Source: Prauserella aidingensis
GTDB lineage: Bacteria > Actinomycetota > Actinomycetes > Mycobacteriales > Pseudonocardiaceae
NCBI RefSeq assembly: GCF_024171865.1
Contig: NZ_JAMTCN010000004.1
Location: 186,001-250,000, forward strand
Direction: 5' to 3'
DNA length: 64,000 bases
The position numbers were made by a program, and so were the translations under genes. The notes under the pieces were generated by a model. That model did no database searches and was not told the origin of the DNA. It worked only from the letters and a program-made list of their open reading frames with translations. Shown piece by piece: positions 1-64,000 of this stretch. How positions within the stretch are numbered: the first letter of the stretch is position 1; each line of letters starts with the position of its first letter.

Positions 1-1346
1 CCGTTGATCGTCACCGTTCCGGACCGCACTCGTTCGGCCACGGGCATCGCCTCGTCCAGCGGGCCGAAGACGTTGGCGGCCAGGCCGTACGACGTCGCGT
101 TGGCGATCCGCACCGCCTCGTCCACGTCGGAATACGGCAACGCGATGGCGATCGGGGCGAACAGTTCGGTCTGTGCGATCGGCGCGTCGACGTCGACGTC
201 GGTGAGGATCGCCGGATTGAGGTAGTGACCGGCCGGCAGGTTCGGCCGCCCGCCGCCTGCGGACACCGTGGCGCCGGCAGCGACGGCGTCGGACACCATG
301 CCCTCGACCTTCGCCCGGTGTTCTGCCGAGATCACCGGTCCGACGACCGTCTCGTCGGCCTGCGGGTCGCCGACGGCGATCGTCTCGATGAACGCGTCGG
401 CCTTCTCGCAGAACTCGTCGAGGCGGTCCCGGGGCACGAGCACCCGGCTCCACGCCGCGCAACCCTGGCCCGCGTTGCGCGCGAACCGCAGGATCGACGG
501 GCCGACCGTCGAATCCAGGTCCGCACCGGGCAGGATGATGTTGGGGCTCTTGCCGCCGAGTTCGAGCACGGCCTTCGACAGCGATCCGAGCGCCGACTGC
601 GCTATGACCTGCCCGCCCACCGCGTCGGAACCGGTGAACGACACGAGGTTCACGTCGGGGTGCCCGGTGAGCCGCTTACCCACCTCCGGACCGCCGACGA
701 CGAGGTTCACCACGCCCGGCGGCAGGTCGAGTTCCTCGATCAGCTCGAACACGCGCAGTGTCGTCTGCATACCCTGCGGCGACGGCAGCACCACGGTGGT
801 GCACCCGCTTGCGAGGGCCCCGCCGAGCTTCCAAGCGAGCAGGTTGATCGGATAGTTGTACGCAGGCAGCGCGGCCAGCACGCCCGCCGGTTCGTAGCGC
901 AACAGACTCGTCGACAGCACGGGCTTGTCGTAGAGCGGCAGCGCGTGCGAGTACCCGCCGCGCGGTCCCCGTTCGGCCATCTCTGCGTACCACCGCAACG
1001 CCTCGACCGGCCCGCCGACCTGCATGCCGCGGGCGGCCCCGATGGGCGTGCCGACCTCGTCGGCGATCAGCCGCGCCAGCGGTTCGGTGTTCTTCTCGAG
1101 CAGGTCGGCCAGCCGGCTCACCACGCGCGCGCGGTCCTTCGGCCCGTACGCGCGCCAGGCGTCGCCCTCGAACGCGGCCCGCGCGCTCGCGACCGCGGCG
1201 TCCACCTGCTCCGGCGAACTCAGCTGCGCGGTGCCGACCGCCTGCTCGGTCGACGGGCTCCACGAGGTGTAGGTCTCGCTGGACTCCCCGTCGCGCCACG
1301 CGCCGTCGATGTAGGTGCTCTTACTTCGCGTGTCCAGGCCACTCAT
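1..1346 (-). CDS. Aldehyde dehydrogenase family protein (3' end beyond the window)
   Basis: NAD(P)-dependent aldehyde dehydrogenase oxidising an aldehyde to an acid. The 448 visible residues start at an ATG (MSGLDTRSK) and stop only because the window ends, so the C-terminus is missing. The active-site glutamate motif LELGGKSPN and the nucleophile region NAGQGCAAWSR (Cys) are both present, as is the VSFTGSDAVGG cofactor loop. It is the last visible gene of operon B, 111 bp downstream of the enoyl-CoA hydratase gene and in the same direction. Inferred role: oxidising the aldehyde made by the NDMA-type alcohol dehydrogenase of the neighbouring operon. The substrate cannot be read from sequence. 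Confidence 0.93.
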   Translation of the reverse strand, partial: MSGLDTRSKSTYIDGAWRDGESSETYTSWSPSTEQAVGTAQLSSPEQVDAAVASARAAFEGDAWRAYGPKDRARVVSRLADLLEKNTEPLARLIADEVGTPIGAARGMQVGGPVEALRWYAEMAERGPRGGYSHALPLYDKPVLSTSLLRYEPAGVLAALPAYNYPINLLAWKLGGALASGCTTVVLPSPQGMQTTLRVFELIEELDLPPGVVNLVVGGPEVGKRLTGHPDVNLVSFTGSDAVGGQVIAQSALGSLSKAVLELGGKSPNIILPGADLDSTVGPSILRFARNAGQGCAAWSRVLVPRDRLDEFCEKADAFIETIAVGDPQADETVVGPVISAEHRAKVEGMVSDAVAAGATVSAGGGRPNLPAGHYLNPAILTDVDVDAPIAQTELFAPIAIALPYSDVDEAVRIANATSYGLAANVFGPLDEAMPVAERVRSGTVTIN

Positions 1347-1457
1347 GCCGGCTCCTTCGTCCTCGTTGACTCGCCGCTGACCGCTGGAGGATCGTAGGCA
1401 CCCCGTGCGGCAGTGCGACAGTTGTTGTGTTGCCGGAAAACTTCGGGTACGGGTCCA

Positions 1458-2228
1458 TCACCTGCCACGGGCGGCCCGGAACGTCCGCACCGCGTCCCTG
1501 TGGTCGTCGGTGTCGAACAGCAGCGCGGTCGCCTCCACCGACTCGGCGAAACCGCCCGCCGTGTCACGGTTGACGAACGCCTTGCCGACCCGCACCGCGA
1601 GCGGCGGGTGCGCCGCCATGTCACCCGCCAGTTCCACGGCCCGCTCGCACAGCTCGCCGTCGGGATGCACCTCCTGCACCAGGCCGATGCGCTCGGCCCG
1701 TGCGACATCGACGTCCCTGCCGCTCAACGCGAGATAACGCGTCCAGTGCCTGCCGAGGACGTCGGGACCGCGCACGATGCCGTAACCCGGCATCAGCCCG
1801 ACGGTCGGTTCCTTGAACGCGAACCGCGCCGACTCCCCCGCGAGCACCACGTCGCTCGCGAGCGCCAGTTCGGTGCCGCCGCCGTAGGCGATGCCGTTCA
1901 CCGCGGCGATCACCGGCACCGCGCACCGTTCCACGGCGTGGAACGCGTCGTACACGAGCCGCAGGTGAGACCGTACCCGCGCGACGTCCCCGTCCAGGCC
2001 TGCGAACATGTCGATGTCGCCACCCGCGGAGAACGCCCGGCCCGATCCGGTCAGCACGACCGCCCGCACGTGGTCCTCGTCGCCATGGCCGAACGTCTCC
2101 ATTACGTCCCGCAGCTCCCGGAACCACGGCTGGTCCATCGCGTTGAGCTTCTCGGGACGCGCCATCGTCAGCACGACCACGCCGGGCCGCGGTTCGGTGC
2201 GCTCGAACCGGGTGAGCTCAACGGCCAT
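1458..2228 (-). CDS. Enoyl-CoA hydratase/isomerase (crotonase family)
   Basis: 256-residue crotonase-fold protein, usual length for the family. The oxyanion-hole segment (AFSAGGDIDMF) and the second block (GIAYGGGTELALASD) are clear. Both glutamates used by true enoyl-CoA hydratases appear present: one in GGGTEL and one in FKEPTVGLMPGYG. Hydration of an enoyl-CoA in a beta-oxidation-like pathway is therefore plausible, although the superfamily also holds isomerases, hydrolases and lyases. The start overlaps the end of the upstream acyl-CoA synthetase gene by 11 nt, indicating translational coupling in operon B. Confidence 0.93.
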   Translation of the reverse strand: MAVELTRFERTEPRPGVVVLTMARPEKLNAMDQPWFRELRDVMETFGHGDEDHVRAVVLTGSGRAFSAGGDIDMFAGLDGDVARVRSHLRLVYDAFHAVERCAVPVIAAVNGIAYGGGTELALASDVVLAGESARFAFKEPTVGLMPGYGIVRGPDVLGRHWTRYLALSGRDVDVARAERIGLVQEVHPDGELCERAVELAGDMAAHPPLAVRVGKAFVNRDTAGGFAESVEATALLFDTDDHRDAVRTFRAARGR

Positions 2229-3888
2229 CGTGGCCCGCCTCCCGGTCGAACGTGCCCGGCGGCACGCCGTCGGCCCGCAGCTTGTACTTCTCCACCCGCT
2301 GACTCGGCGTGAGCGGCAACGCCTCGACCACCCGTACGTATCGCGGGACGGCGAACGACGTCAGCCGCCCCTCGCAGTGCCGGAGCAGCGCGGCCGGGTC
2401 CACCCTCGCCCCGTCGGCGGGCACCACCGCGATCATCACGTCCTCCTCGGACAGCGCCGACGGAACGCCGTACGCCGCGACGCCCGCCACCGACGGGTGC
2501 TCGGCCACGACGCGTTCGACCTCCCACGACGAGACGTTCTCGCCGCGCCGCCGCACCGTGTCCTTGAGCCGGTCGACGAACGTCAGATAGCCGTCCTCGT
2601 CGAGGTAGCCGCGATCGCCGGTGTGGAACCACAGGTTGCGCCAGCTGCGGGCCGTTTCGGCGGGCATGCCGTGGTAGCCGTCGAACATCCACCCGGGCCT
2701 GCGCGGGCGGGCGACGATCTCGCCCGCCCGCCCGGGCGGCAGCGGTTCGTCGCGTTCGTCCACGACCGCCACCTCGTAGTTGGCCGACGCCTGTCCCGAC
2801 GTGCCGATCCGGCGCCGCTGCGGTGGCATGTCGGTGACGATCGACACCTCGGTGCTGCCGAAGATCTCGGTGAGCCGAAGGCCGAACCGTTCCTCGAAGG
2901 CCGGGAAGATCTCCTGCGGACACGGCGCGCCGAACGCTGCCCGCACGGGGTTGTCGACGTCGTCGGGCCGCGGCGGCTGCGTGAACAGGATGCTCATCAT
3001 CGCGCCCTGATAGTTGAACGCGGTGATGCCGTGTTCCCGGCAGACGTCCCAGAATCGACTCGCCGAGAACCGCCGGTGCAGCACCAGGTCCGCGCCCGCC
3101 TCGAGCGCGGCCATGACACTGCAGTATCGGGCGTTGCTGTGGAACAGGGGGAACACGCTGTAGAGCCGGTCGTCGGGCGTGTATCCCATGAGCGTCACCG
3201 TGTGCCGGGCGAGATTCACATTGGCCTGATGGCTCAGCACCACGCCTTTCGGCGGCCCGGTCGTCCCGGACGTGTACAGGATCACCGCGGGGTCGCCCGG
3301 CGACACCGCGGCCGGTTCAGGCCCCGCCGTCGCGCCCGATTCCTCCACATCGGACAACCGGTGGCGGGTGACCCCTTCCGGCCACGGTGCCGCGTCGACG
3401 GAGCCGTCGCCCGGGTCGCCCCCGTCGACGTCCCCGCCGACCACGACGACGTGGCGCACGGAATCCGGCAGGCACTCGCGCACGGCAGCCGCGTAACGGG
3501 CGCCGCACACCACGGCGGCGGCACCGGAGTCGGCCAGGTAGTAGCTCAGCAGGTACGCACCCGCCTCCGGGTTCAGCGGCACCTCCACGATGCCGCGCCG
3601 GGCCAGGCCGAACCACACCGTGAGGAACTCGGGGCACGCGTCCAGCACGACACACACCCGTTCGCTGCGGCCGATGCCGAGTTCCGCGAACCCGGCCGCG
3701 ACCCGGTCGGCCCGGGTGTCCAGCTCGCGGTAGCCGATGCGGTCGTCCTCGATCCGCACGCCGGCGCCCGCGGGCGCCGCCGCGGCGGCCTCCGCGAGCC
3801 AGTCGCCCAGGGTGCGTGCGGCCGTCCGTGGGCGCGCGGCGGAGTCGGCGGCCGCAGGGTGTTCGGCGGGCCGGGTGGAGGCGGTCAT
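2218..3888 (-). CDS. AMP-forming acyl-CoA synthetase/ligase
   Basis: 556-residue ANL-superfamily adenylating enzyme that activates a carboxylic acid as an acyl-AMP and then an acyl-CoA. The P-loop-like motif ILYTSGTTGPPKG, the A5-type block LTEIFGSTE and the hinge/C-terminal motif TGDRGYLDEDGYLTFVDR with a downstream Arg/Lys-rich RRRGENVSSWEVE are all present. It overlaps the LivF gene by 4 nt and the enoyl-CoA hydratase by 11 nt. Sitting directly after the importer genes, it probably activates the imported acid or a degradation intermediate. Substrate unknown; crotonobetaine/carnitine-CoA ligase-like enzymes are similar in organisation. Confidence 0.92.
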   Translation of the reverse strand: MTASTRPAEHPAAADSAARPRTAARTLGDWLAEAAAAAPAGAGVRIEDDRIGYRELDTRADRVAAGFAELGIGRSERVCVVLDACPEFLTVWFGLARRGIVEVPLNPEAGAYLLSYYLADSGAAAVVCGARYAAAVRECLPDSVRHVVVVGGDVDGGDPGDGSVDAAPWPEGVTRHRLSDVEESGATAGPEPAAVSPGDPAVILYTSGTTGPPKGVVLSHQANVNLARHTVTLMGYTPDDRLYSVFPLFHSNARYCSVMAALEAGADLVLHRRFSASRFWDVCREHGITAFNYQGAMMSILFTQPPRPDDVDNPVRAAFGAPCPQEIFPAFEERFGLRLTEIFGSTEVSIVTDMPPQRRRIGTSGQASANYEVAVVDERDEPLPPGRAGEIVARPRRPGWMFDGYHGMPAETARSWRNLWFHTGDRGYLDEDGYLTFVDRLKDTVRRRGENVSSWEVERVVAEHPSVAGVAAYGVPSALSEEDVMIAVVPADGARVDPAALLRHCEGRLTSFAVPRYVRVVEALPLTPSQRVEKYKLRADGVPPGTFDREAGHDGR

Positions 3889-4613
3889 GCCGTACCCTCC
3901 TCGGCGAGCGCCGCGTCCCCGAGCAGTGCGTGCACCACCGACGCGTCCCGTCGTAGCTCCTCGGCGTCACCACTGCGGACGACCTCGCCCCGCGCCACGA
4001 TCGACACCGTGTCGGCGACCGCCAGGCCCGCGTCGACGTTCTGCTCGACCATCAGCACACCGATGCCGGAATCGGCGATGGCACGGACCCGGTCCAGCAC
4101 CGTGTCGACCATGCCCGGGGCCAGACCCATGGACGGTTCGTCGAGCAGCATCACCCGCGGCTGCGCCATCAACGCCCTGCCGAACGCCAGCATCTGCTGC
4201 TCACCACCCGACAGCAGGCCCGCGGGCATGTCCCGGCGCTCCGCGAGAATCGGAAACCGGTCGTACACCCCGTCGGCGAGGGCGGCGACCCGTGACCGGC
4301 CCGCCGTGTACCCGCCGATGCGGAGGTTCTCGCCCACCGACAACGGCGCGAAGATGCGCCTGCCCTCCGGGACGAGACTGACGCCGTCCCGCACGATCCG
4401 GTGGGGCCGCTTCCCGAGCAGCTCCGCACCGTCCAGGCGCACCGAACCACCACCCGCGGGCTGCAGACCGCAGATCGCGCGCAGGCTCGTCGACTTGCCC
4501 GCACCGTTCGCGCCGAGCACGAGCGTGATCCGGCCGGCCTCCGCCAGTAGCGACACCCCGCGGACCGCGTGCACCGGCCCGTAACGGACGTGCAGTTCGG
4601 AGACGTCAAGCAT
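3885..4613 (-). CDS. livF: LIV-type ABC importer ATP-binding protein (LivF-like)
   Basis: 242-residue ATPase of the hydrophobic amino acid transporter (HAAT) family. Walker A is GANGAGKST, the signature is LLSGGEQQM, and Walker B is VMLLDEPSMGLAP, followed by the switch histidine position occupied as EQN, typical of LivF. It pairs with the LivG-like ATPase immediately upstream (8-nt overlap) to drive the importer encoded at 4606-8432. HAAT importers in actinomycetes also move aromatic acids, amides and steroid-like acids, so the family name does not fix the substrate. The catabolic neighbours suggest a carbon source, not an amino acid. Confidence 0.95.
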   Translation of the reverse strand: MLDVSELHVRYGPVHAVRGVSLLAEAGRITLVLGANGAGKSTSLRAICGLQPAGGGSVRLDGAELLGKRPHRIVRDGVSLVPEGRRIFAPLSVGENLRIGGYTAGRSRVAALADGVYDRFPILAERRDMPAGLLSGGEQQMLAFGRALMAQPRVMLLDEPSMGLAPGMVDTVLDRVRAIADSGIGVLMVEQNVDAGLAVADTVSIVARGEVVRSGDAEELRRDASVVHALLGDAALAEEGTA

Positions 4614-5394
4614 GTGCCCTCCCCTGCTTTCCCAGGTAAGCCTCCTGCACGGCCGGGTGCCGCACGACCGCCTCGGGCTCGCCGTCGGCGATCAGCTCCC
4701 CGAAGTTCATGGCGAACAGGTGGTCGCAGGCCTCGACCATCATCTGCACGTCGTGCTCGATGAGCAGCTGGGTCAGCCCCTCGCCGCGCAGGTCGCCGAG
4801 CAGACCCGTGATGTCGTCGCGTTCCTGCCGGTTCATGCCCGCCGTCGGCTCGTCCAGCAGCAACAGCGTCGGTTCGCTCGCAATCGCGCGGGCGATCTCC
4901 ACGCGCCGCTGGTAGCCGTACGACAGCTCGTCCGGGCGGTGCCGTTCCTTGCCCGCCAGCCCCGTGCGCTCGATGGCGACGCGTACCCGTTGCCGGGCCC
5001 GGCTGCGTTCGGCCTTGCGCGCCGCGCCTGCTGACTCCGCACCGAGCGCGACGTTGTCGAACACGGTGCGGCCGGGCAGGATCCGCACCGTCTGGAACGT
5101 CCGCGCCACACCGCGCGCGGCGATCGTGTGCGGCCGCACCGTGTCGTAGCGCCTGCCGTCGAACTCGAGACTGCCCCGCGTGAGCGGGACGAGCCGGGTC
5201 AGTGCCGCCAGCAGTGTGCTCTTGCCCGAACCGTTCGGCCCGAGGACGCCGAAGATCCGTCCCGGGGTCAGTGCGATCGACACGCCGTCGACCGCCTTCA
5301 CACCTCCGAAGTGGACGGCCACGTCGTCGGCGCGCAGGACACTCTTCGCCGGGGCCGTGCCGGCGGCGTCCTCGATCGCGGCCGATGCCATCAC
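4606..5394 (-). CDS. livG: LIV-type ABC importer ATP-binding protein (LivG-like)
   Basis: 262-residue ATPase subunit with Walker A GPNGSGKST, the LivG-type ARTFQTVRIL segment, signature LSYGYQRRVEIA, Walker B LLLLDEPTAGM and the H-loop LLIEHDVQM. Adjacent in-frame starts GTG (5394) and ATG (5391) both lie downstream of the Shine-Dalgarno run GGGAGGTGATTC; the GTG overlaps the stop of the LivM gene as GTGA. Partner of the LivF-like protein in the same importer. An N-terminal extension of about 18 residues precedes the nucleotide-binding domain. Confidence 0.95.
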   Translation of the reverse strand: MMASAAIEDAAGTAPAKSVLRADDVAVHFGGVKAVDGVSIALTPGRIFGVLGPNGSGKSTLLAALTRLVPLTRGSLEFDGRRYDTVRPHTIAARGVARTFQTVRILPGRTVFDNVALGAESAGAARKAERSRARQRVRVAIERTGLAGKERHRPDELSYGYQRRVEIARAIASEPTLLLLDEPTAGMNRQERDDITGLLGDLRGEGLTQLLIEHDVQMMVEACDHLFAMNFGELIADGEPEAVVRHPAVQEAYLGKQGRAHA

Positions 5395-6311
5395 GAATCA
5401 CCTCCCACGCCGGCCGCCGCGGGGTGCGGTGACGGCCCGTCCGGCGGCGTGTCGGCCGCCTCCCGTCGTTTCCTGCGGTACTTCCGGTAGCCGTCCACGG
5501 CGGCACCGGTGACGCCGCCGGGCAGGTACACCGCGGCCGCGGCGACGAGCACGCCGTACACGACGTCCTCCCATTCGCCCACGAACGCCAGCACCTCGGG
5601 CATCCACACGAAGATCACCGTGCCGACGAGCGCACCGATCCAGGAGCGCGATCCGCCGACGATGATGATCGTCAGCGCCAGCACGACGAGGTGGAAGTTG
5701 ATGTCGTCCGGGGTCACCGTCGACCGCAACAGCACGGTCATCGATCCGGACAGCCCGCCGAGCACTCCGCTGACGGCGAACGTGGCGCGCCGGTACCGAG
5801 CGACGTCGATGCCCATCGCCGCGGCCAGCTCGGGATCCTCCCGGACCGCCTCGACGCGACGTCCCAGCGGGCCGATCTCGGTGAACGTCAGCCCCGCGAC
5901 GACCACGGCGGCGACGGCGAGCAGGTGCCCCGTGTCGAGCATCCCGAGTGCGCCGAACAGCCCCGCCGCACCACCGGTGAGGTCGCCGCCGTTGACCACG
6001 AGAACCGAGATGATCAGCGTGAACGCCACGGTCGCCATCGCCAGGTACAACCCGGTGAGCCGCTGGATCAGCAGGCCGAGCGTGTACGCCACGACCCCGC
6101 CCGCGACGGCGGCCAGGAGGATCGCCGTCGCGGTCGACAGTCCGTAATGGACCATGCCGATCGCCGCGATGTAGCCGCCGATGCCGTAGCAGCCGACGCC
6201 GGCGAACGAGAACACCCCGGCGCGCAGCGGGACCTGCACGCTCAGCGCCAGCAGCAACGTTGTCAGCGTGCTCTGGATGAGCACGATGTGGGAGAAGTAC
6301 CAGTCGATCAT
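5391..6311 (-). CDS. livM: LIV-type ABC importer permease (LivM-like)
   Basis: 306-residue polytopic membrane protein of the BPD_transp_2 family. I chose the ATG at 6311 (MIDWYFSHIV) because AGGAGGT lies 9 nt upstream and it overlaps the LivH stop by 4 nt; the frame stays open further upstream, but that part is antisense-like. About eight hydrophobic segments are visible, with the conserved coupling region GRRVEAVREDPELAAAMGID near residues 160-180 and the GGSRSWIGALVG segment. A basic tail (YRKYRRKRRE) follows the last helix. It forms the channel with LivH. Confidence 0.93.
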   Translation of the reverse strand: MIDWYFSHIVLIQSTLTTLLLALSVQVPLRAGVFSFAGVGCYGIGGYIAAIGMVHYGLSTATAILLAAVAGGVVAYTLGLLIQRLTGLYLAMATVAFTLIISVLVVNGGDLTGGAAGLFGALGMLDTGHLLAVAAVVVAGLTFTEIGPLGRRVEAVREDPELAAAMGIDVARYRRATFAVSGVLGGLSGSMTVLLRSTVTPDDINFHLVVLALTIIIVGGSRSWIGALVGTVIFVWMPEVLAFVGEWEDVVYGVLVAAAAVYLPGGVTGAAVDGYRKYRRKRREAADTPPDGPSPHPAAAGVGGDS

Positions 6312-7198
6312 GTTCGCCGCACCTCCTTCCTGCCGAACAGGCCCTGCGGGCGCAGCAGCAGCACGACGAAGATCAGTCCGAAGGAGACGGCGTCCACCCA
6401 GGTTCCCTGGTTCATCGCCAAGACGAACGTCTCCGCTCCCGCGAGTACGAACGCGCCCACGATGACGCCGCCCATGCTGCCGAGACCGCCGAGTACGACG
6501 ATCGCGAACGCCTTGATGAGCAACTGGTCGCCGCTCGCGGGCGAGATCGCGCCGAGCTGGAACGTCAGCAGCGCTCCGGCGAGCCCCGCGAGGGCTCCCG
6601 ACGTCGCCATCGTGCCGAGCGCGAGCGTCGACCGGTCGACACCCATCAACGAGGCCGTCTCGGAGTCGACACCGATGGCCCGCAGGGCCAGTCCCTGCCG
6701 CGACGTCGCCAGCCAGCGCCACACGCCGACGCCGATACCGATGCCGGCGACGACGATCACCAGCACGGTCGTCGTCATCCGCAGTCCGAGGACCTCGAAC
6801 ACCTGCGCCTGATAGGTACTGCCCCGGAATCCGAACGGCGCGCTCGCCGTCACCCGCTCGGCGATCGCCAGGGGAATGGCGGCGACACCGATCCCGCCGA
6901 TGAGGATGCGCAGCTCCGCCGACCGGTGGTCGGTGGCCTTGCGCATGATCGGCCCGAACGCGAGCACCTGGGTCAACGTCGCGATGAGCGCACCCGCCGC
7001 GACGGCGACCAGCACCACGGCAGGCATCGGCATCGCGACGTGCTGGGTCACCACGTGGGCGGTGAACGCCGAGAACATGAACGTCGCACCGTGGGCGAAG
7101 TTCAGGATCCCGATCGTGCTCCACGCCAGCGCCATGCCGAGCGCGAACACAAGGTACACCGAGCCCAGGGCCACGGCGTTCAGGATGTGCTGTGCCAC
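6308..7198 (-). CDS. livH: LIV-type ABC importer permease (LivH-like)
   Basis: 296-residue polytopic permease. The start is a GTG at 7198 (VAQHILNAVALGS) with GGAGG nine bases upstream; this gives the usual LivH length. Visible hallmarks are STIGILNFAHGATFM near the N-terminus, the coupling loop QGLALRAIGVDSETASLMGVD, and FAIVVLGGLGSMGGVIVG towards the C-terminus. It lies 46 bp downstream of the substrate-binding lipoprotein gene and overlaps livM by 4 nt. Forms a heterodimeric channel with LivM in the cytoplasmic membrane. Confidence 0.93.
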   Translation of the reverse strand: MAQHILNAVALGSVYLVFALGMALAWSTIGILNFAHGATFMFSAFTAHVVTQHVAMPMPAVVLVAVAAGALIATLTQVLAFGPIMRKATDHRSAELRILIGGIGVAAIPLAIAERVTASAPFGFRGSTYQAQVFEVLGLRMTTTVLVIVVAGIGIGVGVWRWLATSRQGLALRAIGVDSETASLMGVDRSTLALGTMATSGALAGLAGALLTFQLGAISPASGDQLLIKAFAIVVLGGLGSMGGVIVGAFVLAGAETFVLAMNQGTWVDAVSFGLIFVVLLLRPQGLFGRKEVRRT

Positions 7199-7244
7199 GG
7201 CCGGCACCTCCCTCCGGCGTAGGGGTCGAGTCCGCTGCGGCCGG

Positions 7245-8432
7245 TCATGACGCACCGCCGTCCGACACGAGCTCCTCGCTGGTGCCGTTCCAGCGCACGA
7301 GCACACCCGGCACCCGCATGTCGTTGCCCTCGAAGGTGAGCTCGCCCATCACTCCCTCGAAGCCGTCCTTCGCGACCTGCTGCAGTCCGCGCTTGATGCC
7401 CTCGCGACTCGCCGACCCGGACTCCTTGATCGCCCGCGCCAGCCACCACATGCCGTCGTAACCCTCGGCGGCGTAGACGTCCGGCTTCCGCCCGAACCGT
7501 TCCCGGAACGCCGCCACGAAGTCCCGGGCCTTCTCGCTTGTCAGCGCCGGGGAGAAGTCGGTCGGGTAGATCACGCCTTCGCCGTGTTTGCCCGCCTCCG
7601 TCAGGTTGCCGCCGCCCTGCACCGACGTCCCCATGACCTGGCCGTCGTAGCCTGCCTGGCGCAGCTGTGTCAGCGCGGTGACCGACTGCGGTTCGGTCAG
7701 CAGCATCACGACCGCGTCCGGGTCCTCGCCCGCGATCGACCGCACGGGGGTCGTGAAGTCCTGCGTGGTCGACTGGACCGGAGTGCTGGACACGATGTTC
7801 AGCCCGTGGCGATCGGCCTGTTTCGGGAACGAGCCCTCGCCGATCTCCGCGAACGTCGGATACGTCGCGTTGTACAGCACGCTGACGTCGCGGAGCCGCT
7901 TCTCGGCGAGGTATTCGGTCGCCAGGTGGTAGTACGACGCCATCGGGGCCGTCGCCCGGAACGTGTAGTCGTTGATGACCACGCCGTCGGAACCGGCCTG
8001 CGTGAAGATCGTCGGCACCTGGGCGCGTTCCACCATCGGCGCGACCGTCGCGGCCTGCTGTCCCTGGGTCGGTCCCATGATCGCGTGCACGGTCCGGTCG
8101 GCGGTCGCCTGCGCCATCTCGGCCGACGCCGTCTCGATCGACCCGGCGGTGTCGATCTCCTCGATGGTCAGCTTCACGCCCTCACCGAGAAAACCGGAGC
8201 GGTTGATCTCGGAGATCGCGAGCTTGCCGCCGCGGGCGCCGCCGATGCCGGCGTAGGCCACCGGTCCGGTCTGGTCACGCACGCCGAGCAGTCTGATCTC
8301 CTTCGGAATACCTTCCTGCGTGGCGATGCCGCCCTGCGCCGCGTCGCAGCCGCTCATCACGACCGCGGCGACGGCCACGAGGGCGCATGCGGTGGCGCGC
8401 CGCAGCCGGCGCCACCGGTGGGGAACCCGCAT
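7245..8432 (-). CDS. livK: LIV-type ABC importer substrate-binding lipoprotein (LivK-like)
   Basis: 395-residue extracellular solute-binding protein (periplasmic-binding-protein type I fold, Peripla_BP_6). The N-terminus is a lipoprotein signal: basic start, hydrophobic core ALVAVAAVVM and lipobox MSGC, so the mature protein would begin at Cys 28-29 and be membrane-anchored. The body contains the family pattern IMGPTQGQQAATVAPMVE and FRATAPMASYYHLA. It is the first gene of the importer block and comes 45 bp after the flavoprotein dehydrogenase gene, so it is likely co-transcribed from the operon B promoter upstream of 11727. Ligand unknown. Confidence 0.93.
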   Translation of the reverse strand: MRVPHRWRRLRRATACALVAVAAVVMSGCDAAQGGIATQEGIPKEIRLLGVRDQTGPVAYAGIGGARGGKLAISEINRSGFLGEGVKLTIEEIDTAGSIETASAEMAQATADRTVHAIMGPTQGQQAATVAPMVERAQVPTIFTQAGSDGVVINDYTFRATAPMASYYHLATEYLAEKRLRDVSVLYNATYPTFAEIGEGSFPKQADRHGLNIVSSTPVQSTTQDFTTPVRSIAGEDPDAVVMLLTEPQSVTALTQLRQAGYDGQVMGTSVQGGGNLTEAGKHGEGVIYPTDFSPALTSEKARDFVAAFRERFGRKPDVYAAEGYDGMWWLARAIKESGSASREGIKRGLQQVAKDGFEGVMGELTFEGNDMRVPGVLVRWNGTSEELVSDGGAS

Positions 8433-8477
8433 GCTCGTCCTCCTGCCTGTGTCGGTGGGGATGTCCGTTCCGGAGAG

Positions 8478-10157
8478 CTACGGGATCGGATCGCCGCCCA
8501 GCTCGCCTGCGACGAGGTAGGCCAACGTCACGCCGCGGCCGAGGGCGAACCCGCTGTTGTAGCCGGTGCCGGTCGTGGTCAGCGCGGCGCACGAGCCCAC
8601 GGCGTAGAGCCCGTCGATCACGGCGCCACCGGGGTCGAGCACTCGCCCGTCCCCGTCGATGTGCACGCCGCTGGACCCGATGCCCGTGCCCACGAATTTG
8701 AGCCGCAGCCCGTGGAAGGGTGCCTCGGTCAGCGGGCCGAGGACCGGGCTCGGAGCGTTGGCCGGATCGCCCGCGAACTTGTTGACGTAGGTGACGGTTC
8801 CGCGGCCGAAGTCGGGGTCCTCGCCCCGGGCGGCGTGGTGGTTGAATCGCTCGGCCGTCCTGGTCAGCTGCGCCCCGTCGATGCCGAGCTGCTCACCGAG
8901 CGCCGCGAGGGTCGGGGCCGACGTGACCCACCCGTCGGGATACTCGCCGCCCGGCGGGGTGGCGGCGAGGCCGTACTTCCGCCGGTGCTGGTCGTCCCAC
9001 ACGAGGAAGAACGGCAGGTGCCGGTCACCAGGGGCGAGTGTCTTGGCGACGATGTCGACCCAGTAGGAGTCGTTGCAGAACCGGTTTCCCGCCGCGTCGA
9101 CGATCATCGTGTGCGGCATGGCGTACTCGGGCCCGTAGCCGTAGCCGGTGCCGACCTGGGACCGCCACCCCGGCAGCATCGGCACGCTCGTGGCCGGGAT
9201 CTTCGCGATGTCGGCGCCCACACCGCGGGCGAGTGTGATGCCGTCCCCGCGCAGCGACTCGGGCGCGACGCTCCCGAAGTCCTCCGGTTCGAGGTCGACC
9301 ATCTCGCGGACCAGGTCGGAGTCCCAGTCGTAGGTGCTCGTCGCCAGCACGACCGGGCCGCGCACCTCCACCGGACCGTCGGGACCGTCGGCGCGCACGC
9401 CGGCGACCCGATCGGCGTCGGTCAGCAGCTCGGTCACCCGGTGGGAGCGCCGGATCTCGATCCGGTCCTCCTGCAGCACGCGGCGCAGGAAGCTCGCCAC
9501 GACGCCGGTCCCGAACGTCAGGGGGTCCGATCCCTCGGTCGCATCGAACTCGCGGCCGTCGGCGATGCCGAACGCGGGCACTCCCGCATGGTCCGACTTC
9601 CCGGGTCCGGACTCCTCCGAGTCCACATAGGTCGCGCGGCGCCCCTTCTCCATGAGTTCGTCGTAGGTCGTGCCGACCGGGAAGTACGGGCTGACGCGGA
9701 GTTTGTCGCGCCATGCGCCGAGCACGCCGCCGTCGATCACCTCGCCCGTGAGGTACCTGCCCACGGGCAGCGCGCCGTCGGCCTCGTTGTGGTAGTCGGC
9801 GAGCCCCGGAATGACCCTCCAGCGGATCGCACCGAGGTCCTCCCAGTAGCGGATCGCGTCCGGGCCGGTCCGGATCCAGCGCAGCATCGCCTTCTCGTCG
9901 AGTACCTCGGGAGCGTCGTGGGCGATGGCACGGACGTAGGTCTCGGTGAGCTCGAGCGAGTCCTCGATGCCGTCCCGCGCGGCGACCGGGTTGGCGCCGA
10001 TCCACACCTGACCACCCGAGTAGGCGGCCGCGCCGCCCACCAGGTCTGCCGCCTCGAACACGATCACGTCGCGGGCGCGTACCGCGGCACCGAGCGCCGT
10101 GGCCAACCCGGCCAATCCGGCGCCCACGACGATCACCGGTTCGTTCGCATCAGCCAT
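8478..10157 (-). CDS. FAD-dependent dehydrogenase of the fumarate reductase/3-ketosteroid dehydrogenase superfamily
   Basis: 559 residues from the ATG at 10157 (MADANEPVIVVGAG); the frame continues 16 codons upstream, but the dinucleotide motif starts right after this Met and a GAGG lies just before it. The ADP-binding motif VVGAGLAGLATALGAA and the FAD-contacting AAYSGGQVW are at the N-terminus. The C-terminal FAD motif IDGLYAVGSCAALTTTGTGYNSG is typical of flavoprotein subunits of the FRD/SDH/KstD group. Such enzymes introduce or reduce C=C bonds alpha,beta to a carbonyl. Within this operon it may desaturate a cyclic ketone or acyl intermediate; the exact reaction is not readable from sequence. 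Confidence 0.88.
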   Translation of the reverse strand: MADANEPVIVVGAGLAGLATALGAAVRARDVIVFEAADLVGGAAAYSGGQVWIGANPVAARDGIEDSLELTETYVRAIAHDAPEVLDEKAMLRWIRTGPDAIRYWEDLGAIRWRVIPGLADYHNEADGALPVGRYLTGEVIDGGVLGAWRDKLRVSPYFPVGTTYDELMEKGRRATYVDSEESGPGKSDHAGVPAFGIADGREFDATEGSDPLTFGTGVVASFLRRVLQEDRIEIRRSHRVTELLTDADRVAGVRADGPDGPVEVRGPVVLATSTYDWDSDLVREMVDLEPEDFGSVAPESLRGDGITLARGVGADIAKIPATSVPMLPGWRSQVGTGYGYGPEYAMPHTMIVDAAGNRFCNDSYWVDIVAKTLAPGDRHLPFFLVWDDQHRRKYGLAATPPGGEYPDGWVTSAPTLAALGEQLGIDGAQLTRTAERFNHHAARGEDPDFGRGTVTYVNKFAGDPANAPSPVLGPLTEAPFHGLRLKFVGTGIGSSGVHIDGDGRVLDPGGAVIDGLYAVGSCAALTTTGTGYNSGFALGRGVTLAYLVAGELGGDPIP

Positions 10158-10266
10158 CCGCCTCGTCCGTCCTTTCGCGAAGTGGGGGTCGCAGTGCACC
10201 GGCACCGAGGCCGCGGCAGTGTCCGCACGACCCGGCGGTCCGTCGCCGCTTCCCGGTACCGCAGGG

Positions 10267-11727
10267 TCACGGGCGCTGGATCAACTTCGTCTCGAGATAG
10301 GCACCGAGGCCTTCGACGTTGCCCTCCCGGCCGAGGCCCGACTGCTTGTAGCCGCCGAACGGCTGCACCACGCACATGTCCCACCCGTTGACCGACACCT
10401 GGCCGCTGCGGATGCGGCGGGCGATCCGCTCCCCCTCGGCAGCGTCTCGGGCGTACACCGCTCCGGAGAGGCCGTAGTCCGAGTCGTTGGCCAGCGCAAC
10501 GGCCTCGTCGACGTCGTCGAACGGGATGACGCAGAGGACCGGTCCGAAGATCTCCTCCTGCGCGATGCGCATGTCGTTGCGCACGTCGGCGAACACGGTC
10601 GGCTCGACGAACCAGCCGCGGTCCAGACCCTCGGGCCTACCGCCACCGGTGACGAGCCGTGCCCCCTCCTCGATGCCGAGCCTGATGTACCCCTCCACCC
10701 GGTCCCGCTGCCGCTCGGCGGCGAGCGGGCCGAGCACGGTGTCGCCGTCGGCCGGATCGCCGACCCGGAGACCTTCGAACATCGGCACCAGCGCCGAGAG
10801 CAACTCCTCCTGGCGCTCGCGTGGCACGAGGATGCGCGTCAGCGCCGCACACACCTGGCCGGAGTGGCCGATGCCGGCGAACGCCAGTGTTGGCAGCACC
10901 TCGTCGAGCGGCACGTCGTCGGCGATGATCGCGGCCGACTTCCCGCCCAGTTCGAGCGTCACGCGCGTGATCCGCTCGCCGCACAGGCTCATGATCCGCC
11001 TGCCCGCGGCGGTGCTTCCGGTGAACGCGACCTTGTCGACGCCGGGATGGGTCACCAGGTGCTCGCCGACCTCGCGGCCGCCGGGCAGCACACTGATCAC
11101 GCCCTCGGGCAGTCCCGCCGCCTCCAGCGCCTCGGCCAGCAGGTACAGGCTCACCGGCCCTTCCGGGGCGGGCTTGAGCACGACCGTGCAGCCCGCGGCC
11201 AGCGCGGGGCCGATCTTCAGCGACGCCGTCGCCACCGGTCCGTTCCACGGGATGATCGTGGCGACGACGCCGACCGGTTCGCGGACCAGCACCCCGTGGC
11301 CGCCCTCCCAGGACCGCTCCTCCTCGAACTCGAACCGCTCGTGGAGAGTCGACGCGTCGGCCCACATCTTGAGCGCGTTCTGGTGGAACGCCTCGCTCAC
11401 CGCGGACGGGGCGCCGATCTCCGCGGTGAACGAGGCAGCCATGTCACCGAAGCGCTTCTCGACCTCGGCGCCGACCCTGCGGAGCACCTCGGCACGCTCC
11501 GCGGGCGTCATGCGGGGCCACGGTCCGTCGTCGAACGCTGTCCGCGCCGCGGCCACAGCGGCGTCGACATCGGCCGCCGTCGGGTCCGGCACCGTCGCGA
11601 GGCGCTCCTCGGTCACCGGCGACACGACGTCGATGACGCCCTCGCCCGCCGGTTCGACCCATCGGCCGCCGATGAACAGCTTCGAAAAGCTCCGCACGGT
11701 CTCGGGTGCGTGCATCGTCGAGGTCAT
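10267..11727 (-). CDS. Aldehyde dehydrogenase
   Basis: 486-residue NAD(P)-dependent aldehyde dehydrogenase of full family length. Conserved blocks: IIPWNGPVATASLK, VAFTGSTAAGRR (cofactor), LELGGKSAAII with the general-base Glu, and GHSGQVCAALTR with the nucleophilic Cys. The C-terminal PFGGYKQSGLGREGN motif is intact. First gene of operon B; upstream lie a TTGACT -35-like box (11818-11823) and the 24-bp motif shared with the esterase promoter. Inferred job: oxidising an aldehyde from the alcohol dehydrogenase step to the acid that is then CoA-activated. Confidence 0.94.
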   Translation of the reverse strand: MTSTMHAPETVRSFSKLFIGGRWVEPAGEGVIDVVSPVTEERLATVPDPTAADVDAAVAAARTAFDDGPWPRMTPAERAEVLRRVGAEVEKRFGDMAASFTAEIGAPSAVSEAFHQNALKMWADASTLHERFEFEEERSWEGGHGVLVREPVGVVATIIPWNGPVATASLKIGPALAAGCTVVLKPAPEGPVSLYLLAEALEAAGLPEGVISVLPGGREVGEHLVTHPGVDKVAFTGSTAAGRRIMSLCGERITRVTLELGGKSAAIIADDVPLDEVLPTLAFAGIGHSGQVCAALTRILVPRERQEELLSALVPMFEGLRVGDPADGDTVLGPLAAERQRDRVEGYIRLGIEEGARLVTGGGRPEGLDRGWFVEPTVFADVRNDMRIAQEEIFGPVLCVIPFDDVDEAVALANDSDYGLSGAVYARDAAEGERIARRIRSGQVSVNGWDMCVVQPFGGYKQSGLGREGNVEGLGAYLETKLIQRP

Positions 11728-11830
11728 GGACGCGCTCCTTTGCGGTACCGAACCTGGCCGTCACCGGCGTCGGCGCGCGGTGACGTCGCTAACAACCTTG
11801 ACCCGCGGCCAGGTCCAAGTCAATGCCTTT

Positions 11831-11854
11831 CATAGGATTTATTGTCATGAATTA
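11831..11854. promoter_or_regulatory. Candidate operator of operon B (copy of a motif shared with 21151-21174)
   Basis: AT-rich 24-bp element in a GC-rich background, 104-127 bp upstream of the aldehyde dehydrogenase start. Read on the minus strand it begins TAATTCATG, then ACAA, and ends TATG. It shares 17 of 24 positions with the element at 21151-21174, including nine consecutive bases. Both fit CATG-N11-YATG (imperfect dyad). A TTGACT -35-like box follows at 11818-11823 (minus strand), with a poor -10. Inferred target of the GntR regulator encoded at 21369-22118. Confidence 0.5.
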
Positions 11855-11906
11855 CGGGCCGTGTCCATCGCCGACACGGGACCCGGGACGTCGTGGACGG
11901 CACACG

Positions 11907-11949
11907 AAAACGCCGCCGCGACGGGGAGAAACTCCCCTCCGCGGCGGCG
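11907..11949 (-). terminator. Rho-independent terminator of operon A
   Basis: On the minus strand, a long GC stem (arms 11949-11933 and 11929-11911; CGCCGCCGCG on one side and CGCGGCGGCG on the other, with one internal mismatch) and a TTT loop are followed directly by TTTT. It lies 51 bp after the stop of the thioesterase gene and before the operon B promoter, so it separates the two leftward operons. Confidence 0.85.
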
Positions 11950-12000
11950 TGGTCCCGACCGGGATCGAGAACCCGGTCGGCTCCCGTCGCAACGGCTACG

Positions 12001-12432
12001 TCACGTCGAAGTCACGTCGAACCGCGGCGACGGCAACGTCCGCAGGATGCCCGCGAGCCGCCCCGGCACGGGCGTCTTCGCGAACGCCGCATCGCGGCAC
12101 GCATAGGTCATCTGTCCCCGCGTGACGAGCTCGTCGTCGCACGTGAACTCGTAGCCGACCGTGTACGACGAGGTGCCGATCCGGTCGAGCACCGCCTGGC
12201 AGACGAGCTCGTCGAACACCTTCGCCGTACGGTGGTAGGTCGCACCCGAGCTCACGCCGACCGTCACGATCCCCAGGTCCGGTTCGAGATCCCCGCTGCG
12301 CAGGCCGTGCGAGTACAACCACGACGTATACGTGCGCTCCATCCACGGATAGTAGAGGGCGAAGTACGCGATGCCCATCGCGTCGCAGTCCCCGTAACTG
12401 AGCTGGAACGCCAGCCGGTCCCGGTCACTCAT
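12001..12432 (-). CDS. Acyl-CoA thioesterase, 4-hydroxybenzoyl-CoA thioesterase-like hotdog protein
   Basis: 143-residue single hotdog-fold protein. The N-terminal segment YGDCDAMGIAYFALYYPW matches the D-x-D-x-x-G-x-x-(Y/F) active-site motif of 4HBT-type thioesterases; the Asp before MGI is the expected catalytic acid/base. It would hydrolyse an acyl-CoA to free CoA and acid, perhaps to release a pathway product or recycle CoA from dead-end thioesters. Last gene of operon A: it overlaps the MaoC-like gene by 8 nt and is followed by the terminator at 11907-11949. Confidence 0.85.
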   Translation of the reverse strand: MSDRDRLAFQLSYGDCDAMGIAYFALYYPWMERTYTSWLYSHGLRSGDLEPDLGIVTVGVSSGATYHRTAKVFDELVCQAVLDRIGTSSYTVGYEFTCDDELVTRGQMTYACRDAAFAKTPVPGRLAGILRTLPSPRFDVTST

Positions 12433-12925
12433 CGTCGCTCCCCTCCTCCGGCAGCGCCACGGTCGCGGTGCCCGTCAGCACCGTGTCGCCGTCCACGACG
12501 GACAGTTCGATGTCGCAGTCGCACAGCGTCTCCCCGCCCGGCTCGTCCTTCCGGGTGCGCACGCCGGTGACGACTCCGCCCGCCCGCAGACGGTCCCCCG
12601 CGCGCACGGTGCCGCGGAAGCGCACGCGCAGCCTGCGCACCCGGTCGTGCCCGCCCGCGAACCCGGCCAGCATGTTCATCACGTACGCCATGTTCAGCGG
12701 CCCCTGGTTGATCGCCCGGTCGCCCATGCCGAGCTCCCGCAGAGCCGCGGTGTCCCAATGGATCGGCGTGGGATCACGCAGCAGCGCCGCCGTGGTCTTC
12801 ATCTTCTCGGCGCCGACCTCGGCCACCTCCCACTCCGGCAGCCGCATGCCCGGCGTGACCGGCTCGCCGCGACGAGCCACGGCTCCCGGGAAGGCCGCCA
12901 CGCCGTGTTCGGGCCGCTCGCTCAC
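12425..12925 (-). CDS. MaoC-like hotdog hydratase/dehydratase
   Basis: 166 residues from a GTG at 12925 that overlaps the previous stop as GTGA and has GAGGAGG five bases upstream; an in-frame ATG at 12958 gives 177 aa but lacks this ribosome site. The segment RDPTPIHWDTAALRELGMGD resembles the hydratase-2 motif (D-x4-H) of MaoC proteins, with Asp and His available. MaoC proteins hydrate enoyl-CoAs in an R-specific manner. It pairs with the FAS1-like dehydratase-domain protein directly upstream, so the two probably form a heteromer in which one or both hotdogs are catalytic. Confidence 0.82.
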   Translation of the reverse strand: MSERPEHGVAAFPGAVARRGEPVTPGMRLPEWEVAEVGAEKMKTTAALLRDPTPIHWDTAALRELGMGDRAINQGPLNMAYVMNMLAGFAGGHDRVRRLRVRFRGTVRAGDRLRAGGVVTGVRTRKDEPGGETLCDCDIELSVVDGDTVLTGTATVALPEEGSDDE

Positions 12926-13410
12926 GACGACCTCCTCGGCAGGATCAACGAGTTCCAACAGTCGGCCACATGGGCACCGCTGCCCGCGTCGTGCAGCCGG
13001 AACGCGTAGCCGATCACGTCGAACACCCCGCTGCGGCCGGCCTTGCGGTCGGCCGAGGTGATCTCACCGGAGACGAGGTAGGTGCGGCCCACGCGCATCG
13101 GCGCATGCCACACCGTCTCGTGCTCACCGAACATCGGCCCATCGTCGGCACTGGCACCGAACCATGCGAACAGCTCGTCCCACGTGACACCCATCGCCTG
13201 GGTCGCCGCCGTCCACGCGAGCAGCGGATGCGCGAGTTCGTCACCCGCTCCGTCCGGCGCCGACGCGTCCGGCTGCTCCAGAGCCGCGTCGGCCAGCAGC
13301 CACGCAAGCCACCGTTCGACGGTGAACCGCCCGCCGGGGAAAGCCCGGCCGATCTGTGCGGTGACGTCGTCGGCCGTCGGTGCGGCCGTCTCGCGCGTCT
13401 GCTCAGACAT
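12922..13410 (-). CDS. FAS1-like dehydratase-domain (MaoC_dehydrat_N) protein
   Basis: 162 residues from the ATG at 13410 (MSEQTRETAAPT), which overlaps the end of the acyl-CoA synthetase by 8 nt. The segment MFGEHETVWHAPMRVGRTYLVSGEI and the later DRKAGRSGVFDVIGYAFRL fit the N-terminal hotdog of MaoC-type dehydratases. No clear catalytic D-x4-H is visible, which suggests a structural or substrate-binding partner for the downstream MaoC-like protein, as in two-subunit hydratases of steroid side-chain degradation. Residues 45-60 are an acidic linker-like stretch. Confidence 0.8.
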   Translation of the reverse strand: MSEQTRETAAPTADDVTAQIGRAFPGGRFTVERWLAWLLADAALEQPDASAPDGAGDELAHPLLAWTAATQAMGVTWDELFAWFGASADDGPMFGEHETVWHAPMRVGRTYLVSGEITSADRKAGRSGVFDVIGYAFRLHDAGSGAHVADCWNSLILPRRSS

Positions 13411-14998
13411 CCCGCGCCCTGCCCGCCCAGTACGGCTCGCGCAGCTCCCGTTTGAGGATCTTGCCCGTCGGCGCCTTCGGCAGCTCACTCACGAAGTCGA
13501 CCGATTTCGGCTTCTGGTATCCGGCCAGATGTGCCCGCGCCTGTTCGATGATCTCCTCCTCCGTCGCCCGTTGCCCCGATTTCAGCACGACGACGGCCTT
13601 CACCGACTCGCCCCACTCGTCGTCGGGCACGCCGATCACGGCACACTCCAGCACCGCCGGATGCCGCGCGATCGCCTCCTCGACCTGCACGCTGAAGATG
13701 TTCTCGCCGCCGGAGATGATCATGTCCTTCGACCGGTCGACGATGTAGACGTAACGGTCCTCGTCCCACGTCGCGATGTCACCGGTCCACATCCAGCCGC
13801 CCCGGGAGGCGATGCCCCTGCCGTCGGGAGTGCCGGCACCCCGCAGCGTCTCGGCGGTCAGGTCGGGCCGGTTCCAGTAGCCGAGCATGTTCGCCTCGGA
13901 CCGGACGATGATCTGGCCCGGCGTGCGCCCGTCCTGCGGCACGTCCCGCCCGGCCTCGTCGACCACCCGCACCTGCGTGCCGAAGCCCTCCCGGCCGCAG
14001 GACTGCAACCGCTCCGGGCGGACACCGGCGACCGCGGACGCGTGATCCTCCTGCGACAGGAAGCACATCGTCGAGCCCTCGGTCTGCCCGTAGCCCTGGA
14101 TCAGCGTGCAGGGAAACGCATCGAGTGCCTGGCGCACGATCGCCGAGGGCATCGGCCCGCCGCCGTACTGGATGTTGCGCAGGCTCGAGAGGTCGTACCG
14201 CTCGAAGCCGTCGACGGCCATCATCCAGTTCAGCATCGTGGTGATGCCGAGCAGCGCCGACACCCGTTCGGCCTCGATCACCTCCAGCGCCCGCTTCGCC
14301 TCGAAGTTCATCATCACGAGCGGGCAGCCGTGCTTGAGGTAGTTCATCGCGAGCACGACCGGAATGTGGAACAACTGCCCGGTCAGCAAGTAGACGTCCG
14401 ACGGCACGATGCGCTCGGCCACGGTCTGGTTCAACATCCCCGCGGCGGCGCTCCGGTGCGAGTGCAGGGCACCTTTCGCCTGCCCCGTCGTGCCGCCGGT
14501 GTAGAGGATGAAGAACGGGTCGTCGTCACCGATCTTCGCGGAGAAGGCGGGTTCCTCGTCCGAGGCGGCATCGACGAGCTCTTCCAACCCGCCGTCGCCG
14601 TCCGGCCCGAATCGCAGCACGTGCGGCACGTCCACCGTGCGGCACACGTCGTCGACCACGCCCGACCACTCGGCCTCGGTGACGAGCGCCCGCGGTGCGG
14701 CGTCGGCCACGATGGTGGCCAGCTCCGGTGCGGCGAGCCGCCAGTTCAGCGGTTGCAGCACCAGTCCGGCGCGGCCCGCCGCGAAGTACAGCGCCTGGTA
14801 CTCGACGCAGTTGCGTGACAGCACGGCCACCCGGTCCCCCGGCGCCAGCCCACGGGCGAGCAGACCGTTGGCCAGCCGCCGCACGAGCTCGTCGAACTGC
14901 CTCCACGTGAGCCGCCGTTCGGCGGTCACGTCGTAGATCGCCTGCCCGCCGGGCGTCAGCGCCGCCCACTTGGCGGGGATCAAACCCTGATTGGCCAC
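13403..14998 (-). CDS. AMP-forming acyl-CoA synthetase
   Basis: 531-residue ANL-family ligase. Motifs: ILYTGGTTGQAKG (phosphate loop), IQGYGQTEGST, MWTGDIATWDEDRYVYIVDR and the catalytic-lysine region PKAPTGKILKRELRE. It resembles long- or medium-chain and aromatic fatty acyl-CoA synthetases. The operon thus carries its own ligase besides the one at 2218-3888, suggesting two acids in the pathway need activation. 32 bp downstream of the SnoaL-like gene; it overlaps the next gene by 8 nt. Confidence 0.93.
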   Translation of the reverse strand: MANQGLIPAKWAALTPGGQAIYDVTAERRLTWRQFDELVRRLANGLLARGLAPGDRVAVLSRNCVEYQALYFAAGRAGLVLQPLNWRLAAPELATIVADAAPRALVTEAEWSGVVDDVCRTVDVPHVLRFGPDGDGGLEELVDAASDEEPAFSAKIGDDDPFFILYTGGTTGQAKGALHSHRSAAAGMLNQTVAERIVPSDVYLLTGQLFHIPVVLAMNYLKHGCPLVMMNFEAKRALEVIEAERVSALLGITTMLNWMMAVDGFERYDLSSLRNIQYGGGPMPSAIVRQALDAFPCTLIQGYGQTEGSTMCFLSQEDHASAVAGVRPERLQSCGREGFGTQVRVVDEAGRDVPQDGRTPGQIIVRSEANMLGYWNRPDLTAETLRGAGTPDGRGIASRGGWMWTGDIATWDEDRYVYIVDRSKDMIISGGENIFSVQVEEAIARHPAVLECAVIGVPDDEWGESVKAVVVLKSGQRATEEEIIEQARAHLAGYQKPKSVDFVSELPKAPTGKILKRELREPYWAGRARDV

Positions 14999-15030
14999 GG
15001 TTCCTCCGATAAGTCCTGGACCACGCCACG

Positions 15031-15447
15031 TCAGTACGGCAGGTCGAGCTGCACGTGCCGCCGGGCGAACCGCCAGGAACCGTTCTCGCGGGCGAGCTCG
15101 TCCTCGTACCGTGCCGTCGACAGCACGGTCAGCGTCTGCCCTGCGATGGAGATCAGCGTCAGGTACGAGGTCACGGTCGCCGTGTCGGCGGTGAGGTCAC
15201 GCACGACGACGTTGGACACCAGATGCCGCCGCTGATCGTCCTGCGACGCGAGCGACTTCTCCATCAGGCCGACGATCTGGTCCCGGCCCTCGAACGGGCC
15301 GATCAGGTCGCCGTCGGCGACCCGCATCGACATGACGGCGTCGGCCGTGAAACAGCCGGCCATCGCCGTCATGTCGTTCTCGTCGTAGGCGAAGGTGTAC
15401 ACGCCGAGCAGATTCTCGATCGCGGCGCGTTCGTCGGCGATTCCCAT
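15031..15447 (-). CDS. NTF2/SnoaL-like protein (copy 1 of 4 in the operon)
   Basis: 138-residue alpha+beta-barrel protein: N-terminal helices (ENLLGVYTFAYDENDMTAMAGCFTADAVM), the GPFEGRDQIVGLM turn and the beta-rich C-terminus ending RRHVQLDLPY. Ribosome site AGGAGG ten bases before the ATG. The fold serves isomerases, dehydratases, cyclases and small-ligand binders; the reaction cannot be assigned. It sits between the synthetase and three further NTF2-like genes in operon A. Confidence 0.82.
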   Translation of the reverse strand: MGIADERAAIENLLGVYTFAYDENDMTAMAGCFTADAVMSMRVADGDLIGPFEGRDQIVGLMEKSLASQDDQRRHLVSNVVVRDLTADTATVTSYLTLISIAGQTLTVLSTARYEDELARENGSWRFARRHVQLDLPY

Positions 15448-15525
15448 GTCTTCGGGCCTCCTGATTCTGGTGGGGACACGGATTCCTCATGCGGTGCGGG
15501 CGGGACGGATCCCTCCGCCTGCCGG

Positions 15526-15963
15526 TCAGAGCCCGGCCGGGACGACCGATCCTCCGAGCGCGACGACGAGCGGGATCGGGTCGAAGAACTCCGCGAACCG
15601 GGCGATCCGATCGCCGCGCACCGTCACTCTGGCGATGTAGGCGTTGCGGTACGGCAGCCCCGTGGTCCGCACCGAGGCGTCCGATGTGTACTCGGCAACG
15701 AACTCGCCCGGCACGTCGAGCTCGTTGATCCGGTACGACGCGAAGTTCATGGGCGTCACCAGGTCCGGCAGGCCGGAGTAGAACTCCGCGATCGCCGCGC
15801 GGCCCTGCAACGTCGTCGGGATGCCCTCCGGCGCGTACGGGATGTCGAGCACGCCGTCCTCGTGGAACAGGTCCGGGATCGCCGCGACGTCCAGGGTTCC
15901 CACCGCGTCGAGATAGGACGTGATGAGCCTGCGTCCGGTGTCGGTGTCGGCCGTCGCGGTCAT
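15526..15963 (-). CDS. NTF2/SnoaL-like protein (copy 2 of 4)
   Basis: 145 residues from the ATG at 15963, which overlaps the upstream NTF2-like gene by 4 nt; the open frame continues upstream but only as an antisense-like extension. Typical SnoaL pattern: LITSYLDAVGTLDVAAIPDLFHEDGVLDI, then LQGRAAIAEFYSGLP and a C-terminal sheet ending ARFAEFFDPIPLVVALGG. The W/R-rich ending seen in ketosteroid-isomerase-like proteins (AEFFDP) is present. Enzymatic role unknown; coupled translation with the next copy suggests a complex. Confidence 0.8.
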   Translation of the reverse strand: MTATADTDTGRRLITSYLDAVGTLDVAAIPDLFHEDGVLDIPYAPEGIPTTLQGRAAIAEFYSGLPDLVTPMNFASYRINELDVPGEFVAEYTSDASVRTTGLPYRNAYIARVTVRGDRIARFAEFFDPIPLVVALGGSVVPAGL

Positions 15964-16388
15964 GCCTCGAATCCCTCCAGCTCCGGCGGGGTGAGTGCGG
16001 AGATCACCCGCGAGGAGATCCGCCACCCGGCCGCGGTGCGGACATAGGTGTCTTCGTTGAGCGCGGCCGCCCGGAACTTCGCGCCCGAGACCGAATGTCC
16101 CTCCGAGAACACGTAGTTCGTGCCGCGGGCGGTGTCCGGGCCGTCGAACTCGACGACGTGGTTGGTGATGAGGTGGAACTGGTCGGCCACCGAGGCGGCG
16201 TCCCGTTCGAAGAAGCCGCGGATCGCTTCCCTGCCCTCGAACCGCTCCAGCCCCACCGGGGTCGCGTCCCACACGGCGTCGTCGCTGAAGGCCGACAACG
16301 CCTCCGCCGGGTCGAAGCGGTCGAGGCCCCGGGCGTACCGGTGCGACAGTTCCATGATCTCGTGCCGCGCGGCGGCCTGCTCGTCCAT
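15960..16388 (-). CDS. NTF2/SnoaL-like protein (copy 3 of 4)
   Basis: 142-residue protein of the SnoaL_4 type: ELSHRYARGLDRFDPAEALS, then AFSDDAVWDATPVG, GREAIRGFFERD, and a sheet ending TAAGWRISSRVISALTPPE. Comes 12 bp after the alcohol dehydrogenase gene and overlaps the next NTF2-like gene by 4 nt. Members act on or bind hydrophobic carbonyl compounds, but no catalytic pair can be assigned with confidence here. Confidence 0.82.
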   Translation of the reverse strand: MDEQAAARHEIMELSHRYARGLDRFDPAEALSAFSDDAVWDATPVGLERFEGREAIRGFFERDAASVADQFHLITNHVVEFDGPDTARGTNYVFSEGHSVSGAKFRAAALNEDTYVRTAAGWRISSRVISALTPPELEGFEA

Positions 16389-16400
16389 CGCCTGCCGCCC

Positions 16401-17519
16401 TCAGTCGTAGACGATGACGCCGCGGATGTTCTTGCCCTCGCGCAGATCCTGGAAGGCGGTGTTGATATCCTCCAGTGCGTAGGTGCGCGTGACCAGCTCG
16501 TCGAGCTTCATCTCGTCGCGCCGGTACAGATCGGCGATCAGCGGGATGTCGTTGCGCGCATTGGTGGAGCCGTAGAGCGTGCCCTGCAACCGTTTGCCCG
16601 ACATCGCGAACGTGAACATGTCGAACTGCACGTCACGCTGCAGGACGGGAGCGGCCGCGGTGAGCACCAACACGCCGCCACGCCGCGTCATCGCCTGCGC
16701 CGGCTCGAGGATCGACCCGTACGCGACGCCGACGGTGACGATCACCCGATCGGCGCCCTGGCCGTTGGTCATGTTCTCGACGAGCTGTGCCGCCTCCGCC
16801 GCCGTGGCCGCGGTGTGCGTGGCACCGAACTCCGGCGCCCGCTCCCGCTTGTAGTCGACCGGGTCGACCGCGATGATCGCCTTGGCGCCGCGGTGCCGGG
16901 CGCCCTGGACCGCGTTCATGCCGACGCCGCCGACACCGAAGATCACGACGACGTCGCCGAGCTGCAGGTCGGCCGCGTACATCGTCGACCCCCACCCCGT
17001 CGGAACGCCGCATCCGATGAGCGCGGCCTTGTCGAGCGGGATGTCCTTGTCGATCTTCACGAGTGCGTCCGTGGGCACCGTGACGTAGGGCGCGAACGTG
17101 CCGAGGTACGACATCGCGCCGACGCCCTGGCCGCGGGCGTGGATACGGTGAGTGCCGTCGGGCGAGGTACCGGCGAGCACACCGGCCCCGAGCGCGCACA
17201 TGTTGGCCTTGCCCGCGACGCACATCGAGCATGTGCCGCACGAGGGCAGGAACGAACAGACGACGTGATCGCCGACCTGCAGGTCGGCCACGTGATCCCC
17301 GACCTCCGTGACCACCCCGGCACCCTCGTGGCCTCCGAGGATCGGAGCCCAGTCGAGCGGGATGTCGCCCGTGTCGAGGTGGTCGTCGCTGTGGCAGATA
17401 CCCGAGGCGGCGAGTTTCACCGTCGCCTCGGTCTTCTTCGGCGGGTCGAGTTCGATCTCCTCGACCGACCAGCCCGATTGCGTTCCCGGCTCCCACAGGA
17501 GCGCACCCTTGGTCTTCAT
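16401..17519 (-). CDS. Zn-dependent alcohol dehydrogenase, NDMA-dependent (nicotinoprotein) type
   Basis: 372 residues from the ATG at 17519 (MKTKGALLWEPG), the usual beginning of this class. Catalytic zinc ligands: Cys in SGICHSDDH and His-Glu in LGGHEGAG; structural zinc cysteines in SCGTCSMCVAGKANMC; Rossmann motif GVGGVGMNAVQG. The family (TIGR03989-like) contains enzymes with tightly bound NAD whose in-vivo electron acceptor is thought to be mycofactocin; artificial acceptor NDMA. In this operon it would oxidise the alcohol released when the esterase cleaves the Baeyer-Villiger ester. No mycofactocin genes are visible in this window. Confidence 0.9.
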   Translation of the reverse strand: MKTKGALLWEPGTQSGWSVEEIELDPPKKTEATVKLAASGICHSDDHLDTGDIPLDWAPILGGHEGAGVVTEVGDHVADLQVGDHVVCSFLPSCGTCSMCVAGKANMCALGAGVLAGTSPDGTHRIHARGQGVGAMSYLGTFAPYVTVPTDALVKIDKDIPLDKAALIGCGVPTGWGSTMYAADLQLGDVVVIFGVGGVGMNAVQGARHRGAKAIIAVDPVDYKRERAPEFGATHTAATAAEAAQLVENMTNGQGADRVIVTVGVAYGSILEPAQAMTRRGGVLVLTAAAPVLQRDVQFDMFTFAMSGKRLQGTLYGSTNARNDIPLIADLYRRDEMKLDELVTRTYALEDINTAFQDLREGKNIRGVIVYD

Positions 17520-17581
17520 CGATCGTCCTTTCGGTCCGGTGTGGAGGGTCGCCGACGGCGGCGCCGCGGGCCGCCCACGGT

Positions 17582-18037
17582 TCAGGTCGCGGGGTCCGCG
17601 ACGGGGACGGCGCGGTGGATGTCGGTCTCGCGCTTGGCGATACGCCAGCGACCGTCGATCCGGCGCAGCAGGTCGCGGTAGGTCGCCGCGGTCTGTGCCC
17701 AGCCGTCGGCGGTGCTCGCCATCGCCAGCACATCGGTGACCGCCGTGGCGGTGCCGCCGACCACGTCGACGTCGATCACCGAGTTGACCGACCAGTGGTG
17801 GGAGGCGGGCACGGCGTCCCACAGGCCGGTGACGCCGGTGCGGATCCCGTCGCGACCCTGGAACACCGCGTCGGGTCCGGGTGACCACGTGGCGTCCTCG
17901 GCCCACAGCGACAGGAACCACGGCAGGTCCCGCTTGTCGAACGCGTGCCCGTAGCCGTGCAGCACCCGCCGGATCTCTTCGAGCGCCTCCACGCGGTCCA
18001 GCCGGACGGCGAGGTCGTCGTCGATCGCGGTGCCCAT
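17582..18037 (-). CDS. NTF2/SnoaL-like protein (copy 4 of 4)
   Basis: 151 residues from ATG 18037, one base after the EthD-like stop; a GTG three codons upstream is an alternative. The N-terminus ALEEIRRVLHGYGHAFDKRDL and the later HHWSVNSVIDVDVVGG and GRWRIAKRETDIH segments fit the SnoaL_4/ring-hydroxylating-dioxygenase beta-like fold. Length and pattern differ enough from the other three copies that this is not a recent tandem duplication. Function unknown; position next to the monooxygenase block suggests action on its product. Confidence 0.8.
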   Translation of the reverse strand: MGTAIDDDLAVRLDRVEALEEIRRVLHGYGHAFDKRDLPWFLSLWAEDATWSPGPDAVFQGRDGIRTGVTGLWDAVPASHHWSVNSVIDVDVVGGTATAVTDVLAMASTADGWAQTAATYRDLLRRIDGRWRIAKRETDIHRAVPVADPAT

Positions 18038-18038
18038 C

Positions 18039-18362
18039 TCAGGCACGTCCCGTGGGCTCGACGTCGACCACCTCGTGGAAGTTGACGTCCGCGCCGGCAC
18101 CGGCGAAGTTGGCCATGTCCGCCTGGGCCGCCTGTCCCTCGGGCGAGGCGAACGCCGCGGCACACTCGTCCCGGCTGTCCCACTCCATGACGGCGACGAG
18201 GAAGTGCTCCGGCTTCGAACCGTCGAACGTCGTCGTCGCGCCCCAGCCGTAGGAGCGCAGCCCCGGCAACGTCGCCGCCAGCGGGGCGTGCGTCGACCGG
18301 TAGTGATCGAGGAACTTCTCCGGATCGTCCGGGTGGTTGTAGTGCACGGTGATGCGGAACAT
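18039..18362 (-). CDS. EthD-family protein
   Basis: 107 residues from the ATG at 18362 (MFRITVHYNHPDDPEKF) with GGGAGGAG six bases upstream; a longer frame exists, but this start matches the family. The dimeric alpha/beta-barrel pattern FRITVHYNHPDDPEKFLDHY and HAPLAATLPGLRSY is characteristic of EthD, a small protein often encoded with monooxygenases for ether or ketone degradation and usually required but not itself an oxidase. 19 bp downstream of the Baeyer-Villiger monooxygenase gene, consistent with that association. Confidence 0.85.
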   Translation of the reverse strand: MFRITVHYNHPDDPEKFLDHYRSTHAPLAATLPGLRSYGWGATTTFDGSKPEHFLVAVMEWDSRDECAAAFASPEGQAAQADMANFAGAGADVNFHEVVDVEPTGRA

Positions 18363-18381
18363 CGATGTCTCCTCCCGGACG

Positions 18382-19998
18382 TCACGCACTCAGCGCGAAG
18401 CCCTCGTAGTCGTTCGCCGCGACCTCCTGGCACTTCTGCCAGTACGGGCCGACCCCGCCGAGATAGGCCATGAGCAGCCGGGGCTTGCCGGGCACGTTCG
18501 CGCCCATGTACCAGGAATCGGTCTGCGGGTAGAGCGTCATGTCGCCGACCTCGCGCACGTGGTCGGTCCACTCCTTCTCGGCCGTCTCGGTCGCCTCGAC
18601 GGTGCGCAGCTCCCTGTGCCGCATGTGCTCCACCAGGTCGGTGATCCATTCGACGTGCTGCTCGATCGAGACGATCATGTTCGAGAGCACGGACGGGCTG
18701 CCGGGACCGGTGATCGTGAACAGGTTCGGAAAACCCGCCGGGTTCAGGCCCAGGTACAGCGCGGGCCCGTCCTGCCACTTCTCCCGGAGCGGCTGGCCGC
18801 CCCGGCCCCGGATGTCGATGTTCAGCAGCGCACCCGTCATGGCGTCGAAGCCGGTGGCCAGCACCAGACTGTCGACCTCGTACTCCCGGTCGCTCGTGCG
18901 CACCCCGCTGTCGGTGATCTCGACCAGCGGGGTCTCCCTGAGGTCGACGAGCTCGACGTGGTCGGAGTTGAACGTCTCGTAGTAGCCCGTGTCCAGGCAG
19001 GGCCGCTTGGTACCGAAGGCGTAGGTCTTCGGGCACAGCTTCTCGGCCGTCTCCGGATCGTCGACGATCTCGCGGATCTTCCCGCGCACGAACTCGGCGG
19101 CCGTCTCGTTGGCCTCCTCGTCCGCGAGCAGGTCGGTGTAGGCCTGCAGCACACCGGTGAGGTTGCCGCGCTGCCAGCGCTCCTCGTAGTTGCGGTGGCG
19201 CTCGTCGGGGTCGACCTCGAGCGCCGACCGGGTGGGCGGCTCGATCGCGACACCGAACCCGGACTGCCTGCTCTCCTCCCGGATCTCGCGGTACCGGGAC
19301 TTGATGTCGGCGACCATGTCCTGGTCGATGGGCCCGTTGAACGTCGGCAGGCTGAAGTTCGGGGTCCGCTGGAACACCGTCAGCGCGTCGGCCTGCTTCG
19401 CGATGATCGGGACGGCCTGGATACCGGACGAGCCGGTCCCGATGACGGCGACCCGTTTACCGGTGAAGTCCACACCGGACTCCGGCCAGTCGCACGTGTG
19501 GTACCAGTCGCCGCGGAACCGTTCGAGTCCGGGCACCTCGGGCTTCTTCGGCACGGACAGACAGCCGACGGCCATGATGCAGTAGCGGGCCGAGACCTCC
19601 TCGCCTGCCTCGGTCCGCACGGTCCACAGTGCACTGTCCTCGTCGTAGTGCGCCGCCGTGACCTTCGTGTCGAGCACGACGTCCCTGCGCAGGTCGTGGC
19701 GATCGGCCACGTGGTGGATGTAGGACAGGATCTCGGGCTGGCTCGGGTACTTCTCGGTCCACTCCCACTCCTGTTCGAGCTCGGGATCGAACGAGTAGGA
19801 GTAGTGCATGCTCTCGACGTCGCAGCGGGCACCGGGATACCGGTTCCAGTACCACGTGCCGCCGATGTCGGAGCCCGCTTCGACGACCTTCACGTGCATG
19901 CCCAGGTTCCGGAGTTTGTACAGCTGATACAGGCCGGAGAACCCGGCACCCACGATGACGGCGTCCAACTCGGTCGGCAGTTTCCTGGTAGCAGGCAT
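18382..19998 (-). CDS. Type I Baeyer-Villiger monooxygenase (FAD/NADPH)
   Basis: 538 residues. Two Rossmann motifs, GAGFSG (residues 17-22) and GTGSSG, flank the type I fingerprint F-x-G-x3-H-x3-W, here FRGDWYHTCDWP. The GGTWYWNRYPGARCD segment is also diagnostic and close to cyclohexanone- and steroid-monooxygenase-like enzymes. It inserts one oxygen atom of O2 next to a ketone, giving an ester or lactone, using NADPH. Immediately upstream lies the esterase that would open the product. Cyclic versus linear substrate cannot be decided from sequence. Confidence 0.94.
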   Translation of the reverse strand: MPATRKLPTELDAVIVGAGFSGLYQLYKLRNLGMHVKVVEAGSDIGGTWYWNRYPGARCDVESMHYSYSFDPELEQEWEWTEKYPSQPEILSYIHHVADRHDLRRDVVLDTKVTAAHYDEDSALWTVRTEAGEEVSARYCIMAVGCLSVPKKPEVPGLERFRGDWYHTCDWPESGVDFTGKRVAVIGTGSSGIQAVPIIAKQADALTVFQRTPNFSLPTFNGPIDQDMVADIKSRYREIREESRQSGFGVAIEPPTRSALEVDPDERHRNYEERWQRGNLTGVLQAYTDLLADEEANETAAEFVRGKIREIVDDPETAEKLCPKTYAFGTKRPCLDTGYYETFNSDHVELVDLRETPLVEITDSGVRTSDREYEVDSLVLATGFDAMTGALLNIDIRGRGGQPLREKWQDGPALYLGLNPAGFPNLFTITGPGSPSVLSNMIVSIEQHVEWITDLVEHMRHRELRTVEATETAEKEWTDHVREVGDMTLYPQTDSWYMGANVPGKPRLLMAYLGGVGPYWQKCQEVAANDYEGFALSA

Positions 19999-20111
19999 GG
20001 TGCGATGTCCTCACATTCGACGGGGAGACGGACGGAAGAGCAACGGACATGCGCCCGCCGGGGGCGCGTCTGGCCGGATCGGGAAGGTCGCAGGGACGAC
20101 CCGCGACGGCG

Positions 20112-21041
20112 TCAGGTCGCGGCCGACAGGTGGCGGTCGATCTCCGCGGCGACGTAGTCGATCGCCTCCGCGCTGCCGGGCAGCACGTTGACCATCGTGA
20201 AGAAACCGTGCATCTGACCCGGGAACCGCCGGTGCCGGACCGGAACACCCGCAGCCTCGAGGGCCTTCGCGTAGGCCTCACCCTCGTCCCGCAGGACATC
20301 GTGCTCGGCGGTCACCACGACGGCGGGCGCCTGACCCGAGAGGTCGCCGGCCTTCGCCGGGCAGGCGTCGGGGTTCGCGCGCTGGTCGGCGTCGGCGTAG
20401 TGGTCCCAGAACCAGATCATCGCGTCCCGGCTGACCATGAGCTGGTTCTCGGGATCGGCGTAGGAGGAGTTGTCGAAGTCGCAGTCGGTGACCGGGTACA
20501 CGAGGATCTGCTGGGAGAGCGCCGGACCGCCCGCGCGCGCCTTCTGGGCGACGATCGCCGTGAGGTTGCCGCCTGCGCTGTCGCCCGCGGCGATCAACGG
20601 CACCCGCTTGCCCGCGATCTCCTCGAGATGGGCGTCGACCCAGCGCAGCGAGTCCAACGCGTCGTCGGCGGCCGCCGGGTAGCGGTGTTCGGGCGCGAGG
20701 CGGTAGTCGACGAGCACCACGGCGCACCCGGTCTTGTCGGCGAGCTGCCTGCCGAGGGTCTCGAACTCCTCGATCCTGCCGATCACCCAGCCACCGCCGT
20801 GGTAGTAGACGATGACGCCGCGCGGTGCGGCGTTCGGTACCAGGATCTGCACGGGGACGGAGCGGCCGGGCAGGTCGATCGAGCGGTTCTCGGCCCGCGC
20901 CATGTCCGGACCGGGGCCGTACATCTCCCGCAGGGCCGCGGTGATGCCGCGGGCCTGTTCCGGATCCATCTCGTGGATCGGTGGCTGCCCGGATTCGGCG
21001 AGCTGGGCGAGCAGTGAACTGGTGGCCTCGTCTAGAGCCAT
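20112..21041 (-). CDS. Alpha/beta hydrolase, hormone-sensitive-lipase-type esterase
   Basis: 309-residue esterase with the HGGGW oxyanion motif (81-85), nucleophile elbow GDSAGG (Ser155), and acid/base residues Asp248 (EHDVLRD) and His278 (QMHGFF): a complete triad. No signal peptide, so cytoplasmic. First gene of operon A, with AGAGGT six bases before ATG and a good promoter at 21135-21163. Coupled to the Baeyer-Villiger monooxygenase gene 113 bp downstream; the natural role is hydrolysis of its ester or lactone. Confidence 0.93.
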   Translation of the reverse strand: MALDEATSSLLAQLAESGQPPIHEMDPEQARGITAALREMYGPGPDMARAENRSIDLPGRSVPVQILVPNAAPRGVIVYYHGGGWVIGRIEEFETLGRQLADKTGCAVVLVDYRLAPEHRYPAAADDALDSLRWVDAHLEEIAGKRVPLIAAGDSAGGNLTAIVAQKARAGGPALSQQILVYPVTDCDFDNSSYADPENQLMVSRDAMIWFWDHYADADQRANPDACPAKAGDLSGQAPAVVVTAEHDVLRDEGEAYAKALEAAGVPVRHRRFPGQMHGFFTMVNVLPGSAEAIDYVAAEIDRHLSAAT

Positions 21042-21134
21042 GGGGCACCTCTTTGTGCTGCTGGCGAACGTTGGGACCGGCGGACGCGAGACACACCTCC
21101 TTCGAGGTGAGAGACCTGCGTCACATGTTCAGCA

Positions 21135-21163
21135 AGTATGCGGCGCCCCATAATTCATGTCAA
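21135..21163 (-). promoter_or_regulatory. Promoter of operon A (esterase gene)
   Basis: Minus-strand TTGACA (21163-21158), a 17-bp spacer and CATACT (21140-21135): a near-consensus housekeeping promoter, about 94 bp before the esterase ATG. The -35 box is inside the 24-bp motif at 21151-21174, so a protein bound there would block polymerase. Confidence 0.65.
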
Positions 21164-21174
21164 GGATTAGCATG
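21151..21174. promoter_or_regulatory. Candidate operator of operon A (copy of the motif at 11831-11854)
   Basis: Plus-strand element starting TAATTCATG, then TCAAGG, ATTAG and ending CATG. It matches the operon B element at 17 of 24 positions and keeps the CATG-N11-YATG spacing. It covers the -35 box of the esterase promoter and lies 195 bp from the divergent GntR gene. The remaining intergenic sequence (21175-21368) shows no further strong signal apart from the TATCGT box next to the regulator start. Confidence 0.5.
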
Positions 21175-21368
21175 GTCTCGGGCGCAACGTGAACACGCGG
21201 TAAGCGCGCGAGCCAGGACAGCAGCCCGTCGCCCCACAGGGAGGGTCACGCCACCGGCGACAACCGAACACGAATCATGCTCAGGAAATGGCCGGTGGGC
21301 GACACGACACCGGGCGCTCCATCACGGCCTGCACAGGGATTCAGGATCATCATCGGTATCGTCACCCC

Positions 21369-22118
21369 ATGGACCAAGACGCGCTGGAACCGCGCCGGCG
21401 GCCGTACAAGCGGGGCGACAAGGTCGCGCAGGCCGTGGCACGGAGCATCATGCGGAAGATCCGCACCGAAGGGCTCGAACCGGGCGCCCACCTGCCCTCG
21501 GAAGCGCACATGCTCACCGAGTACGGCATCGGGCGCGGTTCGCTGCGGGAGGCACTGCGCATCCTCGAGGTCAACGGCCTGATCTGGCTCAAACCGGGGC
21601 CCGGCGGTGGTCCGATCGTCAGCGGCGCCCAGCCCGACCACTTCGGACAGATGGCGACGCTGTACCTGCAGGCGCAGGGCACCACGTTCCGCGAGCTGAT
21701 CGAGGCCCGACTCGCGGTCGAACCCCTCATGGCGCGGCTGGCCGCACAGCGGCAGGACCCGGCGTACATGGACGAGCTGCGGCGCGTCAGCGGGTCGCTC
21801 AAGGTCGACGACGATGCCGCCTACCTCGAGTACACGGGCGACTTCCACCGGCTCGTCGCCGAGATGTCCGGTAACGGCATCCTCAGCCTGCTCGGCCAGT
21901 CGCTGTCGGACATCTTCCGCGACCGGGTCAGCGGCATCGTGTTCCCCAAGTCGCGGCGCAAGGAGGTCTCCGACGCGCACGTGGCGATCGCCAAGGCGAT
22001 CGAGGACGGCGAGCCCGACGCCGCGCACGACCTGATGTACGAACACATGGCCAAGTACGTCAACTACGTCAAGCGGGGACACCCCACGCTGATCAACGAG
22101 GTCGTCGACTGGCGTTGA
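21369..22118 (+). CDS. GntR-family transcriptional regulator (FadR/FCD subfamily)
   Basis: 249 residues from ATG 21369 (MDQDALEPRRRP). Winged-helix domain: KVAQAVARSIMRKI, GAHLPSEAHMLTEYGIGRGSLREALRILEVNGL; the rest is the all-helical FCD ligand domain (FRELIEARLAVEPLMARLAA, DFHRLVAEMSGNG with metal-ligand type Asp/His, and HVAIAKAIEDGEPDAA). FCD regulators are usually repressors released by a carboxylate. Divergent from operon A. No Shine-Dalgarno is seen; TATCGT ends six bases before the ATG, so a leaderless transcript is possible. Inferred regulator of both operons. Confidence 0.9.
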   Translation: MDQDALEPRRRPYKRGDKVAQAVARSIMRKIRTEGLEPGAHLPSEAHMLTEYGIGRGSLREALRILEVNGLIWLKPGPGGGPIVSGAQPDHFGQMATLYLQAQGTTFRELIEARLAVEPLMARLAAQRQDPAYMDELRRVSGSLKVDDDAAYLEYTGDFHRLVAEMSGNGILSLLGQSLSDIFRDRVSGIVFPKSRRKEVSDAHVAIAKAIEDGEPDAAHDLMYEHMAKYVNYVKRGHPTLINEVVDWR

Positions 22119-22160
22119 CAGGCACGGGCACGCGCCACTGCCCACGGCCTCGTCGCCCGC

Positions 22161-22252
22161 CACCACCCAACCGGAGGCGCTGCGCGCCGCTGCCTAGGCC
22201 CACCCGTCTCCCACCACCACCCAACCTGAGGCGTTGCGCGCCGCTGCTTAGG
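22161..22252. repeat. Two direct repeats of about 38 bp, period 54
   Basis: Copies at 22161-22198 and 22215-22252 both start CACCACCCAACC and end with GCCGCTGC-Y-TAGG. They differ at a few positions. Each holds a short dyad GGCGC-TGC-GCGCC (second copy GGCGT, which still pairs as G-U in RNA). It lies between the GntR stop and the next gene. No function recognised. Confidence 0.6.
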
Positions 22253-22260
22253 ATTCGGGC

Positions 22261-22815
22261 ATGCACGGACGCGACGGCCTGACCACGGGTGCGGGCCGCC
22301 TGCTGCGCGGCACCGCCACGGGCACCGCAACCGGGTTGCTCGCCGTGTTCGCCCACGCGTCCGCAGGTGGTGCACTGCCGGAGTGGCCCGCCGTCGCCGG
22401 CCCGGTGCTGGCGATCAGCACCGTCACCACCGGCCTGGCTCGCGTACGGCTCCGGCCGACGGCCCTGCTCACGCTCCTCGCCGTCGGCCAGCTCGCGGTG
22501 CACGCCGTCCTCACGCTCGGCGCCGCACACGGCCACACGCCCGACACCACCGCGATGACGCTCGCGCACCTCATCGCGACGGCGGTCGTGTTCGCGGGCC
22601 TCACCGGGGCCGAGCGCGCGCTGTTCGCCCTGCTCGGCATGCTCGTCGCACGACGGCCGTACGGCAGGGCGCCGCTGCCGGTCGTCGGTCCCGTGTGGAC
22701 ACCGTGTCCACCGCCGCCGCAGCGACGGCCACTGCGGCACGTCGTGTACCGGCGCATCCGGGGCCGCCGCGGTCCGCCCGCGCCGACGGTTCGACCTCAC
22801 GCCATCACCGTGTGA
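22261..22815 (+). CDS. Small membrane protein of unknown function
   Basis: 184 residues with about four hydrophobic segments: near residues 18-38, 42-62, 66-90 and 98-128, followed by a basic, Pro/Arg-rich cytoplasmic-looking tail (PPPPQRRPLRH). I do not recognise a family. It precedes a PepSY membrane protein by 89 bp and is probably co-expressed with it. His residues in and around the helices (FAHASAG, AAHGHTPD, LAHLIA) would allow metal or haem contacts, but that is speculation. Confidence 0.65.
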   Translation: MHGRDGLTTGAGRLLRGTATGTATGLLAVFAHASAGGALPEWPAVAGPVLAISTVTTGLARVRLRPTALLTLLAVGQLAVHAVLTLGAAHGHTPDTTAMTLAHLIATAVVFAGLTGAERALFALLGMLVARRPYGRAPLPVVGPVWTPCPPPPQRRPLRHVVYRRIRGRRGPPAPTVRPHAITV

Positions 22816-22904
22816 CGCGCGCCCCGACGTACCGCCCGTGACCGCAGGTCCGAGCGGCGCTCTCGCGCGTCCGCGGACCCGTGCCGTCACAGGAGCGATC
22901 CGTC

Positions 22905-24395
22905 ATGTCCGACACCACGCTGCGCCCGCCCGACAGCGCAGCGGCCGCCCCGTCCACCACCGACACAGCCACCACGTCCACGACCCCAGCCGACAGCTCT
23001 CCTGCCGGCACGGCCGCCTACCCGCCGCGGCGCCGTGCCCGATGGCGCGCCCTGCTGCTGCGGCTGCACTTCTACGCAGGCGTGTTCGTCGGCCCGTTCG
23101 TCCTCGTCGCAGCCCTCACGGGCACCGCCTACGCGCTCACCCCACCACTCGAGTCCTGGCTCTACCACGACGAGCTGACCGCGACGTCCCCGCACGACCC
23201 GCTCCCCCTGGCCGACCAGGTCCGCGCCGCGCAGGACGCCGTGCCGGGCGCCCGGGTGGAGGCCGTCCGGCCCGCTCCGGAACCCGGTGCGACCACCCGC
23301 GTGCTGTTCGCCGCCCCGGAGCTGGGGTCCTCGGAGTCCCGCACGGTGTTCGTCGACCCGGGAAACGCGGCCATCACCGGTGAGCTGACCACCTACGGCA
23401 CGAGCGGAGTGCTGCCCCTGCGCATGACGCTCGACCAGCTCCACCGCAACCTGCTGCTCGGCGAACCGGGCCGGATCTACAGCGAGCTGGCCGCGTCGTG
23501 GCTGTGGGTGATCGCGCTCGCGGGTCTCGCGCTGTGGACGGCCCGCCGGACGAAGCGCCGTACCGGCCACGCCGACGCGACGCGGGGGCGGCATCCGGGC
23601 CGGGGCCGCCGGGCCACACTGCGGTGGCACGGCCGGCTCGGTGTCGCCGTGCTGGGCGGCGCGCTGGTGCTCTCGGCGACCGGGCTGACGTGGTCGGCCC
23701 ACGCCGGGGAGAACATCGCCGCCCTGCGCACGGCCGCGGGCTGGAGCACGCCCGAGCTGGACACGTCGGCGGGCCACCCCGGGCACGCCGCCGGCACCGA
23801 GGGCGGCTCCGCGGACGATGCCACGGCCGCGCACGCTCCTGCCCGGACCGTCAACGACGTCCTCGCCGCAGCTCGCGGTGCCGGGATCGACGCGGGCGCG
23901 ATCGAGATCGCCGTTCCCGAGGCGCCCGGCGCGGCATGGTCGGTCACGGAGATCGAGCGGAGCTGGCCCACGCAGGTCGACGCGGTCGCCGTGGATGCCG
24001 CGACCGGCGAGGTCACCGACGAGGTGCGATTCGCCGACTACCCCTTCGGTGCGAAGCTGGCCCGCTGGGGCATCGACCTGCACATGGGCACGCTGTTCGG
24101 ACGGCCCAACCAGGCCGCGCTCGCCGCGCTCGGCGGAGGTCTGACGGCCCTGACCGTGTTGGGATACCGGCTGTGGTGGCAGCGCAGGCCCCGGAGCGCC
24201 GCGTTCGGCCGTCCGGTGCCGCGCGGACAGTGGCGCGCACTGCCGCCGTGGGCGGTCGTCGGCATCGTCGCGGCCGCAGCGGCCGTCGGAGTGCTGGCGC
24301 CGTTGTTCGGCCTGAGTCTGCTGGCGTTCCTCCTCGTGGACGTCGTCGTCGGGCGGCTCGCGGCGCGGCGCCGCTCCGCGCGGACCGGCGGCTGA
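22905..24395 (+). CDS. PepSY-associated transmembrane protein
   Basis: 496 residues from ATG 22905 (MSDTTLRPPDS), supported by AGGAG nine bases upstream; a GTG eight codons earlier is less likely. A Thr/Ser/Ala/Pro-rich N-terminal tail is followed by the typical LHFYAGVFVGPFVLVAALTGTAYAL helix, extracytoplasmic PepSY-like domains, then helices near residues 190-210, 240-260, 395-415 and 435-475. The HRNLLLGEPGRIYSELAASW and LHMGTLFGRPNQ motifs identify the PepSY_TM family, linked to iron/siderophore or copper handling in other bacteria. A His/Asp/Ala-rich loop lies around residues 285-310. Confidence 0.88.
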   Translation: MSDTTLRPPDSAAAAPSTTDTATTSTTPADSSPAGTAAYPPRRRARWRALLLRLHFYAGVFVGPFVLVAALTGTAYALTPPLESWLYHDELTATSPHDPLPLADQVRAAQDAVPGARVEAVRPAPEPGATTRVLFAAPELGSSESRTVFVDPGNAAITGELTTYGTSGVLPLRMTLDQLHRNLLLGEPGRIYSELAASWLWVIALAGLALWTARRTKRRTGHADATRGRHPGRGRRATLRWHGRLGVAVLGGALVLSATGLTWSAHAGENIAALRTAAGWSTPELDTSAGHPGHAAGTEGGSADDATAAHAPARTVNDVLAAARGAGIDAGAIEIAVPEAPGAAWSVTEIERSWPTQVDAVAVDAATGEVTDEVRFADYPFGAKLARWGIDLHMGTLFGRPNQAALAALGGGLTALTVLGYRLWWQRRPRSAAFGRPVPRGQWRALPPWAVVGIVAAAAAVGVLAPLFGLSLLAFLLVDVVVGRLAARRRSARTGG

Positions 24396-24400
24396 CCGTG

Positions 24401-24429
24401 GTGGGGCCGTCCACGCCGGACGGCCCCAC
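24401..24429. terminator. Hairpin between the PepSY gene and the next gene
   Basis: Perfect 12-bp stem (GTGGGGCCGTCC / GGACGGCCCCAC) with a 5-nt loop, starting 6 bp after the PepSY stop. No U-run follows, so it is a terminator-like hairpin of the kind common in actinomycetes. It could also influence the hydrolase GTG 15 bp further on. Confidence 0.5.
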
Positions 24430-24443
24430 CTACGATCACGTCC

Positions 24444-25277
24444 GTGCCTTACGCCCACGCGGCCGACGGGGTCGCCCTGTACTACGAGGTTCACGGCCCC
24501 CGCGCTCACGCACGCGGCGACGGAGATCCCGAGCCCGAGCACTCCGAGCCGCCCGCGTTGCTGCTCATCGCCGGCCAGTCCAACAGCAGGCGCTGGTGGG
24601 ACTCGGTGCGCGGCGACTTCGACAGCACCTTCCGGGTGATCACGATGGACCATCGCGGTATCGGCCACAGCGACAAGCCGGACGACGACTCGTACAGCAC
24701 CCGCGGGTTCGCCGCGGACGCCGTGGCCGTCCTCGACGCGGCCGGACTGCGGCGCGCGCACGTCTACGGCACGTCGATGGGCGGGCGGGTCGCGCAGTGG
24801 CTCGCCGTCGACCATCCCGCGCGGGTCGACAGGCTGGTGCTGGGCTGCACCTCACCCGGTGGCCCGCACGCGGTCGAACGGAGCACCGAGGTGACCCGCA
24901 GCCTGGCCCAGCACGACGCCGCCGCGGTCCGGCGGGCACTGCTCGAGCTGATGTACACCCCGGAGTGGCTCGCCGCGCATCCCGGGCCGTATCGAACGAT
25001 CGGCGAACGCGGTACACCACCGCACGTGTTGCGGCGGCACCGGCTCGCCAGCCACCGGCACGACGCGTGGGACGCGCTGCCGCGCATCACCGCACCGACA
25101 CTCGTCGTCCACGGCGACGACGACGTGTTCAACCCCGCGGCCAACGCTCCCGTGCTCGCAGGCCGCATCCCCGGCGCGGCACTGCACCTGATCCCGGGCG
25201 CGAGGCACGCGTACTTCGAGGAGCGCCGCGACGTCGCGAGTCCGCTCGTGCTCGACTTCCTCACCGGGCGCTCCTGA
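24444..25277 (+). CDS. Alpha/beta hydrolase
   Basis: 277-residue hydrolase starting at GTG 24444. The oxyanion/lid segment LLLIAGQSNSRRWWD, nucleophile elbow GTSMGG, acid VVHGDDDVFNP and base GARHAYFEE give a complete Ser-Asp-His triad. Closest in layout to 3-oxoadipate enol-lactonase-like or haloperoxidase-like hydrolases, but the substrate is unknown. It stands alone, convergent with the antiporter gene (27-bp gap). Confidence 0.87.
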   Translation: MPYAHAADGVALYYEVHGPRAHARGDGDPEPEHSEPPALLLIAGQSNSRRWWDSVRGDFDSTFRVITMDHRGIGHSDKPDDDSYSTRGFAADAVAVLDAAGLRRAHVYGTSMGGRVAQWLAVDHPARVDRLVLGCTSPGGPHAVERSTEVTRSLAQHDAAAVRRALLELMYTPEWLAAHPGPYRTIGERGTPPHVLRRHRLASHRHDAWDALPRITAPTLVVHGDDDVFNPAANAPVLAGRIPGAALHLIPGARHAYFEERRDVASPLVLDFLTGRS

Positions 25278-25304
25278 CGGCCCGGCCACCCGTCGCGCGC
25301 TCCG

Positions 25305-26888
25305 TCAGTCCGCCGCCGATGTCCGTTCGACCGCGTGGTCGGCCAGGTTGGTGCCGGCGCTGCCGTAGAGGTTGAACGCCGCGTCGGCGCCGCGGGAGCG
25401 CAGTTCGTCGATCTCCTCGCCGCGTTGCGCGATGGCGGCCACCCTGCCGCGGAAGCCCTCCTTGCGGAGCAGGTCGAGCACGAGGAGGTTCTCCCCGTGG
25501 AACGGCATGGCGAGGACGACCAGTTCGACCCGGCCGGAGCGCTGGACACGCCCCCAGAAGTCGAGGTCGGTGGCGTCGGCCTCGACGACGTCGAAACCGG
25601 CGGCCCGCAGCTGTTCGACGCGGCGGCTGTCGTGTTCGACCCCGACGGCACGCTTGCCGTGTGCCTCGTGGAGCTGTTCGACGGTGGCCTGACCGACGCG
25701 GCCCATGCCGAGCACCAGGGTGTCGGCGCCGCCGAGGTCGATGGGCCGGTCGTCCACAGTGAGGGCCTCGGCCTGCTGTGCGGGCAGCCGCCGCGTCACC
25801 CACGCCTCGACCGCGGGTGCGAGCCGGTTGAGCACCGCCGAGAGGAGGAAGCTGAAGGCCACGGCGAGGGCCAACACGGTGACCCAGCCCTCGGACACCG
25901 CGCCGGTGGTGGCGACGACGGTGGCCACGATGAGCGCGAACTCGGAGTAGTTGCCGAGCGCGAGGGAGGCGAGCGTGGCCGTGCGGTAACGCAGGCGCAT
26001 CAGCCACAGCAGCGCGAAGAACGCGACGGCCTTGACCGGGATCAGCACGGCCAGCAACGCGGCCATGCCGACCGCTTCCCACGTGGGCGTGCCCGTCAGT
26101 CCGATGCTGACGAAGAACGCGATCAGCAGCACTTCCTTGCCGGTCAGCAGCAGCCGCGACAGGTCGCCCGCACGCCGGTGACCGGCCAGCAGTGCGCCGA
26201 TGATCAGCGCACCGAGGTCGCCTTTGAGGCCGACGAGATCGAACAGGACGTAGCCGGGAACGAGCGCCATCGTCAGGCCGAACAGGGCACCGAGCTCGAC
26301 CGAGTCGATGCGGTCCCAGGCCTTGCGTGCCAGCCAGGCCCCGGGGACGACCAGCACCAGAGCCAGCGCCCACGGGGACGGCAGCTCACCCTTGGACACG
26401 GTCAGCACGACCACGGCGACGATGTCCTGCATGATCAACACGCCGATGGCGATCCGGCCGTACAGCGTCTGGTTGTCCCGGCGCTCGTCGAGCACCTTGA
26501 CGACGAACACCGTCGACGAGAACGACAGTGCGAGCGCGACGATGGCCATCTCCGCCGGATCGGCGTCGGCCAGCAGCGCGAACCCGAACGGCGCGACGGC
26601 CAGCAGCAGGGCGAGCCCGAGCAGCACGCTGAACGCCATGTGGGCCAGGGACGTCAGCCACACCCGGGCCTTGAGCAGCGAGCGCACGTCGAGTTTGAGA
26701 CCGATGCCGAACAGCAGCAGGGTCACACCGAGGTCGGCGAGCGTCTGCAGTCCGGGCATCTGCTCGACGCCCGCGGCGTGCAGGCCGAATCCGGCGGCGA
26801 GGAAGCCGACCAGGGGCGGGAGCTTCACCAGCAGGGCCAGACCACCGGCCGCCAACGCGGCAACGAGATAGATCGCTGCGGTTTCCAT
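25305..26888 (-). CDS. CPA2-family monovalent cation/H+ antiporter with TrkA-N (RCK) domain
   Basis: 527 residues. About twelve membrane segments (residues 5-385) of the Na+/H+ exchanger fold begin LVAALAAGGLALLVKLPPLVG. A cytosolic Rossmann domain follows: DTLVLGMGRVGQATVEQLH, then a glutamate in VGVEHDSRR consistent with NAD binding, as in KefB/KefC/YbaL-type K+ efflux systems. A role in K+ or Na+ export and pH homeostasis is likely. No KefF/KefG-type partner is nearby. It is divergent from the aldehyde oxidoreductase FAD-subunit gene. Confidence 0.9.
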   Translation of the reverse strand: METAAIYLVAALAAGGLALLVKLPPLVGFLAAGFGLHAAGVEQMPGLQTLADLGVTLLLFGIGLKLDVRSLLKARVWLTSLAHMAFSVLLGLALLLAVAPFGFALLADADPAEMAIVALALSFSSTVFVVKVLDERRDNQTLYGRIAIGVLIMQDIVAVVVLTVSKGELPSPWALALVLVVPGAWLARKAWDRIDSVELGALFGLTMALVPGYVLFDLVGLKGDLGALIIGALLAGHRRAGDLSRLLLTGKEVLLIAFFVSIGLTGTPTWEAVGMAALLAVLIPVKAVAFFALLWLMRLRYRTATLASLALGNYSEFALIVATVVATTGAVSEGWVTVLALAVAFSFLLSAVLNRLAPAVEAWVTRRLPAQQAEALTVDDRPIDLGGADTLVLGMGRVGQATVEQLHEAHGKRAVGVEHDSRRVEQLRAAGFDVVEADATDLDFWGRVQRSGRVELVVLAMPFHGENLLVLDLLRKEGFRGRVAAIAQRGEEIDELRSRGADAAFNLYGSAGTNLADHAVERTSAAD

Positions 26889-27089
26889 ACGTCCCTCTTC
26901 TCCTCGCCGTACGGACGCCGCAGCTTACCCAGCCGGAACCGCCGGGATCGTCCCGGTTCGCTCCGGTGACCCCACCGCACGGGGCTGCTCGTCGTTTAGC
27001 GCGGTGGCCGGGCGGGAAGGCGGGACAGGCACGAGGCGTGCGGTCGCCCCGGCGCCGACCAGGGTCGTCGACCGGAAAGGAAGCCACCA

Positions 27090-28088
27090 GTGATCCCGTT
27101 CGAGTACCGGCGTGCCGACGACGTGTCGACCGCGGTCGACACCGTGGCGCAGAACCCGGCCGCGTCGTTCCTCGGTGGCGGGACGAACCTCGTGGACCAT
27201 CTCAAACTCGGCGTCGCCGCCCCGGAGCACCTCGTCGACGTCTCGCGGCTGCCGCTCGACGACATCGAGCCGACCCCGGACGGCGGGATCCGTATCGGCG
27301 CCACGGCGCGCAACAGCGACACCGCGGCCGACCCCGACGTCCGTGCGCACTACCCGGTGTTGGCCGAGGCCCTGCTCTCGGGCGCCTCGGGTCAGCTCCG
27401 CAACCTCGCCACGGTCGGCGGCAACCTGCTCCAGCGGACGCGCTGCCCCTACTTCCAGGACGTGACCACCCCGTGCAACAAGCGGGAGCCGGGATCCGGG
27501 TGCTCAGCCCTCGAGGGATACCAGCGCTACCACGCGATCCTCGGCGCCTCCCGCCACTGCGTCGCCACGCACCCGTCCGACATGGCGGTGGCGATGGTGG
27601 CGCTCGACGCGACCGTCCACGTGCAGGGTCCGCACGGAGCGCGGAGCCTGCCTGCCGAGGAGCTGCACCGGCTCCCCGGGGACGAACCGCACCGCGACAC
27701 GGTGCTCGACCACGGCGAACTCATCACCGCCGTCGAGCTGCCGCCGGTGCCCTTCGCGGCCAACTCGGCGTACCGCAAGGTGCGTGACCGCGCCTCGTTC
27801 GCCTTCGCGCTCGTCTCGGTGGCCGCCGCACTCGACGTCGACGACGCAGGCACGGTCCGCGACGCCCGGATCGCCTTCGGCGGCCTCGCGCACAAGCCCT
27901 GGCGTGCGCGCCGCGCGGAGGCCGCGCTCCGCGGCGGACCCGCCACCGACGACCGTGCCGCCCGCGCCGCCGAGGCCGAGCTCGAGCACGCCGAACCACT
28001 GGCGGGCAATGCCTTCAAGATGCCGATGGCCCGCGGCGCCCTCACCGCGACGCTGCGGAGACTGAGCCCGCTGCCTGCTACGCGGTGA
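27090..28088 (+). CDS. paoB: Aldehyde oxidoreductase FAD-binding subunit (PaoB/YagS-like, with extra Fe-S cysteines)
   Basis: 332 residues, GTG start with AGGA eight bases upstream. FAD_binding_5 domain: SFLGGGTNLVDHLKLGV, then LRNLATVGGNLLQRTRCPY and a CO_deh_flav_C domain (AYRKVRDRASFAFALVSVA). The Cys-bearing insert RCPYFQD...PCNKREPGSGCSALEG is the PaoB feature that holds an additional [4Fe-4S] cluster; all expected cysteines are visible. It works with the PaoA-like (30202-30747) and PaoC-like (28112-30205) subunits, yet is on the opposite strand and convergent with PaoC (23-bp gap), an unusual arrangement. Confidence 0.92.
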   Translation: MIPFEYRRADDVSTAVDTVAQNPAASFLGGGTNLVDHLKLGVAAPEHLVDVSRLPLDDIEPTPDGGIRIGATARNSDTAADPDVRAHYPVLAEALLSGASGQLRNLATVGGNLLQRTRCPYFQDVTTPCNKREPGSGCSALEGYQRYHAILGASRHCVATHPSDMAVAMVALDATVHVQGPHGARSLPAEELHRLPGDEPHRDTVLDHGELITAVELPPVPFAANSAYRKVRDRASFAFALVSVAAALDVDDAGTVRDARIAFGGLAHKPWRARRAEAALRGGPATDDRAARAAEAELEHAEPLAGNAFKMPMARGALTATLRRLSPLPATR

Positions 28089-28111
28089 CGGCTGCGCGGT
28101 GACGCCGACGA

Positions 28112-30205
28112 CTACGCCGTGAGGAACCGGTCCGCTGTGACCGGCAGGTCCCGCACGCGGACCCCCGTCGCGTGATACGCGGCGTTGGCGACGGCGGCGG
28201 CCGTGCCGACGATCCCGATCTCACCGATCCCCTTCGTACCCATGGCGTTGACGTGCGGGTCGTGCTCGTCGATCCACTCGGCCTCCACCGACGGGACGTC
28301 GGCGTTCGTCGCCACGTGGTACTCGGCGAGATCGTGGTTCACCACCATGCCGAGGCGCTCGTCCATCACCCCGTCCTCGTGCAGAGCCATCGACAACCCC
28401 ATGGTCATCCCGCCGAGGAACTGCGAGCGGGCGAGCCGCGGGTTGACGATCCGCCCCGCCGCGAACACACCCAGCAGCCGGGGTACCCGGATCTCGCCGG
28501 TGTCCGCGCTCACGTGCACCTCGGCGAACTGCGCGCCGAAGGCGTGCATGGCGAACCGTTCGGTGTCGGGATTCTCCGGGGCGCTCTCGGTGTGCTCGGA
28601 GCCCGCGGGCGGGTCGTCGTCCCCGAACCGCGCGCGGAAACCGTGCGCTGCGGCCACGATCGCCGACCCCCAGTTGGCCGTGCCCGACGATCCTCCCGCC
28701 ACCGAGGCGAACGGCAGGGCGGTGTCGCCGACCGTCACGACGACGTCGCCGCGGTCCACCCCCAGGGCGTCCGCCGCGATCTGGCCGAGCACCGTCCACG
28801 CACCCGTGCCGATGTCGACCGCGCCGACACTCACGTGGTAGCGCCCATCCACCCCGCGTTCGATCCGCGCGGCGGACCCGGGCGAATGGTGCACCGGATA
28901 CGTCGACGAGGCCACGCCGGTTCCGACCCACCACTCTCCCCTCCGCGTCTGCCGGGGCTCGGCGGGCCTTCCGTCCCAGCCGGACCGGCGCGCGCCCACA
29001 CGCAGACACTCCGCGAGGTTGCGGGTGGAGTACGGCTTGCCGGTCTCGGGATCGCGGTCCGGCTCGTTGCGCAGCCGCAGCTCGATCGGGTCCAGACCAC
29101 ACCGCTCGGCCAGCTCGTCCATCGCGACCTCGGGCCCGAACATGCCGGGGCACACCCCCGGGGCCCGCATCCACGACGGCACCGGCACGTCCAACGCCGC
29201 CATCCGGTGGGTGGTGCGACGGTGACGAGCGGCGTACATCGTGCGGGAGGGGACGCCGGTCTGCTCGGCGAACTCCTTGATCCGGGAGGTCTGCTCCACC
29301 ACGTCCACCGCGAGCGCGTCGATGCGACCGTCGGTGTCCGCACCGAGCGCGACGCGCTGCACCGTGGGCGTGCGGTACCCGGCGAGCGTGAACGTCTGCT
29401 GGCGGGTCAGCGCGAGTTTCACCGGCCTGCCCGACATCCGTTTGGCCGCGAGCGCGGCCAGCACCACGTGGGCGTGGGCCGTGCCCTTCGACCCGAATCC
29501 CCCGCCGACGTACGGCGCGAGGACGCGGATGCGCGACTCGTCCAGGTCGAACATCCCGGCCACGACGCTGCGCAACGAATGGACGCCCTGCGTGGAGTCG
29601 TGGAGCGTGAGCCCGTCGGCGTCCCACACGGCGACGGTCGTGTGCGGTTCGAGCGGATTGTTGTGGTTCCGCGCGGTGCGGTACTCCGCGTCCACCCGCG
29701 CGGCCGCCCCGGCCAGCGCGGCGTCGACGTCGCCGTCCTCGGTGTCGGTTTCGTAGCTCGGATTCACCACGCCCGGCCGGTACAGGTCGGACCGGTCGCT
29801 CGTCAGGGTCACGTCGTGGTCGCGGCGCTCGTAGTCGACGGCCACGAGGTCGGCGGCGTGCCGCGCGGCCTCCGGGGTGTCGGCGACGACGCACCCGATG
29901 ATCTGGCCGCGGAACGCCACGTCCGCGTCCTGCAGGATCTCCAGCTCGCCGTCCTGGCCTCGACGCAGCGGCGGAGCGTTGTCCGGGGTCAGCACGGTGT
30001 GCACGCCGCTGACCGCGAGCGCGCGTCCGGTGTCGATACGGCGGATCCTGCCCGCCGGGATCGTGGCCTGGATCGGATGCGCGTATGCGGGCCGTTCGAC
30101 CGGATGCTCGTAGGCGTACGGGGCCTTCCCGGCGACCTTGGCCCTGCCGTCGACGCGTTCCGGGGCCGTGCCGACCGCGGCGACCGGTTCGATCGACCGG
30201 GTCAT
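28112..30205 (-). CDS. paoC: Molybdenum aldehyde oxidoreductase large subunit (PaoC/YagR-like)
   Basis: 697-residue xanthine-oxidase-family catalytic subunit. Al_ox_dehydrogenase N-domain (PERVDGRAKVAGKAPYAYEH) is followed by the molybdopterin-binding blocks, including PYVGGGFGSKG, APGVCPGMFGPE and GGSSGTANWGS. The C-terminal GTKGIGEIGIVGTAAAVANA carries the catalytic Glu in KGIGE. Substrates of PaoABC are aromatic and other aldehydes, oxidised with water as oxygen source. The start overlaps the PaoA-like stop by 4 nt. No XdhC/PaoD-type chaperone is seen nearby. Confidence 0.93.
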   Translation of the reverse strand: MTRSIEPVAAVGTAPERVDGRAKVAGKAPYAYEHPVERPAYAHPIQATIPAGRIRRIDTGRALAVSGVHTVLTPDNAPPLRRGQDGELEILQDADVAFRGQIIGCVVADTPEAARHAADLVAVDYERRDHDVTLTSDRSDLYRPGVVNPSYETDTEDGDVDAALAGAAARVDAEYRTARNHNNPLEPHTTVAVWDADGLTLHDSTQGVHSLRSVVAGMFDLDESRIRVLAPYVGGGFGSKGTAHAHVVLAALAAKRMSGRPVKLALTRQQTFTLAGYRTPTVQRVALGADTDGRIDALAVDVVEQTSRIKEFAEQTGVPSRTMYAARHRRTTHRMAALDVPVPSWMRAPGVCPGMFGPEVAMDELAERCGLDPIELRLRNEPDRDPETGKPYSTRNLAECLRVGARRSGWDGRPAEPRQTRRGEWWVGTGVASSTYPVHHSPGSAARIERGVDGRYHVSVGAVDIGTGAWTVLGQIAADALGVDRGDVVVTVGDTALPFASVAGGSSGTANWGSAIVAAAHGFRARFGDDDPPAGSEHTESAPENPDTERFAMHAFGAQFAEVHVSADTGEIRVPRLLGVFAAGRIVNPRLARSQFLGGMTMGLSMALHEDGVMDERLGMVVNHDLAEYHVATNADVPSVEAEWIDEHDPHVNAMGTKGIGEIGIVGTAAAVANAAYHATGVRVRDLPVTADRFLTA

Positions 30206-30747
30206 CGGTTCGCCACCTCACCATCGACACGGCTGCCGTCGCCACGCGTGGCGACCCCGTGGACGGCGTCGACGATGCCGGCGTAGGCGCCGCAGCGGCA
30301 CAGGTTGCCGCTCATCCGTTCCCGGATCTCCGCCTCGTCGAGTTCCGGTTCGTCACGGACGTCCTCGGTGACCGCGCTGGCCCACCCGGCGCCGGCTTCG
30401 TCGAGCACGCCCGCGGCCGAGCAGATCTGGCCGGGGGTGCAGTAGCCGCACTGGAACCCGTCGTGGTCGAGGAACGCCTGATGCAGCGCCCTCCCGCGCG
30501 CGTCGGCCGCCAGCCCTGCGCTGGTGGTGACGTGGGCGCCGTCGTGGGCAACGGCGAGGGCGAGGCAGGTCGTGGCTCTCCGCCCGTCCAGGAGCACCGT
30601 GCACGTCCCGCACTGGCCGTGGTCGCAGCCCTTCTTGGGGGAGAACACGCCGAGTCGGTCCCGCAGGGCGTCCAGCAGTGTCGTACGCGTGTCCGTGACG
30701 AGCCGGTGTTGCTCACCGTCGACGGTGATCGTGATGTCGGCCTCCAT
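30202..30747 (-). CDS. paoA: Aldehyde oxidoreductase [2Fe-2S] subunit (PaoA/YagT-like)
   Basis: 181 residues from the ATG at 30747 (MEADITITVDGEQH). Plant-type ferredoxin domain: KKGCDHGQCGTCTVLLDG binds the first [2Fe-2S] cluster; the C-terminal domain has CGYCTPGQI and NLCRCGAYAGI for the second. E. coli PaoA carries a Tat signal; here the start sits right at the ferredoxin domain and no signal is seen, so the enzyme is probably cytoplasmic. An upstream in-frame extension exists but is unlike any signal peptide. Confidence 0.92.
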   Translation of the reverse strand: MEADITITVDGEQHRLVTDTRTTLLDALRDRLGVFSPKKGCDHGQCGTCTVLLDGRRATTCLALAVAHDGAHVTTSAGLAADARGRALHQAFLDHDGFQCGYCTPGQICSAAGVLDEAGAGWASAVTEDVRDEPELDEAEIRERMSGNLCRCGAYAGIVDAVHGVATRGDGSRVDGEVANR

Positions 30748-30871
30748 GCTCGGAGCACGTACCCGTGCCCCGCCGCCCGGAAACGTCCGTGTCCCGCCGC
30801 GCGACGGCACCGGGGTGTGACGGCGACGCCTGGTGGGGCAGCGTGACGACGTCCACTTCGGACGGGAACGG

Positions 30872-30898
30872 GTTTGTCGTCGGTGGCGGTGCGGGTAC
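30872..30898 (+). promoter_or_regulatory. SigF/SigB-type stress promoter
   Basis: GTTT (30872-30875), a 17-bp spacer and GGGTAC (30893-30898), matching the actinobacterial SigF/SigB consensus GTTT-N15-17-GGGTA. It points at the 93-residue gene whose ATG is 43 bp downstream. The rest of the 193-bp gap to paoA shows no second clear promoter. Confidence 0.55.
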
Positions 30899-30940
30899 GG
30901 CGGCCGACGAAGCCGACCGGACGCGAGAAGGGAGACCGCG

Positions 30941-31222
30941 ATGACACCGGAGACCCGCACCACGAAGGACCACGACGAGATCCGGCAGTGGGTCGAGTCC
31001 CACGACGGCGTGCCCGCGTCCGTGCGCGGCACCGAAGGCTCCGACGCGGCGGGCGTCCTTCGCTTCGACTTTCCGGGCGGTGCCGGCGAGGACGAGCTCG
31101 AACACATCACGTGGGACACCTGGTTCGCCAAGTTCGACAAGGAGGACCTCGCGCTCGTCTACCAGAAGACCCGGGCCGACGGCGGCGACAGCACATTCTT
31201 CAAGGTCGTGGCCGACGACTGA
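30941..31222 (+). CDS. Small acidic conserved hypothetical protein
   Basis: 93 residues from ATG 30941 with GGGAG nine bases upstream. It resembles a family of small uncharacterised bacterial proteins with the pattern KDHDEIRQWVESHDGVPASV, GVLRFDFPGG and WDTWFAKFDKEDLALVYQ. No enzymatic motif or membrane segment; rich in Asp/Glu. A SigF/SigB-type promoter directly upstream suggests a general stress protein. Its 3' end overlaps the convergent membrane-protein gene by 23 nt. Confidence 0.78.
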   Translation: MTPETRTTKDHDEIRQWVESHDGVPASVRGTEGSDAAGVLRFDFPGGAGEDELEHITWDTWFAKFDKEDLALVYQKTRADGGDSTFFKVVADD

Positions 31223-31667
31223 CACGTCGTCGCGCACCACCCTGCAGAACGGCACCGTACAGGATGTGGTCGGCTGCGAAGGCGATCCGCTGCGCGACGG
31301 TTCCGCCGTGCCGGAAGCGGAGCCCGCTGAGCGGCACGACGAGGAACTCGAACCCGAGCCACAACGCCACACCGAAGGCAGGCCCCGCACCGGGGCGGCA
31401 CCGCACCTGATCCGGGATCCTGTCGAACACCACGCCGCCGGTGGCGCCGTAGGCCCAGTGCGCGACGACCACCAGTACGTCCCGGCCACGGCGGGGCATT
31501 CGACGCACCACGGCCGGAGCGTGCTCATCGGTGATCATCTCCGGGGGTGTCGCCTCCACCAGGCCCGCCCGGACGGTGAGTTCACGCATGCCGCTCATGC
31601 TCATCGCGGCAACGACTCCGCGTACCGCCGCAGTCAGGGGTGTTCCGTCTCCGTGTCGATTCCGCAT
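31200..31667 (-). CDS. Putative four-helix membrane protein (YagU/DUF1440-like)
   Basis: 155 residues from ATG 31667, chosen because the conserved part starts there; the ribosome site is weak and other starts are possible. Hydrophobic segments lie around residues 12-32, 68-90, 100-122 and 130-150, with small-residue patterns (AHWAYGATGGVVFD, DHILYGAVLQGG) like those of YagU-type inner-membrane proteins. The Arg-rich C-terminus (RRRVSRRPRP) would be cytoplasmic. The gene lies antisense to the end of the 93-residue gene; function unknown. Confidence 0.6.
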   Translation of the reverse strand: MRNRHGDGTPLTAAVRGVVAAMSMSGMRELTVRAGLVEATPPEMITDEHAPAVVRRMPRRGRDVLVVVAHWAYGATGGVVFDRIPDQVRCRPGAGPAFGVALWLGFEFLVVPLSGLRFRHGGTVAQRIAFAADHILYGAVLQGGARRRVSRRPRP

Positions 31668-31779
31668 GTCCCGCGGGCTTGCCCCGACCGGCACCACCGA
31701 AACCGGGCGGGCCGGCCGCCCGCCCCGCCCGGGACGCTGCCCTGCCTCGTCCCGGACCTGTCCCGAAAGGATCATCGTC

Positions 31780-32346
31780 ATGACCGCCACCGACAGTGCC
31801 GTACTGCTCGAGAACTGGCCCGACGAGTCGCGAGAAGCCGCGGAACTCGTCATCGACACCTACGGCCGGCCCCACGAGATCACACCGACCCTGCTGCGAT
31901 GGTTCGACGTCGGACCGTGGAAACGGGTCGAGGCGTCCAGGGAGTTCCACCGGCACCGGTTTCCCGTTCCACACATCGATTCCGTCGAGTCGTTCCTCGA
32001 CTACGACGTCCCTGTCGACAAGGTGGAGACACTGGCGCGGTTCGACGGGAGCGTCGTCGTCGACCGCACGATCGGCGAGCTGTCCGCGCGCTGCCATGAC
32101 GAACAGGCGAACTTCCTGGCACTGAATCTCGCCCACGACCTCGTCACGGGCCGGCGCACGGTCGACGAGGCGCGCGAGCACTACGCCCGCGAGTTCCTCG
32201 ACGTCCGGCGCGGCAACCCGACGCTCTACATGGACGGACTGGCGTTCGGGCCGAGCAGCTCGCGCGGCGACCCGGACAGCCGCGCACTGTCCGATGAGGA
32301 CCTCGAACGGGCTCAGCAGGAGGGTGAGGCAGGCGGCGGGTCGTGA
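31780..32346 (+). CDS. Conserved hypothetical protein
   Basis: 188 residues from ATG 31780 (MTATDSAVLLENWP), AAGGA nine bases upstream. I recognise a widespread uncharacterised family with the blocks ELVIDTYGRPHEITPTLLRW, GPWKRVEASREFHRHRFP, FDGSVVVDRTIGELSARCHD and EQANFLALNLAHDLVTGR. A Cys-His pair (ARCHDEQANF) and several His residues are conserved-looking, but no known motif applies. No membrane segment or signal; cytoplasmic. Hydrophilic, Ser/Glu-rich C-terminus. Confidence 0.75.
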   Translation: MTATDSAVLLENWPDESREAAELVIDTYGRPHEITPTLLRWFDVGPWKRVEASREFHRHRFPVPHIDSVESFLDYDVPVDKVETLARFDGSVVVDRTIGELSARCHDEQANFLALNLAHDLVTGRRTVDEAREHYAREFLDVRRGNPTLYMDGLAFGPSSSRGDPDSRALSDEDLERAQQEGEAGGGS

Positions 32347-32432
32347 CGACGACCACACCGCGCCGGCGGGTGCCCACCGGCGCGGTCCGGGGAAGCGTGA
32401 GGCATCCTGACGAGCGCCCTGCGAAGGACGTG

Positions 32433-32465
32433 AAAAAAGCAAAGCCCAGGTCTGCGACCTGGGCT
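32433..32465 (-). terminator. Terminator of the tRNA-Asn gene
   Basis: Minus strand: perfect 10-bp stem AGCCCAGGTC / GACCTGGGCT with loop GCA, then TTGCTTTTTT. It starts 4 bp after the tRNA 3' end. Textbook intrinsic terminator. Confidence 0.93.
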
Positions 32466-32469
32466 GATG

Positions 32470-32542
32470 CTCCCCCAGTTGGATTCGAACCAACAACCCT
32501 CCGGTTAACAGCCGAATGCTCTGCCGATTGAGCTATGGGGGA
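32470..32542 (-). tRNA. tRNA-Asn (anticodon GTT)
   Basis: 73-nt tRNA on the minus strand. Acceptor TCCCCCA pairs with TGGGGGA; the D arm has AGCTCAATCGGCAGAGC; the anticodon loop reads CTGTTAA with anticodon GTT (Asn); the T loop is GGTTCGAATCC. The discriminator is G, and the CCA tail is not fully encoded (genomic CA follows), so CCA addition is needed. A TATAGT box lies about 55 bp upstream of the 5' end on the same strand. Confidence 0.96.
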
Positions 32543-32749
32543 ATGTTCTGTTGTCGCCGGATCTCTTGCCCTCCGACGGGTATCAACTATAGACCATGCC
32601 GGCGAGGCCGTGACACGGGGGTCCGCACCCCGCGTCCGCACCGGGTTCGCCCAGGCAGACGGCCGTGCACCCGGGTATCGCACCGCCGGCAGGCCGCACG
32701 GTGGACAATGGCCTCTTCAGTGAAACAGCCACGAGGAGGCTCACCCGCC

Positions 32750-32950
32750 ATGAACAAGTTCCTGCTGGGCGCCGCCGTCGGCTATGTTCTGGGCGCTCGC
32801 GCCGGGCATGCCCGGTACGAGCAGATCGTGCGGACCTACCGCAAGGTGGCCGATCATCCCGCTGTGCAGGGCGCTGCGGGCGTCGCGCGCGCCAAGCTCG
32901 GCGAGAAGGTGGGCGAGCGCGTGCCGTTCGGGCGGTCGGCGCAGCACTGA
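32750..32950 (+). CDS. Small YtxH-like membrane-associated protein
   Basis: 66 residues, ATG with GAGGAGG twelve bases upstream. MNKFLLGAAVGYVLGARAGHARYEQI is a short glycine-zipper-like hydrophobic helix followed by a basic amphipathic helix, common in actinobacterial YtxH-type proteins. Probably membrane-associated through residues 4-20. No enzymatic motif. Ends at a bidirectional hairpin. Confidence 0.78.
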   Translation: MNKFLLGAAVGYVLGARAGHARYEQIVRTYRKVADHPAVQGAAGVARAKLGEKVGERVPFGRSAQH

Positions 32951-32959
32951 GCCGATTCC

Positions 32960-32987
32960 GGTCCGGCGTCGACGCCGACGCCGGACC
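32960..32987. terminator. Bidirectional hairpin terminator between convergent genes
   Basis: Perfect 11-bp stem GGTCCGGCGTC / GACGCCGGACC with a 6-nt loop, between the stops of the YtxH-like gene (+) and the methyltransferase gene (-). No U-run on either side. Confidence 0.6.
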
Positions 32988-32995
32988 GAGCCGGA

Positions 32996-33760
32996 TCACG
33001 GCGTGCGCGCGACGACGAACACCCGTCGGAAGGGGAACCACGTCGTCCCGTCCGCGCGCTGCGGGTAGGCCTCCGCGAGCAACTCGGCGAGCTCACCGCG
33101 GAACGCCTCCCAGTCCGCGTCGGCGAGCGCCGCCCGGATCGGCCGCAACGCCGTGCCCGAGATCCATTCCAGCACCGCGTCGTCGCCCTCGAGCCGCTGG
33201 ACGTACGTCGTCTCCCAGGCGTCGACCGTGCACCCGGCGTCGGCGAGCAGGTCGGCGTAGTCCTCGGGGGTGCCGACCGTGTCCGCGCCGCGCAACGACA
33301 CGTCCGCCAGCCGCGTCCGCCAGCGCTCACTCGCGGCAAGCCTGCGCGTCAGCACATGGGACGGCGCGTCGAAGTTGCCGGGCACCTGCATCGCCAGCCA
33401 CGCCCCCGACGGCAGCAGGCCCGCCCAGCGGCGCAGCAGGTCCGCGTGGCCGGTGACCCACTGCAACGTCGCATTGCTGATCAGCACGTCGGTGTCGGGC
33501 CCCGGCGTCCAGTCGGCGACGTCGGCGACCGTCGCGGCGATTCCCCCGGCTCGCGCCGCCTCCACCATCTCCGGTGAACTGTCGAACGCCTCGAGCCGCG
33601 CCGACGGCCACCTGCGCGCCAGCGTCGCCGTGAGGTTGCCGGGACCGCATCCCGCGTCGACCACCCGCCGCGGCCGCTCCGCGGGGATCCGCGCGACCAG
33701 TTCGTGGAACGGTCGTCCGCGCAGGTCGCCGTAGGTCAGGTACGCCGCAGGATCCCACAT
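32996..33760 (-). CDS. tam: Trans-aconitate 2-methyltransferase-like SAM methyltransferase
   Basis: 254 residues from the ATG at 33760 ([18 protein letters not shown]), which matches the family N-terminus and length; an open frame upstream is spurious. SAM motif [18 protein letters not shown], motif II acidic [11 protein letters not shown], and the Tam-type [15 protein letters not shown] are all present. It methylates trans-aconitate, a spontaneous aconitase inhibitor, at a carboxylate. Related methyltransferases can have other small-acid substrates. Confidence 0.9.
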
Positions 33761-33914
33761 ACCGTACGAGCGTACTGCTACGCGGGTGCGCTCACAAGCC
33801 GTCCCTGTCCGGACACGCCCCTGCCCCGACACGCGCCGTCCCCCATGCCCGGTCTCGCGCCGAGCCTCGCCGAGCCCCGCTTCACCACGATCCCGCCCGA
33901 CCGGCGCGCCGGGC

Positions 33915-34442
33915 TCAGGAGCCGCCGGACAGCTGCTCAGCGGCCTCCCGCGCCATGGCGCGCACCGCCTCGACGTCCGTGCCGGGGTCGGGCCGCGCCT
34001 GCAACATCACGCCGTCGGCTCCGGGCACCTTGCGCAGCACGAACCACGCTCCCCCGCCGTCGGCGAGGTCGGCGCGGTGCCGGGCCCGGATCGAGCCCTC
34101 GACCCGCCTCCGCACGAGCTCCGGCAGCCGCCCTGCACGCGGGACCGCGACCCGCACCGGCGGCAGGTCGCGCAGCAGCACCGCGCCGCCCGCCTCCTCG
34201 GTCTCGACGGCCTCGACCACCGTGAGCGTCCCGGCGTCCCAGCCGGCTTTACTCACCAGATGCCAGCCCACCCGCCGCGGCCCGGCCTCACCGGGAATCC
34301 ACAATCCGAGCCGCGTCACGACGACGTGCCCGTGGTCGGCCTCCGCGGCGGCGACGACGTCCTCGTCCGGGTCCAGCGCCGCGCGGACGTCGTCCGGCAC
34401 GGCCGGGCCGGAGATCCTGCGCCACCACCGCGACAGCGTCAT
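33915..34442 (-). CDS. Conserved actinobacterial hypothetical protein downstream of dnaG
   Basis: 175 residues, no membrane segment or known catalytic motif. The start overlaps the dnaG stop by 4 nt, so it is translationally coupled to primase. Basic N-terminus ([12 protein letters not shown]), mixed alpha/beta character with a strand-rich middle ([24 protein letters not shown]) and a C-terminal helix ([15 protein letters not shown]). Many actinomycetes carry such a gene in this place; role unknown. Confidence 0.82.
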
Positions 34443-36337
34443 TCGAACCCTCCGGCGGCCTGGCCCTTGAGCGCCTTCCGGTACTCCTCGAGTGCGACGA
34501 GGTCCCCGAACAGGTCGCGATACTCGTCCGGTGAGTCCACAGGAGACAGTCGTTGGAGTTTCGACTTCAACTCGCCGATCTGCCGTCCCACGAGGTTCTC
34601 CTGCACGGCCGAGAACATCGACTGCACGTACCGGGCGTCGGCCTCCCCGACCGACTGGGGCGGTTCGACCGCCAGCTCCGACAGCAGCGACGCCACACCC
34701 GCGTTCTCCGCGTGCTGCACCGCCGCCTCGAGCAGCGCCGAGCCGGACAGGCCCGCGGTCGTCCCGCCCGCGGCCAACACCGCACGGTGCACCGCCACGT
34801 AGGCGGGGTGGGTGAAGGCGTCATCGGGCAACGTGTCGTACTGCGGGCCCGCGAGCGCGGGCTCCTGCAACGCGGCCTTCAGCACCTCGCGCTGGGCCGT
34901 CCGCTCCGGGTCACGCGGGTCGGGGCGGGCGAACGCGGGTCCCGACCCGTTCTCGACGCCGGACTCGCGCGACGGCGGCTTCCGCCCCGCCGCCTTCACC
35001 GGAGCGCCCGCGCTCTCCCGCACCCGCCGCACGACCATCGCCTCGTCCTGCCAGCCGGTCCACCAGGCGAGCTTCGTCGCGTAGCCGTCCCGTTTGGCCC
35101 GGTCCTTGATCTGCGCCACCAGCGGGACGGTGCGCTGCAGCGCGGCCACCTGCCCGTCCACGGAGTCGAGGTCGTACTCGGCCAACAGGCTGCGGATGGC
35201 GAACTCGAACAGCGGGATCCGGCGGGACACCAGGTCGCGCACGGCCGTGTCCCCCTTGTTCAGCCGCAGCTCGCACGGATCCATACCTTCGGGTGCGATC
35301 GCGATGTAGGTCTGGCCCGCGAACGTCTGGTCGCCCTCGAACGCCTTCAGCGCGGCCTTCTTCCCCGCCTCGTCGCCGTCGAACGTGAAGATGACCTCAC
35401 CGCGGAAGGCGTCGTCGTCCATCATCAGCTGGCGCAGCACCCGCATGTGCTCCTCGCCGAACGCGGTGCCCGACGAGGCGACCGCGGTGGGCACGCCCGC
35501 CTCGTGCATCGCCATCACGTCGGTGTAGCCCTCGACGACGACCACCTGATGCCGTTTCGCGATCTCGCGTTTGGCCAGGTCGAGGCCGAACAGCACCTGC
35601 GACTTCTTGTAGATCGGGCTCTCGCTCGTGTTCAGGTACTTGGCCTGGATCGGATCGTCGTCGAACAGCCTGCGCGCGCCGAACCCGACGACGTCGCCGC
35701 CGCGGTCCTTGATCGGCCACACCAGCCGCCGGTGGAACCGGTCGATCGGCCCGCCTCGACCCTCCTTCGAGATCTGCGCCTTGTACAGCTCGTCGAGTTC
35801 GAAGCCGTGGTTCAGCAGGTGTTTGGTGAGCTTGTCCCAGCCACCGGGCGCGAACCCGCAGCCGAACCGGGCGGCCGCCGCCTGGTCGAAGCCGCGTTCC
35901 TTCAGGAACGTCCGCGCCGTCTCCGCCTCCGGGGTGGCGAGCTGCTCGGCGTAGAACGCCTGCGCCGCCTTGTGGACCTCGACCAGGCGCAGCCGCGTAC
36001 CGCGGTTCTCCCTGCGCACGTCGCGGCCGCCGCCCTCGTAGGTCAGCTGCAGCCCGATGCGGTCGGCCAGCCGCTCGACCGCCTCGACGAACGGCAGGTG
36101 CTCGATCTGCATGATGAACTTGATGGCGTCGCCGCCCTCACCGCAGCCGAAGCAGTGGAAGGTGCCGTGCGTCGGGCGCACGTTCATCGACGGTGTCTTC
36201 TCCTCGTGGAAGGGGCACAGGCCCTTCAGGGCACCGCCGCCCGCACGCCGGAGCGCCACGTACTCGCCGACGACATCGTCGATCCGATTGCGTTCGCGTA
36301 CCTGCGCGATGTCGCTGTCCCGGATCCGTCCCGCCAC
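34439..36337 (-). CDS. dnaG: DNA primase DnaG
   Basis: 632-residue primase making RNA primers at the replication fork. CHC2 zinc finger: Cys41, His44, Cys62, Cys65 (CPFHEEKTPS and HCFGCGEGGD). Core domain GFAPGGWDKL; TOPRIM motifs VVVEGYTDVMAMHEAG and FTFDGDEAGKKAA with the metal-binding acidic residues. A linker around residues 435-475 precedes the C-terminal DnaB-interacting helical domain. ATG start; same place next to dgt as in mycobacteria, although five other genes intervene here. Confidence 0.97.
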   Translation of the reverse strand: MAGRIRDSDIAQVRERNRIDDVVGEYVALRRAGGGALKGLCPFHEEKTPSMNVRPTHGTFHCFGCGEGGDAIKFIMQIEHLPFVEAVERLADRIGLQLTYEGGGRDVRRENRGTRLRLVEVHKAAQAFYAEQLATPEAETARTFLKERGFDQAAAARFGCGFAPGGWDKLTKHLLNHGFELDELYKAQISKEGRGGPIDRFHRRLVWPIKDRGGDVVGFGARRLFDDDPIQAKYLNTSESPIYKKSQVLFGLDLAKREIAKRHQVVVVEGYTDVMAMHEAGVPTAVASSGTAFGEEHMRVLRQLMMDDDAFRGEVIFTFDGDEAGKKAALKAFEGDQTFAGQTYIAIAPEGMDPCELRLNKGDTAVRDLVSRRIPLFEFAIRSLLAEYDLDSVDGQVAALQRTVPLVAQIKDRAKRDGYATKLAWWTGWQDEAMVVRRVRESAGAPVKAAGRKPPSRESGVENGSGPAFARPDPRDPERTAQREVLKAALQEPALAGPQYDTLPDDAFTHPAYVAVHRAVLAAGGTTAGLSGSALLEAAVQHAENAGVASLLSELAVEPPQSVGEADARYVQSMFSAVQENLVGRQIGELKSKLQRLSPVDSPDEYRDLFGDLVALEEYRKALKGQAAGGFE

Positions 36338-36389
36338 GCCCCCACTTTAGGCCAGGGCCGCAGCGCCTCCGACCGGGCATACTCGGCAC

Positions 36390-37325
36390 ATGTCCGACAC
36401 CCCGGCCGCGGCGCCCGACGAGGCCGCCCGGTTCAGCGAAGCACGTGCCCACCTGGTCGGCGTAGGATACCGGCTGACCGGCTCCCTCGCCGACGCCGAG
36501 GACGCCGTGCAGGACGCGTGGCTGCGGCTGACCTCCCTCGACGAGCAGCGGCGCGCGGAGATCCGCGACCTGACGGCGTGGCTGACGACCGTCGTCGCCC
36601 GGCTGTGCCTGGACCGCCTCCGGTCCGCGGCCGCCCGCCGCGAGCGGTACGCGGGCCCGTGGCTGCCCGAACCGGTCGTCACCGCCACCGACGGCAGGCC
36701 CGATCCGCTCGACGCCGTCGTGGCCGACGACGGCGCCCGGATGGCCGCGATGGTGGTGCTCGACACGCTGCCGCCCGAGCAACGGGTGGCGTTCGTGCTG
36801 CACGACGCGTTCGGGGTGCCGTTCGCCGAGATCGCAGGCATCCTCGGCTGCAGCTCCGACGCCGCCCGGCAACACGCCTCCCGCGGCAGGCGCACGGCAC
36901 GCGAGGCGGATCCGCCTCCCCGCGCGGGCGACGAGCACCGGCGCATCGTCGAGCAGCTGCTGGCCGCCATGGCGACCGGCGACGTCGAGGCGGTCGCCCA
37001 CGTGCTGCACCCCGACGTGGTGCTCATCGGGGACTCCGACGGCAAGGCCCGCACCGCGCGGCGCGTCATGTCGGGCGCCGACAAGATCGCCCGCTTCTTC
37101 ACGGGCCTGCTCACCGTGTACCGGCCGGGGGCGTTCGCGACCGCCCGGCCGGTACTGGTCAACGGCGATCTCGGCCTGCACCTGCCGCCTTCGCCGGGCG
37201 GCGACGGTTACCGCGACCTCGACGCCCACGTGCAGACCGTCGCCGTCTCCGACGGCCGGGTCGTGGCGATCTACGACCAGGCCAACCCCGACAAGCTCAC
37301 GCGCCTGCCGTCCCCTCCGGCCTGA
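36390..37325 (+). CDS. sigJ: ECF41-group sigma factor with fused SnoaL-like regulatory domain (SigJ-like)
   Basis: 311 residues. Sigma-2: HLVGVGYRLTGSLADAEDAVQDAWLR; sigma-4: VLDTLPPEQRVAFVLHDAFGVPFAEIAGILG. A SnoaL-like domain from about residue 190 replaces an anti-sigma partner. The ECF41 hallmarks WLPEP (linker) and NPDKL (C-terminus) are both present, plus GDSDGKA for the central Asp/Gly-rich motif. Its stop region overlaps the convergent carboxymuconolactone-decarboxylase-like gene by 29 nt, the usual ECF41 partner, which carries a matching promoter. No anti-sigma gene nearby. Confidence 0.93.
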   Translation: MSDTPAAAPDEAARFSEARAHLVGVGYRLTGSLADAEDAVQDAWLRLTSLDEQRRAEIRDLTAWLTTVVARLCLDRLRSAAARRERYAGPWLPEPVVTATDGRPDPLDAVVADDGARMAAMVVLDTLPPEQRVAFVLHDAFGVPFAEIAGILGCSSDAARQHASRGRRTAREADPPPRAGDEHRRIVEQLLAAMATGDVEAVAHVLHPDVVLIGDSDGKARTARRVMSGADKIARFFTGLLTVYRPGAFATARPVLVNGDLGLHLPPSPGGDGYRDLDAHVQTVAVSDGRVVAIYDQANPDKLTRLPSPPA

Positions 37326-37893
37326 CCTCGCCGAGTTCCACCCGGCAGGCGTCGCCGGAGGCGAACCCCTGGTCGACGATCCCGAGCGCGGCGTTCGACC
37401 GCCCGCGCATGTTCTCCAGGCCGATCTGCAACGACAGTTCGACCACCCCCGCCCTGCCGAACTCCCGTTCCAGCTCGGCGACCTGCTCATCGGTCACCGC
37501 GATCGGCGTGTCGGTCATCGCGTCGGCGTAGGCCAGGGCCAGCCGTTCCGGGCGCGTGTACAGGGGCGACTCGGCGTAGTCGTCGATGGCTTTCAGCCGA
37601 TCGATGTCGAGCCCGTCATGCTGCTGCAGCATGGTGCCGAAGTCGATGCACCACGAGCAGCCCAGCCGCACGGCGACCCGGTAGACGGCGAGTTCGCGCA
37701 CACTGGTCGGCAACACGGTGGACGCGCGTTCGGCGAGCATCTCGAACACGCCGTAGGCGCGCATCAGTTTCGGGTGGTGGGCGGTCACGGCGAACGGTTC
37801 CGGCACGGCGCCGTACCGGCGTGCGACGACGCGGTACAGCACACGGGTGACCGGACCCGCCTGGTCGGCGGTGACGACGGGGATGCGCGGCAT
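37297..37893 (-). CDS. Carboxymuconolactone decarboxylase/AhpD-like protein (ECF41 partner)
   Basis: 198 residues; AGGAGGAG six bases before the ATG. The AhpD-like core VRELAVYRVAVRLGCSWCIDFGTML has a CxxC pair (redox active in AhpD proteins) but the following His of classic AhpD is not evident. This family (carboxymuconolactone decarboxylase domain) is one of the oxidoreductase-type genes habitually linked to ECF41 sigma factors. The upstream promoter TGTCACA-N16-CGTC indicates direct control by the sigma factor encoded at 36390-37325. Confidence 0.88.
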   Translation of the reverse strand: MPRIPVVTADQAGPVTRVLYRVVARRYGAVPEPFAVTAHHPKLMRAYGVFEMLAERASTVLPTSVRELAVYRVAVRLGCSWCIDFGTMLQQHDGLDIDRLKAIDDYAESPLYTRPERLALAYADAMTDTPIAVTDEQVAELEREFGRAGVVELSLQIGLENMRGRSNAALGIVDQGFASGDACRVELGEVRPEGTAGA

Positions 37894-37933
37894 GGCGACT
37901 CCTCCTCGGGTGCGATCGGTTCTTCACCCGGGG

Positions 37934-37960
37934 GACGAGACCGCGTGCCCCGGTGTGACA
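37934..37960 (-). promoter_or_regulatory. ECF41-dependent promoter of the CMD-like gene
   Basis: Minus strand: TGTCACA (37960-37954), exactly 16 bp, then CGTC (37937-37934), 41 bp before the ATG. This is the promoter pattern I know for ECF41 sigma factors (TGTCACA-N16/17-CGTC). No such site precedes the sigma gene itself. Confidence 0.8.
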
Positions 37961-38010
37961 GGACCGGTGTGACGGGGGCCGGTGTCACAGGGCCGCGGTG
38001 TCACAGGGCC
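37952..38010. repeat. Four 14-16 bp repeats containing TGTGAC/TGTCAC next to the ECF41 promoter
   Basis: Units start at 37952, 37966, 37981 and 37997: GGTGTGACAGGACC, GGTGTGACGGGGGCC, GGTGTCACAGGGCCGC and GGTGTCACAGGGCC. The first supplies the -35 TGTCACA on the minus strand; the last two carry TGTCACA on the plus strand but without a CGTC at 16-17 bp. May be leftover or auxiliary binding sites. Confidence 0.7.
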
Positions 38011-38028
38011 GGCTCGCGGCTGCGGGCG

Positions 38029-39807
38029 TCAGGAGGACGTCAGTGACCGCACGTCCCAGATCCACATGCCGCCGCGGAGCCGTCCGGGGATGCCGATGAG
38101 CCCGTCGGCCGTGGTGCGCAGCGCCTCCGCGTCGGGGTGGCCTGCGTCCAGTACGACGAGGTCGGTCCGCCACTGCTTCAGGTCGGCCACGGCCTGACCG
38201 CGCTCGGCGCGCCCGACGCTCACGGGCAGGCCCGTCTCGTCGACCTCGTCGAGGGTCGACGACAACATCGTGCGCTGCGCCCCGTAGATGCCCGAACCGT
38301 CCTCGGCGGGGCCGACGAAGTAGCCCTCCGCGAGGGGGAAGGCCAGTCCTTGGCCGACCTGCCAGTGCAACGGGTCGGCGTACCCGGTGTCGGGCAGCGG
38401 CACGACGGCCACCGAGCGGCCCTCGCGCACGTGGTCGGCCCACCGGCCGGATGCGAGGAACTCGGGCACGGGGTCACGCTCACCCGTGGGCAGTTCGGTG
38501 GGCATGATCGGCACGAGCGCGACCAGCAGCGCGCCGAACCAGCTCACCCGCGCGACGTAGGCCCATTCCCGCAGCCACGGCAGCCGCAGCACGCGGTCGG
38601 TGGCCATGGCCAGCAGGATCCCGCCCAGTGGCGCGCACGCCATCGCCAGGCGGGATTCCAGCACGGACGACACGAGCGGGGCGTCGACGAGGAGCATCCA
38701 CGGCCCGGGAATCGAGGTCGCCGTCCCGTTCACGACGAGCAGGACGCCCATCGACAGCCACGCCATCACCAGCATCGCCACGGCGACGGCACGCGCGGCC
38801 GCGACCCGCCACAGCGCGACCGTCACGCCCAGCAGCACCAGCACGAGCGGCCAGCCGAAGAACGCGTTCTCCTCGGTGCGGTTGAGCGACAGATCCACTG
38901 CGGAGGAGTCGGTGCCGGCCAGCGACGCCGTCGCGTACCCGGTGAACGCGGCGAGGTCGTTGCCCTGGAAGCCGTGTTCGATCCCCGTGTAGCTCTGCGG
39001 GCCCGCGAACTGCCACCACAGCGGCACCGCGACGACCGCGCCCGCCACGAGCGCGCCGACACCGATGCCGGTGCCGAGCGGGCGGACCATGGGGCCGATC
39101 TCCGCGGGCCGCGACAGGGCGTACGCGAGCGCGAACACCGTCAGCGCCAGCGCCGCGATCAGCAGCGGCTCCTCCCCCAGCAGCACCTGGTACGCCGTCA
39201 GCAGCCCGAGGATCACGCCACCGGCCACCGGCCTCTCACCACGGGCCAGCAGGAGCAGCCGGTGCACCAGCAGCGGCACCAGCAGCAGGACGACGAAGTT
39301 GGGATGTGCGTTGGCGTGCGAGATGATCGGCGGCGCGAATCCCGCGAGTGCCGCGCCGATCGCCGCGGCGCCACGGGAGGCGACCACGTGCCGCGACAGC
39401 AGCCAGTACCACGCGACGGCCGTCCCGGCGAGCCCGCCGGTGAGCGTCAGCGCCCACGTCACGGTCGGTCCGAACAGGACGGTCACGGGCGTCAACGGGA
39501 TGCCCACCCCGAGCATCGCCGTGTTGGCCATGAGGTTGACGCCCAGCGGGTGGTTCTGCAGGTCGGTGTGCAGCGGATTCGACAGCGTGAGCACGTTCTT
39601 CGCGGTGACGGCGAAGAACCATTCCCACATGTTCTGGTCCTGGCCGCTGCCGGTCAGGTAACCGGAGTCGAGGTTCTGCCACAGCCCGCGGTAGATCAGC
39701 AGCGCCGCGGCGAGACAGCCCAGCACGACGAGGACGTCGGCGAGCCGGCCGCGGGCGCGCGTGTCGAGCCGCACCCCGGCAGGGGTGACGGAGGACGCGC
39801 GTGTCAC
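38029..39807 (-). CDS. Polytopic membrane protein, GT-C glycosyltransferase-like
   Basis: 592 residues from a GTG at 39807 whose GTGA overlaps the serpin stop; the frame is open further upstream but only as antisense of the serpin gene. About 12 hydrophobic segments fill residues 25-440, then a C-terminal soluble domain (from about 450, EFLASGRWADHVREGRSVAV). The first long loop GSGQDQNMWEWFF has an acidic residue where GT-C glycosyltransferases keep their catalytic Asp. Such proteins use polyprenyl-phosphate sugars outside the membrane. Assignment rests on topology, so it stays tentative. Confidence 0.72.
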   Translation of the reverse strand: MTRASSVTPAGVRLDTRARGRLADVLVVLGCLAAALLIYRGLWQNLDSGYLTGSGQDQNMWEWFFAVTAKNVLTLSNPLHTDLQNHPLGVNLMANTAMLGVGIPLTPVTVLFGPTVTWALTLTGGLAGTAVAWYWLLSRHVVASRGAAAIGAALAGFAPPIISHANAHPNFVVLLLVPLLVHRLLLLARGERPVAGGVILGLLTAYQVLLGEEPLLIAALALTVFALAYALSRPAEIGPMVRPLGTGIGVGALVAGAVVAVPLWWQFAGPQSYTGIEHGFQGNDLAAFTGYATASLAGTDSSAVDLSLNRTEENAFFGWPLVLVLLGVTVALWRVAAARAVAVAMLVMAWLSMGVLLVVNGTATSIPGPWMLLVDAPLVSSVLESRLAMACAPLGGILLAMATDRVLRLPWLREWAYVARVSWFGALLVALVPIMPTELPTGERDPVPEFLASGRWADHVREGRSVAVVPLPDTGYADPLHWQVGQGLAFPLAEGYFVGPAEDGSGIYGAQRTMLSSTLDEVDETGLPVSVGRAERGQAVADLKQWRTDLVVLDAGHPDAEALRTTADGLIGIPGRLRGGMWIWDVRSLTSS

Positions 39808-40931
39808 GGCGTGACCACCCGCGCGACGAAGTAGACGGCGCCCGTCGCGGCGTGACGCACCAGCAGCAGGAACGGCCGGTTGACGTCGATCACGACGGGG
39901 TCGCCGGTGGGCATGGCCACGAGCCGCATCGTGGCCGCCGTCGCCGCCGCGCCTTCGAGGCCGTGCTCGTCGAGTCGCAGCACCGCCTGGTGCAGCACGT
40001 CCGACACGTACAGCCGCGCGTCGTCGGAGAGACCACCGAAGTCGGCCTGCGGGGTGAACATCCGACGCACCCCCAGGCCGCGCAACGCATCGCCGAGCGG
40101 CACCGGCACGTCGAGCGACACCCGCGGCATCGTCAGCCGCACCTGCTCCGGCGCCAGCGACCCGAGCAGCTCCGCCAGCGCCGCGTCGTCGAGGGCGGTC
40201 TCGGCGTCGGCGAGTCGGCGGTCCGGCAGCAGGACGACCGCTTCGACCCCGCCGACCGCAGGCACCGCGACCGCTCGCCAGCCCGGCGTCTCGGCGTAGC
40301 GCATCCGGGCGGTCTGCCGCATCATCGGCACGGGCAGCGGACCGTCCGGACCGTGGAAGTCGCCGTCGGTCGTCGCCTCGGCGGGGAACGGGTGGCGCCA
40401 GGCGCAGCGCAGGTAGAGCGCGTTGACCAGGGCGGCGACCGTGTCCGGGCCGACCGCGCCCGGCGGCAGCAGCTCGGGGATCAGGTTCCGGGTGGTGGCC
40501 GCCACGTCGGCGTTGATCTCGACCCGGGCCGCCTCGGGGTCGTCGACGAACGGTGCCGCGGCGACCCGCCCCGACGCCCGGCGTTCGAGGTCGGCGGCGT
40601 AGCCGTCGTCGACGGCCAGCCCGTCCCACGCCCACAGCGTGTTCGACACCGTGAGGACGGGCTCCTCCTGTCCGGCGCGGGTGTCGAGCGCCGCGGCGGC
40701 CTCCAGCAGGCGGCGCTGGCCGGCGAACGTCGACTGCGGCCCCACCAGCAGTGCGCCGATCTCGTCGGCGGTCTCACCGCGCGCGCCGTCGGCCACGAGG
40801 CCGAGCGCACCCGCCGCCGAGTACGGGGACACGCAGGCGTCGTCGGTTCCGGCGCCGGACGCGGTCGCACGATGCACGGCGAGCGCGAACGTCAGGTGCG
40901 CAGCTTCCGCCGGGTCCGTCGTGACCTGCAT
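39804..40931 (-). CDS. Serpin (serine protease inhibitor)
   Basis: 375 residues, full serpin length, no signal peptide. Hallmarks: ACVSPYSAAGALGLVADGARG and TADEIGALL near the N-terminus, VSNTLWAWDG, VNALYLRCAWRHPF, and the hinge/reactive-loop region VLHQAVLRLDEHGLEGAAAT followed by VNRPFLLLVRH. The hinge consists of small residues (GAAATAAT), as needed for inhibitory loop insertion. Counting from the hinge, P1 would be near Val/Leu, suggesting an elastase/subtilisin-like target, but this is uncertain. Serpins are patchy in bacteria. Confidence 0.92.
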   Translation of the reverse strand: MQVTTDPAEAAHLTFALAVHRATASGAGTDDACVSPYSAAGALGLVADGARGETADEIGALLVGPQSTFAGQRRLLEAAAALDTRAGQEEPVLTVSNTLWAWDGLAVDDGYAADLERRASGRVAAAPFVDDPEAARVEINADVAATTRNLIPELLPPGAVGPDTVAALVNALYLRCAWRHPFPAEATTDGDFHGPDGPLPVPMMRQTARMRYAETPGWRAVAVPAVGGVEAVVLLPDRRLADAETALDDAALAELLGSLAPEQVRLTMPRVSLDVPVPLGDALRGLGVRRMFTPQADFGGLSDDARLYVSDVLHQAVLRLDEHGLEGAAATAATMRLVAMPTGDPVVIDVNRPFLLLVRHAATGAVYFVARVVTP

Positions 40932-40959
40932 TCCGTGACCGTATCGTCATCCGGGGCGG

Positions 40960-42312
40960 TTACGCGTGGCGGCCCGTGTGCCAGGCGTGCCACGCGTGTG
41001 CCTGGGCGTCGGTCAGGGTGGCCACCTGGTCGATCACCGCGCGCAGCCGCTCCGCGTCGCCCGCGGCGTCCGACCAGGCCTGTCCGAACACGGGTTCGAG
41101 TGCCTCCGGGGACCGCGCGAGCAGAACCTCGATCAACTCGGCGAGCAGCTGCCGCTGCCCCTCCTGCAGCGCCAGCCTGCGCCGATCGCTCATGACGTAC
41201 CGCAACGCCATCGCCTTCAACAGCGCCACCTCGGCCGCCACCCGGGCGGGTATCCGCAGGTCGGCCTCGTAGCGGCGTAACGGACCGTCACCGTAGGCGG
41301 CCTGCGTGGCGGTCACGGCCGCGGACGCGAACCGCCCGACCAGCTCGCTGGTGAGCCGTTTCAGGGCGACCTGCGCGCCGAGGGTCGAGTCGTAGCCGCG
41401 CGCGGCGAGTTCGGCCACGACCGGCAGGGTGAGCAGTTCGGCCGCCGCGTCCTCGACGGCCGACACGGGCTCGGCGGTGAAGTGCTTCGCCGCGAGCGCC
41501 GCGACGGCGGCGCGTTCGTCCGGGTCGGCGAGGCCCCCGAACGAGACGCGGCCCGCCCGCACGGCGTCCTCGACGTCGTGTACCGAGTAGGCGACGTCGT
41601 CGGCCCAGTCCATGATCTGCGCCTCCAGGCACCGCCGGTCGCCGTGCCCGACGGCCGCCCCGTCGGCCGGGGCACCGTCGGTGTGAGCGCTGCCGCCGTC
41701 GGGGGCACCGCCTCTGAGCCAGGTGAACACCGCCAGGTCGTCGGCGTAGACGCCGAACTTGGCCGTTCCGGGGCGGCGCGGCCACGGGTACTTGGTCGCC
41801 GCGTCGAGGCTGGCGCGCGTGAGGTTGAGCCCGCCGGTGATCTCGGCGGGCTCCGGGTCGCCGAACGGCCCGGTGCCCAGGATCTTCGGTTCGAGCCGGG
41901 TGAGGATGCGCAGCGTCTGGGCGTTGCCTTCGAACCCGCCGCACGGCTGCGCGGCGTCGTCGAGGGCGTGCTCACCGTTGTGGCCGAACGGCGGGTGGCC
42001 GATGTCGTGGGCCAGCCCCGCGGTGTCGACGATGTCCGGGTCCGCGCCCAGGTCCTCGGCGATGCCCCTGCCGATCTGCGCGACTTCGAGCGAGTGGGTC
42101 AGCCGCGTCCGCGGAACACCGCTGACCTCGGCTCCCTCCCCGGGTCCGACGACCTGGGTCTTGCCCGCCAACCGCCGCAGCGCGGCCGAGTGCAGCACGC
42201 GGGCCCGGTCACGGGCGAACGGGGAACGCATGTCCGGCCGCGCGCCGGCCAGCGCGCCGCCCTTGGCCGGTTCGGGATGCAACCGCGTGCGATCGTGCTC
42301 CGTGTACGACAC
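40960..42312 (-). CDS. dgt: Deoxyguanosinetriphosphate triphosphohydrolase-like HD protein
   Basis: 450 residues. HD-domain metal ligands: [19 protein letters not shown] (His) and [18 protein letters not shown] (His-Asp), then [15 protein letters not shown] with the final Asp. Hydrolyses dNTPs to deoxynucleosides and triphosphate. Located near dnaG as in mycobacteria. Long insert with low complexity ([19 protein letters not shown]) around residues 205-225. Confidence 0.95.
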
Positions 42313-42400
42313 CCGCGTCAGTCTACGAACCCGGCGGGCCGGGTCACGGCGGCTGTGACCCGGCAGCGCCGTGCGCAGCGGCCCGGGCGGGATCGGCCGG

Positions 42401-43012
42401 TCAGGACGACATGCTCTCCGCGGCGAACAGGTTGTGGTACAGCAGCGCGGCCGTCTCCCGCGCGATGTACCAGGCCTGGGTCTCGCGCGTCTGCACGATC
42501 GGCCCCGAATGGGTCGGCGACGTCCACGCCTTCAGGCCCGCGTCCTCGGCCATCGTGCGCGCCCGCAGCGAGTGCCACGGGTCGCTGACGACCACCGTCG
42601 TCGTCCACTCCCGGTCCTGCATCTCCTGCGCCACCGCCCGGATCGAGTGCAGCGTGTCCGCTCCCGTCGGCACGACGAGGATGTCCGACTCGGGGACACC
42701 GTTCTCGGTCAGCCACGTGGCGCCCGATTCGGCCTCGCTGTACGTGTCACCGTCGGCACGGCCGCCCGTCGTGACGATGCGCGGCGCGACGCCTTGGTCG
42801 TAGAGCTCCTTGGCCTGGCCGAGCCGGTGCGCGAACACCTCCGACGGCGTGCCGTTGTACTGCGCGGCGCCGAGCACCACGATCGCGTCGACGTTCGGCC
42901 GTTCGTCGGCGCGAGCCACGTACCAGACGCGCAGCGCCGTACCGCCGACCAGCACGAGCGCCATGATCACGGCACCGGCGACGGCGCGGCGGACCCACCG
43001 CGTCACCCCCAC
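42401..43012 (-). CDS. YdcF/SanA-family (DUF218) membrane-anchored protein
   Basis: 203 residues from GTG 43012. One N-terminal membrane helix ([17 protein letters not shown]), then the DUF218 domain: [43 protein letters not shown] and [20 protein letters not shown]. The conserved Glu (SEAE) and the Asp/His pair are intact. SanA is linked to envelope barrier function; the biochemical role is unclear. Lies 12 bp downstream of glyS, so likely co-transcribed. Confidence 0.88.
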
Positions 43013-43023
43013 GGCAGCGCCCC

Positions 43024-44412
43024 TCAGCAGCCGATGAGGCGGGCGGCCAGGTACGACTCCAGCTTGTCGATGGCGATGCGCTCCTGGTTCATCGTGTCGC
43101 GCTCACGCACCGTCACGGCGTGGTCGTCGAGGGTGTCGAAGTCGACCGTGATGCAGAACGGCGTCCCGATCTCCTCCTGGCGGCGGTAGCGCTTGCCGAT
43201 GGACTGCGCGTCGTCGAAGTCGACGTTCCAGTGCTTACGCAGCGTCGCGGCGATGTCCTTGGCCTTGGGCGTCAGGTCCGAGTTGCGCGACAGCGGCAGC
43301 ACCGCGACCTTGTACGGCGCCAGCCGCGGGTCGATCTTCAGCACGGTGCGCTTGTCGACGCCGCCCTTGGCGTTGGGCACCTCGTCCTCGGTGTAGGCGT
43401 CGAGCAGGAACGCCATCATAGGACGGCCGACACCCGCCGCGGGCTCGATCACGAACGGACGGTAGCGCTCGCCACCCGCCTGGTCGAAGTACGACAGGTC
43501 GACACCCGAGTGGTTCGAGTGCGTCGTGAGGTCGAAGTCGGTGCGGTTGGCGACACCTTCGAGCTCGCCCCACTCCTGACCCGCGGAGAACCGGAACCGG
43601 TACTCGACGTCGACGGTCCGCTTCGAGTAGTGCGAGAGCTTCTCCTGCGGGTGCTCGTACAGCCGCAGGTTCTCCTCGCGGATGCCCAGGTCGACGTACC
43701 AGGCCTTCCGCTGCTCGATCCAGTACTCGTGCCACGACTCGTCCTCGCCCGGCTCGACGAAGAACTCCATCTCCATCTGCTCGAACTCGCGCGTGCGGAA
43801 GATGAAGTTGCCCGGCGTGATCTCGTTGCGGAACGACTTGCCGATCTGGCCGATACCGAACGGCGGCTTCTTCCTGGCCGTGGTCTGCACGTTGAGGAAG
43901 TTCACGAAGATGCCCTGCGCGGTCTCCGGGCGCAGGTAGTGCAGCCCCTCCTCGGACTCGACCGGGCCCAGATGCGTCTTGAGCATCATGTTGAACTCGC
44001 GCGGCTCGGTGTACTGGCCGCGGTTGCCGCAGTTGGGACACGGCACGTCGGAGAGGTCGTTCTCGTCGACGTCGCCCCCGGTGCGCTCGGCGTAGTCCTC
44101 GGCGAGCTGGTCGGAACGGAACCGGCGGTGGCACTCCAGGCATTCGACCAACGGGTCGTGGAACGCGCCCACGTGCCCGGAGGCCTCCCAGACCTGGCGC
44201 GGCAGGATGACCGAGGAGTCGATCCCGACGACGTCCTCCCGGCCCTGCACCACGGTCTTCCACCACTGGCGCTTGATGTTGTCCTTCAACTCCACGCCGA
44301 GCGGTCCGTAGTCCCACGCCGACCGGGTACCGCCGTAGATCTCCCCCGAGGGGAAGACGAAGCCACGACGTTTGCAGAGGTTGACGACGGTCTCGATGTT
44401 GTTCGCGGGCAC
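43024..44412 (-). CDS. glyS: Glycyl-tRNA synthetase (single-chain, class II)
   Basis: 462 residues from a GTG at 44412 ([16 protein letters not shown] follows) with GGAG seven to ten bases upstream; the open frame extends about 100 codons further but is non-conserved, and this start gives the mycobacterial length. Class II motifs: motif 2 [18 protein letters not shown] and motif 3 [33 protein letters not shown] near the N-terminus. Cys pairs CLECHRRF and CPNCGNRG form a zinc-binding insert. Charges tRNA-Gly. Confidence 0.96.
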
Positions 44413-44455
44413 TCCACGCTCCGTGGGAACTATCGCAGTGGTGGTTCGAGATGAT

Positions 44456-44478
44456 GTGAGGCACCAGCCTAGCCTCAC
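44456..44478. promoter_or_regulatory. Inverted repeat in the glyS leader/promoter region
   Basis: GTGAGGC (44456-44462), nine bases, GCCTCAC (44472-44478). On the minus strand the spacer contains TAGGCT, a possible -10 box for glyS, so this could be an operator or a small hairpin. Nothing else pins down its role. Confidence 0.35.
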
Positions 44479-44509
44479 GCCGTGGGAGTCCCGCGAGGGG
44501 CGTCCGCGG

Positions 44510-44541
44510 CGCACCTCGCCCGCCGCGGCGGGCGAGGTGCG
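44510..44541. repeat. 32-bp perfect palindrome between glyS and smtB
   Basis: The sequence from 44510 to 44541 reads the same on both strands; arms CGCACCTCGCCCGCCG / CGGCGGGCGAGGTGCG. GCGTCCG occurs just outside both arms. It is inside the 263-bp divergent gap of glyS and smtB, which otherwise holds the glyS inverted repeat and a TAGGAT box before smtB. Confidence 0.75.
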
Positions 44542-44675
44542 GGCGTCCGAGTGGGCCGGCACGTCCCGGCGGCGCACTAGGATGGAAGGGCGGACGACGA
44601 GCGGAGACGACCGCACGAGGAGATCATCAACGGCCGTGTGCCCGCACACGGCGGACGCAGGCTGGAGCATGCGAC

Positions 44676-45107
44676 ATGCCGACGGCGAGCTCGGACGCGG
44701 CGCACGCGGACCCACCCGGCCCCGGGGAGGCCGGCGGGGACGGTCACGTCGACGCCGGCCACGACCCGGCGGCGCACGACCACCCCGACGGCGCGGTGCC
44801 GCCTGCGCCGCCGCCGTCGCAGACCGCGTTGACCGACGCGGGTGAGCTGCTGCGGGCGCTGGCCGCGCCGGTGCGCATCGCCATCGTGCTGCAGCTGCGC
44901 GACGGCGACCGGTGCGTGCACGACCTGGTCGATGCGCTGGACGTGGCCCAGCCGTTGATCAGTCAGCACCTGCGGGTGCTCAAGGCCGCCGGGGTCGTAC
45001 ACGGTCAGCGACGCGGCCGTGAGGTCGCCTACCGGCTGGTCGATGATCACCTTGCCCATATCGTGGTGGACGCCGTCGCACACGTGCAGGAGGAGGCGAA
45101 ACGATGA
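44676..45107 (+). CDS. smtB: ArsR/SmtB-family metalloregulator
   Basis: 143 residues; GGAG nine bases before the ATG. A His/Asp-rich N-terminal tail (residues 5-45, [13 protein letters not shown]) is followed by the winged helix: [53 protein letters not shown]. The C-terminal [18 protein letters not shown] carries the alpha5-type Asp/His zinc ligands. Overlaps zur by 4 nt in an smtB-zur operon, as in mycobacteria (Rv2358-Rv2359), where SmtB senses zinc excess and derepresses the operon. Confidence 0.93.
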
Positions 45108-45589
45108 GCACTTCGACGAGCAGCTCGTCGGCCGACAGCACCTCGGCGGACTCCGCGGGGACGAAGGCGTCCGGCTCGACCAAGGCACCCCTGCCGGGCC
45201 GGAGGGCGACGCGGCAGCGGGCCGCGGTCGTGGAGTTGCTGGCCGAGGTGGACGATTTCCGGTCGGCGCAGGAGCTGCACGACGAACTGCGCAGCCGCGG
45301 CGAGGGCATCGGGCTCACGACCGTCTACCGCACGCTGCAGTCGCTGAGCGAGGCCGACGAGATCGACGTGCTGCGCACCGACTCCGGCGAAGCCCTGTAC
45401 CGGCGCTGCTCGGAACACCACCACCATCACCTGGTGTGCCGCAGCTGCGGCTACACCGTCGAGGTCGAGGGACCGGCCGTCGAACGCTGGGCCGAGTCGA
45501 TCGCCTCCGGCAACGGGTTCTCCGACATCAGCCACATGATCGAGATCATGGGCACCTGCTCCACCTGCGCCGCACAGCAGGCGAGCTGA
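45104..45589 (+). CDS. zur: Zinc uptake regulator Zur (Fur family)
   Basis: 161 residues. Ser/Thr-rich N-terminal 28 residues, then the Fur fold: TRQRAAVVELLAEVDDFRSAQEL, GIGLTTVYRTLQSLSEADEID. Metal sites: CSEHHHHHLVCRSCGYTVEVEG and the C-terminal CSTC, giving the structural Cys4 zinc plus sensory His/Cys ligands. Zinc-loaded Zur represses zinc acquisition genes. Its stop is only 3 bp from the convergent stop of the DUF1980-like membrane protein. Confidence 0.94.
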   Translation: MSTSTSSSSADSTSADSAGTKASGSTKAPLPGRRATRQRAAVVELLAEVDDFRSAQELHDELRSRGEGIGLTTVYRTLQSLSEADEIDVLRTDSGEALYRRCSEHHHHHLVCRSCGYTVEVEGPAVERWAESIASGNGFSDISHMIEIMGTCSTCAAQQAS

Positions 45590-45592
45590 CGC

Positions 45593-46339
45593 TCACGTCT
45601 CGTACGGCTCGTCGGGCCGGGGGATCTCCCGCAGGGTCCGCACGGCGAGGTCGGGGACGTAGTCGCGGGCGCGCGTGTCGTCGGCGGGCACCAGCCTGCC
45701 GGTGACCTCGACCCAGGTGCCCTGCGGCACCAGGTCGGCCCGCCCGCCGGTGAGTCCGGTGCGGACGGCGAACGCGTCGGCCGCGCAGCAACTGATGGTC
45801 AGTCTGGCCAGCTGCGGGCCGCCGGTGGTCCGGACGACGAAACCGGTGAGCCGCACGGTGCGTCCGTCGAGCGAGTCGTGCTCGTCCCAGCCGGCACGGT
45901 CGACGAAGTCGCCCACCGACAGCGACACGACGTCGCCGGGTGGGAGCGGGCCGAACTCCGTGTTGCCGGGTTCGGTGTTCTTCCTGGTCCGCAGCACCGA
46001 GTCGGCTCCGAGCGCCGGGGGCGCGACGAGCAGCACGGCGAGCACGGGCACGACGATCAGCCAGGCCGACCGCGCCGTGTGCTCGTGACCGCCCTCCCCC
46101 GCACACGCGTCCACCGGGCCGGAACGGTCACGGCCGGTGTCGCCGGCTGCCGCACGCGCGCCCGCCCGGACGTCCCGCACGATCGCCACACCCGCGAGCA
46201 CGAGCACGACGAAGCCCGCACCGAACAGCCACGGCAGGTGGGAGGCCTTGACGTAGCGCAGGTAGTCGCCGGTGACGGCGATCTTCAGCAGCGCCCCGCC
46301 GAGCAGGAGCAGGAGGACGTTCTGGGTCTCCCGCTTCAC
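45593..46339 (-). CDS. TIGR03943/UPF0703 (YcgQ-like) membrane protein
   Basis: 248 residues from GTG 46339, with GGAGGTG five bases upstream and GTGA overlap with the permease stop. Two N-terminal membrane helices (LLLLLLGGALLKIAVTG; LFGAGFVVLVLAGVAIV), a third near residues 90-115 (WLIVVPVLAVLLVAPPALG), then an exterior OB-like domain with LTISCCAADAFAV and GTWVEVTGRLVP. Always paired with a UPF0718 permease; the pair is suspected in metal or small-solute export or import but is not characterised. Next to zur here. Confidence 0.88.
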   Translation of the reverse strand: MKRETQNVLLLLLGGALLKIAVTGDYLRYVKASHLPWLFGAGFVVLVLAGVAIVRDVRAGARAAAGDTGRDRSGPVDACAGEGGHEHTARSAWLIVVPVLAVLLVAPPALGADSVLRTRKNTEPGNTEFGPLPPGDVVSLSVGDFVDRAGWDEHDSLDGRTVRLTGFVVRTTGGPQLARLTISCCAADAFAVRTGLTGGRADLVPQGTWVEVTGRLVPADDTRARDYVPDLAVRTLREIPRPDEPYET

Positions 46340-47355
46340 CGGACACCTCCCAGGACGAGCAGCCCCGCCGCGACGGCGCATCCGATCGCCACGACGAACG
46401 TGACGGGCGCGAAACGCAGCGCGAACGCCCGCCCGAACGTGCCCGCCTGCAGGGCGAACAGCTTCGCGTCGATGGCCGGTCCCACGACGAGGAACACCAG
46501 CCGCGGCAGCAACGGCAACGCCGACAGCGATGCGGCGACGAACGCGTCGGCCTCGCTGCACAGCGACAGCACCACGGCGAGCACCGCCATGACCAGGATG
46601 CCGAGCACGATCTGCTCCCCGAGCGAGGAGAACCAGTCACCCGGGATCACCACACCGAAGACCGCGGCGACCACGGCACCCAGTACGAGGAAGCCTGCCG
46701 CGTCGACGAGGTCGGTCCTGGCGGTCTCGGCGAACACGCGCCACCGGTCGCGCCCCTCGGTGTCGGGCATCCGCCGCAACGCCCGTTCGGCGATCCACTC
46801 GAGTTTGCCCCAGCGCAGCCACAGCCAGCCCATGATCAGCGCCGTGGCGAGCGAACCCACGAACCGGGCGGCGACCATGGCGGGCTCTCCGGGGAAGGCC
46901 ACGGCCGTCGACACGAGCACGATCGGGTTCACCGCGGGTGCGGCCAGCAGGAACGCCAGCGCCGCGGCCGGGGCGACACCCTGTCCGATCAACCGACGCG
47001 CCACCGGCACCGACGCGCATTCGCACCCGGCCAGCACCACGCCCGACATGCCGGCGACGCCGACGGCCGCCGAGTCCCGGCGTGGCAGCACACGGCGCAA
47101 CGCCCGCGCGGGCACGAAGGCGGCGATCGCACCGCTCAGCAGCACGCCGAGCACGAGGAACGGCAGGGCCTGCACGCAGATCGCCACGAACACCGTCGCC
47201 GCCGTCTGCAGCACCGGAGCGTCGAAGGCCTCGCGCAGCAGGTCCTGCCCGAGGATCGCCAGCACCAGCAACGCGCACAGCACCTGCATCGAGGTGAGGC
47301 GCCACCGCCTGCCCGGCCGACCGGCCCGGCCCGTGCGATCGACAACGGTTTCCAT
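46336..47355 (-). CDS. UPF0718 (YcgR/YraQ-like) permease
   Basis: 339-residue polytopic protein with about eight to ten helices. The family signature GCECASVPVARRLIGQG, preceded by MSGVVLAG and followed by AAPAVNPIVLVSTAVAF, is intact; a second matching half, LCSEADAFVAASLSALP, follows near residue 265. Coupled with the downstream UPF0703 protein (GTGA overlap). Location opposite smtB-zur suggests a link to metal homeostasis, but I see no convincing Zur box upstream of it. Confidence 0.9.
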   Translation of the reverse strand: METVVDRTGRAGRPGRRWRLTSMQVLCALLVLAILGQDLLREAFDAPVLQTAATVFVAICVQALPFLVLGVLLSGAIAAFVPARALRRVLPRRDSAAVGVAGMSGVVLAGCECASVPVARRLIGQGVAPAAALAFLLAAPAVNPIVLVSTAVAFPGEPAMVAARFVGSLATALIMGWLWLRWGKLEWIAERALRRMPDTEGRDRWRVFAETARTDLVDAAGFLVLGAVVAAVFGVVIPGDWFSSLGEQIVLGILVMAVLAVVLSLCSEADAFVAASLSALPLLPRLVFLVVGPAIDAKLFALQAGTFGRAFALRFAPVTFVVAIGCAVAAGLLVLGGVR

Positions 47356-47394
47356 TAGTGCGCCATCATGCCAGGCGCGGGCGTCGGGCCGTCC

Positions 47395-47805
47395 TCAGGC
47401 GTCGACGAGTTCCGAGCGCACCTGCGAGGCCGTCGAGACCACGAGCATCAGCAGCGTGCCGAGCGGACCCGGGTCCAGCCCCTGGGCGGGGAACGCGTAC
47501 CGCAGTGTGACGTCCATGCCGCTCTCGTTGTGCACGATGCCGAGCGTGCCGAACAGGCCCTGTCCGGCGCGCTCGGCCACGACCGCGGCCAACTTCGGGT
47601 CGTCGGGCAGGTCCCACGCCACGACGCACGTCAGGCTCAGCACCAGCAGGCCGTCCGCCAACTGCATCGCCTGCACCACGCACGGCACCTCGGAGTGTTT
47701 GAACGTGAGCGTGCCGTCGTCGTCGACCTGCACGTCGAGGTAGTTCTCGAGCGCTTCCTTGGCGGCGGCGAGCAGTGCGGCGGTGTCGGCGGCCTCGGAG
47801 GTCAT
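47395..47805 (-). CDS. YbjN/type III secretion chaperone-like conserved protein (Rv2360c position)
   Basis: 136 residues from ATG 47805, overlapping the uppS stop by 4 nt. Pattern [25 protein letters not shown] with [20 protein letters not shown] and [16 protein letters not shown] resembles YbjN/CesT-like folds, small proteins thought to bind partners. In mycobacteria a hypothetical gene sits in the same place between zur and uppS. No catalytic residues visible; function unknown. Confidence 0.82.
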
Positions 47806-48656
47806 GCGGTGTCCTTCCCGGGTTCGGCGATGGTGTCGCTGGCGTCGGTGCCGTCGCTCTGGTCGACGGCGGCGCCGAACCGGCGGTCGCGCTTGGCGTA
47901 CTCGAGGCACGCGTCCCACAGTTGGGTGCGGTCGAAGTCGGGGAACAGGGTGGATTGGAAGACGAACTCGGCGTAGGCCGATTCCCACAGCAGGAAGTTC
48001 GACGTCCGCAGTTCGCCGGAGGGCCGCAGGAACAGGTCCACGTCCGGCATCTCCGGCTGGTACAGGTACTTGGCGACGGTGCGCTCGTCGACCTTGTCGG
48101 GGTTGATCCGGCCCTCGGCGGCCAGCCGCGCGATCCGCCGCGCCGCGTCGCCGATCTCGGCGCGACCGCCGTAGTTGACGCACATGGTCATGTTCATGCG
48201 CGTGTTGTGCTTGGTCTTCTCCTCGGCGGCCTCGAGCTCCTTGATGACGCTCCGCCACAGCTTGGGCCTGCGGCCCGCCCAGCGGATGCGCACACCGATC
48301 GAGCCGAGGTAGTCCACCTGACGGCGGATCGTGTCGCGGTTGAAGCCCATCAGGAAGCGCACCTCGTCGGGGCTGCGCTTCCAGTTCTCCGTCGAGAACG
48401 CGTACACCGACAGCCACTTGACACCGAGTTCGACCGCGCCGCTCGCGACGTCGATCATCACCGACTCGCCGCGCTTGTGCCCTTCGATGCGGGGCATGCC
48501 GCGCTGGTTGGCCCACCGGCCGTTGCCGTCCATCACCAGGGCGACGTGGTTCGGCACCAGCTCCTGCGGGATCCGGGGCGGCCGTGCGCCCGACGGGTGC
48601 GGGTCAGGGGCCCGCACCTCCTGGATGCGTTCCGCTTCGCGAGCCTTCCGCCGCAC
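47802..48656 (-). CDS. uppS: Cis-polyprenyl diphosphate synthase (decaprenyl/undecaprenyl)
   Basis: 284 residues. Conserved regions: [17 protein letters not shown] (Asp that binds pyrophosphate, active-site GNGRWA), [22 protein letters not shown], and [20 protein letters not shown]. It extends an allylic diphosphate with cis-isoprene units to make the lipid carrier for peptidoglycan and arabinogalactan. The N-terminal 30 residues are basic and poorly conserved; the C-terminal 20 residues are acidic. Orthologous position to Rv2361c. Confidence 0.96.
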
Positions 48657-48670
48657 CTGTCACCTCCGCC

Positions 48671-49630
48671 TCACCGGGCGCGCTGGCCCGTGCCGTGTCC
48701 GTCCACGCTCGTCGCAGCCGTCCCGGGCGCCGTTCCACCGGCCGCGGACGGCTCGCCGCCTGCGGCCGTGTCCCCGGCGTCCCCGCCACTGTCCGCGTCG
48801 CCGCTGTCCACGTGGCCGATGTCGGGGTCACCGATGTCCGGTTCGCCGCCGTCGGGATGCGGGTCCGACCCTAACGCGGCGGTCAGCGGTGCCTCGCGGG
48901 CACGGCGTTCCACGAACGGCAGGGACCGCAGTCGCCGTTCCAGGTGCCACTGCAGGTGCGCGGCGACGAGGCCGCTGACGTCGCGGCGCACGGTGTGGGT
49001 GCTGTCCTCGGCCAGAGGCCAGTCACCGTGCAGCAGTGCGGCCATCACGGCGAGCACCTCCGGTGCGGGATGCACGGAGCCGGGGATGCGGCAGCGCGGG
49101 CACAGCAGCCCGCCGGCCTGCACGTTGAACGCCGCGTGCGGACCGTGTTCGCCGCAGCGGGCGCATTCGGTGAGCGCGGGTTCCCAGCCGGCGAACGCCA
49201 TGGCGCGCAGCAGGAACGCGTCGAGCACGAGCGACGGGTCGCGCTGCCCACCCGCGAGTGCGCGCAGGGCACCGACGACGAGGAGGTACAGCTTGAGCGC
49301 GGGCTCCTCCTCCTCGGCGGCCAGCCGGTCGGCGGTCTCCACGATGGCGGCGGCCGCCGTGTAGGCCTGGTAGTCGCCGACGATCGGCAGCGCGAAGGCG
49401 TCGACCGTCTGCACCTGGGTGACGACGTCGAGCGTGCGGCCCGTGTAGAACTGCACGTCGACGTGGCCGAACGGTTCGAGCCGTGCGCCGAACCGCGAGG
49501 TCGTCCGGCGCACGCCTTTCGCCACGGCGCGCACCTTGCCGTTGCGGCGCGTGAGCAGCGTGATGATGCGGTCGGCCTCACCGAGCTTGTGCACGCGCAG
49601 CACCACGCCGGTGTCCCGATACAAGCTCAC
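48671..49630 (-). CDS. recO: DNA repair protein RecO
   Basis: 319 residues. OB-fold N-domain (YRDTGVVLRVHKLGEADRII, KGVRRTTSRFGARLEPFG), helical centre, and a zinc finger ECARCGEHG...LLCPRCRIPG. RecO loads RecA with RecR. The last 65 residues form an acidic, repetitive tail (PDIGDPDIGHVDSGDADSGG) not part of the normal fold, so the protein is longer than the usual 240-270 residues. 14 bp upstream of uppS, same direction. Confidence 0.95.
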   Translation of the reverse strand: MSLYRDTGVVLRVHKLGEADRIITLLTRRNGKVRAVAKGVRRTTSRFGARLEPFGHVDVQFYTGRTLDVVTQVQTVDAFALPIVGDYQAYTAAAAIVETADRLAAEEEEPALKLYLLVVGALRALAGGQRDPSLVLDAFLLRAMAFAGWEPALTECARCGEHGPHAAFNVQAGGLLCPRCRIPGSVHPAPEVLAVMAALLHGDWPLAEDSTHTVRRDVSGLVAAHLQWHLERRLRSLPFVERRAREAPLTAALGSDPHPDGGEPDIGDPDIGHVDSGDADSGGDAGDTAAGGEPSAAGGTAPGTAATSVDGHGTGQRAR

Positions 49631-49709
49631 CGGTACATGATCCCACGCCGCGCCGACACGCCGTCACCAACGGCGCCGAGGGGCCCCGGGCTCAGCACCT
49701 CACGGGGCG

Positions 49710-50369
49710 TCAGTACGCCGGTGCGTCCGGCTTCGTCGTGACGACGTACGTCTTGGCCGCCCGGTCATGCCAGCCGCGCCGACCGTCGACGTCGAACGCG
49801 GGCGAGAGCGCCAGTAGCGCCGCTCCGACCCACCCCAGATAGGGCACGATGCCGGTGAACGGAAGCAACAGGGCCCGTCCGATACCTGCGCCTGCACCGA
49901 TACCACGGCGAACACCTGCGGCGACTGCTCGGTTGACGACCCGAACCCCCATGATCTTACGGCCCAGCGTCACGCCGCGCACGCTCAGCAACCAGGCCTC
50001 GTATCCGGTCAACACGAACGGGAGCCCCAGCATGTAGGCGAACGGCAGCATCTCGTCGGGTTCGAGATCCGCGAGTACCGGGTCGAGAGCGAATGCGAGC
50101 GGCACCACCACGGCGCTCACTCCCGCGGTCACGATCAGGACGTCGAGCAGTCGTGCGAGCAACCGCTGCGGCAGCGACGCCAGCTGCAACGGAGGTCCCT
50201 CCGCGAACCGGATCGCCGCGCCCGGTCGGAGAATGCCGGCTTCGCTCATTCCTCGGGGCGCGCCGGCCGGTGCGGGCGGCACGCCGCCGGGAAGCCCTGG
50301 AGCCTGCGTTCCCTGCAGGCCGCGTGAGGACCCGAAAGTCGGCTGCTGGGGCCGGGTGCACCGGGCCAC
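49710..50369 (-). CDS. RDD-family membrane protein (N-terminus possibly frameshifted)
   Basis: 219 residues if started at GTG 50369. RDD domain: LASLPQRLLARLLDVLIVTAG, then helices near residues 72-90, 108-128 and 165-190, with TLGRKIMGVRVVNR and a C-terminal GWHDRAAKTYVV. Upstream, another frame from GTG 50446 encodes a Pro/Gly/Gln-rich tail (PYAPQPGQPGQWPGAPGP) that would join perfectly after one extra C in the CCCC run at 50348-50351. The true start is therefore uncertain; ATG 50249 would give the bare domain. Function of RDD proteins is unclear. Confidence 0.78.
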   Translation of the reverse strand: MARCTRPQQPTFGSSRGLQGTQAPGLPGGVPPAPAGAPRGMSEAGILRPGAAIRFAEGPPLQLASLPQRLLARLLDVLIVTAGVSAVVVPLAFALDPVLADLEPDEMLPFAYMLGLPFVLTGYEAWLLSVRGVTLGRKIMGVRVVNRAVAAGVRRGIGAGAGIGRALLLPFTGIVPYLGWVGAALLALSPAFDVDGRRGWHDRAAKTYVVTTKPDAPAY

Positions 50370-50586
50370 TGACCCGGCTGACCCGGCTGCGGAGCGTATG
50401 GGACACCACGCTGTGAGCCGTCATGCCATTGACCAGGACCGGTCACTCGTCGCCCCTCTCTATCCACACCGGACTCGTCCACATCGGAGTCAGGCGGTGA
50501 CGGCCTCGCACGGTGGGCGGACCGCACGGCCCGACTCCGAACACCGTCGGCGCAGGTCGCGCGGACCCGCGCCGACCGCCGGGAGA

Positions 50587-51051
50587 TCAGTAGCCGTACG
50601 TGCCGACGTACGTGTCCACCGTGGCGATGGAGACGATGATCATGATGATCGTGATGGCCCAGCCGATGGCACCGATGATCGTCGCGATCATGCACATCGT
50701 CTTGGTGCTGTTCGAGGCCTCCTGTGCGGCGGGCAGGTTGCCCATCCGCATGTTCGACTTGACCTCGTTCGACTTGATGATCGCGAAGATCGCGAGCGGC
50801 CAGAACAGGAAGATGCAGCCGATCGCCCAGCCGAAGTAGTCCTTGATCTCCTGGCCCATGCCCGGCTGACCCATGCCCGGCTGGCCGTAGGGCTGGCCGA
50901 ACTGGCCGGGCTGCTGACCGAACTGGCCCGGCTGCCCGTACGGCTGGGGCTGGCCCTGCGGCGGCTGGCCGAACTGGCCCGGCTGCTGAGCGGGCATACC
51001 GCCGGAGGGCGGCTGGCCGTACCCCTGCTGGTTTCCGTACGGATTGGTCAT
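50587..51051 (-). CDS. CD225/dispanin-type membrane protein with Gln/Gly/Pro-rich N-terminus
   Basis: 154 residues. Residues 1-65 are low-complexity repeats of the type GQPGQFGQQPGQF and GQPGMGQPGMG. Then the CD225 pattern: YFGWAIGCIFLFWPLAIFAI, a cytoplasmic loop KSNEVKSNMRMGNLPAAQEA, and a second membrane helix AIGWAITIIMIIVSIA. This two-helix family is related in sequence to eukaryotic interferon-induced transmembrane proteins; its bacterial role is unknown. A second CD225 gene lies 0.5 kb upstream. Confidence 0.85.
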   Translation of the reverse strand: MTNPYGNQQGYGQPPSGGMPAQQPGQFGQPPQGQPQPYGQPGQFGQQPGQFGQPYGQPGMGQPGMGQEIKDYFGWAIGCIFLFWPLAIFAIIKSNEVKSNMRMGNLPAAQEASNSTKTMCMIATIIGAIGWAITIIMIIVSIATVDTYVGTYGY

Positions 51052-51139
51052 GGCGTGAGTCCTCCCCCGAACCGGGAACGTTGTTGCGCCGGGACTGTAC
51101 CGCGCGGACCCGGCGCAACACGGTCGGACCCGACAACCG

Positions 51140-51589
51140 CTACACCGCCAGCGCGGAAAACGGACTTACCGGAATGTTCCGCACGACCAACCACAGCGCG
51201 ATCACCACCCCCGCGGTGACCGGTGCGAACCGCAGGTCCTGCCAGCTCCGCACGCGACTGCCGCGCCAGCGACCGGCGGTCCACGCCACCAGGCTCCACA
51301 ACAGCAGGCCCGAGGCGACGAGTGCGACGGCGTTGTACCGCACCGCGGCGCCGACATCGCCCTGCAGCAGGCTGGAGAGCATGCGCAGCGCGCCGCAGCC
51401 GGGGCACACGACACCGAACAGGGCCTTCGTCGGGCACACCGGAATGGGGCCACCCGGCGTCGTCGGCTCGGCCCACAGCACGGCGCACGAAGCGCCGACG
51501 ACCAGGGCCGCGACGGCGGCGGGTGGACCCATCCTCCGCAGCCGCCCCTGCCGGGCCGACGTCGCCGGGGCGGGGTCGGCCGGAATCAC
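51140..51589 (-). CDS. DUF2752 membrane protein
   Basis: 149 residues from GTG 51589, whose GTGA overlaps the upstream CD225 stop. Contains the DUF2752 core VCPTKALFGVVCPGCGALRM and SLLQGDVGAAVRYNAVAL, with three membrane segments (about residues 20-38, 75-97, 118-138). The CPGCG motif could bind metal or be redox active. Habitual companion of CD225/TM2 proteins in actinomycetes; function unknown. Confidence 0.87.
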   Translation of the reverse strand: MIPADPAPATSARQGRLRRMGPPAAVAALVVGASCAVLWAEPTTPGGPIPVCPTKALFGVVCPGCGALRMLSSLLQGDVGAAVRYNAVALVASGLLLWSLVAWTAGRWRGSRVRSWQDLRFAPVTAGVVIALWLVVRNIPVSPFSALAV

Positions 51590-51966
51590 GTGGGCGTGAC
51601 CTCGTCGAGGGACAGGCCGATGATCAACAGGGCGACGACCGCGAACAGGATGTAGAGGGCGAAGAAGATACCCATGCTGATCGCCGACCACATCGCCCAC
51701 TTCTTGGCCTGGTCGGCGGACTCCTGCGCCTCGGCGTACAGGCCCTGGGACCAGAGCGTCGTGACCTGGTTCGCCTTGACGATCGACACGATCCCGAGCG
51801 GCAGACAGCACAGGATGGTCGTGAGGATGCCCCACACCAGGTGGTTCTCGGGCGGAGGCGGCGGATACCCGTACCCGGGCGGCCGGCCGTACGCCGGCGG
51901 ATACCCGTACTGCGGATACGGCTGCTGCGGGTAGTCACCCGGATACGGCGGATACGGACCCGACAC
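51586..51966 (-). CDS. CD225/dispanin-type membrane protein with Pro/Tyr-rich N-terminus
   Basis: 126 residues: a Tyr/Pro-rich tail (YPPYPGDYPQQPYPQYGYPP), then helix LVWGILTTILCCLPLGIVSI, loop KANQVTTLWSQGLYAEAQES and a C-terminal helix GIFFALYILFAVVALLIIG. It shares the CD225 layout with the gene at 50587-51051 but has a different tail. Coupled to the DUF2752 gene. Confidence 0.86.
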   Translation of the reverse strand: MSGPYPPYPGDYPQQPYPQYGYPPAYGRPPGYGYPPPPPENHLVWGILTTILCCLPLGIVSIVKANQVTTLWSQGLYAEAQESADQAKKWAMWSAISMGIFFALYILFAVVALLIIGLSLDEVTPT

Positions 51967-52077
51967 TGTCCCCTCCTCGACACGGCGCCGCCCCGCACTC
52001 CCCGCGAGGCGACGGCGGGCCGAGGCTACCCGACCACGGTCGCCGCGCGTCGGCGAATGCCCGCGGTCGTGGGCGGA

Positions 52078-53151
52078 TCAGAAGCCCAGGCGACCCAGTT
52101 GTTTCGGATCCCGCTGCCACTCCTTGGCCACCTTGACGTGCAGGTCGAGATAGACCTTCGAGCCGAGGAGCGCCTCGATGTGCTTGCGGGCGTTGGCGCC
52201 GACCTGCTTGAGCCTGCTCCCCTTGTGCCCCAGCACGATGGCCTTCTGGCTCGGCCGTTCGACGAACAGGTGCGCGTAGATGTCGACCATGTCGTCGCGG
52301 CCCTCGCGCGGGATCATCTCCTCGACCGTGACGGCGATCGAGTGCGGCAGTTCGTCCCGCACGTCCTCCAGCGCGGCCTCGCGGATGAGCTCGGCGACGA
52401 GCCGCTGTTCCGGTTCGTCGGTCAGGTCCCCGTCCGGGTACAGCTGCGGGCCCTCGGGCAACTGACTCACCAGCACGTCCGCGACCGTGTCGACCTGGTA
52501 GCCGCTGGTGGCGGACACCGGCACGAGGTCGGCCAGCTCCATGACCTGCTGCAGCTCGAGCAGCTGCTCGGCGACGACCTCGGGTTTGACGAGGTCGGTC
52601 TTCGTGACGATCCCGACGACGGGCGTGCGCCGCGCGACCTTGGCCAGTTCCGCCGCGATGTACTTGTCGCCGGGGCCGATCTTCTCGCCCGCGGGTACGC
52701 AGAACCCGATCACGTCCACTTCGGACCACGTGGCACGCACGACGTCGTTGAGGCGCTCCCCCAACAGTGTGCGCGGCCGGTGCAGACCCGGAGTGTCCAC
52801 AATGATCAGCTGGGCGTCGTCGCGGTGCACGATGCCGCGCACCGCGTGCCGCGTGGTCTGCGGCTTGTTCGACGTGATCGCAATCTTCGTACCGACGAGC
52901 GCGTTCGTCAGCGTCGACTTTCCCGCGTTGGGCCGTCCCACGAAACAGGCGAATCCCGACCGGTGCTCGGGAGGGGTCTCCCGCCAGCCCGTGTCCTCGA
53001 TCCCGGCCGCCCGCAGCTTCGCGGCCAGGTCGTCACCGTCCGTCACGTCCGCGGCGCCGTCACCGGGGCTGTCGTCGGCGGGGCCGTGGTGGCCGGGGCT
53101 GTCGTCCCTAGGGCCGTCGTCGCCGGGGCCGTGGTCGCCGGACTCCGTCAC
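52078..53151 (-). CDS. era: GTPase Era
   Basis: 357 residues, longer than the usual 300 because of a 64-residue acidic extension containing DDSPGHHGP/DDSPGDG-type repeats. GTPase: G1 GRPNAGKS (72-79), G3 VDTPGLH, G4 TKTD; KH domain from about residue 280 with the VLGHKGSRLKQVG motif. Binds 16S rRNA and acts in 30S assembly. Overlaps the next upstream gene by 4 nt; standard neighbour of ybeY and recO. Confidence 0.96.
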   Translation of the reverse strand: MTESGDHGPGDDGPRDDSPGHHGPADDSPGDGAADVTDGDDLAAKLRAAGIEDTGWRETPPEHRSGFACFVGRPNAGKSTLTNALVGTKIAITSNKPQTTRHAVRGIVHRDDAQLIIVDTPGLHRPRTLLGERLNDVVRATWSEVDVIGFCVPAGEKIGPGDKYIAAELAKVARRTPVVGIVTKTDLVKPEVVAEQLLELQQVMELADLVPVSATSGYQVDTVADVLVSQLPEGPQLYPDGDLTDEPEQRLVAELIREAALEDVRDELPHSIAVTVEEMIPREGRDDMVDIYAHLFVERPSQKAIVLGHKGSRLKQVGANARKHIEALLGSKVYLDLHVKVAKEWQRDPKQLGRLGF

Positions 53152-53483
53152 CGGAGGATCTCCTGCACATCCCCGGCGAGGTCGGCGCGCAGGACCGGAG
53201 CGTCGGCCGTCAGGTCACGTACGGCGTGCACCGACGCCTCCGCCACGAGCGGTTCCGCCGTCACCACGGCCGCCGCCTCGAGCCCCTCGGCCCCGCTCGA
53301 CACCGCCGCCGCGACCGCGGCCTGCACCGCCGTGAGTGTCACCGACGGCAGGTCGACGGTCGCCGCGGCGTACGTCCGCCCGTCGGTGTCGCGCACCGCG
53401 GCACCCTCGGCGGCCTGGATCCGCGCCCTCGTCGAGCGGGCCAGGATGACGAGCTTCTCGTCCTCCGGGTCGAGGTCAGGCAT
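53148..53483 (-). CDS. Cytidine-deaminase-like protein lacking the zinc/catalytic residues
   Basis: 111 residues, ATG start overlapping the upstream gene by 8 nt. It aligns with cytidine deaminase through AAVRDTDGRTYAAATVDLPS, SVTLTAVQAAVAAAVSSGAEG and LEAAAVV. At the place of the deaminase C/H-A-E motif it has A52-V53-Q54, and the later PCxxC is absent (DAPVLRADLAGDVQEIL). It therefore cannot bind the catalytic zinc. A comparable gene sits between era and the CorC-like gene in mycobacteria (Rv2365c). Probable non-catalytic role. Confidence 0.82.
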   Translation of the reverse strand: MPDLDPEDEKLVILARSTRARIQAAEGAAVRDTDGRTYAAATVDLPSVTLTAVQAAVAAAVSSGAEGLEAAAVVTAEPLVAEASVHAVRDLTADAPVLRADLAGDVQEILR

Positions 53484-54810
53484 GTTCGACGCTCCTATCG
53501 CTGTCGCTCTCGTCGCTTCCGTTGGTGCACTGGGGCCGGTCGGCGTTCTCGTCGGTGGACCGCACGACGACCGTGGTGATCCTCATCCGGCCACGGCGGT
53601 CCTTGCCGCCCTCGGCGCGCAGCCGCAGTTCGCCGATCTCCGCCTCGGCTCCCGGCAGCGGCACGCGGCCCAGGCGCTGCGCCATCAGCCCGCCGACCGT
53701 CTCGACGTCGTGGTCGGAGAGGTCGACGTCGAACAGTTCGCTCAGGTCGTCGACGCCCAGTCGCGCGGACACCCGCACCGCGCCGTCGTCCAGCTCCTCG
53801 ACGTCGGGGCGTTCCTCGGTGTCGGACTCGTCGGTGATGTCCCCGACGATCTCCTCGAGGACGTCCTCGATCGTCAGCAGCCCGGCCGTGCCACCGTACT
53901 CGTCGACCGCGATCACCAGGTGGTGCCGGGAGACCTGCATCTCCTTGAGCAGACTGTCGAGCCGCTTCGAGTCGGGCACGAACGCAGCCGGGCTCATGAC
54001 GCCCGAGACCGGCCGGGCGTTGCCACCGTCGGCCATCGCGGCCTGCACCAGGTCCTTCAGGTTCACCACGCCGACGACGTCGTCGGCCGTGTCACCGATG
54101 ACGGGCAGCCGGGTGAACCCGGTGCGCATCGACAACGCCAGCGCCTGGCGCACGGTCTTGCTCTGCTCGATCCACACGATCTCGGTCCGCGGCACCATCA
54201 CGCCGCGGGCCACGGTGTCGCCGAGTTCGAACACCGAGTGGATCATCTCCCGCTCGTCGGTGCCCACGACGCCGCGTTCGCCCGCGAGGTCGACGAGCTC
54301 GCGCAACTCGGCCTCGGTGGTGAACGGGCCTTCACGGAATCCCTTGCCGGGGGTGATCGCGTTGCCGACCGCGATGAGCAGCCTGCTCAGCGGCCCGAGG
54401 ATCTTTCCCAGGACGCGCACCGGGCCGGCCACGACCAGCCCGACGCGGTAGGGATGCTGCCTGCCGATCGTGCGCGGGCCGACCCCGACCAGCACGTAGC
54501 TGACGACCACCATGACCACGCCCGCCCCGGCGACGGCGAACCAGTCCTGCTGGAACCACCGGATACCGACGACCGTGACGAGCACGGTGGCCGTCAGTTC
54601 GCAGGCCAGCCGGAGCAGCATGAGCAGGTTGATGTGCCTGCTGCGTTCGCCGATGACGGCCACGAGCTGGCGCGCGCCGGTGCGGCCCGCCCGGACCATG
54701 CCCTCGGCACGGGCCTGCGACACCGCACTCACCGCGGAGTCGGCCGCGGCGAACACCCCGCCCAGCAGTACCAGCACGACGGCCAGCAGCAGGGCCGCGG
54801 TACTGCTCAC
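53476..54810 (-). CDS. CNNM/CorC-type membrane protein with CBS domains
   Basis: 444 residues. DUF21 membrane region with helices near 5-25, 60-80, 90-110 and a last one near 130; a CBS pair ([33 protein letters not shown]) and a C-terminal CorC_HlyC domain ([31 protein letters not shown]). Related to Mg2+/Co2+ efflux or transport proteins once called hemolysins. Overlaps ybeY by 4 nt; ortholog position Rv2366c. Confidence 0.93.
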
Positions 54811-55358
54811 GGCGTCTCCTGGTTCGTCCCTCCGTCGAGCCCGGCCGCGCCGAGCAGACGGTCGTCGACACTCCGCTGCGCTTCCCGTCGGGACTCCTCC
54901 ACCTGCGCGGCCTGGAAGTCGGTGAGGATGCGGTTCTGCAGGCCGAACATCTCGCGTTCCTCGGTGGGCTCGGCGTGGTCGTACCCGAGCAGGTGGAGCG
55001 TGCCGTGCACCGTCAGCAGGTGCAGCTCGTCCATCAGCGAGTGGCCCGCCTTCTTGGCCTGGTCACGCGCGAAGGCCGGGCACAACACGATGTCGCCGAG
55101 CAGTGCGGACGTGTCGTCCGGCGCGTCGGGCCTGCGGGTGCCCTCCATCTCGTCCATGGGAAAGGCCATGACGTCGGTCGGCCCCGGCAGGTCCATCCAC
55201 CGCTCGTGGAGGTCCTCCATCACGTCGAGGTTCACCAGCAGCACCGACAACTCGGCGAGCGGGCTCACCTCCATCCGGTCCAGTGCGAACCGGGCCGCCG
55301 ACACGATCGACTCCTCGTCGACGCCGACGCCGGACTCGTTGGCGATTTCGATGCTCAC
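54807..55358 (-). CDS. ybeY: Endoribonuclease YbeY
   Basis: 183 residues. The metal site H-x3-H-x5-H is seen in [15 protein letters not shown], and [12 protein letters not shown] is the conserved strand before it. Matures the 16S rRNA 3' end and takes part in ribosome quality control. Overlaps phoH (4 nt) upstream and the CorC-like gene (4 nt) downstream. The C-terminal 25 residues ([19 protein letters not shown]) are non-conserved. Confidence 0.95.
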
Positions 55359-56470
55359 GCGCGATCCTCGCTGTGCTTGCCGTTGCCCGCGGCCCCGTCA
55401 CGGCCGCGCCCCTCGCGACCGCCGTCACCGGGCCTGCCCGCGGCGCCCGAGCCGGACGTCTCGCCCGCCTCGGCGTCCTGCGTGGCCTGCCACTTCTCGT
55501 AGGCGTCCACGATGTCGCCGACGAGCTTGTGCCGGACGACGTCGGTGCTGGTCAGTGTCGAGAAATGCAGGTCGTCGACGCCCTCGAGGATCTCGCGCAC
55601 GATCCGCAGTCCGCTGCGCTGTCCTCCCGGCAGGTCGACCTGTGTGATGTCGCCGGTCACGACGACCTTCGACCCGAACCCGAGCCGGGTCAGGAACATC
55701 TTCATCTGCTCGGGCGTGGTGTTCTGCGCCTCGTCGAGGATCACGAACGCGTCGTTGAGCGACCGGCCGCGCATGTAGGCGAGCGGGGCGATCTCGATCG
55801 TGCCCGCCTGCGTCAGCCGCGGGATCGACTCCGGGTCCACCATGTCGTGCAGCGCGTCGTACAGCGGCCGCAGGTACGGGTCGATCTTCTCGTTGAGCGT
55901 GCCGGGCAGGTAGCCGAGCCGCTCCCCCGCTTCGACGGCCGGGCGCGTGAGGATGATGCGGTTGACCTGCTTGGCCTGCAGCGCCTGGACGGCCTTCGCC
56001 ATCGCCAGGTACGTCTTGCCGGTACCGGCGGGACCGATACCGAAGACGATCGTGTGCTGGTCGATGGCCTCGACGTAGCGCTTCTGGTTCAGCGTCTTCG
56101 GCCGGATCGTGCGCCCGCGCCGCGACACGATGTCCATGCTCAGGACCTCGGCGGGCGACTCCGCGTTGCCCGCCGACAACATGCCGACGGTGCGGCGCAC
56201 CGCGTCCGGGCCGAGCTGCTGCCCCTTCGACGCCAGCGTGACGAGCTCGCTCAGCGCACGCTCGGCGAAGGCGATCTCGGCGGGCTCGCCGGTCAACGTG
56301 ACCTCGTTGCCCCGGACATGCACATCGGCGTCGAGCAGTTCCTCGATGACGCGCAGGTTCTCGTCGCTCGACCCGAGCAGCGCCAGAGTGGCCGCGTCGG
56401 GAATGGGGAACTTCGAGCGTGCCTGGTCGCCGCCGGTCTCGGGGCTCTGCTGCGGAACGGTTCCGGCCAC
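55355..56470 (-). CDS. phoH: PhoH-family ATPase
   Basis: 371 residues from GTG 56470. N-terminal KH-like domain, then a helicase-like ATPase: Walker [18 protein letters not shown], Walker [17 protein letters not shown], and [12 protein letters not shown]. Linked to RNA metabolism with YbeY. The last 40 residues are a Gly/Arg/Glu-rich tail ([15 protein letters not shown]). Upstream gap (56471-56591) holds TAGCAT as a possible -10 and the hairpin behind the HIT gene. Confidence 0.95.
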
Positions 56471-56576
56471 GTGGCCTCTGGCCTGCCTTCTGCACTCGTC
56501 GTGCCGGTCGATAACGGATGTCTGCCTGTCATGCTAACGGCCGCACCGGCTCGACGGCTCCCGGATTCCGGGACGC

Positions 56577-56591
56577 CCCACCGCCGGTGGG
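56577..56591 (-). terminator. Short hairpin after the HIT gene
   Basis: CCCACC / GGTGGG stem with a 3-nt loop, immediately after the HIT-gene stop, without a U-run. Weak candidate terminator. Confidence 0.35.
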
Positions 56592-56975
56592 TCAGCCCGC
56601 GTCGGGCCCGCCGGCATAACGCCCGAACTGGCCGAGCTGTTCCCCGCCCAGCACGTGGGCGTGCACGTGGAAGACGGTCTGCCCGGCGTCGGCGCCGGTG
56701 TTGAACACGACGCGGTAGCCGCTGTCGGTGAGGCCGTCGAGTTCGGCGACCCGGTGCGCGGTCGCGATCACGTCCGCCAGCAGCGCAGGATCGGCGGCCG
56801 CGAGCTCGCCGACGTTGCGGTAGCGGGTCTTCGGCACGACGAGCACGTGGGTGGCCGCCTGCGGCGAGATGTCGCGGAACGCCAGCGTGGTGTCGGTCTC
56901 GTGGACGATGTCGGCGGGGATCTCGCGCGCGATGATCCGTTCGAACAGGGTTTCCGACGGGTCGGACTCAGTCAT
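56592..56975 (-). CDS. HIT-family nucleotide-binding protein
   Basis: 127 residues from ATG 56975 (MTESDPSETLFERIIAREIP), which fits the family start; the upstream frame extension is Pro-rich and not conserved. Histidine triad in TVFHVHAHVLGG with the catalytic middle His, plus the ATHVLVVPKTRYRNVGEL strand. HINT-type hydrolase of AMP-linked amines or phosphoramidates. Ribosome site is weak. Confidence 0.92.
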   Translation of the reverse strand: MTESDPSETLFERIIAREIPADIVHETDTTLAFRDISPQAATHVLVVPKTRYRNVGELAAADPALLADVIATAHRVAELDGLTDSGYRVVFNTGADAGQTVFHVHAHVLGGEQLGQFGRYAGGPDAG

Positions 56976-57317
56976 GCGGGAACTGTAGCGGGCCGGGTTC
57001 GGAGGCCGGGGCGGCCGGAGGGCGGCAGGCGGGTCGAACGGCGCGGACACGTCCGGAAGCGGAATCTCGGGCGGCTCATCGGACGAGACGTCGCCCGCGG
57101 AGTGGTCCGGTGACCGAAACACCGCGGCGCAGGTGGAACGTGGGGGACGCGCGCCACCCGCGCCGCGGCTCCGCCGGGCCGAGGGGGAGGTGCCCGGCGT
57201 GGTCTCGGCAGATCGACCGCATGCAGGTGATCCGATCGATCGTTAACCAGCGTAACTGTTTCCGCGCGAACGAGCGACCGCCTCGACCGCTCGTCGAGTG
57301 GTCGTATCGGTGAGCGG
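56976..57317. other. Intergenic region without a recognisable gene
   Basis: 342 bp between the HIT gene and rsmE. Most is as GC-rich as coding DNA. A lower-GC patch at about 57224-57262 (GATCCGATCGATCGTTAACC) may hold the HIT-gene promoter. I see no RNA gene, no conserved reading frame and no terminator. Confidence 0.5.
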
Positions 57318-58121
57318 TCACCAACGTGCGGTCAGCGCGCCGAGTGTGCCGAGTGCCACCGCGCCCGCGGTCGACGTCCGCAGCACGGTCGGGCCGAGGC
57401 GCACGCCGACGGCCCCCGCGGCCGTGAGTGCCGCCAGTTCCTCGCCGGTGACGCCGCCCTCCGGCCCGACGATCAGATACAGCTCGCCGTGTTCCGGCAG
57501 CGGAAGGTCCTTCAGCCCCGCCTCGGCGGTGGCTTCCAGCAGGTAGGCGCCCTCCGCGTCGGCCACACGCGCGGCGAGTCCGGCGGTGTCGACCGGGTCG
57601 GGCACGTCCGGCACCCGGCCGCGCCGGGCCTGTTTCGCCGCGGACCGTGCCGCCGTGCGCCACCGGGCGAGCGCCTTCGCACCCCGGGGCCCGTCGTCCC
57701 AGCGCGCGACGCTGCGGGCGGCGCGCCACGGCAGTACCGCGTCGGCACCGGCCTCGGTGGCCAGTTCGACGGCGAGCTCACCACGGTCGCCCTTCGCCAG
57801 CGCCTGCACGACGGTGACCCGCAGTCGCGGCGGCGGATCCTCGCGCCTGCCGTGCACCGTCACCTCGAGCGAGGGGTGCCTGCCCGGCGTGACGGTGTCG
57901 ACGACGCAGTCGGCGAGCCCGCCCGCGCCGTCGGACAGCGTCAGCCGTTCGCCCGCGCGCGTGCGGCGCACGGTCACGGCGTGCCGCGCCTCCTCGCCGT
58001 CGAGCACGGCGTGGTCCCCCGGCGGGATCGCGTCGACCAGGAAGACCGGCGGTGTCGACTCCGGCGCCGGCGCCTGGCGTCCGGTGTCACCGCCGGCGTC
58101 ACCACCGCCGGCCACGGTCAC
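57318..58121 (-). CDS. rsmE: 16S rRNA (uracil-1498-N3)-methyltransferase RsmE
   Basis: 267 residues from GTG 58121 (GTGA overlap with dnaJ stop). SPOUT-fold motifs: [38 protein letters not shown] and [18 protein letters not shown] (knot). N-terminal PUA-like domain with [16 protein letters not shown]. Methylates U1498 of 16S rRNA. A Gly/Pro-rich extension of about 20 residues precedes the domain. Confidence 0.95.
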
Positions 58122-59284
58122 TTCTTGGCGCGCAGCTTGGAGAACAGGCCACCGCGGTGCGCGCTGCTGCCCGCGAGCTCGGGCGCCTCCTCGCCACGCA
58201 GCTTCGCGAGCTGCCGCAGCAGGTCCGCCTGCTCCTCGTCCACCTTCGACGGCACGACGACGTCGACGTGAACGTGGAGGTCACCGCGGCCGTCGACCCG
58301 GCCGGACGAGCGCAGCCGCGGCATGCCCTTACCGGTGAACACCAGCTCGGTCTCCGGCTGCGTACCCGGTTCGATCTCGACGTCGACCTCGCCGTCGATC
58401 AGCGTCTCGAGCGGCACGGACGCACCGAGTGCCGCGCTCGTCATCGGGATCCGGAGCCGGCAGTGCAGATCGTTGCCCTGGCGCTCGAAGACCTCGTTGG
58501 GCTCTTCGTCGACCTCGACGTACAGGTCGCCCGCGGGACCACCGCCCGGTCCGACCTCGCCCTGTCCGGACAGCCGGATGCGCATGCCGTCGCCGACGCC
58601 TGCCGGGACCTTCGCCGTGACGTTGCGCCGGGCGCGGACGCGGCCGTCGCCGCTGCACTTCCGGCACGGGTCGGTGATCGTCTCGCCGAGGCCCTGGCAC
58701 GCGGGGCACGGCCGGGCCGTGACGACCTGGCCGAGGAACGAGCGCTGCACCGACTGCACCTCGCCCTGGCCGCCGCACGTGTCGCACGTGGCGACCGAGC
58801 CGTTCTCACCCATGCCCGCACCGCGGCACTCGTCGCACAGCACAGCCGTGTCGACGGCGATCTCCTTGTCGATACCCGTCGCGCACTCTTCGAGCGTCAA
58901 CCGCAGCCGGATCAGCGCGTCGGAACCGGGCTGCACCCGGCTGCGAGGTCCGCGGCCCCGGCCGCCGCCCGCGGCCGCGCCGAAGAAGGCGTCCATGATG
59001 TCGCCGAGCCCGCCGAAGCCGCCGAAGGGGTCGCCGCCACCACGGGCACCGCCCGCACCGGCGCCACCGTCCATCGGGTCACCGCCCAGGTCGACGACCT
59101 TGCGCTTCTGGGGATCGGACAGCACCTCGTACGCCGTCGTGACCTCGCCGAACTTCTGTTGCGCGTCCTCGGACGGGTTGACGTCGGGGTGCAACTCACG
59201 CGCGAGCTTGCGGTAGGCCCGCTTGATCTCCTGGTCGCTCGCGTCCTTCGACACGCCCAGAATTCCGTAGTAGTCCCTCGCCAC
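58118..59284 (-). CDS. dnaJ: Chaperone DnaJ (DnaJ2 type)
   Basis: 388 residues. J domain [16 protein letters not shown] with HPD at 32-34; Gly-rich region ([20 protein letters not shown]); four CxxCxGxG zinc repeats beginning [35 protein letters not shown]-terminal substrate-binding domains. Co-chaperone for DnaK. Follows hrcA by 55 bp, the usual actinobacterial hrcA-dnaJ2 pair. Confidence 0.97.
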
Positions 59285-59339
59285 CGTTTCGACGTCCTCC
59301 TAGTACCGCACCTGTCACCCGGACGGCTGTCATCGCGGA

Positions 59340-60365
59340 TCAGCCGCCGGCCAGGATCCGGCCCACGTAATTGGCCACCGCGCGTACCGCGGCGATCGTC
59401 CCGGGGTAGTCCATCCGTGTCGGACCGACCACGCCCATGCCACCCAGCAACAGATCGTCGGACCCGTACCCGATCGACACGACCGACGTGCTCCGCATCT
59501 GCGCGTCCTCATTCTCCTCACCGATGCGCACCGTGACCGAACCGGGGTTGCGGGCGGCCGCGAGCAGCTTCAGCACGACGACCTGTTCCTCGAGCGCTTC
59601 GAGCACCTCACGCAGCGAATCGGGAAAGTCCGCGACGCTGTTGGTCAGGTTCGCCGTCCCCCCGAGCACCAGACGGTCCTCGGGGTCCTCGACCAGGGAT
59701 TCCACCAGCGTCGTCGCCACCCTGGTCATCACGTCGCGCAGCTCCGGCGGGCCCTGCTCCGGCAGGTCCGACACCTTCGCCGCCGCGTCCGCCAGTTTAC
59801 GTCCCGCCAGCGCGTTGTTGAGCTGGTCGCGCAGCAGCGCCACGGATTCCTCGCCGAGGACGTCGCCGAGGTCGACGTTGCGCTGGTCGACCCGCCCGGT
59901 GTCGGTGATCAGCACGAGCATCAGCCGCGCCGACGTGAGCGGCACGACCTCGACGTGCCGCACGGTCGAGTTGGTCAGCGTCGGGTACTGGACGACGGCG
60001 ACCTGCCGTGTCAGCTGGGCCAGCAGGCGCACCGACCGACGCAGCACGTCGTCGAGGTCGCTCGCGCCGTCCAGGAACCGGTGGATGGCCCTGCGCTCGG
60101 CGGTGGAGAGCGGTTTGATCTCCGAGAGCCGGTCCACGAACAGCCGGTACCCCTTGTCGGTGGGGATTCGGCCCGCGCTCGTGTGCGGCTGGGTGATGTA
60201 CCCGTCCTCTTCCAGGGACGCCATGTCGTTGCGCACCGTGGCGCTGGAGACACCCAGGTTGTGCCGGTCGACCAGAGCCTTGGAACCGACCGGCTCCTGC
60301 TCGGACACGTAGTCGGCGACGATCGCGCGCAACACCTCGAACCGCCGCTCGTCCGCGCTGGCCAC
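59340..60365 (-). CDS. hrcA: Heat-inducible transcription repressor HrcA
   Basis: 341 residues from GTG 60365 with GAGGAGG six bases upstream. Winged-helix N-domain ([39 protein letters not shown]) and the C-terminal dimer region ending [20 protein letters not shown]. Represses groES/groEL genes by binding CIRCE elements. I find no CIRCE (TTAGCACTC-N9-GAGTGCTAA) in this window, so it does not appear to autoregulate here. Confidence 0.96.
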
Positions 60366-60474
60366 CGAGCACCTCCTCGCCCGTCGGGGAACCGGTCGGC
60401 CCGGCGGCGCACCCGCCGGGGCGACCGGAGCCTCTCATCCCTCCGAGTTTACGGTGCCCGAACCGCCGAGCGGA

Positions 60475-61974
<1,500 letters not shown>

Positions 61975-62125
61975 GGTGTACTCCTCGGCGTTCGTCGAGT
62001 GCGGTGTTCGTGTCGGGTGCGCTGGTCGGGTCGGGTGTGCCGGTCGGGGTGTCGTCGCGTGCGCCGCGGTCGGGCGTGCGGGCGCTCGGCGGGCTGTGGG
62101 ACGCCTGCGCCCGCGCCCGCCCGGC

Positions 62126-63457
62126 TCACGCCGCGGCGATCGACTCGCCGAGGATGCCGAGCGCTTCGGTGGTCTCCTCGTCGGTGAGCGTCATGGGCGG
62201 GGCGAGGCGGAGCACGTTGCCGTGCAGGCCGCCCTTGCCGATGAGCAGGCCACGCGCCTTGGTCTCCTCCAGGACACGGCCCGCCGCGGCGGCGTCGGGC
62301 TCCTCGCCACCGGGCCGCACCAGTTCGACGCCGATCATGAGGCCCTTGCCCCGGACGTCGCCGACCAGGTCGTGGCGGCCCTGGATCTCCCGCAGGCCCG
62401 CCATCAGCGTGGCGCCCTGTTTGGCGGCGTTGCCCTGCAGGTCGTGGTCGAGCACGTAGTCCAGCGTCGCCTGCGCCCCCGCGGTGGCCACGGGGTTGCC
62501 GCCGAACGTCGAGATCGAGTTCGCCCCGAGGCAGTCCATGATCTCGCCCCGCGCGACGACACCGCCGATGGCGAGACCGTTGCCCAGGCCCTTGGCGAAC
62601 GTCATGACGTCGGGCGTGACGCCGTGCGCGTCGATGCCCCAGAAGTGCTCGCCGGTGCGGCCCCAACCGGTCTGGACCTCGTCGGAGATCAGCAGGATGC
62701 CGTGTTCGTCGAGCACCTCCTTGAACGCGCCGAACATGCCGTCGGGCGGCGTGGAGAACCCGCCGACGCCCTGGATGGGCTCGGCGATGAGGGCGGCCAC
62801 GTCGCCGGAGGTGGTGGTGCGCAGCACGTCGCGCAGGTCGTCGGTGCAGGCGCGGATGTAGCCTGCGTCGTCGAGTCCGGAGAACGGGCCGCGATACCGG
62901 TAGCCGCCGTGCACGTAGCTGACCTTCACCGGCGACAGCGAGCTGGCCGACCAGCCGCGGTTGCCGGTGATGCCGACCGTGCCGAACGCCCTGCCGTGGT
63001 AGGAGTTCCGCAGGGCCAGGATCTGGTTGCTGCGCCGGTACTGCGTGGCGAGCATGAGCGCGGTCTCGTTGGCCTCGGTCCCGGAGTTGGTGAAGAACAC
63101 CTTCGCGTCGGGGATTCCGGAGAGCTCGGCGATGCGCTCGGCGAGTTCGACCTGCTTGCGGATCAGGTACAGCGTCGAGGTGTGCAGCACGCCCGTGTCG
63201 AGCTGCCGCCGCACCGCGTCGGAGATCTCGGCGACGTCGTAGCCGATCGCGTTGGTGAGGATGCCCGCGAAGAAGTCGAGGTAGGTCCGGCCGTCGCCGT
63301 CGGTGACCCGCCTGCCGCCTGCGCTCGCGATCTCGATCGGCTCGTCGTAGTAGAGCGACATCCAGTCCGGCAGCACGGCGCGGTGCCGGTCCAGCAACGG
63401 GCGGTCCGACTGGGGGCGCTCGGGCGGGTGGCTCTGCGGCACGTCCGGTTCCGTCAT
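62126..63457 (-). CDS. Class III PLP-dependent aminotransferase
   Basis: 443 residues from ATG 63457 (MTEPDVPQSHPPERP). PLP features: KVFFTNSGTEANETALMLA, NSYHGRAFGTVGITG, LISDEVQTGWGRTGEHFWG (Asp) and MTFAKGLGNGLAIGG with the Schiff-base Lys. Resembles beta-alanine/3-aminoisobutyrate, 4-aminobutyrate and alanine-glyoxylate aminotransferases. With mmsA downstream, an omega-amino acid giving malonate or methylmalonate semialdehyde is the best guess. Confidence 0.9.
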   Translation of the reverse strand: MTEPDVPQSHPPERPQSDRPLLDRHRAVLPDWMSLYYDEPIEIASAGGRRVTDGDGRTYLDFFAGILTNAIGYDVAEISDAVRRQLDTGVLHTSTLYLIRKQVELAERIAELSGIPDAKVFFTNSGTEANETALMLATQYRRSNQILALRNSYHGRAFGTVGITGNRGWSASSLSPVKVSYVHGGYRYRGPFSGLDDAGYIRACTDDLRDVLRTTTSGDVAALIAEPIQGVGGFSTPPDGMFGAFKEVLDEHGILLISDEVQTGWGRTGEHFWGIDAHGVTPDVMTFAKGLGNGLAIGGVVARGEIMDCLGANSISTFGGNPVATAGAQATLDYVLDHDLQGNAAKQGATLMAGLREIQGRHDLVGDVRGKGLMIGVELVRPGGEEPDAAAAGRVLEETKARGLLIGKGGLHGNVLRLAPPMTLTDEETTEALGILGESIAAA

Positions 63458-63502
63458 GACTTCGAGTCTCGGGGCGCCACCGGTTCCGGGGCCACACACA
63501 AT

Positions 63503-63532
63503 CTGTACGGACTCCCCTCGCGGCCCGTACAG
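63503..63532. promoter_or_regulatory. Candidate operator: 8-bp inverted repeat in the aminotransferase-pucR gap
   Basis: CTGTACGG (63503-63510) and CCGTACAG (63525-63532), a perfect inverted repeat with a 14-bp spacer, i.e. 22 bp between half-site centres, two helical turns. It sits in the 109-bp divergent gap 46 bp from the aminotransferase start and 35 bp from the PucR start, as expected of a PucR-regulator site. Confidence 0.5.
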
Positions 63533-63566
63533 TCTGCCGTTCCGGCAGGTCCCTCGTGGAGGTGAC

Positions 63567-64000
63567 ATGTATCCGACGGTCGGCGACGTACTCGCACTGC
63601 CCGTGATGCGACAGGGCGGCCCGCATGTGGTGGCGGGCGCCGACGGCCTCGACGCTCCGGTGCGGTGGGTCCACGTCGCCGAGATCGCCGAGATCGCGCC
63701 GCTGCTGAAGGGCGGCGAGCTGGTGCTCACCACCGGGGTCGCGTTACCGGACGACGACGCGGCGCTGGCCCGCTACGTCGACGACCTGGCCGCCGTGGGC
63801 GTGGTGGGTGTGGTCGTCGAACTCGTGCGGCACTGGCACGACCGGCTGCCCCAGGCGCTGGTCACCGCGGCGGACAAGCACCGGCTGCCGTTGGTGACGC
63901 TCTCGCGGGAGACGCGGTACGTCACCGTCACCGAGGCGGTCAACGGGCTCATCGTCGACGCCCAGGTCGACGAACTGCGTGCGGCGGCACAGGTGCACGA
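63567..64000 (+). CDS. PucR-family transcriptional regulator (3' end beyond the window)
   Basis: The first 144 residues are visible, in the PucR N-terminal ligand domain (TVGDVLALPVMRQGGPHVVAG, WVHVAEIAEIAPLLKGGELVLTTG, LSRETRYVTVTEAVNG). The DNA-binding helix-turn-helix of this family is at the C-terminus, outside the window. GGAGGT lies four bases before the ATG. Divergent from the aminotransferase-mmsA genes, so probably their activator, responding to the amino acid substrate or a purine/pyrimidine-derived compound. Confidence 0.9.
   Translation, partial: MYPTVGDVLALPVMRQGGPHVVAGADGLDAPVRWVHVAEIAEIAPLLKGGELVLTTGVALPDDDAALARYVDDLAAVGVVGVVVELVRHWHDRLPQALVTAADKHRLPLVTLSRETRYVTVTEAVNGLIVDAQVDELRAAAQVH

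Follow-up and report, generated by a model that had tools for sequence, protein, structure and literature searches.

The convergent sigma factor and CMD (carboxymuconolactone-decarboxylase) family genes of the window, the 64-kb stretch of DNA analysed here, are an ordinary ECF41 pair, accompanied by a species-specific duplication of the -35 region that has no demonstrated function. We regard the whole account, namely a standard ECF41 pair with one promoter and a lineage-specific -35 duplication that makes up a neutral minisatellite, as likely. According to this account, the sigma factor would be restrained by its own SnoaL-like C-terminal domain and, once activated, would bring RNA polymerase to the single TGTCACA-N16-CGTC promoter of the convergent CMD gene. 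During the descent of this species, a -35-bearing segment of 14-16 bp (CCGGYCC-TGTSACA) would have undergone tandem duplication upstream; the three additional -35-like boxes that resulted have no -10 boxes. These boxes would most likely form a neutral minisatellite, with transcription still starting from the one complete promoter. The features concerned are collected in Table 1.

Table 1. Coordinates of the features discussed in the text (positions in the window unless another contig is named).
Feature	Position	Strand	Details
Sequence GGGCATACTC, directly 5' of the sigma ATG	36375..36384	+	Same in 5 same-genus sequences
ECF41-type sigma factor gene, SigJ subfamily	36390..37325	+	311 aa; sigma2, sigma4, SnoaL-like C-terminal domain
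CMD/AhpD-like family gene, presumed sigma target, convergent	37297..37893	-	198 aa; Pfam CMD
ECF41 promoter TGTCACA-N16-CGTC (predicted)	37934..37960	-	-35 at 37954-37960, -10 at 37934-37937
Tandem array, CCGGTGTSACAGGG on + strand, four TGTSAC cores	37949..38012	.	Tandem Repeats Finder; 14-16 bp units
Second ECF41/CMD pair, divergent	G000:C34:29312-30893 (L074)		Two promoters pointing apart

As originally predicted, the sigma factor is of the ECF41 type and contains WLPEP and NPDKL. WLPEP occupies residues 91-95 in the linker between sigma2 and sigma4, while the C-terminal extension carries DSDGK at residue 215 and NPDKL at residue 299, which may correspond to two of the three motifs conserved in this extension among ECF41 sigma factors. 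The assignment is one of homology: the protein scored 359 bits against NCBIfam PRK09636 SigJ (cut-off 271), and Pfam PF04542 Sigma70_r2, PF08281 Sigma70_r4_2 and PF12680 SnoaL_2 were all found above cut-off. WLPEP was kept in 53 of 54 sigma sequences of the window type and in 21 of 22 of the type found at the second ECF41 locus (the 22 include one sequence twice). The closest solved structure was that of M. tuberculosis SigJ, which likewise has a SnoaL-like domain (PDB 5xe7, chain A; E=7e-91, query residues 10-307 aligned). The available sections of a 2022 review give SigJ as an example of an ECF41 sigma factor with a SnoaL-like domain, and describe this tail as inhibitory through contact with the linker.

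The exact TGTCACA-N16-CGTC motif that the original prediction had given for the convergent partner gene was indeed found before this CMD gene, on the minus strand, with 40 nt between its -10 and the ATG. With spacers of 15-17 allowed, the 64-kb window contains no other strict site. Homology and motif together support it as the predicted target promoter of the window ECF41 sigma factor, and we infer its recognition by this sigma factor from the studied ECF41 members. In the available text of Wecke et al. 2012 (PMC3426412), transcription starts were mapped in B. licheniformis and R. sphaeroides, the adjoining CMD genes were the only detectable ECF41 targets, and TGTCACA-N16-CGTC was derived from 285 sequences. 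The window locus resembles the ECF41/COE pair as presented there in its WLPEP linker, its C-terminal extension, its neighbouring CMD gene preceded by TGTCACA-N16-CGTC and the absence of a recognisable adjoining anti-sigma gene. For an ECF41 pair, this locus is ordinary.

When the dnaG, CMD, membrane protein and serpin open reading frames were compared with Pfam and NCBIfam, none of these neighbours matched a family of anti-sigma factors; the membrane protein had no match to any family in either collection. The strict search of the 64-kb window (spacer 15-17) gave no ECF41 promoter motif for the sigma gene itself, and autoregulation was rejected because the sole strict site is the CMD promoter. 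The sequence GGGCATACTC, which was identical in five same-genus sequences and differed in a sixth from another genus, is possibly the housekeeping -10 of a leaderless sigma transcript.

The conservation of the pair was studied in CMD loci gathered with the convergent-type CMD protein as query; 80 loci were named, being the best 80 of 581 relatives, with Prauserella nearest. Because of this query, the 80 loci are a biased sample of ECF41 pairs. A convergent downstream sigma gene was present at 71 of these best 80 of 581, and the remaining nine had no sigma match in the 1.6 kb flank, two of them (L092 and L106) being cut by a contig end. This differs from the ECF41 survey, where the convergent order accounts for 9 of 373 cases (2%) in the available text of Wecke et al. 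2012 (PMC3426412): an order that is rare there is common among the nearest CMD relatives. The relatives with this order (among the best 80 of 581) belong to Prauserella, Amycolatopsis, other Pseudonocardiaceae and some Rhodococcus.

In the same best 80 of 581, the strict promoter was found at 32 loci and the relaxed promoter at 72, always with a spacer of 16 even though 15-17 was allowed. When the first base was left free and N16 required, 77 of the best 80 had a site and three (L115, L148 and L155) had none; the -35 read TGTCACG at many of the Amycolatopsis sites. Within the genus (seven genomes), a close CMD orthologue was present in five, only a weak match in one and none in one. In the four same-genus orthologues other than that of the window, the promoter lies at -67 or -68 and there is no array. 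The CMD promoter of the window could be aligned with those of five orthologues. The genus set and the 80-locus set overlap by three loci, since L086-L088 share coordinates with G006, G005 and G004. We also read 11 convergent CMD promoters, omitting L010 (CMD start past the locus edge), L027 and L030 (CMD 37-43% identical), L031 (the same place as L001) and L032 (a weak hit at a second locus). Ten of these 11 agreed with the relaxed pattern, while L015 has GGTCACA instead. By sequence comparison, the sigma/CMD pair and its promoter are thus conserved. The surroundings of the pair (34439-40931) consist of dnaG, the convergent ECF41 and CMD genes, the membrane protein gene and the serpin gene. 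Within the 1.6 kb CMD flanks of the best 80 of 581, dnaG was matched at 49 loci, the membrane protein at 32 and an upstream serpin at 17. Serpins are uncommon in bacteria.

The predicted 29-nt overlap between the 3' ends of the two genes, proposed to allow antisense effects, was borne out by their coordinates (Table 1), the shared 29 nt including both stop codons. The 71 convergent pairs from the best 80 of 581 relatives lay anywhere between an overlap of 74 nt and a gap of 1401 nt, with gene ends at most 150 nt apart in 50 pairs and overlapping (by 4 to 74 nt) in 26. The overlap was exactly 29 nt in only four of the 71, and conservation of this particular length was rejected. Tail-to-tail closeness is therefore common, while the length of the overlap itself is not conserved.

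Tandem Repeats Finder described the array with a period of 14-15, about 4 copies and a score of 71-73. Its cores lie at 37954-37960, 37968-37974, 37983-37989 and 37999-38005, with starts spaced 14, 15 and 16 bp. The original description of four repeats in 59 bp, two in each orientation, was right about the four cores; these cover 52 bp, and the first of them is the -35 box of the CMD promoter itself, so that there are three extra copies rather than four. Moreover, TGTSACA is its own reverse complement save for the central base, and the two orientations thus amount to a one-base difference. Toward the CMD gene the extra copies read CGTCACA, TGTGACA and TGTGACA, which means that none of them is a perfect TGTCACA in this direction. 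Read on the plus strand, two of the extra copies are identical to TGTCACA, and the degenerate copy, CGTCACA on the minus strand, is TGTGACG. The original statement that there are no extra -10 boxes was upheld, since no CGTC or CGTT occurs at N15, N16 or N17 of any core but that of the promoter, on either strand. A second or divergent promoter within the array was rejected on the same evidence.

Four core starts within 60 bp occurred in none of 200 third-order Markov simulations (the maximum was 3, in 3 of 200). The copies are therefore not independent, and duplication accounts for them; this result shows common origin, not function. With 19 Tandem Repeats Finder rows in the window, some of them for one and the same array, short imperfect tandem repeats are common in this DNA. 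Like other short G+C-rich actinobacterial minisatellites, the array repeats a short unit imperfectly and only a few times; it differs from them in that a promoter -35 box lies within it. TGTSACA is intact in three of the four copies while the unit length varies from 14 to 16, so the cores have been preserved somewhat better than the spacers. Weak selection could also explain this, four copies being too few to decide.

The array was present in one of the 11 convergent CMD promoters, that of the window, which represents one strain of the species. None of the best 80 of 581 loci had two or more TGTSACA within 200 bp, and shortened cores numbered at most two within 300 bp. In the alignment, the array appears as extra DNA that separates the end of the upstream gene from the one -35 box that is conserved. 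A search for the array in 60 genomes with a 72-bp stretch, which scored at most 15 candidates per genome, gave a full match in its own genome only among the matches listed, the runner-up there being 35 bp long (E=1e-6), and presence of the same array elsewhere was rejected within this scope. One exact array pattern of 27 bases had no match in the genome contig collection, from which the own genome may be left out. Three (L065-L067) of five partial matches (L065-L069) were short arrays with a period of about 14 when judged by eye. These lie in other genera, at about position 1500 of their loci, and consist of loosely similar GGTGTGAC-like units. Roughly 3 kb surrounding each of these three arrays was compared with both ECF41 and both CMD proteins and gave no match; only the L067 array is clearly non-coding. 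An upstream repeat array is not mentioned for ECF41 in the available text of Wecke et al. 2012 (PMC3426412), and our literature search found no report of tandem promoter duplication with ECF sigma factors.

We conclude that the array probably goes back to a tandem duplication, specific to this lineage, of a 14-16 bp unit spanning the -35 box. It is probably neutral and probably arose by replication slippage. The earlier notion of relics of promoter duplication is favoured, given that the array is absent from the ten other promoters and that none of the best 80 of 581 loci has TGTSACA more than once in 200 bp; in its more exact form, only the -35 segment would have been copied and not a whole promoter. 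Several differences have built up among the copies, which means that the array is not entirely new and is perhaps older than the split from the nearest relative, with later loss there.

We considered whether the extra TGTSACA boxes might instead be decoy or auxiliary -35 sites, as also proposed originally. They would then titrate the ECF41 holoenzyme or raise its local concentration, thereby tuning the CMD promoter. The repeated core indeed equals the -35 box that the cognate sigma factor would use, or differs from it by one base; TGTSACA is kept in three of four copies, and two extra copies match TGTCACA exactly on the plus strand. However, none of the three does so toward the CMD gene, none is accompanied by a -10 at N15-17, and no such array was seen in orthologues (the ten other promoters; best 80 of 581 loci). 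ECF sigma factors, furthermore, normally bind DNA as holoenzyme. The genome contains 147 copies of TGTCACA (71 forward and 76 reverse) versus 170 for the reversed-pattern control, which makes isolated -35 boxes neither rare nor enriched, and three more would barely alter this pool. Decoy action by titration was judged unlikely in view of this count, the missing -10 boxes and the lack of conservation in the best 80 of 581 loci. The proposal of decoy or auxiliary sites thus gained no positive support, and we regard it as unlikely. It is quite improbable, too, that the extra boxes are a species-specific regulatory change, in which a row of contact sites for sigma region 4, spaced 14-16 bp, would alter the arrival or departure of the ECF41 holoenzyme and promoter strength would evolve by slippage of the -35 segment. 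The array offers a natural means of testing whether spare -35 boxes have an effect.

The inverted TGTGAC...GTCACA pairs also raised the idea that the array is an operator for some other, dimeric regulator, such as a CRP/GlxR-like protein. The operator consensus of CRP/GlxR is TGTGA-N6-TCACA. One TGTGA-N12-TCACA pair does occur within the array, but the N6 spacing was found neither in the array nor elsewhere in the 64-kb window, on which grounds a CRP-type operator was rejected. Together with the absence of the array upstream of orthologous CMD genes (best 80 of 581), this makes the operator idea very improbable. It is equally hard to believe that the array serves the upstream gene as a transcription terminator or 3' stem-loop. 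The array contains inverted repeats and occupies most of the gap between the stop of that gene at 38029 and the CMD promoter; yet its RNA fold was no stronger than that of shuffled sequences (z +0.43), 127 of 200 shuffles folding as well or better, and relatives have no array at the same place. An RNA hairpin or terminator was rejected on the fold energy. Neutral duplication of the -35 segment is the reading that we prefer.

The genome scan suggested with the original prediction yielded five TGTCACA-N16-CGTC sites (two for the reversed-pattern control), three of which are at the two ECF41 loci: the window site and two at the second locus. The other two, C3:442468 and C7:77961, are within long open frames. 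With spacers of N15-18 there were 14 sites (control 5). Among the nine non-N16 sites, a mechanical listing placed seven inside open frames of more than 200 codons and two, C22:53644 and C41:325, outside. These two ECF41-like promoter matches (G000:C22:53644-53669 and G000:C41:325-352) have N15 and N17 spacers and could be further ECF41 targets.

One further protein of the genome exceeded the SigJ cut-off, at C34, where the second pair is located (Table 1). Two ECF41 paralogues thus occur in one cell, and the promoters at their loci share the -35 and -10 cores but have different bases just before the -10. At the 77 window-type sites (best 80 of 581 loci), position 21 before CGT[CT] is C in 71 and position 22 is T in 61 and C in 16, with GG at none of the 77. 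At the second locus within the genus, GG precedes CGTC at 9 of 9 sites (five genomes). The family-wide second-type set comprised 30 loci (L166-L195), of which nine without a sigma match were left out. For the remaining 21 loci, with divergent sigma genes, a looser pattern detected 16 sites, of which 13 have GG and the three others belong to L182 and L189. These 16 sites fall in 12 loci, and the other nine loci have none. With a stricter pattern and all 30 CMD loci, sigma gene present or not, GG was found at 10 of 15 sites. The window-type and second-type promoter sets were obtained in separate searches that used different patterns. Between the sigma sequences of the two types (54 versus 22, with one of the 22 present twice) there are differences at almost invariant residues, including, in region 2, W/Y at 64, T/V at 66, T/R at 67 and V/I at 68. 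This comparison, noticed after the fact, suggests a possible paralogue-specific element adjoining the -10; if real, the bases before the -10 would offer a simple and testable means by which paralogous sigma factors could be kept separate.

The CMD protein of the window is barely above the Pfam CMD cut-off (24.8 versus 23 bits), and a profile built from 11 of its orthologues matched CMD/AhpD-like structures. AhpD-type proteins have a CxxCxxxH motif. The window protein carries E-X11-CSWC-IDFG, with Gly at the position of the AhpD His, and the CMD protein of the second locus (C34) retains CGWCVDMH.
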